In this document: positions 1 to 64,000 of the stretch, in pieces
How the letters are laid out: each line of letters opens with the position of its first letter
How positions within the stretch are numbered: the stretch's first letter is position 1
NCBI RefSeq assembly: GCF_048128805.1
Contig: NC_136003.1
Span: 23,712,840-23,776,839, forward strand
Source: Centroberyx gerrardi
Taxonomy: Eukaryota; Chordata; Actinopteri; Beryciformes; Berycidae
Direction of reading: 5' to 3'
DNA length: 64,000 nucleotides
Notes under the pieces: model-generated
Databases searched by the model: none
The model's input: the letters and a program-made list of their open reading frames with translations, nothing else
Told to the model about the DNA's origin: nothing
Position numbers and translations under genes: made by a program

Positions 1-437
1 CAAATCACTCCTTGCTAGATCTTGTGCCATTCAGATGGCTTGTTAAGTGGCTCTCTGAGCTCACCAGACACACTGCCCTCTGGATCCAAGTATCTTAAAA
101 GACTATGATGAGATTGCCAATGGGAAAAAAAGGCTAACGTAATGTCCTGTGTGTTCAGTCAAATTGGTGTTTGGCAGCTCAAATCACTATAGTCAGAGTG
201 CAAAAATGCTCAAGACACAAATCAGAGTACTTGCTACTTATTATAAGCTGTAAACTGATAAATTTGATGTATGTTTTTTTCTTAGCCTCTTTGCCATGTG
301 TACCTTCATAATCTTCTTAGCCTCTACATGTAAATACCTAACTGGCATTGTGCAAGAAATATAGCAAGTGTATGAAGTCTGTATTGTCATGTGTTGTGCA
401 GGGTGTGTGCCCTCTGCCCTCCTCTCTGCTCACTCAC
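1..437 (-). other. fmnl1 intron 1 (5' part)
   Basis: This stretch follows the splice donor (GTGAGTG read on the minus strand from 437) of the formin first coding exon, so it is the start of its first intron. The rest of the gene lies to the left of the window. I see no other gene, RNA or repeat structure here beyond short A/T runs. Confidence 0.6.
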
Positions 438-623
438 CAGCACCACGTTGAAGCGCCCCTCCAGCTCCTCCTCTGGGGGCATGGGCAGTTTGGGGGGAGC
501 CGGCTGCTTCTTCTGCAGGGTCGGCGTGGGGTCGCTCATGCCCGAACCGGCCCCTACTGAGTTCCTGGCCTCCCGGCCCTCGGCCTGCTCCTGCTCCATG
601 CCCCCTGACGCCACATTCCCCAT
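438..623 (-). CDS. fmnl1: Formin-like protein 1, first coding exon (partial gene)
   Basis: Formin-like proteins are diaphanous-related formins that nucleate and elongate actin filaments at the cell cortex. Only the N-terminal exon is visible: 62 codons from ATG (623-621) to a GTGAGTG donor just after 438, in phase 0. The protein opens MGN, the family's N-myristoylation start (Gly2). It contains KKQPAPPKLPMPP followed by EEELEGRFNVVL, which lines up with the FMNL1 N-terminus (PAPPK..MP...GELEERFN) better than with FMNL2 or FMNL3. The segment between MGN and the proline motif is longer than in human FMNL1 and rich in E, G and S. An in-frame ATG lies five codons upstream, but the MGN start is preferred because of the family. 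The GTPase-binding, FH1 and FH2 domains are outside the window. Identification is by remembered family sequence and is fairly secure for the FMNL group, less so for paralogue 1. Confidence 0.72.
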
Positions 624-2274
624 CACTAATCTCCACAAGTAATCCAGGAGGAAAGATTGAGGTAAACTCCCTCTCCTGAGAATTCGGTGTATTCCGAAAA
701 CAAGAGCGAGCCCGCGACTCTACAAACACTCCAAAACTCAGCGAGGAAAAAAATCGTAAAAATCGCAAGCAGGCCTAAATCAAACCACGTCCTCTGTTTT
801 TTGCCCTTTGGCCTTTCAGTGAGAGCAACATCAAGCCACCGGCCTACTGCATCTGCCTCGGTCCTGAGGAGAGGGAGGCTGACGAAACAAGGCTGCTCAC
901 CCTCATGTCTGTCCTCTCTTCAACCTGTCCCTCTCTCTCACAACCTAACAAACCTTGAAAGTGCCTGCTGTTATGGCACTCTGAAAACGACCCGCCTCTA
1001 TCTTCCCTCGCTGCTCTTTACACCAGTTGACCGAGAACTCCTCTGGTGAGATCAGCACAGAGGGCTGCGAGAGGAAGAAGTTGGGGACTTTGACACACAC
1101 TGCAGCACAGACAGAAACCGCAGCAGCACAAAAGCAGAAGAGTAACTTCCTGTACGAGGTAGCAGCAAACACACAGAGGCTGGGGGTGGAGAGGGCCGGG
1201 CGGAAGATGAACGCGGTACAGGCAGGGCGCATGGCAGGAGGATGGAGGTGAGGTGTGGGGACGGGAGAGAGCAGTGACAGTGTCCGAGGATGAGAGACAC
1301 AGATATGCAGGCATTACACAAACGTAAGGTGAAGAAAAGCAACTCACTGAGACAACTTTTCCTCCCTTTACCATGAATCCACCTGCTTTGAAATATAAAA
1401 GTTATTAATTTTCTTGGAGCTAACTTCCTTTCCATTTAGCCTAAGTAATTCTGACCATTTCCATTCACATGTGACTGAATTGTTTGTGTGTTGTTTTGTG
1501 TCAGGTGAGGTGCACTTTGGGTAAGGCAGAGAGGATTGTCCAATAGCGTCACACTGTGTTTGAAGCCGACTCCTACAGGGAGTGCTGCTGCCTTCAAGGT
1601 CTCCTCGTGAATTCCTGATTCCTGCTGTTTGGAAATCATAAATCAAAACAGCAGCAGAATGAAGAGGAGAAAGTGTGCATCAGGCATGTAATTGGTATTT
1701 TAATTAGTTAAATAGAAAAAAGCTACATATCATAGTAGAATACATTACTTTTATCATCAGTTGCTGACATGGCTTCTGTGCCCGCCAGACTGATGCCCCC
1801 AAAACATCATTTCTCTGCAACTTTGGTAGCATAGACAACTACAACTTTCCCAGTTGTATTTATCACTTTGATGGATCATTCATGTGCACTTTAACTCCTA
1901 AGTACTATATTTCAAACAACACTTTGAGGCAACATATCATCCCAGGGAGTGCCAGTGCCTGTTGGTATTATGTGTCCAGGTATAACTCTGAGAATAACAA
2001 ATTATTTATTATTGATTAACTTGGCTGAACATTACTACCAGGAAAAATCTGACCAATAACAGCTATTTGAATGAATAAAAACTGTTATTTGATACCAATG
2101 CCACGCTGCGCCCAGCAGCGGGCGCACTTTCACTTTCGCCTTGTTGTTTATGATGCCTTCAAGTGTTGTCGGAAATATTGTAATTGTGAGGTGAATGCAC
2201 GTTACCGACCCAACACAGTGGTACATACGACTGGGAAAAGCCGGAGTTATCCGGTGATATCCAAGTTGTCGTCT

Positions 2275-2307
2275 GTGACGTTTAGGGGCGGGGAGCATGG
2301 ATGACGT
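2275..2307 (+). promoter_or_regulatory. mlx proximal promoter: CRE half-sites and a GC box
   Basis: Two TGACGT-type half-sites (about 2276-2281 and 2302-2307) flank GGGGCGGGG (2285-2293), a Sp/KLF-type GC box, roughly 280 bp upstream of the mlx ATG. No TATA box is evident, as is usual for housekeeping regulators. Motif matches only; the transcription start is not determined. Confidence 0.4.
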
Positions 2308-2541
2308 GCCAAAATGTGCTGGTTAAAGTGATGTTTACAGCAAATTTTGGTTAATAATTACAATAACAATTGCACGCCTGATGTGAATTTATCTTCTTCA
2401 TTCTGCCACTACAGCCAGGTGCCACTTGAGTTCTAAAATTTAAAAAAAAAATCTCTAATTTTTTTGTAGTTTTAGTGTTAGTACTTTCGACCAAAAACAC
2501 TTGAACCCCGATAAGTCTTTTAAGTAGGAGTTTACGAGGAG

Positions 2542-2547
2542 CACGTG
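2542..2547. promoter_or_regulatory. Canonical E-box CACGTG in the mlx 5' leader
   Basis: CACGTG lies 33 bp upstream of the mlx start codon. It is the core recognised by MLX heterodimers with MondoA/ChREBP and MXD partners, and also by MYC-MAX and USF. There is no second E-box 5 bp away, so it is not a classic carbohydrate response element. Confidence 0.45.
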
Positions 2548-2580
2548 AAGGCAGCACAAGTAGTTAACTAGCATTCCAAG

Positions 2581-5500
2581 ATGACGGATCCAACGTCGCC
2601 AGAGGACCACTGGAAAGTAAGTAGCTTACTAACTTCATCATTTTCTTTAAATGTTATGTTCATTTGATGTGTCACAGCGGTGATTTGTGATGAACACTGT
2701 GTCGATGACAAGCAGCTGAAGTTGTGCTATCGAGCAGATGAGCTTTGTTAGCTTGTCAGCTAACGTTAGCTAGCTAACTTTTGCTAACGTTGCAGTGCTG
2801 TAACATTAACTTTGTTAAAGGGCAGCAACAGTAAAGTTAGGCGTATGTGAGGTAAGAAAGTGTCTTGGTCAACTTTGCCTTGTCAAGAGCATTGACTGAA
2901 ACTTCACATGACGTGCTGTGTCCTCATTATCTCCGTGTGTTTGTAGCTGACCACTAATTAGCTAGTTAGGAAAATGCAGCTGTCACAAAGAAGGATGTGT
3001 CACTTTGCCTTAACCTTAGTTGTGGTGGTGTTAGTGTGGTTTGTGGTGTGGTGTGGTGTCGTACATCAGCCCTGCCCCCCAAGTACCCCCAGATAGAGAT
3101 GCTGTAGACTTCAGACCCCCATTTGATAAAGGGGTTTGTCTCAGGGATCCTCATCTGGGACGTTTTGTTGTCTTTGTGTTTTTGTTGTCTCGGCTGTATG
3201 TAGGGAGATGACGGGGGGAGTGAAACCTCTGATCAGATAGTTAGTATTAGTAACCTTTATTTACACAGGGAAAACATATTGAGGGCAAGTACAAATATGC
3301 CATGTTTACAAAATAGCAATATAACGCAGTAATACAATAATAAAATACGATGATATAAGGAAATATGGACAACACCCACATACACACACCTAACCCCTCT
3401 CTCATTTAGACACATAGACCTACATACCTAACCTCAGAAAAGTTTATTTTTATTTATATACACTCTGTGTATACTTATACCATTCAGCTTCTAGTGAATG
3501 GCATAATGGTGTGATTAAACTATTCGTTATTTTTCTGGGGACCCCCTGGAACCCCTCAGGGACCCCTGGAGACCCCGGACCTAAACGGAACCACTGCTGT
3601 CATGTGGTGTGTCCTAGATTAGACAAAGGGCCTATGCTGAAAGCACAGGTCATTCCTGATTTAGCCAAATCAGGACAATTGTCAGTGGGGGTTTAGACTA
3701 CCTGTGTCAGGCTGGCTATTGGTCTATTGTTGAAGTAGTTAAGGCAGCATCATTTCCCTTGTTATTCCACTCTCTCAGTCTCTCTGTTTTCTCCTCTCTA
3801 CATCTTCTACTGTCTGGTGATGGCTCTGCAGACTGACGGTGCTTTCAGCGACAATGGCTTTGACCACAGTGAGTATTTAGTTAGTTCAACTCCCAGTGTT
3901 GGAAATCAGCTGTCATGTCATTCAATATTTATACTATGTGATGTCAACCTTGAGTTTCTGGTCTCAGGGATCTGTCTGTCAAGCTGTGTCTGGTTTTGCG
4001 TCTCACAATGAAATTATTTTGACATCTTCCTTCCCCTGTAGGTTTCTTTACTGAGACAAGAAAGGGTACCGTTGTCTCCAGAGCCAACAGCATCGGCTCG
4101 ACAAGTGCCTCCTCAGTACCAAATACAGGTATCATGTTGGTAATGCACTGAATTTGACAGACAGTCATAGAAAATGTCAGAATTTGTGCTACTTTTAGAT
4201 AGTGACGTAAATGTTGGAAATAAATCAGATTGTTTGTGCGACTGCCTGAAGAAATTTAATGATTTAATAAAAATGCATGCACTTGTAGGCTTTATTATGT
4301 GTCTCTCACACTTTTTTACATTATTTTTTTTTAATGCCTTCAAATTTAATTTCCAAGTGACCCAGTTCAGTTTGCCTTTTGAATGTGCTTTTGTCATTGA
4401 GCACAGTTATTCTTAGTGTTGTCACGGTCTGAGCTCAGCAGCACGTTTCTTCATCAGTGTCTTGCTTCTCTCTGGTACAGATGATGAAGACAGTGACTAC
4501 AGGCATGAGACGTCATATAAAGACTCCTATAAAGACCGGCGGAGACAAGCGCACACACAGGCTGAGCAGAAACGTAGGGATGCTATCAAGGTAAGGCCAC
4601 AGTAGACAGCGGTAGGACGTATGTCTAATCATTTTGGAAAAGTTTTAGAATTGGATCGTATTTTTAGATTTCCATTTTCCCTGTAGTCATGAATGGATTT
4701 CTCTCTTATTCTAGAAAGGCTATGATGACCTCCAGTCAATAGTACCAACCTGCCAGCAGCAGTCTGAATTTGCTGTGGGAGCACAGAAGATCAGCAAGGC
4801 TACTATTTTGCAGAAAAGTAAGATGTGGTTTATAGTGTCTCTCTACATACAATGAGATCCATAAGCATTAGGACAGTGACATGGTTTGAAGCTTTGGCTA
4901 CCTACAACGATTACTTTGGATGTTAAATAACTCTGTGACTATAAGGTTAGAATGAAGATTGTCGGCTTTAGTTTGGGAAGAATCTTTCTGCCGTATTGGA
5001 TGAACAGATAAAGGACTACAGCCTTTTTTGTACATTGCCCATCTATTTCAGGGTGCTAAAACTATATGAACGGATAAAGATTACCCTTTATTACAACCAA
5101 ATACATCTCTCAGGACTTCATCTTGTAAGTGGGATTGGGTATACAGGTGAAGCACAATTTATACAATAACAGTGCTATAAAAGGACTATAATAATGTTCC
5201 CACAAAAGTGTTTCTACAGTCTTCTTTAATTTACAGACTGAGATGGAAAAAGGGAAGATGACAGGATTTCCAGATACAGGAAACGACTGTGGAGAGATCA
5301 CGCCTCTGGGAAAATAGAAAATTGCCACCAAGTCCTTTTTAATGCTTGTGTAAGTCAGTAAATCCCTGACTGGTGCATATTTTTTTTTTTTTTTTTTTTA
5401 CAGCCATTGACTACATCCATTTTCTTCACAAAGAGAAGAAGAAGCAAGAGGAGGAAGTGTCCATGCTGAGGAAAGAAGTGATGGCATTGAAGATCATGAA

Positions 5501-6624
5501 AACGTAAGACAGTGGTTCACAAACTTTATCAGCCAAGCCCCCTGTTGTGTCTTTTCTGGTGTAAAACAAAGGCCCAGTGGCTGGTGAAACAGGCTCTCCC
5601 TGCTTTAGGATGAAACCCATAAAGACATTTTGCTTCATTTGCATTCATAGACAGATGAATAGATACATGGAAATGGAAATTCTGGTGCCAGACAAGCAGT
5701 GAAAGCATTTCTTAGCTGATGGCCTACTGAGTTTGATGCTGGCACAGAACATAGTAGAGGCAATATGAGATCTGCTGTTCCACATATGAAATTCATAAGC
5801 TGAGGGAAATAACGTATAAGAACTTAAAATTACGCGTTAGGATATTTTATGTTATCAGAATGCGCTTAAAGGGATAGTTCAGGTTTTTGGGAATTGGGCT
5901 ATTTTTCTTACTACAGTCAGACAAACTCGCGGATGCCTTTTTTATGTCTCTTTGTGCAGTTTGAAGGTATGGGAATGGTTAGCTTAGCTCAATTGCTGGA
6001 AGTCTAGGGGATCAAGTAGCAGCTCTTCTCAGAAGTAGGGAAGCTGCAGAGGCCAACCAATACATTTAGGGTGTAGGGAGAGTTTAGGATTTCTTTGCTG
6101 AAGAGATGTGGCCACTACTCCCATTCTGACTTAAACTTGTTTCTGTGGACCAGTAGCAGCTAAACTGTAACTTCTGCAGCATTGTAATAATGCCAGTGCC
6201 TTGTGGTTTATCACAGGAACTATGAGCACATAGTGAAGGCCCACCAGAACAACCCACAGCAGGGAGAGGAGCAGGTATCTGACCAGGTCAAGTTCAGCAT
6301 CTTTCAGAGCATCATGGACTCGCTGTTCCAGTCTTTCAGCAGCTCCGTTTCAGTGAGCAGCTTCCAAGAACTCTCCGCCTGCGTCTTCAGCTGGATCGAG
6401 GAGCACTGCAAGCCCCAGGTGAGGAACATTTCCACACACAGCGGACAGCAGATCAAACACCATAATAACTAGTACCGAAGCTAGTGGCCAGCATTGCTTT
6501 GTCCATTTTGAGATGTTTAGAGACTATGGCAGTGTGGTTAACCTGTGCCTCCTCTGTTCCTTCCTAGACGCTGAGAGAGTTTGTTGTTGGAGTGCTCCGG
6601 CAGCTCAACGGCCAGCTGTATTGA
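2581..6624 (+). CDS. mlx: Max-like protein X (bHLH-Zip transcription factor)
   Basis: MLX is the obligate partner of MondoA (MLXIP), ChREBP (MLXIPL) and MXD/MNT proteins. It binds E-boxes and couples sugar and lipid metabolism to transcription. Eight coding exons join in frame: 2581-2616, 3832-3868, 4042-4128, 4481-4590, 4715-4817, 5404-5503, 6217-6418 and 6568-6624, all with GT-AG introns. They encode 243 aa, close to the short human isoform (about 244). The N-terminus MTDPTSPEDHW resembles human MTEPGASPEDPW. The acidic and serine-rich SRANSIGSTSASSVPNT segment is near residues 36-53. The basic region RRRQAHTQAEQKRRDAIK starts near residue 73, followed by the helix-loop-helix, a zipper near 129-155 and the C-terminal dimerisation/cytoplasmic-localisation domain ending LNGQLY. 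The extra GC-rich N-terminal exon of longer mammalian isoforms is not seen in intron 1. It faces psmc3ip tail to tail. Confidence 0.96.
2748..2791. repeat. GCTAACGTTAGC/GCTAGC cluster in mlx intron 1
   Basis: The palindrome GCTAACGTTAGC followed by TAGCTAAC, plus flanking GTTAGC and GCTAACGTT copies, falls within about 45 bp, some 130-175 bp after the mlx first exon. The same words cluster at the starts of psmc3ip, retreg3 and tubg1. Confidence 0.7.
4850..5070. mobile_element. Degenerate interspersed repeat in mlx intron 5
   Basis: The sequence around CATAAGCATTAGGACAGTGA and the following GGCTTTAGTTTGGG and GGATGAACAGATAAAGGACT segments resembles a very common teleost repeat that opens with 'ATAAGTATTTGGACAGTGAC'. 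It is non-coding and decayed. I recall the family from fish genomes but cannot place its class with certainty. Confidence 0.4.
5872..6080. mobile_element. Probable non-autonomous DNA-transposon remnant in mlx intron 6
   Basis: The segment opens AAAGGGATAGTTCAGGTTTT immediately after TTAA-containing sequence. This word begins a widespread fish non-autonomous DNA element. The body (GGTTAGCTTAGCTC and so on) is degenerate and no matching right end was found. Class is uncertain. Confidence 0.35.
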
Positions 6625-8182
6625 TCCTGTACAACCTCTGGACCCAACTCGCTCCCAGAAATTGACTCTGGGTTTACTCTGGCCACTCAGGGTGCGGTAA
6701 AAACTTCACTCAGCCAGTTCTGTCGCCCTCAGGCCACACTGCAGTATTTACACTCACTTCAGCCCATCAGTGACTTGCAGGCTGCAATTGGATTGCCTCA
6801 ACCCAAACCGTTGGTGGAGATGAAATGTTGCATTGGATTGAGTGGTTATATGTGTGAGAAAGAGCCCATGACAGTTTACATAAACGCATAGCATGATTAT
6901 ATTTCAGCCTCTGCTGACTAGTCATGTTCCTTACCACTATTCTGATAGGAAATGCAGGAAAGCTTTCTCATCTAACACAGGAGCTCAAAATATTGTCAAA
7001 ATGACATCAAGAGTTTGCAACTGAATGCTTTAGATGCACTGGGTAGACAAAATACAACTGTAGCCTGCATCTTAATGTAGTCACTGTCTGCAGGAGCCAC
7101 GGCGCTGCCTCTGTTCAGACAAATCAAAGCCATAGCCAATGGGAGGTTTTGTAACCAAGAGTCTCCTCCTTATAGATTCAGTTCAAGGACAACAATTTTA
7201 TTGACAATTTTGCTTCTGAAATGTAGGCGGCATAAAGGTTTAAAATTTAAGGATCATTGACAAAATAATTCAACCATATTGCAAATGTAAAAAGCGTTTA
7301 AATATGGGCAATCACATCTAAAAAAAATAGTCTAGCCTACATGGAAAAAATTTGTCGTGTTGAACTCGTACCAGTTCGGTGGAAGAGTTGCTGTGACGAA
7401 CACGTAATTTTCAGTGTTCACTGAAGAGTCAGGTTCATGAATAATGACTCTTGCATTGTTGTTTGAACCAAGACTTAAATATCAGCTGACTTTGCAGCCA
7501 TGGCTTGAGCTCTGACATTTTTTGCACCTGCTTTGTGCACATTTACCACTTCTCCAGTTGACAGTGCTCAAAGGTAGGAGTCAGTTATCAAGCAGAGGTA
7601 GGATTAATCTGGCCGTAAAACGAAAGTACGCCTTGTTTTCCTGCAAAATTCAGTTGTTAATTTGAACAAGACTAAAAAACAACTTGTGAAAGTTATGGAA
7701 TAGGAAGTGCATGTGCCACCGGTTTGATCAGAGTGCAATGTTTAATGTGAAAGTGTTGAGATGTCAAGAACACGCCTTTCATATTGCAGTTTGCTCATCA
7801 ATGGGCAGAGAATTAATTTATTTTTTTAATCAACACTCAACATAATTTCTTCTGTTGATGCAGTGGTTTTAATGCCAACATGCTAAATGACAGCCTTTGC
7901 ATTTACTTTGTCACTGGCTCTCATGTTAGGATCAGGGAGGGGTCGTTCCAAACGGTGCAGTATGGCGCAGCACCACATGTGAATTTTCAACACCACCGCG
8001 TAAAATGTCCTGTCAGACGATGTAGGATTGAGCAGGATTGACTTTTGACCTGTCTCGTTTTGTTGCCTGTTGTCCTTTTAATAATTCTCAAAAATTTGCC
8101 TAGTATATCACCATCCTAAGAGTGAAGTCAACACTGTGAAGAAATGTATGAAACTGTTGTCCTCGCTGTTTAATTTACCTAA

Positions 8183-8188
8183 AATAAA
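8183..8188 (+). terminator. mlx proximal poly(A) signal
   Basis: AATAAA about 1.56 kb after the mlx stop codon, followed by an A/G-rich stretch. This is the first canonical hexamer noted in the 3' UTR. Confidence 0.5.
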
Positions 8189-8870
8189 ATGTGGAAATAA
8201 GAAGATGAGGTAAAAATCCAAGAGCTGGACAAGGTCTCAGGTCTCCATCTTTACAGCCAGTGTTCCTGTGAAACCTCTTACATGTTTTCAGAAATAATGG
8301 AGGAAGATTTTGAGTTTGGTGATTTTATTGGAGCAACATTCTGTTCACAGTTCAGTGTCAAAAGTTATCGTCAGGAACATTTAAAGTCTTTACAACTCTG
8401 ACTGTTAGAAATATTCAATGACAGAATGTACAATGGGATGATCAACAAGGTGAAGTGAAAATGGGACAAAGACCCACAAAGTAACTGAAAATTGTGAACG
8501 ACTGTCCATGCTTTGTACGTTACAAGTCTGTAAATGCAGTTTTCAAACATTGGCACCAAGACAGACTTGAAACGTTACATTTCAGTGACATGTAAACTAT
8601 AAGCAGAACAACAAACTATGTAAAACTGTCAAAGGTGTAATGAATAATTTGCTGAGATTTTCACCGTGAGCTCAGGACATCATTGGTTTTATGTTCAGGC
8701 TTTAAAAAAGGGAATGTTTTGAGTAGATATTATTTGGGAGATGACAATCTCTGTGCTGTCTAATGCTGTAATGTAGTGTTGGTGTCTTGCAAATGCAGTC
8801 AACAGATGGTGATTGAGCTATTTTTGTATACATATACTTTCAAAATGTATTGTTTTTCCATGTCTTGACT

Positions 8871-8876
8871 TTTATT
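8871..8876 (-). terminator. psmc3ip poly(A) signal
   Basis: TTTATT on the plus strand reads AATAAA on the minus strand, 172 bp after the psmc3ip stop. This is a typical distance for a short 3' UTR. An alternative copy is at 8324-8329. Confidence 0.5.
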
Positions 8877-9047
8877 AAACATTGTTCAAAAAGATATTAA
8901 AGATATTTGCTCAAAAAAATCTTGAAAGTTATAAATAAAGTACTTGCTCTGGTTTATAGATAGTTCACACATGTAATCTATTTCCACAGCTTAGCACCAC
9001 ATAGGCTTACATTGATGAATCAACTAAAAACAAGTTTTCCTGTTCTG

Positions 9048-11884
9048 TCAAGTACTTGGTACAACCACCTTACAGTCCTCATCCGTCTCCACACCGACTT
9101 CTTCCTGTGAGGAGAGAACCGGGAACATCATTCATTAGTATTGTGACCAAAAATGATAGCATACAAACAAAATAACCATATCTATCATACTATTATTTTC
9201 CATCAAGCAGGTGGCATGAAGTTGTGGCTTGAATTGTAGCATTTCAACTCACTAGGAACTGCTTCTTGCTCTTGGGATATCCCTCCAGAATTGCATTCAT
9301 CATGTCTGATGCCTGAGAGAAGCACAGCACAAAGCAGTTTGAACATTTGGTTGTGAGAAAAAGCATATAAACGTTTGTTTGTCTTAGTTTGTGTCAGAAG
9401 GACATTGTAATCATGTAAATTATTTAAAACGAAGGTCTATGGCAAATACAAGAACTCTTTATCTACTAATGTACTTGTCATATTAGTCTTGATTTAAGGA
9501 ACAAAATATGTATTGCATTTTATAACAACATCTGGACCAACAGGCATTCTGAATGAAATTAACTTTCTAAATTGCCAATATGCTAATATTCTACAATAAG
9601 TAACTGTGTAAACTAAAACTGCAAAATACTTTAATGCATCATTTATTGTTTAGCCCTCATTTTAATGTAAGTGGGTAGTCAGAATATACATCACCATTCG
9701 CTTCCTCTTTTTCCACTCTTTCACGTAAACATTGCGATCTTTGTAAACCTAAAAAAAAAAAAAAGGGAAAATACTATAAGACATGTACTACATTTTATGA
9801 ATTGGTAAATTACAACAATCTTTACTAGATTTCTGAGATGAAGGTTCACTCTAACTGACAAGCAGGAGTGCATTCCCCCACCTTCTCTTTCTCTTCTGGT
9901 GTGACGTGGTTTGTGGCCGACTTTATCTTCTCCAGACGCTCTCTGTACCCAGAACACTCTGCTTTCAGCTCACGGATCTCTGACATCATTTCCTCTGTAG
10001 TCAGGGAGCTGCTGAGCTCCTTCAGCTCTGTTACCACAGATTACACAAGATTGCACAACATCCCCTTAAAAAAAAGGCAGTACAACAAAAACAACATGGT
10101 GCCTCAGGCTTAGAGAAGTCCCATCCAAAATATTTACTGTACTTGTTAATGAAACCGCAACAACCCGTGGCCTACAACAATGTGCACTGCAAACATCTTG
10201 ACACTGTAAGCTTTGACGAAGATAAACCACAAAAAAACAACCTTTGAAGAATAATTTTGTCTATCTGGAAACCATACATCACAGAAAACAGTGTAACCCA
10301 CCTGCATCCAGCTGTCTGCAGCCCTGGCTGATGGTCTGCACCTCTGTGTTGAGCGCGGAGATCTGACTGTCCATTGCCTTCAGATCTGCATCATTCACGT
10401 CTTTGAACTGAGCCTGTGGGGACGTTTGTGGTCAGTTTGAATTGAAAATACAACATTACTCCAAGGATCCGGCTGTACAAACGGGATGTGTTATTTCAGA
10501 GCCGACTCCCTTAAGGCCACACTAAGCTATGTATGGACAGACTAACCTGATCGGCGAAATAAATCTTTTGCTTGCCGTATATTTTCTCCTTGATCTTGCC
10601 CTCCAGAGCCAGCTGCTCCATGGCTTTGACCACCGCCTGGTAAAACAGGAATTGGCAAATTCATCATTAACTGTAGCTCAAGTCAACGCGCACGGCATTT
10701 TTACAGATTAGTTTTAACCTCACCGTTTTGCCAAATCCATGCTGCTTTTGTAAGTTACAGAAGACATCTTGGGCGCTGTAGGGACGGTTCTTCTCATTCA
10801 GGTAGGCAAGGATGAGCGTCCCGCCTGTGGATGACAGCAGGACAATCTGATAATATGAGCATAAACAAAAGATCCCCACTCTTAGATTTTATATACCTCA
10901 AACACCTCTTACAGTCCTTGAGATTAATTGATAACAATACGAATGTGACCTTCCTCAAGCACTTTGATAAGTTATATGATCCTCCTGCCTTTTGAAGAAC
11001 AAATCTGAAATGTAGACTCTGACTCTTCTTATCTATCAGACTCTGATAGATAAGGAATTGATTGAGAGATTTTGTATTTTGTTAATATGTACAAACTTTG
11101 TGATGTAGTCACTCTTCCTTTGAATTCAATTGCCTGTCAATCTGTATTTTGTGTTTGCTTATAATAAAAAAAAAATAAAATCAGATAATACAGTATGAGG
11201 GATGCCAACAGTTATGCTCAGAAACATTACACACACAGAGAGAGTCTGTGTCAGTTCACCAGACAAGCACGACATTTTAACATATAATAATATTTTCATA
11301 TCATTCATATAATAAACATCATACTTTAACATTAAAGCGTTAACTTGGAACTTTTGGTGATTTTAAGAAAACAAATTCCTGATGGACTAACATTAACATT
11401 TTTTGACTGCCTAGCGCTAAAGGCATAACATTAAGTAAGAGATTCATAATTCATGTTCTTGTGTTGATATCAGCTTGTCCCACATTGTTAGCCCAATGAC
11501 AGAAGAAAATAAATACTATTTTGATCACAGGTTTCATTCTCCCCACTGTGATCTCCCCAACTGCAAGTTATGCAGTTCTTTTCTAAATTATATCAAACAC
11601 AAATCTCCCCAGATTCGGTTCTTTAAAACATCAAATCTGGCTCCGTGGTGAAACGTGGATATATTTGGGGTCCTTACCTGAGAGGAGCTAGCTTACCTTG
11701 TTGGCTGTCTGGCTAACGTTAGCTAGTATCGCTTCATTCAGTGAATACTGTCTGCTAGCTGTAAAGTCTAACGAACGTTGTCAGCTGGATAACAATGTCA
11801 ACAATACTGGCTATCTACAGTCACTATATCCAAACATCTAACTAACTAACTAACTTGAAACTTACCGTTATCCTTCTTACTCAT
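9048..11884 (-). CDS. psmc3ip: PSMC3-interacting protein / HOP2 homologue
   Basis: HOP2 pairs with MND1 and stimulates DMC1/RAD51 strand exchange during meiotic recombination. Eight exons on the minus strand join in frame: 11866-11884, 10724-10824, 10547-10636, 10302-10413, 9882-10027, 9695-9748, 9253-9312 and 9048-9104. They give 212 aa against 217 in human. The tiny first exon encodes MSKKDN. The N-terminal winged-helix DNA-binding region (about 8-72) contains LAYLNEKNRPYSAQDVF and KIKEKIYGKQKIYFADQ. A central coiled coil follows, with ELKELSSSLTTEEM and GYRERLEKIKSATNHV. The C-terminal region carries VKEWKKRKRM and AILEGYPKSKKQFLEEVGVETDED. All introns are GT-AG. The gene is convergent with mlx, as in human. 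An E2F-like TTTCGCGC lies just upstream. Identity is clear from remembered family sequence. Confidence 0.96.
11028..11054. repeat. Short perfect palindrome in psmc3ip intron 1
   Basis: Two 13-nt arms (CTTATCTATCAGA and its exact reverse complement) are separated by one base. Each arm contains TTATCT, so the site is also a pair of inverted GATA motifs. Function is unknown. Confidence 0.7.
11687..11775. repeat. GCTAACGTTAGC/GCTAGC cluster in psmc3ip intron 1
   Basis: GCTAGC, GGCTAACGTTAGCTAG and GCTAGCT words plus AACGTT copies occur within about 90 bp, starting about 90 bp downstream (minus strand) of psmc3ip exon 1. They match the clusters at the other starts in the window. Confidence 0.7.
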
Positions 11885-12824
11885 TTTCCTCGACTTTGAC
11901 TCGAACTCAGCCAAGTTTCGCGCGGAATATGCGTCACAGAAAAGATCGTTTATGTTTTAGGTACGAGGGCTCACTCGATAGTACAGAAAACCGTTTTTTA
12001 GGTCGGCAAATGTGGGCGTTATCCCTCACGCCCTCCTCCATGCCTCTAAAACATCCAATTAAAAACGTAATTTTTAGCTCTGGATATTATTAACCGTACT
12101 TTCAATTTTATGCGTATTTGCTCCAAATAAACCTAAGATGTTTTAACTGAAAATACCTGCCTTTTCGTCGGCCACACTTCGTGATGAGGTTTGTGGTACC
12201 CGGAAATCGGGGCGGAGTAAGAGCTCTTCGTTTTTTCCTCCTCTCATGTCACAGTAAAAACACAGGCTCCGACTCGGACCGTCACAGCAAAAACTCTTAT
12301 TTCATGCAGTAAATTGACTAAATAAGCCGAAATTTGAAAAATGACAGTGAATGACTAACTTGAAATACTATTTTGTCGTCACTGCATTTCACCATTAATA
12401 AGAGAATATACTGTATATTACAAAGATGCGGTTGTTGGCCCTGATTGCAAACGCTTGCTTTTTTGCCTGGAGACTTCTGATTAGTCTAAAGAGCTTTGTT
12501 CATCTGAGATTACGTTTCTGTGTGTGGAGAGCAACAGCTTCACGCATTTTTTGGCTTCATCAATTATTTTGGATGTGAACTGACAGATGATAAATGTATA
12601 AATCCAGTGTCCAACCACTAGAAATGACCCCCTGTGGCGCTTCCGTGAACTTTCTTTTCCTGTGAGGCAGTTTCAGAAGATATTAAATGTCAAATCATTT
12701 TGATTTTGATTTGAGTCTAGTTCCAACATCATTATCACAAAACATAACAAACATAATTATAAAACTGTTTTGTAAGTAACCATTAACATAAAAGCATAAT
12801 CCACACAAATTTAATTGCAAACAT
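11885..12824. other. Spacer between psmc3ip and retreg3
   Basis: The first 300 bp hold the psmc3ip promoter: the E2F-like site, then a GC-rich patch with GGGGCGG near 12210. The rest is AT-rich and shows no gene. The retreg3 transcript probably ends near 12800, so psmc3ip and retreg3 are in tandem on the minus strand. Confidence 0.5.
11916..11927 (-). promoter_or_regulatory. E2F-like site in the psmc3ip promoter
   Basis: TTTCGCGCGGAA, read on the plus strand, contains the E2F consensus TTTSSCGC. It lies about 32 bp upstream of the psmc3ip start codon, within a GC-richer patch. A match to S-phase regulation is plausible, but no experiment is visible here. Confidence 0.45.
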
Positions 12825-12830
12825 TTTATT
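12825..12830 (-). terminator. retreg3 poly(A) signal (candidate)
   Basis: TTTATT on the plus strand gives AATAAA on the minus strand, about 2.14 kb after the retreg3 stop. I noted no closer canonical hexamer, which implies a long 3' UTR (12800-14965). Confidence 0.4.
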
Positions 12831-14802
12831 TAATAAGATTTGCACATCAAAACATATCAAAACCAATTACAGAGAGGAAAATACACTACTGTGCACATTA
12901 CATTATTATACTGACTATAGATCACTCATATTGAGGAACTGACTCTTCATGGAGCAACAATGAGCAACATTCTTGTTAAAACTGAAGTGATCGAAACAAG
13001 TCATCCTCTTCTTCAGCCTCAAAATCCCAACAATTTCCCATCAATTCACATTTTTTCTAGTCCATCTCCATGAACGTGGATCCAGCAGTTCTATCTATTG
13101 TACTAAATCCCTCACAGCTATGATTTTCTTTTCAAAATGACAATGAAATGGAGCAATTTGTTTTTCTCTATTAAAAACCCAGCATTCTCAGTCTGATTGT
13201 TTGAAATACGTATTTCAGTAAATCCCAGCTGTGGCTCATTTAAGTTTGAATGACCAAGTGCCGTTCCCATTTTAACATAAAAACATAATAGAGGGCTTTG
13301 TTTGTCCATCACAGGGAAATCGGGCTGACCAGCACAAAATAATGTTTACTGCACCCCTGTTTTCTTTTCACATACAATAACAAGCTGATTTAAACCTTTA
13401 CAAACTCACACTTTTAAATAGGCTATCAGGAAAAGTTTCTATACCAGATTTTCATGTAAACATGTTTCCCCCCTACAACAGTAAAAGATTCATGAATTGA
13501 AGAATATTTGATTTTTCTCTTTAAAAGATCAGCATGACTGTCAACTACATGAGATACAAAGATGGGGACAAAGATATAGTAATTTGCTTAAATATTGCTA
13601 TTGAACAAGAAAGAACAAAACAAATAACAAACCTGTGAGGGCTCATCCAAGGTATTAAACATGGACACAATATGTTCACTGAGCTGTATTGAAGAAAATG
13701 AAACACATTTAACTCCTCATTTAATTCACACAAAGAAAAACAGGGTGCGTACCTCACCTTGAGGGACACATCCATGAATGCAATGAGCATCAAACATTGT
13801 AACATGACATCCTAAATTCCTCTGGGTCTGGTACCTTAAGACTATACCGTCACATTCTCTCTGTAAAATAGATAAAATAAGCTTTCTAAAATGTATGAAG
13901 ATGCCTTCAAAGGATAAACAGAGGAAGAAAAATGGAAAACAGAAATGAAAAATGCACAAAGAGCAGTAATTGAAGCTTCAATCCAAATAGTATACCATGC
14001 TTCATCATCGAAGACCATGCTATCCAGATCCACAGCTACTGACAAGTGCTTAACAAAGATGTGAATTCATCTCCGTAAACAATTCACATCAAATACACCA
14101 TGTTGTCTTCAAATAGACCAGAGCCACATGCTACTTGAAAAGACAGTAAGGGCACTAAACTTCATCAGCAGCCTGGTGAACTGCTGTTTCTGAAAGAGTG
14201 CCGGGAAAGATTAACAATCTGGGTCTTCTTTATCGTTTTGCCTTGTAAACACCAAATGAAAAAACTCTGCTCAATATCAACTTCATTACCACTGTTTCCA
14301 ATCACTAAATAAACTTGAACATGAAATGATATCAATACCGAAGAGACTGCTCAAACTTTTCAGTTGGAGGTTGTGTAAAGTTGTAAAACAGTTTGTCAGC
14401 GCAAACCAACAGGAATGTCATATTTGGTCCCATGTTAAATAGCCCTGTGTGTCTACACCTCCAGGCAGAGGACAGTTTATCAATATGGGTACTGTTATGT
14501 TTCATTCCTAGTGATCAACAAAGTACCCTTATTACTTACAGGCGCATAAAATCACAAGACTGCAACAAGGCTCAATAATGCTGGTTCATTTAATGTTTCA
14601 AGACTTTTTTGTTGTTGTTTCATTTCCTATTGCTCAGCCTACAAAATAAACGTTTTCTGGATGATGGTGGTTTACGTTAAAAGCACGGGAGAAAGAGGTT
14701 GAAAAGTGAGATAGAAAAAAAAATACTTCACAGTGTGATATCAACTGATGCCAATCAGAAGTAGGGCTGCTGGAACCTAAAATCATCTCTCATGTGTGCA
14801 CA

Positions 14803-14838
<36 letters not shown>

Positions 14839-14965
14839 CTCATCAACATATATACTGATCATAAAGATGCACATGTACACACGCACACACGTAGCTCATC
14901 AACATATACACTGCTCATTAAGATCCACGCATGCACACACACACACACACACCCACACACACCCC
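12831..14965 (-). other. Presumed retreg3 3' UTR
   Basis: AT-rich sequence follows the retreg3 stop. On the minus strand a (GT)n tract begins directly after the stop (14937-14963), with a second at 14806-14837. ORFs of 60 to 86 codons here are random-looking. No convincing transposon end was found. Confidence 0.45.
14806..14963. repeat. Paired (CA)n microsatellites flanking a short duplicated segment
   Basis: CA tracts occur at about 14806-14837 and 14937-14963. Between them the unit AGCTCATCAACATATA occurs twice, each followed by a TACTG.TCAT-AAGAT segment and CACGCAC-type sequence. This looks like a small tandem duplication seeded by the microsatellite. It starts within a few bases of the retreg3 stop codon. 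Confidence 0.75.
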
Positions 14966-17900
14966 TCACTGTGGTTTCCCCAGCAGGCTGGACAGGAAGT
15001 TGGACCCCTGGCTATCTCCCCGTCTAGCACCCCCTCCTCCCCCAAAGGGATCCATCTGGTTCAGTTCAGACTGATCCAGCATTTCAAAGTCCTCTCCGTC
15101 CAAGTCTGTGTCCAGCTCGGAGCTGGACTGCTTGCGGTAGCTGCGGTGGGCCCCGGCCCTGGGGGGGCCCTCTCTGCGCTGGGCGGCGGGAGGCCGAGGC
15201 TGCATCGCCCCGGCCAGCGCCGCCTGGATCATGTTGCTGGCGATGACTCCGGCCAAGTCGCCTGCGAAATCAGAGGCGGGCGGCAGGCCGCTGAGGGAAA
15301 GCTCCGTATCCAGATCCTCCTGGTCCGAGTCCAGGTGAGCGTCCACGTCCAGCACCGAAGCCCGGGGACCGGCCATCCCGGACAGACCCAAACTTGGCAG
15401 CCCGATGCTGGTGTCGTCGTCGTCGTCCATCAGAGTGGCATCTGGGTTTATGGAGGGGAAGTCTGGGAGGTCCCGAGCAAAGGATTCCTCAGGGTCACTG
15501 TGTCTGTCAAGATCTGATCAAGGAGAGACAGAAAGGGGCAAGGTCAGGGACAAGAACTCTCTAGAAACAACAACAACAACAACAACAACAACCACCCACA
15601 TCAGCAGTAAGTGTGTACTTGCCTTCAGAGCCCTCTGTGAGCGGAGTCTGGCCGCGGGACAGGTTGAACGTCCCATTATCAGTGTAGGACACCTCAGCAT
15701 CGGAGTGCTCAGAGTCGGTCAGCGCAAGTTCCTTGGCAACAACAGCATCGTCAAACTAGGAGAGACGATAGATTGAAAAGGTTGATTAGATTTTAAATTC
15801 AGCACTGTGTCGTTTTGCAGATGTTAGTCTATACTACACCATAAACATCGACCCTGCGCTGCCATAGAGGGCCTGCCATCTTTCTCTCTTGAAGTGTCAA
15901 GTTATTTTCACTCGGACACTCTGCAGGCTTCACTACAAACACACTACTCATGAACTGAGTGATTGGGTTACCCGAGTACTGGCTAGAGTCGGATATATAG
16001 GAGCAACAATCTCTCTTAAGAATCACACGATTATTGGCTTTTCACAATAGTAAGGATTTAAGTATGACAAAAGATAAATAACTTAATATTGTGTTGGAAG
16101 CTATAATCAAAGAAAACACTGGATTCACTCTTCATAATCAGTAAATTCTTGGTGATTATTAGGGTGTATGGACTATTTGCTACTAGCTAAACCACCTGTT
16201 TTCAATAAGTAAATGGCTGTTATTAAATACATAACAAATATATCCGTCAATGATTTTCTTTTTGTCAACTATTGTCAACTATAATTGCCAACTATTGAAA
16301 TATTTGAAAATTGCAACCAATGTCAATTTCAGTGTCCATCCTTAGCGTTGTGATGCATTTCACTGATAAAAACGGCACAGGAAAAACTAATGTTAGTACT
16401 ACAGAATAATTGTCAAATTATTCATATTTATTTAAGAGGTGATGTGAGAAGTGAGCATATAATGGCAAAGCCTAGTAAAATCATATATATTTAGAACTAT
16501 ACTGAGCTCTAGAAAGAGCTATTATTGTAATTTTATGTTAAATAACAATAAATCTTTGGGTTGAAAGTGACGTTAATGCAGTCTGTTGTCACAATTATTG
16601 TGTTAGAGTCCAATTTGAGGAAAACCTTTGAAAAGCATGGCTATCTTTAAAGCTCCAACAGAAAAAAAAATCCTTATTGGCCGACATATTTTAGATTTAT
16701 TATGTCCCTAATTATGTGTAATGGTTTCACACCTAAAAGGCCCATGTAAGTCGGGCCATAACACTTCTGCCATAACACAATTCTGGCGACAGCAGAGAGA
16801 ACAAGTAGGACCATGTTCAATAACAATGATGTCAACGGAAACAGTGACAGCTTAACTCAAATACTGAGCAGCTTTTGAAATGAAACAATTTACCGCTGGG
16901 CAGAAAGCAGCCAACTCCTCCTCACTGTCACTGGCTTCACCGGAGGCTGCGCCGCGGATGGGTTTACGCAGGACTGCAGAGCAAAACAACAAACACATGC
17001 AGACCAAAGTTCATATAGATTAAGGTACTCACTTGAGACAGACAGATTGAGGTGGGAGAGAGAAAATTTCCACTAATTCATAGTTAAATTCCAGTATACA
17101 GGATAACTGGTTTAGGGGGGGATTACATTAGTGACGCCAAGACAGGCTGTGATATGGTCAAACATGCTTACAACTACATGTCAAGTCTGACATATGAAAT
17201 ATAGGAAAACCGGGGTATTCAACTCATGTTCATCTGCACTGACTCAATACTGCATTGAATACAATGATAAACATTGGATGTACTACTTACACTGATTATC
17301 AATAGGCTTTGACATCATGTATCCGCGGACACTGAAGTCCAGCCGCTGCAGGACTGGCTCCAGCTTCACACACACATGCTGCAAAACCCTGTGGTAGGCT
17401 GCCAGAGGAGCCAGGAGAACAGCCAACACTAGAGGAGAGAGGAAAAGAAAGGAAGAAAGAAAGAAAAATTGCTGTTTTGCTGTTTGGGACAAGGGATAAA
17501 CGCATTAATTTGTGGTTTATATAGACTTAACTCAATAGATTAAGTTTCTGAGTTACTCTCCTCAGCATAGAGACACACCCACAAGTCCATGTAAGATTCA
17601 ACAGAGAGGCAGACAGAGTGAAGCAGAGGGAGCCACAGGGAGTTAACATGAACAAGCTGCTGTGGATTGTTATAGACGTCAGAGCAGAGGGCCTTGGCAG
17701 GGCTTGTGTCCCCGGCTCTCCAGCCCGCACTGGTTGGAGGTTAGGAGATTAGCCCTTTCTCAGCCTGACCTCCTTAGCCATCTAGCTGGCTCCCTCCCTC
17801 CTTCTCTCCCTCCTTGTGTGCCTCATCCTGGCTTTAATCACCTCACAGGCTAGGCCCTGGTACTAGCGCCCTGCAGATCTGGTTTCACCACCCATGCATT

Positions 17901-20900
17901 TTTAACAGGACCAGTCAGGCTGAGTTTCCCTGCCAATATAGTCCTCTGAATGGGCCCGGGCCTGTAGTTAGGACTGGGTAAAACTACTGGCACTCACCAG
18001 CAGAGTATGAGAGCACCAATCCAGGAATGTAGCGTCCTACCACAGCCAGACAGGTGAACACTCCACAGGTCAGGATGCAAAACTGAGAAAAAACAAAATA
18101 CATGAAATGTAAGAAGGAATTGGGCACATTTTTGCATGCCATGTGGGAGTGTCCTCTAGTACACTCTTTTTGGAAGGGGGTACTGGAAAAACTCACAAAG
18201 TGGATAGGGCAACCCCTTCCAAAAACACCACAATCTTGCCACAAGGAATCACCAAAGCAGAGTTTGGGCTAGCCTTAGCAGGCTTTATCAGGGCAGCCAG
18301 GCTCATTTTACAGAACTGGAAGACTCCACACGGACGGATTGGTTGAGGCTAATGACTGAAACTGCCTCTTTTGAGGATATGATTGCCAGAGTGAATGATC
18401 TCAAAGGGAAATCTAATGTGGCCTGGAATCACTTCCTCATATATATATTAAGGATGTAACGTCTTAGAGTGTGGAGTTTTTTGTGGGCTAAGGTGGGGAC
18501 TTAGGCTACATATTCTATTATGTTGTATTAATGGAATACACCAAGTTTTTGTGAGTTTGAGGTAGGGATTTATAGGTGTTGTCTTGACTGGATGCTTTGA
18601 TTGACTGCCACTCTTCATTTTATTTTATATTCTGTTTTATATTATTTATTTACTTTTTGTATTATTATTATTTTCATTTTATGTCTGTTTTTGTTTGTGC
18701 TTATGTTTCCATAGTTATCTTTGTCTGTTTCACTATTTCTATGTGAAAAATTTAATAAAAACTTAAATGACAAAAAAAAAAAAAAAAAAAAATGCATGTG
18801 CAATTAACTCAGCACCTACAATGTATGTAAACTATGGTGTATGACTCAATGCTGACATATGAAACTGGGCAGATTATTAATGAATTTTGCTGGCTTGTGC
18901 TATGTCAAATAAATGCTGTCAGAATGTCATATCACAGGTGAGTTTGCGGTCTTTACCTTGCCTGGGTTGAGTCGTTTGTACTGCACCATGCTGGAGGCGA
19001 AGGCCGCTCCGCTGACCCAGGCCTCAGCAATGTGGTGGCACAGTTCAGGCACACTGAGGACGCCAGGCTGCACCAGACCCCAGCTACAGAGACAGACAGA
19101 ATTACCAAACACCTTTATCCTCCTCCTCATTATCATCACAGTCATCTTCATGACAATACTGGCTGGTGGTTACAGTAGAGGAAGAACAGTAGCATACCTT
19201 TCATTTTCTGATTCATCCAATTTTTTGACTGTGGAGAGAAAGAACATCCATCACCTTAAGAAACCTCATACACTGAGTGTACAAAATATTACAAACACCC
19301 TCATTAAGTTACACCTGCTTTTGCACAATCAGTGTCTCAATTCCACCTTTAACTTTTCTCCTCTTTTTCATTTACGATCTCCTCTTAAGTATAAAAGTGA
19401 AATTTGTACGTGAAATCAATAGCTTTCACCTGGATTCAGCCGGTCAATCGATTTTATATTTTATACACTCAGTGTGTAACACCAGCTCAAGTGAAGAGGG
19501 GAAGGGAAGATTAATAGTATCGAGTAGAATATGTAGGCCCCTATCACTTGCAATGTCTAGAGTGACTGCTGACAGCGGATTGCACATCTACCCTAATAGT
19601 AAAAGTGCATTAACTAGATCAAACTAGATCTTTGGTACAACTAACACAAGAAAGCCAAGACACTCAGCAGGGAAAGTAAAAGCACAGAGCAGGTGAGAGA
19701 CCCGTGAACCTAACAACCCCACAGGAGTAACTTGTGGCACCTCTAATCTCAGGCCAAATCTTATTCCTCCAGGTATCAACACAGACAACCACAGCCAGAC
19801 CAGAAGCCAGCAGGAACAGCAGGCGGAACGAGGTCAAGGCAAAGAACCTAGAGGGAAAAAACAAAGGGAGCACACATATGAACATGCATTCCCAATAAAA
19901 ATTAACAAATTTCTATTTGTCAGTATTGGATTAAAATTAATCTCAGCTAAATTCTTTTTCATAACCTCTTTGGCTTAAACACATGTACTTGATGCTGTAT
20001 CTTAATTTAACCACAAAACCTTTTGAGTGATGATAAAAAGTCTTGACAAAACAATTACATGTCACTAGTAACAATAGTAGTAATAGTAATAATACCACAC
20101 CTTCATTTCTCTATAGACAAGGACCCTCTCCTATACCTGAATACTGTACTAAAGCAAGTACAATGGACAAGATTTTGCTCCTGTTGAACATGTTCACACA
20201 CACTTTAAAGAGTACCAAGAATACCACTAATATTCAGCATTACAATGTTATTCATATGTCCAGACAGTGAGTAGTTTGGTCTGTATTTGTGATCCACTGT
20301 TTCCTTTTGTCAGAAACAAGAAAGAAGAGTTTATCCCACTCCCTGATGTGTGTTATGCTCATGAGTAACTCCATAGAAGATGAATTACAATAGGTAGTAA
20401 AGGTGACTTGGACAGTACCAAGGATAACAAGAGAACATTTTCTGGTTCAGACCTGATATTACTGCTCTAATATAAATTACACTTGGATGGAACAATTCAG
20501 ACAAGTGTTATATGAATCCATTTGGTCTGTCGCCCATTCACTAACAATGGAGCAGCTGCAGGCCGTACATCTTGATATCAGCACAGATAACAGGCTTCGT
20601 TTCTCTGGTTTCTATCTTTGGGAGAGAGTTGTCCGTGTTCACACATATTGATCGGACTGCCTTGGGCCTTAGGAATAATTCAGGCTCTGTGTGAATTCTT
20701 AAACTGAGTGGTGCTCCACTTTAAGATCACAAGGTTTCACAGTTTCGTGGCCACAACAATGTAACATGATTCTGCCAATCAGCAATTAGAAGAGATTAAC
20801 CTAAAATAATTTGTTGGTAGAACAAGGCCTATTAGTACTTGGGATAGCGGTGCATATTAGTAGCTACAGTGAGAAAAGTAAATCACACAAAGGTAAAATG

Positions 20901-22246
20901 TTTAAGTAGAACTAGACCAACATGTTCAAAATGGATTGTGCTTTCAGAGTGAAAACCAAGACGGGGAATTCCCCACTGTGCAGCCTGGGCCACACAATCC
21001 CCGCTACTCTCAGAAAGGTTACCCATATCACCTCCCCATCTCCATACTACATGTGACTTGCCATTTTCAGTCACTTCATGCATTAGTCTGGGTTACTCTG
21101 CATCTCTCTGGGCTGAAACTAGCCTGTGCTACTGAGTGTGTGCTGAAGCACAAGTAAAAGGGGAGAGAGAATGAAGGGCCTGACATGCCCACTGGTCTAA
21201 TCAAATAAAGACTGCATGCCTGAGCCGAGGGAACAGGCTGACCGGCCTCTCTCTCCCTCCGGGCCTCAGGTCAGTGGTTCTTGGCACACAACAACCTCAA
21301 GGTCACCAAATTTAGCCAAAAACTCTGATGTACATGTCCCACACTTTCTACCTTTACTTTCTTCTCTATGTTTAACAGGGGATTTTCTTGTTTGTACAGT
21401 ATACTATAGTTTAAGGTTGGCCTAATGTGAAGGTGCCTGTGTGAAGTTGGGTATACATGATGGCACATACAGGACAGACTGCAACTCTCCATCGTGTGCC
21501 AATACTTGATGTGTTATAAAGAGCTAGTTTACCCTATGTCATATACAACGAGAAACACCAATAATCAAATTCCTGTTACTTCTGTTGAAAATACACTTGA
21601 TTTCGTATAAACTACAGATTCTATTTTCAGCCTCCCAAACACAAGCATCAACAATCAAATTAGCAAATAGGATAATCAACACCAACACACTGAGATTAAG
21701 ATTAAGGAAATGCCAGACATCACTGTTAGATTAGTCTTTGTACAGTATTTTAGCCTTGCTATACTCTCTGCTTTGCCTGTCTATAAATAGCAACACGAGT
21801 GAGCCATCTGCCTTATCTTGAAATGACAGGTGAAACGTTTGCATTGTGGGAAAGCAGTCGTTGGCTTTGGCGTAACGACTAAGCGCGGCCTTTGTATTGT
21901 CTGTATTTAGGTTACCATAACACTGTAAAAACACTAATGAAAACGCAAGCTTGATATCAAGTAGCACTAACATTACAAGTTACATAGCGGAAACTTACCA
22001 GAACACAACGTTGACCACTGTGTACACAAGTATACACTGAAAGGGTCGTTCCCACACTAAGACGGACTGCAGGTAGGTCAGGACGGGCTCGTACGGTCCT
22101 AACCTCGCCTGAAGAGAGGCTTTGACAGCCCGCACCTGGCCGTCTCTCTCGCTGGAGCATGGTCGACTTCGCAGGCAGACATTTGACCCCTGTTTTGCAG
22201 AACAATCCCCCTTGGGCGCATCTCCCATTGTCCCAGTGTGCGCCAT
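14966..22246 (-). CDS. retreg3: Reticulophagy regulator 3 (FAM134C), ER-phagy receptor
   Basis: RETREG3 curves ER membrane through a reticulon-homology domain and recruits LC3/GABARAP for ER-phagy. Nine exons join in frame: 21999-22246, 19741-19847, 19198-19228, 18957-19083, 17998-18082, 17291-17428, 16894-16973, 15623-15755 and 14966-15513, giving 498 aa (human 466). The first hydrophobic hairpin is near 68-106 ([20 protein letters not shown]), followed by WRNKIWPEI. The second is near 172-212 ([16 protein letters not shown] onward). Conserved segments include [33 protein letters not shown] and [20 protein letters not shown]. The LC3-interacting motif EDFEMLDQ has its core phenylalanine near residue 459. 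The C-terminus after it is longer than human and glycine-rich. The start MAHTG is chosen over an ATG five codons upstream because its context (AAGATGG) is strong. Exon 3 is a 31-nt microexon. Intron 8 has a GC donor. Confidence 0.95.
15514..15622 (-). other. GC-AG intron 8 of retreg3
   Basis: The exon ends GAAG at 15623 and the intron starts GCAAGT on the minus strand. The acceptor TGATCAG ends at 15514. Only this junction gives [14 protein letters not shown], matching human EGSEDLDGHSDPEE. No GT near the exon end restores the frame and the homology. The intron is only 109 bp and contains an (AAC)n tract. Confidence 0.85.
15566..15592. repeat. (AAC)n microsatellite inside retreg3 intron 8
   Basis: About nine AAC units on the plus strand occupy a quarter of the 109-bp GC-AG intron. 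On the transcribed strand this is (GTT)n, a U-rich stretch lying 50-80 nt upstream of the acceptor. Confidence 0.9.
18100..18792 (+). mobile_element. L1-like LINE, truncated 3' end, in retreg3 intron 4
   Basis: Translated in pieces, the plus strand reads like the end of an L1-type ORF2: cysteine/tryptophan-rich text around FWKG, then a LTKW segment, [19 protein letters not shown] and LILQNWKTP. Frameshifts and stops break it. It is followed by a T-rich 3' region, AATAAAAACTT and a poly(A) tail ending near 18792. It is inserted antisense to retreg3. 5' truncation and the poly(A) end are typical of non-LTR retrotransposition. Family assignment is from motif memory. Confidence 0.75.
19269..19478. 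mobile_element. Short TIR element (MITE) in retreg3 intron 2
   Basis: The left end TACACTGAGTGTACAAAATA and the right end TATACACTCAGTGTGTA are inverted copies. The interior retains AGCTTTCACCTGGATTC. These match the ends and an inner block of a very common fish repeat whose ends read TACACTGAGTGTACAAAACATT. This copy is an internally deleted derivative of about 210 bp, only 40 bp from the 31-nt exon 3 of retreg3. Confidence 0.7.
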
Positions 22247-22261
22247 CTTAGTGTCTAGCAT
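22244..22261 (-). promoter_or_regulatory. Alternative in-frame start codons of retreg3
   Basis: ATGs at 22261 and 22246 (and a third six codons further on, MGD) are all in frame. An in-frame TAA lies one codon before the ATG at 22261. The 22246 ATG has A at -3 and G at +4, while the upstream one has T at -3, so the second is favoured. Confidence 0.6.
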
Positions 22262-22369
22262 CGATTAAGTAAACCTGTAAAATAAAGACTTTAGTGGAAA
22301 CCGGTAACCAGTTTGAGGGGCAAGACAGCGCCACGGAACAGCTGAGCTGACAAGATCGGCTACCGTTAA

Positions 22370-22445
22370 CAAACGTATGCTAACGGCTGCTAAGCTAGCG
22401 CGACTAGCTGAATCATCGTGCTAGCGTCTAACACTAGCTGTCTGG
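22370..22445. repeat. GCTAGC-type cluster upstream of retreg3
   Basis: TGCTAACGGCTGC, AAGCTAGCGCGACTAGCTG, TGCTAGCGTCTAACACTAGCTG words occur within 75 bp, some 125-200 bp upstream of the retreg3 start codon. They belong to the same word family as the other three clusters. Confidence 0.65.
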
Positions 22446-22612
22446 CTATGTTATAAGCAAGCTTGTCGCCGTAACTAGTGTGATAACATTGTAAGAACAC
22501 CTGGCACTCACTATATTGACATTTTTGCAGAAGTGTAGCGCTCTCAAATAGATATTGACAATATGGCGTAACCTGTTTTTCTGTTACTGTAAGACAGTAG
22601 GCTGGCTGTGAA

Positions 22613-22636
22613 CACGTGAGACCTCAGTCGTCCAAT
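22613..22636 (-). promoter_or_regulatory. E-box and CCAAT box upstream of retreg3
   Basis: CACGTG (22613-22618) and CCAAT (22632-22636, plus-strand orientation) lie about 370-390 bp upstream of the retreg3 start. AACACGTGAG is close to, but not a full match for, the TFEB/TFE3 CLEAR element GTCACGTGAC. Motif-level evidence only. Confidence 0.4.
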
Positions 22637-22959
22637 CAGAATCCGCAGGCCCCCTCTGTCATGCTGCATTCATGTCGGATGGGAAAAACAGACGATACAA
22701 CCCAACGGTTAAAAGCAACGATTTGTCCGTTTTCTGCTGTTTCATACTTGTACATGCACTTAGAAGGTGATGCATTAGATTTTATGTTTTTACAGTAAAC
22801 CAGACATTGAAATGTCAATCACAAACGAAAAATACAACAAGCAATCCAACAAGTAATTTAAAGAGCTGTAACTTGTGATGAAAGTCGTTCTTTCGTTTTA
22901 GTTTAAATGAAACCAGCATGCCCTAACTTGACTACAGATATTTCATACGTCAAACGAAA

Positions 22960-24001
22960 CAAAGTCGTCCATCACCAAACCTGAGTGCCCAAGTACTATT
23001 TAGTGGTCTAAGATAACATGGACCCACAACACCACAAAACTGGTCAGAATAGCGCATGTACTTCCTTGGGAGGCAGAGGAAGTTTGGTATCTCTCTAACT
23101 TCTACCGCTGCACTGTAGGAAACATACTGACTGGGTTGATCACAGCATGATATGGCAGCTGCTCTGTTCAGGACCTCAAAGCACTGCAGCGGGTGGTGAA
23201 GGTGACCCAGTCCATCACTGGGACCTCTCTCCCATCCATAGGACATCTATAGCAAGCATTGCCTGAGGAAGGCCCACAACATCATCAAAGTCCCCACACC
23301 CCAGCCATACTAGTCTGTTCTCCCTCCTTCCATCCGGCAGGCAGTAGAGATACATTAAATGCTGGACCACCAGACTCAGGGACAGTTTTTACCCCTAAGA
23401 CATCAGGCTCCTGAATATTGCCTAAACAGTTCATGTTCTGTCACACATGTCTGTGATTACACACTTTATTGTATAGTATATACCATACAATATCTATATT
23501 ATGTGTCCTACATCTACAGGCCTATATATGTGCATATAATGGTATATTTAATACATTATAATATATATTGTACATGAAATATCTATAGGCTATCCAGATC
23601 AGATTTTACATTATTTATCTTATTGTATATTACTATATCACATCTCCCTATTATATATTATACTAATATCATCAAATTCACACTACTTTTGCACAAATAG
23701 CCTACTGTTACTTTGCACATCCTGTGTAGGCTATAGGTTCATGCCAATTTACCTCTGTTATACTTACACAACCTGGAGTTGCACAACTTAGTTTGTATTA
23801 TATTTGGATATTTTCCTTTGCTTTTACTGTAAATATTTTGCACAAGTATTGTTACTCTATATTAGTGTCTCTATGTTTACTATCTGCTTTTTGTTCCCTC
23901 TTGTCTTTAATATTTTTCTTTTTTACTATCTGAAGATCCGCAAGTAAGCATTTCATTGCAATGTCTGTGCTATGTATAGACTATATGACAAACTTGAACT
24001 T
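22960..24001 (+). mobile_element. Rex/CR1-like LINE, decayed 3' end
   Basis: Broken plus-strand translation gives a reverse-transcriptase C-terminus of the teleost Rex/CR1/L2 type: a FYRCTVG.ILTG.I segment, LKALQRVV, ITGTSLPSI, CLRKAHNIIK and a final LPPSIRQAV-like block. Several stops and frameshifts occur. The AT-rich 3' region ends AAGCATTTCATTGCAATGTC...ACTTGAACTTT, a typical tail of these elements. It fills most of the spacer between the divergent genes retreg3 and tubg1. Confidence 0.75.
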
Positions 24002-24091
24002 TATCACCTGCAAGCTCACATGAACGCTATTTTCAAGTACGAAAACCACCTTTCTCGTGTGTGTGAATGCAGCATCAGTGCCGCATTCTTA

Positions 24092-24112
24092 CCCCCCCCC
24101 CCCCCCCCCCCC
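24092..24112. repeat. Poly(C) run
   Basis: About 20 cytosines in a row, followed by CACCACCACC, just upstream of the tubg1 promoter. Such runs are prone to assembly length errors and can form i-motif/G-quadruplex structures (G-run on the minus strand). Confidence 0.85.
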
Positions 24113-24278
24113 AACCCCACCACCACCACCAGTGGAGCAGTTCCAGGGCAGATTGTAGAAATAACGGGCGAGTGACCTCGGCCACGTCCAAAGACGGTTC
24201 CCCAACCGCAGTCCCTGTATGCTAGACGGCCTGGAACGCACCCAATACCCACGGTGACGCTGTAGTTGTCGTTACCAA

Positions 24279-24285
24279 GCGGGAA
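24279..24285 (+). promoter_or_regulatory. E2F-like core in the tubg1 promoter
   Basis: GCGGGAA lies about 85 bp upstream of the tubg1 ATG. Gamma-tubulin expression is cell-cycle linked, so E2F control is plausible. The call is motif-level only and no TATA box is evident. Confidence 0.35.
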
Positions 24286-24368
24286 GGAGCGGGTTGTTGC
24301 AGCAGATTGACCCGCCTCTGTTTTTCTTATGGTATTTGGCTAGCTGGCTAGCTAGCTAAAGAAGAAAC

Positions 24369-31683
<7,315 letters not shown>

Positions 31684-31771
31684 ACTGACTTCTCGTCTTG
31701 TGTCTAAACAGCAGCCCAGTCAGCATTAAGCGCTGAGCCGGTTACCTCTATCTCAAGTCACGTTCCCTCAC

Positions 31772-31842
31772 TCACCGAGATCTGAAACTTTTCCCCACAT
31801 GTAGGAGGCCTACATGTGGGGAAAAGTTTCAGATCTCGGTGA
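31772..31842. repeat. Perfect 34-bp inverted repeat with a 3-nt loop in the tubg1 3' UTR
   Basis: The left arm (31772-31805) begins TCACCGAGATCTGAAAC. The right arm (31809-31842) is its exact reverse complement, ending GTTTCAGATCTCGGTGA. The loop is AGG. All 34 pairs match, and the next outward pair does not. It starts 89 bp after the stop codon, so the mRNA would carry a very stable stem-loop. Confidence 0.95.
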
Positions 31843-32059
31843 CAAATATGTAGACATTTGCCCCTCAGCCCCTCATCTGAGAAATTTATTTTTATTATTT
31901 ATAGATTTGATATAGCGTGGAATGGCATAGCCGGTTAAGAACAGTTATAACAATACCTACTACACTGCACTAACCAGTAAATGAAATGGTGAAATTTAAA
32001 GTATTCATGTTTTTTTCTGGGGCCTTCTCAAGAACCACCAGATTCCCAAACCCCATTTA

Positions 32060-32065
32060 AATAAA
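32060..32065 (+). terminator. tubg1 proximal poly(A) signal
   Basis: AATAAA, 377 bp after the tubg1 stop codon. A second copy at 32889-32894 could give a longer transcript. Confidence 0.5.
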
Positions 32066-32888
32066 ACAATCCTGCCCTAAGAGTGATGGTAAGAATCCTG
32101 TCGCCTCTTCCCCTCGAGTTTGTGCTGAAGAATCAACATCTGTATTTCTGTCCCTGTACACAACCCATTACGGATGGGTATTAATAGTTTGACGTTTTCC
32201 TTTCTCCTACACTCTGCCTTTCCCCTCTTGTCCTGCATTCTTTCTTTATCTGTTTTTAAACAATGTAAGAGAACCTGTTGCCTTGTTTTGGTGATTTTTT
32301 TTTATACTGAGTGCAGTCCTCTTTTTTTATTGTATGTCGTTGATTTACAGTGGCACAAGCCTACACAGCATAGGAAATGTTTGGGTTAAGTAATGGGATT
32401 AGGATTGACAGAATGTGTGACATGATGGTTAATGATATGCTCTGAGTCCCAAACATTTCTGGCACGGTGTGTCGTACTTCTTGTCTGCTGCTGTGTTCTC
32501 ATAAATACAAGCACACACACACAATCATTAGAACCCAAGACGATAATCAGGCTGTCGTAAAAAAAACCAATATATTTCTAATTTATTGCTGCAGTGCATG
32601 CCTAACGAGATCGTCACAATTTGACGTTGGGCTTAAGCCAAAAACTGGTGGTGATTGTGTCATACAAACCGCATCGACATTCAGAGAGCAGCTGCATTTG
32701 TGTCACCTATAACAGAGAAAGTAACAATTTGCACAGACGGACATGCGTGTACAAGGATGGAACTAGTTTTAGCACTTCAACCTCGTGCCTGTATATATAT
32801 GTTCTCAAGGGAAGTTGGTTCATTGGTATTCTCATCCAAATGTATATACCGTTTCCTGTTTGGCTTGTTGGACCTGTGTACAATGATG

Positions 32889-32894
32889 AATAAA
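32889..32894 (+). terminator. tubg1 distal poly(A) signal
   Basis: AATAAA followed within 10 bp by a T/G-rich stretch (GATGTTTTC), a good downstream element. It would give a 3' UTR of about 1.2 kb. Confidence 0.5.
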
Positions 32895-33426
32895 GATGTT
32901 TTCTACTATTTTGTATTTTCTCTATTTTTTTTGTTGGCATTGATATCTGTAGGAATAGAGGAGCGTTAAAGTGGAACGTGCTCAGCAGGATGTGGAGGTC
33001 ATTTTGCACCCTAGTAGTTCAACCAAAGCTCTTAAGGTGTGTACAATGTAATGAAACCCTGTTCTGCACCTCACCTGGAGCTGCTGTGTATCAGCCAGTG
33101 GCTGTTCATCCAACTCAGTTAAGGCTCATTACCACGGGGGAACGTAGAGGCACTTAGCAACGCTTGCTCAACCAGCTATTGTTTTTAACCAGAAAAGCCA
33201 TTGAAGGGGGGGCAGCTTTCAGAGCTCTGCTGCTGGCGCCGAACTTCACCCTTTTATAAAGTGTCCCTGGTTGAAAACAATAGTCTTACACTGCTCGACT
33301 AGTCTAGGCACAAGAAAGCACATTTTTTGGAAGGAAATGAGGCCTGAATCTGAACAATAGTACCAAAGACGAAACATATGGTACAATGGTGCTGTTTTTT
33401 ATTAATTACATACAGTATTTATAGTT
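32895..33426. other. Convergent spacer between tubg1 and plekhh3
   Basis: About 0.5 kb separates the likely ends of the two genes. It holds an imperfect inverted repeat: CTATTGTTTTTAACCAG near 33176-33192 and CTGGTTGAAAACAATAG near 33268-33284. This suggests a small foldback remnant. No ORF of interest is present. Confidence 0.45.
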
Positions 33427-33432
33427 TTTATT
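33427..33432 (-). terminator. plekhh3 poly(A) signal (candidate)
   Basis: TTTATT on the plus strand gives AATAAA on the minus strand, about 2.2 kb after the plekhh3 stop. Another copy is at 33398-33403. Confidence 0.4.
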
Positions 33433-35665
33433 GCACTTCCAAGTTAGTTAAAAACAAACAATAGTGCAATTAACTATACAGACATTACATAAAAAGGTAC
33501 CATGCAGCATACAAACAAGCTTAATACAAAGCAACAACATCCGCAGTTTGATTTTTTTTTTTCCTTTTCATACATGTAGCTCGGAGCTGCCTGCAGCTGC
33601 AGTAGAAAAAGCAAGACGGGGCTGACTGTGCAATGACTTGTCCAGGCCCTCCATGGAGAGAAGACTGAAGTCTGGTTTTTGGGGCTGGTTATCGCATGTT
33701 GTGTAGCAGACAGTACTGTAAAATGATCCTTAGAAAGTCTATCTATGGTCTCAGATTCTAAAACGGTCATCTACTACAATAAAATAAGATGTACACTGTA
33801 CGTAAAAGAGGATGTCTATATTTATCAGAAGTTCTTACTCAAGTCGAAGGAAAAATAGCAATAAATGAAACTAAATTGGGGGATTTGTCTGCTTTGGGGA
33901 TAATTCCTTGTTATAAAAGCTTATAAAAAAACATCTTTGGTCCATGCTCAAACCCATGACTTGGCAAAACTTTGGCTTCACAAGTAAACTCAGAGACAAA
34001 CACCCAGATAGTGAACACAGAGGCCATTTCTTTGCACACAGGGGGAGCTACACAGGATTTACACATCTGACCTGCTTGAGGGAACTAAATAAAAAAAAGC
34101 ATTCATAGCTCTGATCAGTGAAATAAACCCAATATCGAAATGAAACTGGGTCCGCATTTAAGACATAAAAAAGTTTTTTTTTAAAAATCAGAAAAAATAT
34201 GTCACAAAGTACGCATAAATAATACTACAGGAGCATTCATGGCCTGATTAGAATAGTTTCTGTTTAAAGACCAGAAGAGAGATGGGGATCTGCTTGGTAA
34301 ATATGCCTTGTCACGTTTCAAATGGTCCACATCACTGACTGGGGGTTTCATGTATACTGTAATGCTGCTTAAAAACAGCTCAGTTCCATTTCTTCCAAAA
34401 TACGTAAAATGTGAAAAAAAGCAAAATGGGAAGCTGTCATTTTCAGTTGAAAAATGTTGCATTAGTATAGTAAATGATAAAAGCAAACAGACATTTGAAT
34501 GCTCCAATGAATTAAGTGTTAGCTAAAGTAGAGACAAGGTTTATGTTGAGGATTACAGCCCAGACAAGCAGTACAATGAGGGACAAATCAGAGCATTTGG
34601 TGGAGACAAAATAGACACAGCCCCAAAATCCTTTGGTTTCTGTTAAACAGAATTAGCCCAGATCCTGAATGTCCCATCCAGGAAATGGTTTCCAATCCTT
34701 TATCACACACACACGCACGCACACACAACTGATAATCCCAGAGGGAAGAGTCTATATGGCTGTGGCAGCCAAAGTGACTTAGCTACAGAGCTCAACATCT
34801 GTTTCCAGTTCCAAGTTCACATGGCTCGCTGCATCAACAGTTCCAGGTAATGCAAGCCTGGCTGGGGTCTTATGAAAACTGACCGTTTCTGATGAACGTG
34901 TCAGCATAAGGGTGTGTGAGTGAGTGAGTGAGTGAGTGAGTGAGTGAGTGAGTGTGTTTGTGTGTGTGAGAGAGAGATCCAAAGAGGGGGTGGGGTGGGA
35001 GGGGGGTGACGCTGAATGTTCTCACCACTATTCCAGCAGTGCATGAGCGACGATCGCCTTCTAGGAAAGGCAACACAAATATGGCACACTTGGAGAGAAA
35101 GAGAGAAAACAGCGAGAGAGGGAGAGAGGAGTAGTGTTTTCATGTTTTCACTCTAAGCCATACCTTCATGGGAGAGTACCACAGCTTCTTGTTACCATAA
35201 GTCCTAACTCTTGTGATGCTCCCTGATGTAGCAAGGCTCATGCCAACGTCTCACATTGTCGAGGGGGTTAGGGTGGGGGTTGGGGGTGGGGGGGTTGTTG
35301 CCATGTATAGTAACAGAGGTGGTTGCGTGACAGGATGGGGGTGGGGGGTGTGTGACACCTCATCAGCAACCGCATTGGTTTCTGTGGGTTTCTGGCCTCA
35401 CTTGCAAAACAGCACCCCCACCCACCCCCTCCTCCTCCCACCCCCCACCCCTCCATCGGCCAGCTCCTTCAGCTGGAAAGCTCAGTGAGGGTTTATTTTC
35501 ACGGATGGGGAGTGAAAACAGCCCTCTCTTTGTTTTGGCTGCTGTGCCGTTCCCAGCGGAGGAGGCGCGGGGTCCTGAGGGCTGGGGCCGGCCTCCGAGG
35601 GGCCGGGTGGAGGAGGACGGTAGAGAGGGTGGGGGTGGGGGGTGGGGGGGTTCTTGGGGTCCTTC
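33433..35665 (-). other. Presumed plekhh3 3' UTR
   Basis: This runs from the stop codon at 35666 to the candidate poly(A) signals. It contains a (GTGA)n tract (34913-34953) and, at 35262-35460, G-rich stretches on the plus strand followed by C-rich ones. No coding exon of a known family was recognised. Confidence 0.45.
34913..34953. repeat. (GTGA)n microsatellite
   Basis: About ten GAGT/GTGA units in perfect array, then GTGTGTTTGTGTGTGTGAGAGAGAG, inside the presumed plekhh3 3' UTR. Confidence 0.9.
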
Positions 35666-35840
35666 TCACACTGGGTGCGAGGGCAGCTCCAGGAGGGTGG
35701 GGGTCGGCGTCTGGGCCAGGTGATGGAAGCCCACCTCGGTGCGATCTGCTATGGTGATGCCCGTGTCCTCCCCTTTCCCTCGCTGGCGACGGATGGCACT
35801 GAAGTAGGCATTCATCAGCTGCATGATCTCAGTCAGCTGT

Positions 35841-35937
<97 letters not shown>

Positions 35938-38900
35938 CAGATGGGTGGCTGTCTCAGTGTCTGTCTGGCATTGTCACAGGAGGGTGGGGAGGGATGATGT
36001 CATCCAGCTGCTGGAACAGACTGAATCCCCCAGAAACGGTCAGAGGATGATGTTCCTTGGCACGTTGTGGAGGACACACACATGCGCACACACGCACACG
36101 CACATGCACACACACCTCATCAACAAAAATAGCATTTCGTATGAGCGGATATTTCATCGCTTTGTCATGTTGTTCAGCTGCTGTTGCAGAAAAGAGGGAG
36201 GGCACAGCAGAGTAGTTCATTTGTTTATCTGTCTCCCTGTTACCCAGATCTTGGTGGACATGTCTGCCAAACCGCCATACACCACCGTGACCGTTACCCT
36301 TGCTCCAGTCCTGCTAATGCTTGCCTAAACATGATGTGAGCACTGACTAAAACATTACCCTAGCTTCAACCCTCACCTACTCTCTAACTTTGACTGTAAC
36401 CCTTGAATCAGCAGCTAATCTTGCCCTCACCCTTAACTCCAGGCCTGACCATAATCACCCCCTGCAAATCCGCTCCCTCTCAGACTCCCTGCCCAATTTG
36501 CTCAAAACCCTGCACATTTATGACAGAGCTATGTGAGGCCTTAAGTTCATAAAAGTAGGGGCCTTTCTCAGTTGCCCTTCAATTCGCCTGTTCGTCTGCA
36601 CCAATAAATAAATAAAAGCCACTTTTGTGCCTCACGAGAGATCACAGAGGGATTTTTGTTCCGTGTGGGAAGATGCAAGCAAATCTGCCCAGTGAAAGGC
36701 AAGATTTGTTCTCCTCTGAAAAAATGTCTGTTTGGAAGAATATCCGGGTTTCTGAGAAATGTTTTGGCTAATATTTTAATCTAACCACTGCAATAAAACT
36801 CACCCCCAGTTGCCATTTAATGCCAGGAAGTTAGACTTTTGGTGGTTAGCATCGGTCGGAGAGCAGGGGCAGGTTGTGTGCTCTCTTTTTAGACCAAATT
36901 AATGAGTGTTTTTAAAGTGGGTCACAGAGCTGAGGGGGGGGGTTGGGATATCATGAGCAGACAGCGTGCCTCTTTCACTGACTGTGCAGAACGCTGCATG
37001 GTGATAAGGCCAGTGGCCCAGCGCTACACACAAACCAAATCCTGACTGCGGTGAAGATAGACTGCACAGACCTAAACTCAATGAAGAAACTACTGAAGTC
37101 AAAGTAAGACCTGCTTTCACTTTGACATTCTCCCTCAGCCTCTACTCTCTGTGCTAACCCGGGACATAGACTGCCATACCTTGGTGGTTTCAAACAGCAG
37201 ATCCCGATCCCCAGCGGTGATCTTGAAGGTGTTGCTGTCGGAGACACCGTAGGAGCAGATCTGGCCATAAGGGAAGGACTCGAGGGCCTCGGCCTCTCCC
37301 TGCCGATACAGAGACACAGATGTAGCAGCTACGCCCAGCCACAGCTTCTGGGAGAAACTCCCTGTCGAACTCTGGAGAGAGGAAGAGGGAAGGAAATGTC
37401 AGAACAGTTCATTTATCTTCTCTTAACTTTTTTATCCTATTTTACCAGAGGAAGATTTGCTGAGCATACTCTTTCCAATAACACACGTTTCACATTTATT
37501 AAGTTCTAAACATTTCTACCTGGGGGCTGCTCAGTACAACCACAGTCCTCTACAGCTGGACACTGAGCAGCTCCACCAGAGCAGTTGGGGATTAAGTTGG
37601 GGATTCCTTGCTCAGGAATACCAATGGTGGTCGCTGAAGTAGGGGTCTCATTTGTTTCCCAGCTGGGTTTCAAGCCAGTGACCCTCTGTAACCTCAAACC
37701 ATTAGACTACCCCCATCCCCAGCTCTCAACTATTCTGAACAAAGAACAAAGTGTTACAGTAAAACTGAAACATGAGCTCACGACACTCACAATATAGAAG
37801 TCCACCTCGTAGAGAGTGCATCCAAACCCTGACCACTGGCGTGCGATGGTGAGGTAGGCGGCCATACTGTCCCTGCGGCTGTAGCCAGCCAGACCTTTCC
37901 AGCGCTCCACGATGGAGCCCATGACAGCCACCGCCTCCTCCTTCAGCCGACTCCGCAGACGCATGTCCTGCTCGACCTTCTGCTTGTGGGCCGCCGTGGC
38001 CGTGTGGCTCCACAGCGCCCCCGCCAGGAGGCCGGTGGGGAAGCGCTGCGTCGGGGGGCAGCCCTGAGCCGCCAGCTGGCAAGGGGGTAAGGCGGGGGGG
38101 GCGGAGAGGGACATTAGGACCCGAGCTTCCACCATGTGACTCGGGAAGAGCTCGTCCAGTGTCGGGCAGGGGGCGTGGGTGCTGAAGTCTCCGATCAGAC
38201 ACTGAAGCCTGAGGGCGGCCAAGGCCTGCAGGTCCTCTTCACAGGCTGGCAGCTGGCCACGCACCACCATCTCATGACACTGCAGCACAAAGACAGACAG
38301 AGAGGGACAGATGGGGAAGGGCAGACAGGACAGAGCGAAAGAAGGTACAGTCTGTTAGTAACAGCCTCCCTCCTGCTGTCCACCCATTCAACCCCACCCT
38401 GTTTTATTTTGTCCCATAACTCTTTTATAAGAGTCCTCAGGAAAAATGTTCTAATGAACGCAGTGCTGGCTGCCTCTTGGCCCCTCTGCACTGTGGCCAG
38501 TGATCTTAGTCATGCTTTTAAAGCATTGTGTTTTATTACAATTGTGGCCTGTAAGACATTAACAGTTGTTAAGTAAAAAACCTAATAATGCAATGAAGTA
38601 TGGGGAATGAGTCACTGGCAGTGCAGGCTGTTAAATCATATCTCAATATCAGCACTTGAATGGTCACTTGTGTCTCACGACAAAGAGAGCGCTGCTCCGC
38701 CGCCTTTGAGGAGTCGTGTTCTGCTCCATTACCTGCTCAAAGAGGAAGAGATACTCGATGCTGTCCACTGATATGCTGTCAGCATCCAACAGGCAGTAGA
38801 GCTTGAAACACAGTTTCCATTGGGAGTTAGACTCTGACTCTTTGGTGGAAAAGCTGGATGGTAGAGGGACACAAAGTGTTAGAAAGAGGAAACAGTGGGA

Positions 38901-41154
38901 AGTATACTGATTTACAAATGGTATACTAAGAATCTCAGGCCTGATGTTAATATCCTGCCATTACATTACCACTATGTGCTATATTGCTGTTAAGTAACTT
39001 GGTGGTTTGCTGAGTTTCGTGTTTACCCTGTCACTCAACACTGTGAGGACACAGACGCCCACGCCTGTTAGAAAAACACAGATCCCTTTCATTCCGGCTA
39101 GATGCCTTATCGTTAAGTTTGGGACTTTGCCTTGTACAAGCAAATTACATCAGCTTCACCTTGGCTATCCAGCGGCTGCGTTGGCTGCTGATAGACGTAG
39201 TGACACAAGTCCAGATTCCCAGCAGGGTGCCGTGTTTGACCAACGAGCCCAGGCAAGGTCAACAGTTATCAAGGATACTGGATAACTTTCAGCGTGGGAA
39301 TTGGACTAGCGAAGATAAATACACAATCCGCCACTCTGTTCGCATTCTTCTAGCTGGTGACAAATAGCTTGGATTCCTGGCACAGACGTAGACGAGATGT
39401 TTTTATAGCATGTCTGGTTGGGCTTTATTGTGTCTGACTTCCTCACGATGTCTGTCTGTTTTACAGGGCGAAGAGTGACATTTACTTTTCAAACCTGGTC
39501 AGGATGTCTGCGATGAGAGCGCCGTTCGCCAAGGGCTGCTCCCACAGTGCGTTCTGCTCGTACAGTGCAAACGTGTTCTTGCTGTCTTGCAGACCCAGCT
39601 TCTCCTGCAGCCTCCGCACCACCTGGTGAGGGGCAGGGGGAGGAGAGGGGGGGGAGACAGGTGGATAGAGAGAGGGATATATTCTAAGGGTGAGACAAAC
39701 AGACAAACTGTGCGATTACCTTACTGTGAAAACATCAGTACGACACGTGAGGAAGAGAAAAGTTGTGTTATAAGGTACAATACAGATAAATGCACTCAAA
39801 CCTCATTGGCAGTAGTGTGTGAGCTGATGTAGAGCTGGCAGGAGCCGGGGCCAGGATAATGCACGGTGCACAGCATCTCCTGCCTGCTCATCAGCATCTG
39901 GATCTCCTCCCAGGATGGCACACATTCCCGACACTTGGTCTTCTCTAGGGCCTCGCCGATGAATGACGCATAGTTATCCATCTCAGACTCAGGACTCTGG
40001 CTCTGGATCCTGCAAGGCAGAGAAGGGAAAATACAGGAGTGGGTACGTGTGTGTGTGTATGTATGCGCTTGTGCATGTACACTTATTTCAACGGCACATT
40101 TGCCAGCTAAATGAAAATGTACCATACTTTAAAAGGGAAACGTTGTTTATGCCCGCGATGTTAATGCTGATCCACAGTCTGTAAAATGTTATGCTATGAT
40201 TGTAGCCTTTGCGTCACCCTTTTGATTCAACTGAGTTCTTTATTTTCTTTGGGCTGGCAATGCTAGAAAGTCAATGAGGCGAGGAATGACAAATGTTCTC
40301 ACTTTAGCTCTTAGGGACTTAAAAGGCTCAACATCCCTCAATCCTTCAAAGAAAAGGAAAAAGGCAAAGAAAACATGTTTGACTTTGGGCAGCGCACGGA
40401 ACAGGAAAAGGTGTTTCCGCTCACGTGAACCGGAGTGACCTGCCACTTCCTCCCAGTGGAGTGTCCAGGGGAGGTAAGTGTGTGCACGTGCGTGTGTGTG
40501 TGAGAGAGAGGGGACACAAAAGGCGGGGGACAACACACTCCGACTGGGGCATGAAATCTCCAGCAACACCTTGCAGAGTGTGAAAGGTGTGAAATACAAC
40601 ATGATGGAGTTATGAGCTCAGCCCTATATAAACACAGAGGGAAAAAAAAAATAGGAAGGAAACAATTATACTCCGGCGTTCGTCCCAAAATACACAAAAC
40701 AGAGAACAGAGGGAGAGAGGCGAACGAGAGGGCCTCAAACTTTCTGCCAGACAGAGAGAGGCCCTCTCATTCCCTCCGATGTCTCTCTCTCTCATGACTA
40801 CATGGCCACAGGGTGGGTTTTGTCCTGCTGAAACATAATTAGGAATGTTCCACTGAGTCTGTGTGATCCTTCTTCTTCTCTTCTGCTCCCTTCACCCCTC
40901 TCTGCTCTTTTCTCCTCTCTCCCCGCCTCTTCTCCTTTCTTTCTTCCTTCCACCTCTCCTCCACCAACGCAGAGCTTATGGCCTATTCTCTCTGACTGTA
41001 GACATTCCCTGGGGGTTTCTCAGGGCGCTGGGAGGGCGGGGGAGGGGGGGTTTCTGGGCCCGCTGCCCGGCTCCAGTCCCCAGCTCTGCCCAGCTGCAGC
41101 TTCAGCACTGATCCACAGAGCGAGAGAGTGCGTGAGAGCGACGGCAAGACATAT

Positions 41155-41203
<49 letters not shown>

Positions 41204-44200
41204 GCAGCGAGTTCCAGGGAGTTATGCCTCGGCATTGCATGCAACTGTTCCATTAGCTTGGGGGGTGATTCCGAGTACAGACATATAGATAGAAAACTGT
41301 AGCGGTTTAATGGCATGGCGTTGGAGAGAAAATCTGGAGCAGAAGATTAGCACTGCTAATATAGCTTAGATTAGCATGCTGGACAGAGGGGCTAATTCAG
41401 ACCTGCAAATCCAGCCCTAAAACACTGGATCTGTCTGGGGGAACACTAACAATGTGAGGGCATATCACGCTACTATATCTAAACTGGCGGTTAGCAGGGC
41501 CGGCGCCTGCTTTTTGTCCGCTGTCTAGACCCTGTGTTTTCCCTGCTACTACAGACTGCTGGTTCACCTCCGTCTCCCAGCCCTCGACCTCTTCTCCCTC
41601 GCACCCTCCTCCACCAGCAGCAACTGGCTTCTGGTCTACTGCCGCATTCATGTCATATTGGCAGAAGTGGAAGAACAGGATGACATCTTGTTTCTACAAC
41701 TTGGAAGTGCTCGTGTGTTTAACTCGTTGGAGCACCCACATGCAAAATCATTATATTTACAAATTCAAAATCAAACATCATACACACACTTCCACAATTC
41801 GTGACACCAGGTGGGAGATATCGGAGCCCACAAAAAAAATCCCACATCCTCTTTGTAATTACCACTAGGGAGGCTGACGTGAACGTTTTTTCCCCAGTCA
41901 GCAGGTCGTATTTACGGTAAATCCAACATAACATGAACATCAGCGTAAGACTGATGCTGCACTCACGTCACATGGGGAAGCCGCTAGATACAAGCTTCCT
42001 GCTTGAAAATGGCATTCACATCAGCTTTCAGGTTATAAATACTCCTTGGGACTCAAAGTTTGGATCTAGAGTTCTCCAACTTCCTGAATTTTAACATTAC
42101 CAGCAAGGAAATACCTGCACTCAAGTGTAGGTAATGATATATTCATCTCAAATAAAAAAAATGAACGATTTTCATCACATACTGTATGTCATTTTGTGAT
42201 CACAACTCTTAAAATGCCATCTCAGGACACAACTCCTCACTGGATTTTCCATTTGAGGTTGACATTGCAATGTTTGGTATGCTGTAAAACATTAAATCGA
42301 ATGTATCACTCACTGACCACGTGTTAAGTGTGAAAACGCTGATCTGGGGCAACCAAAGCCTACAGAAAAATTCAATCATGGTGTCTCAAAGGCTTTAAAC
42401 AAGTTTGAATGCGTGACCACTTCCAAGTCGTTGCTTTAAACCACCACATCGTCTGACAAATGTTCCCATATGATGTGAATCACACAGTCCTAATAAGTCT
42501 GCTTCCCCCAGCATCCTGTGAGTGTGTCTTACCTCTTGAGGTGGAATCGGAGGTACTTGAGTACGGTGGGGCCGGGCAGGAAGGTGCAGCTCATGCAGGT
42601 GAGGAGCTGCCAGTAGCGGAGGTGCGCGGCAGTGTGCGGGGCGGGCGTGCAGCTGGTCTGCTTCACCAGCTGGCAGTAGACCTCGTCGCGGAGGGGCCGC
42701 AGGTCCAGGCAGGTCTGCAGCACGCCCTGGATGATGGGCACCGGCTCCCGCGCCGACTCCAGCTGCTGCAGGCAGTTGAAGAGCTTCACCGCCTCCTCGC
42801 GCACCGAGCCGTAGCCTTTACCGCTGTGGTCTGGGAGGAGGAGGAGGAAGAGGAGGAGGGTTGAAGAAGGAGGGGAGGAGATGTCGACAGAGTTGGCGTG
42901 GAATGCGTCTTAACTGCTTTGGATTGTTTCTACTTATGCATTGATAGGGTTAGGGTAAAACTAAAATCTGTTGTTTTACCCTTTTTTTTTTTTTTTACCT
43001 CTTTGGGAAATTTGTGTGATGATAACATTTTGTCAGTGAGTTGCAAAAAAAGTTTATGTTGTAATACTACAGCTGATAACCACATCTAATCAGTTAAGTG
43101 TCACTCTGTCTCACTGAGAAGCTTGGGCTTGCAGAATCATTATCATCTTCTAAATCATTTCTTAAAATAGTTTTCTACAGACTTGCTTTTATGTGATGTC
43201 TTTTATCCTGCTACTTACAATCCTTACTACTATACTGTTCTTATCCTCTATTCTTATCTTTTGATCTTGTGGTTTGTTCCTGTTTTTACTTGCTTTAATT
43301 AAGCAACAAGCCAAAAGAGGTTGTGGTTTATAGTGACCCGTGTGGCATCGTGCCCAACAACGCCTCTTAACCACTCTAAAATCACTGTAAATCACAGCCT
43401 CAAGTGGCTTATGGTTCTATTTTTCTGCCTAGCATTAATAGTCCTTCAACAGTAGCTACATAAAGTGGCTGCTAAGTGCACATAAGTATCGCTATGAGTG
43501 GTGAATTTTGGTTAGCACATTAATATTTAAATTAACTGTTAAAGCAGTCAAAGGTCAAATGCTTCAAATGTGACTCAGCCAATCAGAACTGAGGACCGGA
43601 CCTATCTGTTTCATAATTTAGTTTATGAGTATGATGTCTGTTTATATTTGATTGTTAAAGCACTCTGTAAACTGTGCTTTAAAAAGTGCTACACAAATCA
43701 AGTTTATTATTGTTGTGATTTTTACTTGTAACTTCACACACAGTTGATATGACAGTGTATGATGTGCAAATGTTAAAGTGCTTACATGTGTGCTCCAGGC
43801 TGCCGTAGGGGAAGGGCAGCAGAGGGGCGTACAGCGGGCCCTGGGTGTACTTCAAGATGGGGTTGTGCTGGTAGATATGCTCCACTACCTCGGGGTTGAA
43901 CTTATTCTCCTAAAGGAAATGAGGGAATAAAATGATACCATAAACGATACCATCAATAGACACAGTGAAGAAGAACATACTTTCATATGCCTTCAATATG
44001 CCTGAAACCAGCCTGGAAGCAGGTCAGTGAGAGGGTGACTGAGTTTGTGTGTGTGTGTGTGTGCGTGCGTGCGTGCGTGTCTGCCAGAGGTGAATGGGGT
44101 CAATTTGACCAGGGTCACAATTCAGCTCTGGCAACTTTCAAAGAAGCGGGAAGGTCAAGTGATGACCCAGCAAACCACACCAGCATGACTGACACATTAT

Positions 44201-47200
44201 ATTTTATGCGCTGGTGTCAAAGAGTTTACTGTGCGTGTGTTTGTGTGTTTCGCTGCCGATGTGGGTAGATGCCTCCCAGCGGTACAGACGGCTTCCACGC
44301 TACTGCCCTCCAGCACCTGTTGGTCATTAGTAATGTTGCCACTGCTCTGGCTCTCTCCTGTCTCTGCATCCCCCCCCCCCCCACTCCCTTTCTCCCTTTT
44401 TCTCTGGCTAAAAGACAAGCCCTCATTCCCCCTCCTTTGTGGGGCAAAGTTGACACATTCTTCTAAAGTGTTTGGTGCGCACTGGTGACAGATCGGCTTG
44501 TCTGTTTGAACTGCGGGAATGAGATGTTGCTCTGTGGGCCATGTGGAGCATGGAAAAAGCACGGCACAACACCACACACCGTATTCATATACTGTACGTA
44601 CATGGTTTAGGCCCATAAACAGTCTCATATTTCCTTTGCCCCCCCCCCTCCCTCTCCCTTCTCCCTCAGCCACTAAAGCACACACATTCAGAAATTGTGT
44701 AAACTGTAATCTGTATGGTGGATATAAGATATAACAGTTGAATCATTAAATTTCCTCTCCCTTCTTCAGATCTTCTGTGTCTACATTTCTCTGTTTCACA
44801 CATGGCCTCCGGCTGTGGGTCCAAGGCTAAAGCTGCAATCCCTGCTCTCCCTTGTGTCTGCGGCAGGGACATGCATCTATGCTCAAAGATAAGCGAGCAG
44901 TCCCTTTCACACAAAGGGCTCTACTGTTCATTCTCTCTCATTTTGAAGCGGCAGTTATCCTCTGTCCTAATCTCACACTCAAGAGGGAATAGGCCAAGCC
45001 TTTTTGAGAAAGTGTGCATGTGTGTAGAAAGAAACAGATGGACAGAGAGAGTGACGGAGACTGTAAAAAGGGAAAGAGTGACAGCGAGTCTTCAGAGGGA
45101 AAACCAAAACAGTGAATGAAGGGCATTTCGAAAGGGGGCCCCTCTCTCTTCCACCAGCAAGCTTGGCCCCTCACGGCGGAGCAGACAGGGGCAAGCGGAG
45201 GCAGGCAGATTAACCACTTTCTATGAGATTAGAGACTCTCGCTGGGAGATTACGGAGCCTGGAGGCCGAGGAGAGGAGTGCTTATCTGGCCCTGCTGCTT
45301 CACGCCAAGCCCTCCTCCACCTCCGCTGCCAAAATGCCCCCTCTGTTCACCCCAGGGGCAGACTGATGCAAGACAAGTCATCTGTCTGCTCAATGAGATT
45401 CCAGCACGCCGTGTTCTCTAGCAACCCCTGGTCTAAAAATATGGCTGTCCCTTACTAACACACTGCGCTTACTCCTACCCAGTGTGGAGGTAAAGGGAAA
45501 TGCATCCGTCCAACACACACCTACTTTAATCTCATAAAGTAAAAACTGCTTAAAATACAACCAGCAAGGCCGATATAAAAAATACAACCGACAAGACCAA
45601 TATAAAGTCAAGTCATACGCAAGAGATGCACACTCAGTGAATACACGTCAGAATAGCAAAATTGGGTTGTGGGTTTAAGTTAGTTTCACTTCTCAGGTGG
45701 CAGCGTTTGTCTATAACTTCATGGTAAGAGTGATAACGTTGATGACGATGATGACGAGTGTGACGATCACGCTTCGGAAATAGATGGTACAATGTTCTCA
45801 TACTAGAAAAGCATGCTTCAGGTTTCTTTGGAACATTAAGTGAAACCACACACACACACACACATACACATACCCAATACAGAGTTCATGTGAAAGAGTC
45901 ACTTCTTGACTTGCAACGCCTCATTTTAGTATTCAGTACCTGCAATTTTATACTTTTTTAAAATAATTTTATAATTTTTTTATGTACTTTATTTTGAAAT
46001 GACCCTCCTGCTTAAAAAAAACAAAACAAGCAACAACAACATGGCAGGTTTAGCAGTTCAACTCTGCTATTATGGGCCATGTCCTGTCCCAGAAAAAGAT
46101 GAGGTAATTCAACAGAGAAAGGCAGAGGAAACTTTGGACTCCCAGCCCCGTGTGCCCGTGTGGTTTCCATGGTAACAGAGCGGGAGGGAATAACGTGTTG
46201 AGCTGCTGTTTGTGTTTGGTGACCCTTATCACAGGTAGTTTGGGAGCAACCCAGTGTATATGTTTGTGTGTGTATGTGTGTGTGTGTGTGTATGTGTGTG
46301 TCGCACCTCAATGTCTCGGATCAGGAGCTGAGTAGGCGTCTCTACCGGCGCTTTGGTATCAATGACTTTCTGGACGCCGCATGCCCAGTGCACAGCCTCG
46401 TTGAAGTGCTTGGTGTACAACTTGTAGCAGTGCTTCCGCCCGTACACTGTGATGCTCCAGTAGCCTGAAACAGATGCAAATAACATGGATTTCAATGTTA
46501 GTGTCACTTCTTATGAAGTTAAATCAGTAGACTTCAAAAATAATAAATGTTTACATCTTGAAAATACATCTTTTCTTGTCTTTCTCAAAAAAAAAAAAAC
46601 AGAAAATAACATTCCAAAAACAAACTGCACTTTGTTTGATGGAGACTGACTGAAAGTATAATTTAAGCAAATAGGGAAGCCTGTTCCAGTGATGTGTGCT
46701 CGACATGGGACACCCCACATATCTGGCATGACTCTCTCTCCCCAGCTTCCTCTCTCAGTTTCACCGAGGATCAAAGGTCAGCCTGAGGGGAACCTCAGAC
46801 CACGCCAAAACCAAACAAGAAAAGTCATTCTACAGATGAGTTAGGACACAAGTGTTAAACCCCTCGGTGAGTCTCCTCTTGGACAACCTGCAATAAAAGT
46901 GAAAAAAGGCGTGCTTCCTCCTTGTGCACAGGAAGTATTAGACATACCCCAGGCAGCCTGGCCCACGGCTGTTATCAGGCTTTCCTGCTACGTGACTTGG
47001 CACCAGATCGCTCTTTGTTTAGCTTCTTGGTGAAGTTCAAATGCAAAAAGAAGAGGGTTTGGGACTGAGATATTGGCCCGGTGGTAACACCATCGCCCAC
47101 TCTGAACCTGTTGGGTGCTCTTTCATTTACTCTGCTTTAAAGGGACATTGAGGTTGAGAAAGGAACCCTGAAGGGGAACTAGTATTTCATGGTAACCACC

Positions 47201-48160
47201 ACAGATATACAGGGGAAGTAACTATGTTTCATGCCATTCTTCTGTGACAAATTTCCCAGCGGCTTAAGAGGAACACACGGCTATTCAGTGGTGAAATGGC
47301 CAATACAGCCTGTGACAAAGCCACTGTTGAAAGTACACGTCTGTCCAGGAAAGTCCCCAGGCATATTGAGTTAGTAACTGCTATGTTTGGGTTTGGGTTT
47401 CTACTATGGTTTGGACATTTTAAGTGGTTGGGTGAAGTCAGCAGGACATAATCCCCACCATTGATAGACAGACAGACAGGCATAGACAGAGGGTGATGTG
47501 TCTGAGTAATATAGAGACTCAAAAAGAACCAGTCATCCCCACGTCTCTTCCCGTACAACAACAGACTTTCCTCTTTATTCTCTCTTTCTCTTGTTTCTCC
47601 CATCCCAGCAAGGGAAGGGAGATGCCCCCGCTGATTACTCAAATGTGAGGTTTCCAGACCAACCTTAGAGCCATGTTTTGGACCTAACACAGCTGGGGCT
47701 TCCCAAACTTACTCAGAGTTACAGTGCTCATGGGAAGGGAAAGGGGACCGCAAGCCCGTCACATACGAATCAAAAAACCCAAAACAACTTCCTTGGGATC
47801 TTTCAAACTGTTTGATCACTACACCGCATAGGGAATCAAGGGAATTAACACAGGTCTTACTGGAGTCTAAACAGAGTTTATGGGCAAGTATACGTGACTG
47901 TGAGTCAGTGTGTGTCAGACCGTCTGCGTATGTACATGTATGCGTGTGTGTGTGTGTCTCGCTCACCCGTCTCCTTGTAGGTTTGTTTGTCTGGCCAGAT
48001 GACGGAGCAGAGGTTGGTGAGGACCAGGGTGCCCAGTCTGCGGGCTCCTTTCTCTGGTCCGCTGTAGTAGTCCAGGGAGTCCTGGCTCAGCACAAACCAG
48101 TAGCGACGCTGCTTGATCCAGCTGCCACGCACCTCCCTCAATAGCCATCCTGCAAATGAG

Positions 48161-48199
<39 letters not shown>

Positions 48200-48869
48200 T
48201 CATATGACAATTTTAAAATTACTAACATATACTCTAAGGCATGCTACTGTGGGTCCCATACATTACTGGCCTGACAGTGAGCTGCAGACCTCAGTCACAT
48301 AAGACTAGTAAATAGTTTGAAGTGTTTGTTTTCACCTGCTTGGAGAACCAGATGGGCGGAGTCTACCACATCAACACCATTCAGATAGCGTCAAGTATGT
48401 TAATTACAGAAAAGCATTCTAAACTGACTTCAAATACTTTCTGGCACTCACTGTATTGTGCTATGTGCCACCTGAGCAAGTTACAACACACCATGAAAAG
48501 CATTTGTCTAGGTGGTGGGTAGGCTAGTCAAGAAGCTACTAGACTAGTGCTGCCACATGTGCAAAAAAAAAGTTTAAAATCCATGTCTTAACTAAGAATA
48601 ATCCTCATGGCATGTAATTGTCCATAAAGTTTGTTGCAATCTGTGTGTGTGTGTGACTGTGCCTCATTGGGGTGAATACTTGGGTTAATTAGACCAGGCT
48701 AAACATAATCACTGAGGGGGGGGGGGGGACCTTAAAGATCTCTATAACACGAAGCAGGTTAAAAATACAGTCAGCTAATGGCATAGGCATTAAAGCCTGC
48801 ATGCAACCAGCATAATTACCACTTTAGAGGTTAAGAGAGTGAGAAAGAGAGAGAAAGAGAGTGTAAGAG

Positions 48870-48924
<55 letters not shown>

Positions 48925-51900
48925 TGGAGAGAGCACTGCAGACATGATTTGTCATTAACACTCGGGGAGAGGAGAGGGAGCAGAGAAGAGCAGCACAGAG
49001 AGAGGAAGCCAGAGACATTCTGCAGGCCTGCCCCCCCCCTCCCTCCCTCAGCAAACCCCCTCTCCCCCATAGCACCCGTCGGGCTGCAGCTCTCAGGCCT
49101 GCCCCGAGGCCCTGCCAAGCCTGGCTCTAAATGCAGGATTGTTGTGCTCACAGAGTCCTGGGGGGAAAAATCTGCAACAGCCCTGCTCCACAGTTCCCAA
49201 ACCCCGGAGAACGCACCCCCTCCCCCTTCAGCTATGTGTGCAAATTGTTCCTAATAAATATTTAATCTCACAGTAGATAAATAAACCAATTTGGCTGAGC
49301 CCCGGCCAGATGCTGCTTGGAGAGGCAGAGAGACGGATGGGGGAGAGGGTGAAGAGTCCTGGTGAGGGGTCAGAGTTCATCCAGAGGGCTGATGGGGAGG
49401 CTGGCAGAGGGCCACCTGGCTGGGGCTATCGGCGGGGGCAGGGCAGCGCTATACACTGGAAGTCTGCCAGTGGTGGGGTGACTCTGTGTGTGTGTGTATG
49501 TGTGTATGTGCTTGTGCATGCATACTTGCGTGTAGTTTTATAGGAACAATAAGGCCATGTACCTTCAGCTTCCTACCCCTGTGAGAACGGCTATGACGCC
49601 ACGCCAGCATCACAGCTTCCTCTGTGGTTAGCAAGCCGCATGCCACCTGCCAGCCAGCGCTCATTTCGCCTACATCTTTCTTCCCTCTGCTCCCTCACTC
49701 TCTCCCTATTTACTTTCATCTCCCCCACTTCTCTGCTCCCTCCACGTTTTCTTCCTCGCCTCAAAAGTGGTTTTCCCAGGCAGCTTCACGTGCAAAGCTC
49801 CCACTGCCTCCGCTCCTCCAAAATTAAGAGGAGGGAGGAGGGGGCGAAGGCTCACCCTCTTGGGCTATGTTTCCTGTTTCAGAATGCCTCTATATGATAT
49901 AAGTGGCAGGCTTGAACCCACCATAAACCAACCCAATATAGCCCAAAGCAGAAACCCTGGAGGTACTTAATACCACATCAGAAGGGAGCAGCATCAAAAC
50001 CCGACGTGAAATGGATAAATAAAACCCATGAGGTAAGTCAGGCTGGGCTTGCTGACAGACTGGCTGTGGGAAGGGGGAGGCAGACAAGCCGGCTGGGGGA
50101 GAGAGGCAGGGAGAGCGGGGCTTGTGTGCTACCTTGACACCTCTGTCGCCAACACAGGATGTCCTGCAGCTGCTGCTCTTTTTGGGAGCTTCAAGCGGTG
50201 AGATAAGGAAGGGAAACAGAAGAGACAGAAAGACAGAGAGAGAGATACAGCGAGAGAGAGAGGGAGCAGCAGAGTCCCGGGACCCCCTGCACACCCCTCC
50301 CATGGTCCCCCATCTGGATCCCATCTCTGTGGCCTGCTAATGTCTCCCCTGGGGGCCACGGCTCGCCCTTAATTTGTTTCATTTGTGACCCCTGACCTCC
50401 AACGCCCTGCCCCCTCAAACACAGATTGAGCAAACAATCTCTCTGTCTCTCTGTGCATTTCCATCTATTCTCTGCAAGCTTTCTGTCTCTCTGTGGCTAC
50501 CGAATGTTTCTCCATGGACTTGTAACTAATGTTCAAAACAACACAACTGTTGCAAATAAACAGACATCTCGCTTTAGAGTTTAATTATAAACTGTGACAC
50601 TCACACAATCTGAAAAATATGGTCTGCAAGCTATTACAAAATGAGTTTTAGCATTAAACAAAAACCTTTCCCTTTTTAAAAAAAAACTAACACGCTCATT
50701 CTCAGTTCATAGAACAGTCAGGTTCCATAATTGGCGACATCTTGCTTTGATTTTGTAAACATACTCCAAAAAGTCAGACACAATTATGACAATATGACCC
50801 ATTTGCCCATTTTACCTTAACATCAATGTTACTACAGATTATCAGGCCAGCTAATGTTGTCAGATGACTGTCTATGAATTCATATGTTGGCATTTTAACA
50901 ATGCAAATCGACTACCAAACTGAAAATATCATTGTAAAGCCTTTGCATGCAAAACAGTAAAAGCTTTGAAGTTGGACAGATGTGTATTTTTAACAACAAA
51001 AAATAAATTAAAACCAAAGCTTTTCTCAAATTGGAGAGAATAGTAGTTTTTTGGAATTAAACCTTTCAGATAAAGCTTAACATGATTATATGAGCTACTC
51101 GGAGTTCTACTTTTTTCTCCCTTTAGATCAAACAGAGCCAGGCAGAAACAGCTGGGGGTATTTCTGTGTAATGAAACTGCAACTGTCATTTACTGGAGCA
51201 CGAGAAGATCTAGATCATGTGAGGAGATTTCAGTTTAACTGTAAATCAACAATGATACATCAATAAACCAATGTCAACATCTATTTCTGTCACCACATCA
51301 TGCCCATGACTTTTACAATTTATCCAGCCTTCATCAGTCTCTCCCTGCAATGTTGGTGGCCTATTTTAGACAGCGGGGGGACATTGGCCCCTTGTAGCCT
51401 CAGGATGTCCCATTGCCACACCACAAGGGGACAGGCCCTAATGGAGGTGCTCTTTAAAACATATCCCTGCGCACAACACAGAGCAATAAGAGAAAAAGGG
51501 AGCGGGATTATCTAATGTCCTGAGGCGTCCTAGTGTTGTGGCTGCAAGAGTGGGGGTGGTGGATGGAAGGGGGCGTGGTGCAAGAGTTGAAATCTCGAGT
51601 GACAGTCTCGTCAGTGGCCTAGGGAAAGTAGCTGTCCTCTGTTTGGGAGGGATTGTGCCTCCCCTCCACCCTGCTCCTCTCCTCCAACAGCAGGACAGGG
51701 ACAGAGGGCAATAGAGGGGGGGGGGCTGCTAGCCAAGGGTGCATGGTAACTGCTGTCATAATTAGGCGATCCGACTGCCGCCATCCCAAACAGGACGTAA
51801 CTTATCCAAGCGCTGGCATTTTACTGCTCTCTTTCAGTAGCAGGGGAAAAAAATTCACACAGGAATAGCCTATGAGATCATTCCTCAAAAGCATCGGACA

Positions 51901-54900
51901 CGCAAGACAGCGCTCCTAATGCCGGTAGCCGTCATTACATGAACACAGGGAGCAGGGGGGAGAATGCGAGCAGCTGTGGGCCACATGTGGTCAGAGAGGG
52001 GTTGGCTGCAGTGCGATAGTACAGCATGGGGTTGTGACAATACTTATTTGTGTAGAATTAGGCTAATTAGTTAATTCATATTTATTATTAGTATATAATA
52101 CAACCTTCCCCTGCAATGACCTTACTATTCAACTGATCAACAAAGCTAACTACTGTCGCACAGCTGATCATAGCAGGTAGATGCATCCAGTCTTATTGTA
52201 TGTGCGAAGCGGACTCACCTTTGACCAGCAGTTCAGGGTCTTCCTCCAGGCCCATCTTATTCTTCTCAATGATCAGACTCTTCATCTCGTCAGAAGCCTC
52301 TGAGACAGTGTGCCTGTGTGGCAGAGCAGAAAGAGAATGTAAATAACCCTGTTTCCCTCTCAACTCGAGCCTCCTCCTGACTACTCCCTCCCATTTGACA
52401 GCCAATTGGCCCAGAGACGGGGGTGAACCCCCCTCGTATGACACCGTGCCAACTAGAAGCCCCTCCGACACCCTTGGTTGGAGGGATGGGGGGTTAAAGA
52501 GGGGCGACTGGAAGAAGTGCCGTGAATATCTCCCCACCAGCGTCCTCCCGCTTTCCCTCCCTAGCAGCGCGCAAGCACACACAAACAGACACACACACAC
52601 ACACACACACACTTAGATACATACCACGCCACTGTGGACAGCTCGTCTCTCTTTTATCACTTTGGCTGGCGAGCCAAGCAAGGGACTGAAAATAAACGTG
52701 ACAGAGCGACGCCGGTCTGACTCCCAGCCAGCCAACTCATGCCGGTCAGAGGAAGAGAGAGAGTTCAAGAGGTCAAAGCCTCGGATAGTTAAAACCATAA
52801 ACTAACATCAAAAACATCTGTAAATCTGCTAAACCACTGTTCCTTCGTTCCCTCTTAAATGCCTCACTATCACGTCTGCAGCTACCACCACATACAGTGA
52901 CGCTTCGACATCTGGTCAGGCAATGTTGTGGATGAATTCAGACATTGTTATCTCAGGCCAAGGCCCATTTCCAGCCCATTAGATTGTTTAGCGGGTTTAT
53001 CTCTCCTCATTTATTTACCTAATTACTCGTTTATTTTCTCTATTTCCTGGGTCTAACTAGCATGTGAGGTATGAGTGACAAACCCCTCCTTCCTTCCTCT
53101 CCTCCTCCTGAGAGCACTGCTCAGGAAATGACTCCAGCCGGCCCTCCCTCCTTGGCCTCTAGTTACCTACTGCTTGGCTGGCTGATTTATGCCGTTATTG
53201 ATCTGATAATTCCGGAAGGTTCCTCCTTACGGAAGGCAGCAATAATCAATGAGTCTGAATATAGCCTTATCTGCTTTGACTTGGCTTACATGACTGCATA
53301 AGCCATTTCCTTTCCTTCAGTCTGTCTGCAGTGACCTGGTCTTATCTACACTGCTGTTCATCTAGTTGACCCCTGTAACATTACTTCTGAATCAGTGGCC
53401 TGTTGTATTGCCTGCATTAGCATGCGTATGCATGCACGCATACAATTTGTACCCTATATGAGATGCGTTTGCAGTGGCAGATCCCTATGGATTGACATCA
53501 GTCTCTAATTTAAGATAATGTACAGACACACAGTGAAACTCTATATGGTGGACCAGTGTTTATGTATGTGTACAACTCGGCATCACGAGAAACCCAGGTT
53601 GAGAAAGAGAGGGTCAGGGTCCTGTCACATTATACTCTGTCTGGCTATATAACTAAGCCTGCTCGCCTGCCACAGCAGCAACCAAAGGGGACCTCCGGCA
53701 GGCCCTGCATCCAAGGATCCCGCTTAAAGGCATTAAAATAAACCAAGAAATGTGAGGACGTCTCTTATTTGAGGTTGTTAATAACCCCTGCTACATAAAC
53801 TGAGACATGCATGCAGACAGACAGACAGAGCTAGCCTATATGCAGCCCAAACAAGACAGGGATTTGATCTATAGAAAACTCAGCCACAACTGGAGAATAT
53901 AGCCTGGTGTGCAATGGAAAGGTGAGGGTCTTTATATTCAAAGCCTAGGATTATTTTGTGCTATTGTCCGCAATAGACATGCATCCAAAATGTCAAGAGC
54001 AATGGAAACCAGTTCTGATACCAAGTTAGTTTTGGCCTAAAAACAGTGCTGTCCAGGACTTGAACCAGCAGTCTCGTAGCAATAAAAGGGGTGTATTTCA
54101 ATTTTACAGTTTATTGAGTAGACTATGTGGTACACATGGCAGTCCAACTTGGAAGAATATTCTTGGAGTTCAAAATCACCCTTGGCTCCCGTGCTTGCAG
54201 ATTTCTAAGAAATGTTGGCAGTTTGCCATACCACTAGCACAGACAGGATTCCGTTTTTTCAGCCCCTAACTGGTTTGTCCCCGTCTTGTACCTGAAATAC
54301 TTTCAAAGTCAACTTCACTTTTAGGCAGTGAAGTAGAGAGGGAAGAAGGAGTGAGAGGGGAAAGAAGCATAGGTCCAAACCCTCGTTTTGACCTTTCACA
54401 GCACAAACAAGCCTGACCTTCACTTTAAATGCTGCCTTAGCAGAATCAGTGGGACCATTTGTGTCCCTGAGCCCAAGCTAATGTCCAACACACAATCTCC
54501 CATTGTGACTGGCTGGAGAAAGACAGCACCACATCAAAGTCATGACTTGCTACATCACAGACACACACACCAACTCGATCAGGTTTGGAGGGAAACTGGT
54601 TCCTGAACATAGTGTATAGCTACACACACACACCACTGCAGTTTTGTGTAAAGAAGACTCAAAAATCCAAGAGTTCAAGAGCTGAGACAACAGAGAGACA
54701 ATGATTAAAGCGTCTCTTACTTTCAGTGTTTGCAAGTAATGTTTAAACTCTTCAAGACTGTACACAAGGCTAACTATCTGAAGACTTCTCCCAGGCCGGA
54801 GGGGTCTTAAAGGCGCAGGGGTCAGAGAGTCAGTGGCTGGCCCCTTTAATGAAAGAGGGAGTATGCAATGGTGGGAGGAAGGTTAAAGGGAGATTCATGG

Positions 54901-56738
54901 GGCATCCTAGTGCATCAGCGGGCTAAGGAGTCTACTTGGAACTTTGTGGGTTTGATACTCAATCTCTCTCTCTCTCTTGTCTTTTTAGTCACTCACTGTA
55001 CTGTCTAATTAAATTAAAAATCCCTTCAAAATAATTTGCAGAAAGCGGGCTTTGTGCGCTACAGCTTGGGGCAAATGTTTGAGCGCTGTTAGATGCGGGG
55101 GCTCTGGGATCTCCACAGCTGTCCAGCAGCCCCCCCATGCTATCGCCCCCACATTCCCAGAAGCCCCAGCAGAGGCCGTGACGGTGGGGCCTTTAGTGGG
55201 CAACTTCCTGTGGAGTGCAGGAAACAATTTGACACGGGGATTAGACAGCATAGAGAACGGAGCGAATGCACATCTACAGACAGCACCTTCTCTCCCGTCT
55301 GCTCCCTAAACTCCACATTACCTACTGCTGAGGGAAGAATGGGGGGGGGGACGTCACTTTACTGTCCCACTGTTCAAGTTTCAAAGTTTGAAATGATCTG
55401 TTGCAAAGCCAGGTATTTATTGTGCTCTGCGGTTCGGGTCTTGTTCGAGCTGAACATAACTTTTGTGTAATTTAGTACTTTGGGTTAAAAAGAGAAAAGC
55501 ACAACATGGGAGAAAGGCAAAACATCCTTGCAATTCTTTGTTTACGGAAGTGACAGGGAACACATGGAAAACTTCTGCAGCCCAGATCGCATAAGTCAGC
55601 CCAGACCAGCAAATAAAAAAACCCTGCTGTTTGCCCCATATAAATGGGAACCTAACAAAACAGCAGAGAGAAAAGTGGTGGGAATAAGAGAGCCAGAAAT
55701 GAAAAAAATAGGGTTTGAGGCAGGAAGGGGAAGGATTTGTTGGAGAATTTAAAATACCTAGGCCTATATGATCCCACAAATCTGATTGAATAATGAATTA
55801 AGAGCATGTATTTATCTCATGTGTGGTCTTCTGGCCTCTCTGTAGGAGTGAGAGAGACTGTTTATATACTGTATAAAGCCAACAAGGCTCTGTCTAGATG
55901 GCTGAGTGAGAATGAGAGGACAAATAAGAGTTGGGCTGCTCAATACTCATCTATCTATCACCGATTGTGACCACTTAGTTTCTGTGTGCCCTACTTTCAC
56001 TATCTCACACATACATCTCTTTCATAGTCACGCAAACCACAACGAAAATAAAGCTGCAGATCCACCCAATGCAACAGCACATGGGCTACTTCTAAAAAGA
56101 AGATCATGGTGAGTGGGACAGCATTTTGTCTGCAGTCCCATCGCAGTGACAATTACGTTGACAGTTAAATCCACCGAATATGAGCAGCACAATGTGTTGA
56201 TTAGGCTGCGGCGTGTCTGTCTGGTGCTAGCTGCTGGAGCGATGAGTAATTGATTTCAGTCCAGGGTCTAATCAAAACGCCGAGATGCTAATTAAAGTTA
56301 GAAAAGCAGTGTCCTTGCTCTCGGGCTCGGATGACCGCAGTGGAAACCCTGAGCGCAGACATGTTCCGGCATACAAAGCGGGTCCTCATGACCACAAGAT
56401 CAGACACGGTTGCAAAAATGACCCTTGCACGGGCACGGATTTATCATCACAGAGAACAAAAATGGAGTTTACAATCTGAGGGATCAAAAGCAGACTGGTG
56501 TGCAAAAAGGCTCGGTGTCAGGCAAAGGAATGAGCTCAACCAGCCGCCTTTTAGTCAACGTCCAGCTTCATCCATACGTAAAGTTACCCACCGTTTATTA
56601 GACATCTAAACAAACACATGATCCACTAACATAGTGCAGGCTCCTAGGATAAACATCGCCCTCTGAGCAAACCTTCATTACAAGACATGGAGTGGGTCAC
56701 AGCACTAAAGACTTAATCACAGTTTCTCTCTGTAGGAA

Positions 56739-56774
<36 letters not shown>

Positions 56775-57585
56775 GTCCCGAGCCCCATCCCCCTCCCCTC
56801 CCCCACAGCGGGCCGGCTGCATGGGCCTCTGGCTGAAGCTGGGCTGGTGGGAAAATGGGAATGTGGTGATTAAGAGTGGGCCTATATGACCTCCCGGCTA
56901 AAAATACGCTGTTTACTCAAGACCACTGCCAAGGAATTCTGGACTAGGCAGAGGGGAGAGAAAAAAAAAATCGTGTTTTGAGAAAGAGGGAGGAGTGGGG
57001 GGGGGTGTGTGTGTGTGTGTGTGTGTGTGGGGGGTGACAGGAAGTCTGAGTTTGTGACTCTGGAGGAGAGAGTGCGTGACCAGCGAGACATTTTCATGGA
57101 AGAGAGAATAGCTCGGCCAGTTTTAAAAGTTTGAATGATGCCGCTTTATTGGTCAAACTTATTGATGTGAATTCAAACTTTCCATCTTTGCTGATGTTGC
57201 AAATAGAGAGACAGCTTGTGATGGTTGGATAGTTGACAGACAGGCTGACAGACACTCAGACAGGCAATTACCAGGGGCCCACTTCTAAGCCTTTCACGCC
57301 AACACCCACGTTTCATGCATACACACTCTGTCACACACTCACACACACACCATTCTGAAACACTGGCCTCTTTGAGTCATTACTGTCTGGCATCCCACAC
57401 CAAAAAAAGTTTTTGACAGACAAAGACTGTCAAAAGTCATCAGAGAAGAAGGGGGTCTAATGAGAAGGCAGAAAGAATGGTGTGAGCGAGATGGAGAAGC
57501 CCTCAAATTGTACACTGTCCTCTTTGTACAGTTTGTACTCTGGCCTGCCCCTGATACTGAAAAGGAAAATGAGAGAGAGATAGAC

Positions 57586-57644
<59 letters not shown>

Positions 57645-60357
57645 GAGGGAGAGAGAGAGAGAGAGAGTGTGTGTTTGGATGAAAAAATAGCGATGATGTA
57701 AGAAAGATATGAGTGTAAGCACTGCGGGAGGCAGCAAGCGGCTTGGCGTTTTGTGCTGCCAGTGGGACAGACAGTCTGCTGCCTGCTACTGTGAGAAGTC
57801 TGGGCAAACAACACACAACAAAACAATTACAGGAACCCTGAATAGGTCATAGTAATATCACTAAAATAAAAACCTTCAACGAATTGACGAATCTCCTGGT
57901 CCCAGCCTTCTCTGATCTGTCTCTATAGTTGCAGTCAACAAATAGAGCTGTTCCTTCATCCCAAAACTGAGCTCAAACAAAACCACTATCAGAAGAAATT
58001 CACTGTATTGTAATGTGGTTGGAATTCCCACAGTATAAAACTTCAGGTGTCAGGCACGGGCCTTGCAAATGATAAGGTTCACGTGTGCGCAGCCGTAATT
58101 ACTGCCATAGAGGCAGGTCACATATCAAAACCTCAATGCAGTGTAAAAATCCAGTTTCAAGAATTTATCATTGTACTATACTGTACTAACTGTAAGTAAT
58201 GCTAATGAAGTTGCTAAATTGCAAGCCAGAATGTGCTTTTCCATGAAGTGTTTGTTTTAAAACCAAAAAACGAAACTATCCAACATGATTCCAATATTCC
58301 ACCACGTTGCTATACACAAGGGTGAAAATATAAACTAGCTGGTTCTGTCAGATTCGTTGAGACATACCACAATGTTTTGATCACATCGTATCTGTGTTAT
58401 TGCATCAGAAACACAGACGAATATGACTGTGCAAGTGGGCCTGCAGCTATGTTGATGCTTCATGTGCTAATTTACTGAATCTGATTTTCCATTATCAAAC
58501 TTCTGCTGGAAGAGTCAAAATGGCTTTGAACATCCAGAAAGCTGACAGCCCAGAGCAACGTCAGGCCTCCATCACCCCACACTCTCTGGACCAGTGAACA
58601 CGTGTCTCCACCCACCACTCTACTTTGACAGAGGCTGGCCTATCTCCCTCCCTAACCACATGAGGCATGCAGCATGACAAATTATCCGAGCATTACCATA
58701 TTAACCTCAGTCTAGTATGACAAACATAAATCCCCTCTAATTCATCACCATCCCATCTAGGCCATTATTCCAACTAATAGTTCAGATTAATGACTCCTTC
58801 TGGCCAGTTCAAGGATATGGCCCAATAAAAGCACAAAGTAAATCAGAGCCGTCCGGCCTGTTATGCGAGACTGGAGATGAATGTGGCACCATTTGCTACG
58901 TCACAATGCCCTGGCCTGGATTGACTTCCCCCTCTATAAAGCTGAACCTCTGGGCGTGTCCAGTGATTGGCCAGGTAATGACCGAGCACTACGCTCTCTA
59001 ATCTCCCCACTCAGTGTGATGATTGCAGCCAGGCTTTTAACACACTCCCTCCAAAACCAGTAGTAAATCATGCCATGTGGTAGCCTGAGGCCTCCTACAC
59101 CACTCTGTAGAGGTGACACACACACGGACGCACGCACACACACACTTCTAGCACGTCTGAGCCACACCTCTTCTGGGAGTGCTGCTGAGGTGGGGCTGAG
59201 TCACCCAGTCCAGTTAGTGCGTCCTCCCTCCTTGCTCCTTCCCTTCCTTCTCTCCCTCAAGAGACAGCATGTCCCGTTTGATTGCAGCAGAATGTCTCAA
59301 CCTCAGCCCCCCCCCCTCCTTTCCCCTTTCCTGTTGGAGCTTTCTTCTTGTTGAGAGTTGTTGCAGACTCTCCTCTATTAATTTGATGTGTACGCATAGC
59401 CCTACACGTCTAGCTTTGTGACTCACTGCATGTCTGCTGTGAGCAGGCAGATATACTGTAGAGATTGTGGGTGAGGGGAAGAGGGGGAGGGGGATGATGA
59501 GGGCAAGATGCCAGAGATAGTGTGGTGCAGAGCCTGGCTACATCACTGTCTGAGATCACAGCCCTCCACTAATAGCCTGGGTCGAGCCCTCCATGAATCA
59601 CTTCTTTTCATTGTCACTCGCATTCACTTGTCAGCCACATGGCCATTTGAATTTCATGATGCGCGGGACAGACAGTGGTTCCTTCCAACAGGCAGTTTGA
59701 GTGTACAGGCTTCAAACTCTGGGATTGGATTTGTCAATCTGGCAGCTGGATGGGGTTAGCCTGTGGTTACATGTGAGTAAAGTAACACCTTACTCACTGT
59801 GATTGGTCACAACGATCTGGGCTGAAGACTGAAATAAAGCCCCCAAAGACAGTCATGCCAATCCCATGTATGGTGAAACTCAAGAGGTCATGAGGTTAAC
59901 GAGTGAATATGGATGAAAATGAAAATGAGCGAATCATTGAGTTCAATCTACACTACTCAAATGACAGACAATCACATTATCCATAACCAACTGAAGCACA
60001 CTGTAGTTAGGGAAGGCTGGACGATCTGTCAGTATAAATGCGAGCGTGTGCGCTTGTGTGTGTACATATGAGAGTGTGTGAGTATGTGCATATGTAGTTA
60101 GGGGCATGTGTCACGGTTGGGCACATCACTATGAGCTAACATGCTTGTAGGGAAGTGAAAGATAATGTGATTGGCCTGTGATGACACATGTGCCTGCCTG
60201 AGAAACCCACCGCACTCTGAGGAACAATACGTGTAAAAGAAGGAACTAATACTTCCTAAAAGTTGAAAAAAAAAAAAGAATTATCTCTTTATGTTTCTCT
60301 CTCCTTACCCATTTGTTCCATTAGCTGTGCGAGTTGGTTGAGAAACAGTCACCTCAG
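35666..60357 (-). CDS. plekhh3: PH, MyTH4 and FERM domain protein H3 (5' end incomplete)
   Basis: PLEKHH3 is a PH-MyTH4-FERM protein, probably a membrane/cytoskeleton adaptor; its biochemical role is poorly known. Twelve exons on the minus strand join in frame: 60309-60357, 52219-52313, 47967-48149, 46307-46464, 43786-43909, 42533-42830, 39802-40009, 39486-39622, 38733-38853, 37791-38279, 37180-37371 and 35666-35836. They give 740 residues and a stop (human 793 in all). PH domain: about 46-160, with VKGWLLREVRG and KGARRLGTLVLTNLCSV. MyTH4: about 165-330, with LREEAV-like VREEAVKLF, GVLQTC and LRYWQLLTCMSCTF. FERM: about 340-690, with LCTVHYPGPG, HTTANEVVRRLQEKLGL and LADILTRFE-like text. It ends TEIMQLMNAYF and a serine/threonine-rich tail. 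The first visible exon EVTVSQPTRTANGTN aligns with human LEVTLTQPVRSGPVSN. The initiating exon (human MPLPGGLWW...) was not found and is probably beyond 64000. All introns are GT-AG. Confidence 0.93.
35843..35935. repeat. (GA)n / (CT)n microsatellite at the last plekhh3 splice acceptor
   Basis: About 46 uninterrupted GA units on the plus strand. On the transcribed strand it is (CT)n, ending in CTCTGTCACAG directly at exon 35666-35836. It therefore supplies the polypyrimidine tract of the last intron. Confidence 0.97.
36245..36480. repeat. Degenerate ACCCTA-like repeat in the last plekhh3 intron
   Basis: Scattered GTTACCCTTG, ATTACCCTAGC, CAACCCTCACC, GTAACCCTTG and CACCCTTAAC words recur at 15-30 bp spacing. 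They look like a decayed minisatellite of the CCTAACC type common in fish genomes, not a telomere. Confidence 0.5.
37505..37725 (+). mobile_element. Interspersed repeat fragment in plekhh3 intron
   Basis: GAGCAGTTGGGGATTAAG, TTCCTTGCTCAGGAATACC and the end TTTCAAGCCAGTGACCCTCT...CCATTAGACTACCCC match the layout of a ubiquitous teleost repeat: 'GCCTTGCTCAAGGGCAC ... GGGATTCGAACC ... ACCACTAGGCTAC'. It is non-coding. Class is uncertain; the repeat is widely seen in percomorph fish. Confidence 0.55.
40010..42532 (-). other. plekhh3 intron between the MyTH4 exon and the exon at 39802-40009
   Basis: 2.5 kb holding pyrimidine-rich stretches near 40870-40975, the (CA)n tract at 41160-41200 and otherwise unremarkable sequence. 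ORFs of 60-120 codons here are low-complexity or random. Confidence 0.5.
41160..41200. repeat. (CA)n microsatellite
   Basis: About 20 CA units in plekhh3 intron 7 (between the exons at 42533-42830 and 39802-40009). Confidence 0.95.
43640..43716 (+). mobile_element. Retroposon 3'-tail fragment in plekhh3 intron
   Basis: TTGTTAAAGCACTCTGTAAA...TTTAAAAAGTGCTACACAAATC...AAGTTTATTATTG resembles the tail GTAAAGCGCTTTGA...GGCGCTATATAAAT...TTATTATTATT found at the 3' end of many fish SINEs and LINE partners. The head is not recognisable. Confidence 0.55.
43910..46306 (-). other. plekhh3 intron with mixed simple repeats
   Basis: It contains a GT tract (44046-44082), short C runs (44371-44382, 44640-44648), a CA tract near 45848-45862 and a GC-richer block at 45120-45360. 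No gene or complete transposon was recognised. Confidence 0.45.
46266..46303. repeat. (GT)n microsatellite beside a plekhh3 splice donor
   Basis: GT/TATGTG repeats on the plus strand end 4 bp from the donor of exon 46307-46464, so the pre-mRNA reads GTGCGACACACACAC immediately after the exon. Confidence 0.9.
48152..48196. repeat. (CA)n microsatellite beside the PH-exon acceptor of plekhh3
   Basis: CA repeats on the plus strand (GU repeats in the transcript) end about 13 nt before the acceptor of exon 47967-48149. The other side of the same exon (47941-47958) also carries a GT tract next to the donor. Confidence 0.9.
48836..48920. repeat. (GA)n-rich simple repeat
   Basis: Imperfect GA array, with a perfect core of about 20 units at 48876-48915, in plekhh3 intron 2 of the visible set. 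Confidence 0.9.
52591..52612. repeat. (CA)n microsatellite
   Basis: Eleven CA units, 280 bp upstream (in transcription sense) of plekhh3 exon 52219-52313. Confidence 0.9.
53100..53310. promoter_or_regulatory. Candidate intronic enhancer in plekhh3
   Basis: A non-repetitive block with ATAATTCCGGAAGGTTCC (ETS/STAT-like palindrome TTCCGGAA), GCAATAATCAATGAG, GCCTTATCTGC (GATA) and CTTTGACTTGGC words. Density of factor-like words is the only evidence; conservation cannot be tested here. Confidence 0.2.
54898..54965 (+). mobile_element. tRNA-derived SINE-like remnant
   Basis: GGGGCATCCTAGTGCATC, CAGCGGGCTAAGGAGTC and GTGGGTTTGATACTC resemble a tRNA-type A box and a decayed B box (GGTTCGANNCC). 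This fits a tRNA-derived SINE head. No SINE body or A-tail is clear, and it is not an intact tRNA gene. Confidence 0.4.
56170..56300. promoter_or_regulatory. Candidate intronic enhancer with homeodomain-type words
   Basis: Words such as GATGAGTAATTGATTTC, TGTTGATTAGGCTG and ATGCTAATTAAAG occur close together in unique-looking sequence inside the 8-kb plekhh3 intron. Evidence is motif density only. Confidence 0.2.
56743..56773. repeat. (CT)n microsatellite
   Basis: About 15 CT units in the 8-kb plekhh3 intron. Confidence 0.95.
57005..57029. repeat. (GT)n microsatellite between G runs
   Basis: Twelve GT units flanked by runs of G on both sides (GGGGGGG upstream, GGGGGG downstream). The whole 40-bp tract could form G-quadruplex or Z-DNA. 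Confidence 0.9.
57583..57667. repeat. (GA)n microsatellite with rare interruptions
   Basis: 85 bp of GA repeats with single C or G interruptions in the 8-kb plekhh3 intron. Confidence 0.95.
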
Positions 60358-63125
60358 CTGGACTCTGTCAACAAAAGAGAGAGAATGGGGTAAATGGATG
60401 ATAATGCAACACAAACAGTAGTCTGTCCCCAGAGCTAGTCCCCCTCAAAGACAGGTTTGCCTTCAGTGGCCATGTTACAGTAGAGTGTGCAGCCATTCCT
60501 GGCAGTCTCTGCACATAGCTGCTCTGTTCCTGTAATGCTTGGCTTTCACTTGCAAGGGTGAGCTGGTGGGGAGAAATATGGCATGCAAAACAGGCTCATT
60601 TAATATAGTGGGGGAACAGAGGAATCTTTTGTGCTTTAGCTCAACGCACCCCGACCAGCTAACCCCAAAATGCTTTTATTCAGATACAGTCATTTCTCTG
60701 AAAAGGTTGTTAAACGTAAAAATAGGCCTGGTCTTTGAGATCATGCTCATAACTGACATAGCCGCATGTCTATTCCAGCCTCTTGTTTACAGTGTCACAA
60801 TCCGATAGCAAAAGGCTGATTCTTTTCATTACCAAAGTCCTCTACAGTGACAGTGACTAATTCTGTATCCACATTACAGACTCATATCATGGTTATCTCT
60901 AGCCCACTACACGCTGACTGCTAATAACCACACTACAGTAGAACAAGCAGAGACAGCAGGCGAGAGTGAGAAAGAGAGTAATGGGGGTATTTTATGGTTT
61001 GGGTAAGTTTGGGTATTAAAATGATGGTGTACTGATAATTATATTATCTGTTAAACACAGCCACAAATTTCTAATAACTAGGCAAATGTCTAGGAATCTG
61101 CCTAAATGCCTACAAACCAAGTCTTTGTGCCAAATAATACGACTCCCTCTCGCTCAGGCATCAGCTTCTTATGGAAATTGAGGTGAATACGTCAACTGAC
61201 TACACACGGGGCCCCCGCTGGCAGACAAGCTAAATCAAATTTCATGGGTGGAACACTGAACATTTCATTCCAGGACGCCCCTATGAATCAGAAGATGGGA
61301 GAGGAGGTTTCCTTTTACAGCGTACAGGCCTCTCGATTCCCAACCTGACCTTGGAAAACCCCATCAGACATCAGAGCTTGCCTGTGTGCAACTTGGACAG
61401 ATTCCCTGGTGTGCAGGGCAGCGCTGTGTGTCCCCGTGGCCTGACTTGTTGTCTCTGTGAGCCACAGCCTTGAGCCAGCTCCTGTGGCTGCCCCAGCCCA
61501 GCTTGGGGTGTTGGCCTACCTGAAACTCTATCCAGGTCAGCTCTGGGCCCCTCACAGTTCACACACCACACTTTACTACTGGGCAAACTGGCCTAAGTAT
61601 AGGACTTGCCCTGCAAAAACAGTCTGCTGCTTCTTTTTGGACGGCTCAAAAATAACAAAGAAAACATGAACTGCAAATTTATAGGCTAGTATGGAATCCG
61701 TGTGACGGTTATGGGGCAGATGGGCTCTGAGGCAAATGAGGAAAAGATGAAGAAGGTGTGGATAATGAGATTTAGTTAATGTTTAACTCAGGGAGAGGTA
61801 CTGTAAATGTCAAACCAGACCGGCAAGAATAACTGAGTGGTGTTATAAAGCGATTTGTGAATGGAGGCCAGTGTGGCAGGCTATTCCCTACCACTCTGTC
61901 TGTCATCCATAAATGATTTAGCCAAGCCAACAGCCCCAGACAAGAAAGTTCAGACAGCCTGAAAACGACAAATCAATTCTAATCACATCACTGTCTGCAA
62001 AACTGTAATTCCTTGATATAAATTAATCAGAGGATCAATTGGCTAATAGGTCAGGTAGCTCAGATTAGCATGTTCTGAGTAATTCTCCACAAAAAGTGAC
62101 ACTTTTTTCAAAAAATGGCTTTCCAATGGAGTTAATGGGCTGTGGGATGAGGAACAAGGATAGCGTGCAATGCAGAGTCCTGGCAAAGGCGCTCCCTTTG
62201 GACGGGCAGGGGATGAATCACTCCAGACTGGAGCGGAGCATGGAGGGAAGGAGGGAGAGATGCCGTGATGTGTTCGTTCCGTGGCTGACTTCCGCTCTCG
62301 TCTCTCCCCCCTCCCCTCTCTCCCCCTGCAGCTCTCCTGGGAGGCTGAGTAACCAGGAGGAAATGCTTGGGCTCTGCCAGTGTCGGCCTGAAGACCAGAT
62401 GTGTGGCCTAGAGGTGGTGAGGCAGGGACGCAACGGAAACCAAATATAAACCAGCGTACCGTGACACCTCTGAAGACGGAGGGCAGCAGAGCCGGTTAAT
62501 GGGACCCGCTCTCGGCACAGCAGGACTGTGCCCGTTTGTTCCAAGTAACAGGATGCGTTGCGGTGCTCCGCTCCACACTTACAACTGCCCAGGCCTAGGC
62601 ACTTGGTGGTGGCAGCTTGGCGGTAAACGTGACTTCACATTGCAAAAAGCTGAATAAAGTTTCAGTGGAAACATGGAAAGGAGAGAGAATGACGGATGTC
62701 CTGTCCTAAAATTAGTGCCCTGCTGTCCCAACAGTGGAGGCATTCAGCTCTGTGTGACTGTTTGGGCAGCTGTTGGAGAGCAGTTTCTTTGAATGAGGAC
62801 TGTAAACATGCAGGGAAGGGTTCTGACATGGCCCTGTGCTCCAAGGGCCAAGCCTACACAAACGTCAGCACTGACTCATGATTCCGACCTCAGTGAGAAG
62901 AGTCCTGGCAAGGAACAGTGTGTCGCCTATGGCTTTGGTACTGCGGATGCTACACATCATGACATCTTCTGGCAGCGTGTCGGAAAACGACGCTGGAGAT
63001 CGTGGTGAGGGTTTTGGATGGCCTAAGCGAGGGAGACTCCACCAGACTTGTGGGTTACTGTGGTCATCCCTGGCAGGAGCTGGGCAGAGGCCTATTAAAT
63101 GGGGTATTTCAGAGTTAGGCAGCCC

Positions 63126-63129
<4 letters not shown>

Positions 63130-63186
<57 letters not shown>
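63130..63186. repeat. (CA)n microsatellite, 57 bp
   Basis: About 28 perfect CA units, the longest CA tract in the window. Confidence 0.97.
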
Positions 63187-63187
<1 letters not shown>

Positions 63188-63768
63188 AGGGAGGTCTGAC
63201 CTGCTGTCTGAAAATGTGGCTTGTCAAGCACTGGACGTAATGGAGGTCTCTGGGTAAACGATGGAACATAGGCCTGAGGGGCTTTCCCTGGGACCCATCC
63301 TAGACCCCCACCCTCTAACCCATCTCCGACCCTCTGCCCCACCCCCTGTCCTACCATGGAAAGCTAAACAGTATCGACTAGATCCGTATGTTCCCGGGAG
63401 GGCCTTAGGGGAGAATAACGAATGGTGTTGGCTAAGTGTGGGTCGGCTGAGGTCTTAATTATTGGCTCAGCATGAAGTATTGACAGAGTTACGATACCCA
63501 GCACACACCAGTGACATAGGTCAAGAGGAAACAGGATTTGCAGAGGGCAGGTAATCAATGATCAATATCGTCAGAAACAGCCGAGTAGATTCTGGAACTA
63601 AAAAAGCTTGTTACTGCCTTTGGTTACCGTGCAAAAAATCTTTGTCATGCCAATCAAGAAAGGTTCCTTCCGCTTGATAAGTAGCCTGATTACAGGCAAC
63701 AGGCAAAATCGCATGATGAAAAGAGAAAATGTTGAGTGGGGAAGTGGAAATATATCACTATATTTAAT

Positions 63769-63789
63769 AGATATATATATATATATATA
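63769..63789. repeat. (AT)n microsatellite
   Basis: About ten AT units flanked by TAATAGAT copies on each side (near 63765 and 63789). Confidence 0.9.
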
Positions 63790-64000
63790 ATAGATATATT
63801 ATTCCTATGGCTAAGGACAAGTCACTATTTTTGATTTTCAAGCAAGAAATCAAGAGAACCAAGATTCTAATCAGTGATGTAACACCAATGTAGAGCAGAG
63901 AGCGGCTTTAAAGACAAAGAAGTCAAGTGAGCTCAGTTTTGAGCTACAATATGCAAGTTTATACCCAGAAAATTATCCTACTATAGGCAGTTTCACTGTC

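Follow-up and report, generated by a model that had tools for sequence, protein, structure and literature searches.

A perfect 34-bp hairpin in the 3' UTR of a fish tubg1 gene, probably the scar of a recent template switch in DNA replication

The 3' untranslated region (UTR) of a tubg1-like gene, in the 64-kb stretch of DNA analysed here (the window), carries two arms that pair with each other at every position across a loop of three nucleotides. The question that this locus raises is how so perfect a stem came to lie there. The preliminary description of the locus had offered three answers, namely a recent inverted duplication, selection on the stem and a sequencing or assembly artefact; the first is the best supported by our results, whilst selection is not needed and an artefact is less likely. 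In the reading that we propose, and to which we give a probability of about three in four, a single local template switch during DNA replication left the hairpin behind as its scar, and did so recently. The event, its youth, the original arm and the idea that the RNA stem is a side effect which the 3' UTR tolerates are what we infer from one sequence.

Table 1 Coordinates of the hairpin and of the tubg1 features that surround it, as positions in the window
Feature	Position	Strand	Remarks
Gamma-tubulin-1 (tubg1-like) C-terminal coding part	31489-31683	+	64 codons and the stop TGA at 31681-31683
Proximal 3' UTR, from stop codon to hairpin	31684-31771	+	88 nt
Hairpin arm 1	31772-31805	+	34 nt
Loop AGG	31806-31808	+	3 nt
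Hairpin arm 2	31809-31842	+	34 nt, exact reverse complement of arm 1
Presumed remaining 3' UTR	31843-32910	+	AATAAA at 32060 and 32889; the end at 32910 is approximate, set from the last AATAAA

The geometry of the hairpin agrees with the preliminary description. All 34 positions of the two arms are complementary around the AGG loop (34/34, 100%); every pair is of the Watson-Crick type, with no G-U pair, each arm has one CpG, and the small palindromes ACATGT and AGATCT lie inside the arm. Outward of the arms only 2 of the next 12 position pairs are complementary, and the symmetry therefore stops abruptly, as had been described. The earlier placing of the hairpin 89 nt past the stop codon corresponds to the 88 nt that we count between the two, the difference being one of counting convention. 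Its assignment to the 3' UTR of tubg1 is also borne out, as the last 64 residues before the stop codon (ending WGTQEQ) match the gamma-tubulin-1 chains of solved structures, with a best E of 3.9e-36 and 12 distinct sequences among the matches listed. A candidate splice acceptor AG of the terminal exon is found at 31484-31485. The gene had been called ancient and slowly evolving, which holds for the protein but, in our judgement, not for the 3' UTR. Searches for relatives of the terminal-exon protein gave 74 pattern stretches in prokaryote genome contigs and 6 in viral contigs, and none in either set was confirmed. As for the neighbourhood, the window holds 56 stop-to-stop open reading frames of at least 110 aa; among the 10 that were searched against Pfam, one matched above the cut-off (FERM central domain, 37710-38354, minus strand, E 8e-13), one matched below it and eight had no match. 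The FERM domain lies on the minus strand, and the gene to which it belongs is therefore convergent with tubg1; from the synteny with human chromosome 17, we presume that this gene may be plekhh3. Between tubg1 and the FERM-domain exon there is an (AG)n microsatellite of ~90 bp (35843-35936).

A chance origin of the 34-nt arms is untenable. From base composition, the expected count of perfect 34-nt arms with a loop of at most 100 nt in the 64-kb window is ~3e-14, and among 60 order-3 Markov sequences of window length none had a perfect arm beyond 15 nt, the longest per sequence ranging from 10 to 15 nt. No other perfect arms of at least 14 nt with a loop of at most 100 nt occur in the window, and a mismatch-tolerant scan (loop at most 20 nt, score at least 12) returned one further hairpin, of 13 pairs; at the same threshold, six Markov sequences gave 0, 0, 0, 1, 0 and 0 hairpins. 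The expectation, together with the Markov and scan results, therefore indicates that the hairpin is a real feature of the given sequence and the sole long hairpin with a short loop within 64 kb. The available part of PMC13155455 describes perfect inverted repeats as frequent in eukaryotes, mostly short-armed and predominantly spacerless, and names introns and UTRs as favourable locations; because such repeats are common genome-wide, uniqueness within 64 kb is uninformative for the genome. When a 24-nt stretch was used to seek a second copy in the window, at most 3 mismatches being allowed, only the two arms matched, and BLAST of 31742-31872 (the hairpin with 30-nt flanks) against the window found otherwise only two 12-nt matches. 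The exact 27-nt arm pattern was found in none of the viral contigs. Longer-spaced imperfect inverted repeats number 28 pairs in the window, and the 25 that were shown are by eye mostly CA/TG repeats; an overlapping palindromic repeat of the GCTAACGTTAGCTAGCTAAC type lies at 2755-2788.

Perfect arms, a tiny loop and abrupt ends, taken together, make template switching the most economical explanation of the hairpin. What is found is a perfect reverse-complement copy beside its source (34/34, 3-nt spacer), which is the pattern by which such an event is recognised. In the mechanism that we propose, a nascent strand in which one arm had just been copied would fold back on itself or switch to the sister strand. 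Priming by a few complementary bases could start the copying, and GG at 31804-31805 with CC at 31809-31810 around AGG would suffice; ~30 bases would then be copied in reverse before the strand returned to its proper template, leaving in the 3' UTR a perfect inverted duplication whose loop is tiny. The opposite strand would be equally workable, with the other arm as the source. The return switch might have left its mark in the TCAC that is repeated in tandem at 31768-31775, but a unit of 4 nt is too short to be taken as evidence. It has been argued, in the accessible portion of PMC8794818, that one template-switch mutation can suffice to make a perfect stem, and microRNA loci with a history consistent with template switching were found there. 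In great apes, the majority of template-switch patterns lead to single inverted repeats and 65.0% of the events lengthen the sequence; compared with the copied lengths given in the same partial source (median 12, maximum 128), an arm of 34 nt is long but within the range (PMC7954356). This locus is not named in the excerpts among the matches listed for literature on template-switch hairpins and inverted repeats in fish, and the only match for tubg1 with hairpin and inverted repeat, also an excerpt, concerns gene amplification (PMC4357702).

The same arms could also have been reached by the correction of a quasi-palindrome, in which a template switch from one arm to the other removes the mismatches of an older imperfect inverted repeat, so that the structure would be older than its match suggests. 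This is a known route, a subset of great ape events had hairpin potential before the event (PMC7954356, in the part available), and the two small palindromes inside the arm are consistent with it. However, the 2 complementary pairs among the 12 outside the arms leave no remnant of partial symmetry, and only relatives could separate such a history from a de novo origin; we consider it unlikely. As to an artefact, in which a fold-back or hairpin read error would have been taken into the consensus, perfect short inverted repeats can indeed be created during library preparation. Nevertheless, the inversion in fold-back chimeras normally continues to the end of the read, whereas here the sequence continues, after exactly 34 nt, into different DNA with both AATAAA motifs downstream; an artefact is less likely for this reason, and we regard it as very improbable.

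Fish genomes contain foldback elements, and a degenerate foldback, with arms 82% identical over 90 columns, lies ~440 bp upstream of the hairpin, at 31083-31333. Both points could suggest that the hairpin is itself a tiny palindromic transposon (a MITE or foldback element), but a comparison of the flanks adjoining the arms, at lengths of 2 to 10 nt, shows no target-site duplication, a single C being common to both; no other copy occurs in the 64 kb, and an element of 71 bp, its loop of 3 nt included, would be very small. The probability of such an origin is negligible in our view, and a MITE was set aside on the first two of these grounds. The limits of the upstream foldback, by eye, are perhaps about 31072-31350, and the RNA fold of the region (31060-31360) reaches -120.5 kcal/mol. 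This foldback probably sits in the last tubg1 intron, upstream of the last exon, and may be an old palindromic MITE. Set beside the perfect hairpin, its diverged arms give a loose local contrast of age that is suggestive only; as a control the foldback is weak, because of its longer spacer and perhaps other origin.

If the hairpin arose by a template switch, one arm is the original and the other the copy. The log-likelihood of arm 1 minus that of arm 2 is +0.47, +0.48 and -2.7 under composition models of orders 0, 1 and 2; for true 3' UTR 34-mers (n=209), which belong to the training data of the model, the corresponding means are +0.40, +0.49 and +1.75, with 55%, 60% and 78% above zero. Composition leaves the original arm undecided because the orders disagree, with orders 0 and 1 leaning slightly towards arm 1 and order 2 towards arm 2. 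Under neutrality, the 68 arm positions, one CpG per arm included, would all stay unchanged with probability exp(-68 d), which amounts to 50% at a lineage divergence of d = 1.0% and to 5% at d = 4.4%. The 68 unchanged positions therefore indicate that the template-switch event is probably young if the arms are neutral, although selection or repeated correction could also hold the arms perfect.

Whatever its origin, the hairpin would be a very stable structure in the transcript. The folding energy of the 71 nt is -63.1 kcal/mol for RNA and -41.3 kcal/mol for DNA, with equal folding of the antisense strand, and for the 247 nt around the hairpin the z score is -8.67, with 0/200 shuffles as good. 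The preliminary description had regarded the stem as a near-ideal double-strand substrate of the Drosha, ADAR or Staufen type, a view that, as a prediction, suits dsRNA binders such as PKR, ADAR or Staufen, whilst the picture is mixed for Drosha. The activation of PKR requires ~30 bp, with up to ~100 bp being optimal, according to the available text of PMC12907492; the duplex is very stable and just above this lower figure, and dsRNA-binding proteins may therefore plausibly act on the tubg1 transcript. Turning to Drosha, the stem of 34 bp lies close to the Microprocessor optimum of ~35 bp, but the canonical pri-miRNA has an imperfect stem with an mGHG mismatch in its lower part, and there are 0 mismatches across the 34 bp here. 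The same source, as far as it was available, describes the apical loop as variable in length and its size as an enhancer (PMC7174388), and loop size is elsewhere stated, in a passage from PMC4780006, to affect Drosha cleavage in some cases. An apical UGU is present at 31800-31802, 3 nt before the loop and within the paired stem. At the offsets used for the two other motifs, basal UG is absent from 31758-31776 and CNNC is absent 16-18 nt past 3p cuts at 31827-31833, CNNC being found further on, from 31861. Small loops generally make poor substrates for Drosha/DGCR8, and one of 3 nt may be too small.

Rfam points in the same direction. No family reached its gathering score anywhere in the window; below that score, the hairpin had matches to nine families, of which eight are microRNA families (E 1.1e-07 to 0.01; six matches on the plus and three on the minus strand), and mir-147 had the best ratio (37.9/57 bits). 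Such a scatter over mutually unrelated families and over both strands is, in our reading, what any perfect stem would score, and a canonical microRNA at the hairpin is unlikely. These results also bear on whether the stem has been kept perfect by selection, as an RNA element that controls the tubg1 mRNA through Staufen, ADAR or PKR or that yields small RNAs. The folding energy and shuffle results, a length just over that needed for PKR and near the Microprocessor optimum (PMC12907492 and PMC7174388, both in part), the UGU near the loop and the nine Rfam matches would all suit such an element; the failure of all nine families to reach the gathering score, their mutual unrelatedness and occurrence on both strands, and the missing basal UG and CNNC do not. 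Moreover, selection for RNA pairing would tolerate G-U pairs, whereas the stem has none, and we hold a selected element to be quite improbable. Selection is not needed to explain the hairpin; it is singled out by none of the tests that we ran, nor is it refuted by any.

Most probably, then, a recognised type of mutation left the hairpin as its scar, and the RNA stem is stable but probably incidental. We also considered a bolder version, in which the hairpin is a newborn regulatory element; one replication error would have given a duplex of the size used by PKR, ADAR, Staufen or Dicer 88 nt past the tubg1 stop codon, and this duplex would already be altering the mRNA in this lineage by editing, decay, translation or small RNAs. 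Such a role is distinctly unlikely. If the template-switch reading is true, the locus would show cleanly how a single mutational step can build a perfect hairpin in an essential gene's 3' UTR, and it would offer a natural test of the effect of a 34-bp duplex on the mRNA of tubg1, a core microtubule-nucleating gene. Polymorphism of the hairpin, should it exist, would allow a direct comparison of alleles that have it with alleles that lack it.

Comparison with known systems would place the hairpin among the products of template switching. The 8.2-kb goldentouch inverted repeat of Midas cichlids, as described in the available part of PMC8758764, likewise lies in a fish gene and is thought to act via a cruciform or hairpin; unlike the tubg1 hairpin, it is transposon-derived, intronic and associated with a phenotype, and has a 4.1-kb stem. 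Another comparison is with MIR633, a microRNA locus with a template-switch-like origin (PMC8794818, in part). Both have a stem of microRNA-precursor length in transcribed DNA, and a phase of perfect pairing was inferred for MIR633 too, whereas the tubg1 hairpin has a 3-nt loop and no mismatches and is missing some of the pri-miRNA motifs. Relative to the hairpins attributed to template-switch mutations in the accessible portions of PMC8794818 and PMC7954356, the event here is read from one sequence, and the arm of 34 nt exceeds the great ape median copied length of 12. With those hairpins it shares perfect reverse-complement arms, a short spacer, sharp ends and a structure that is explicable by one event.
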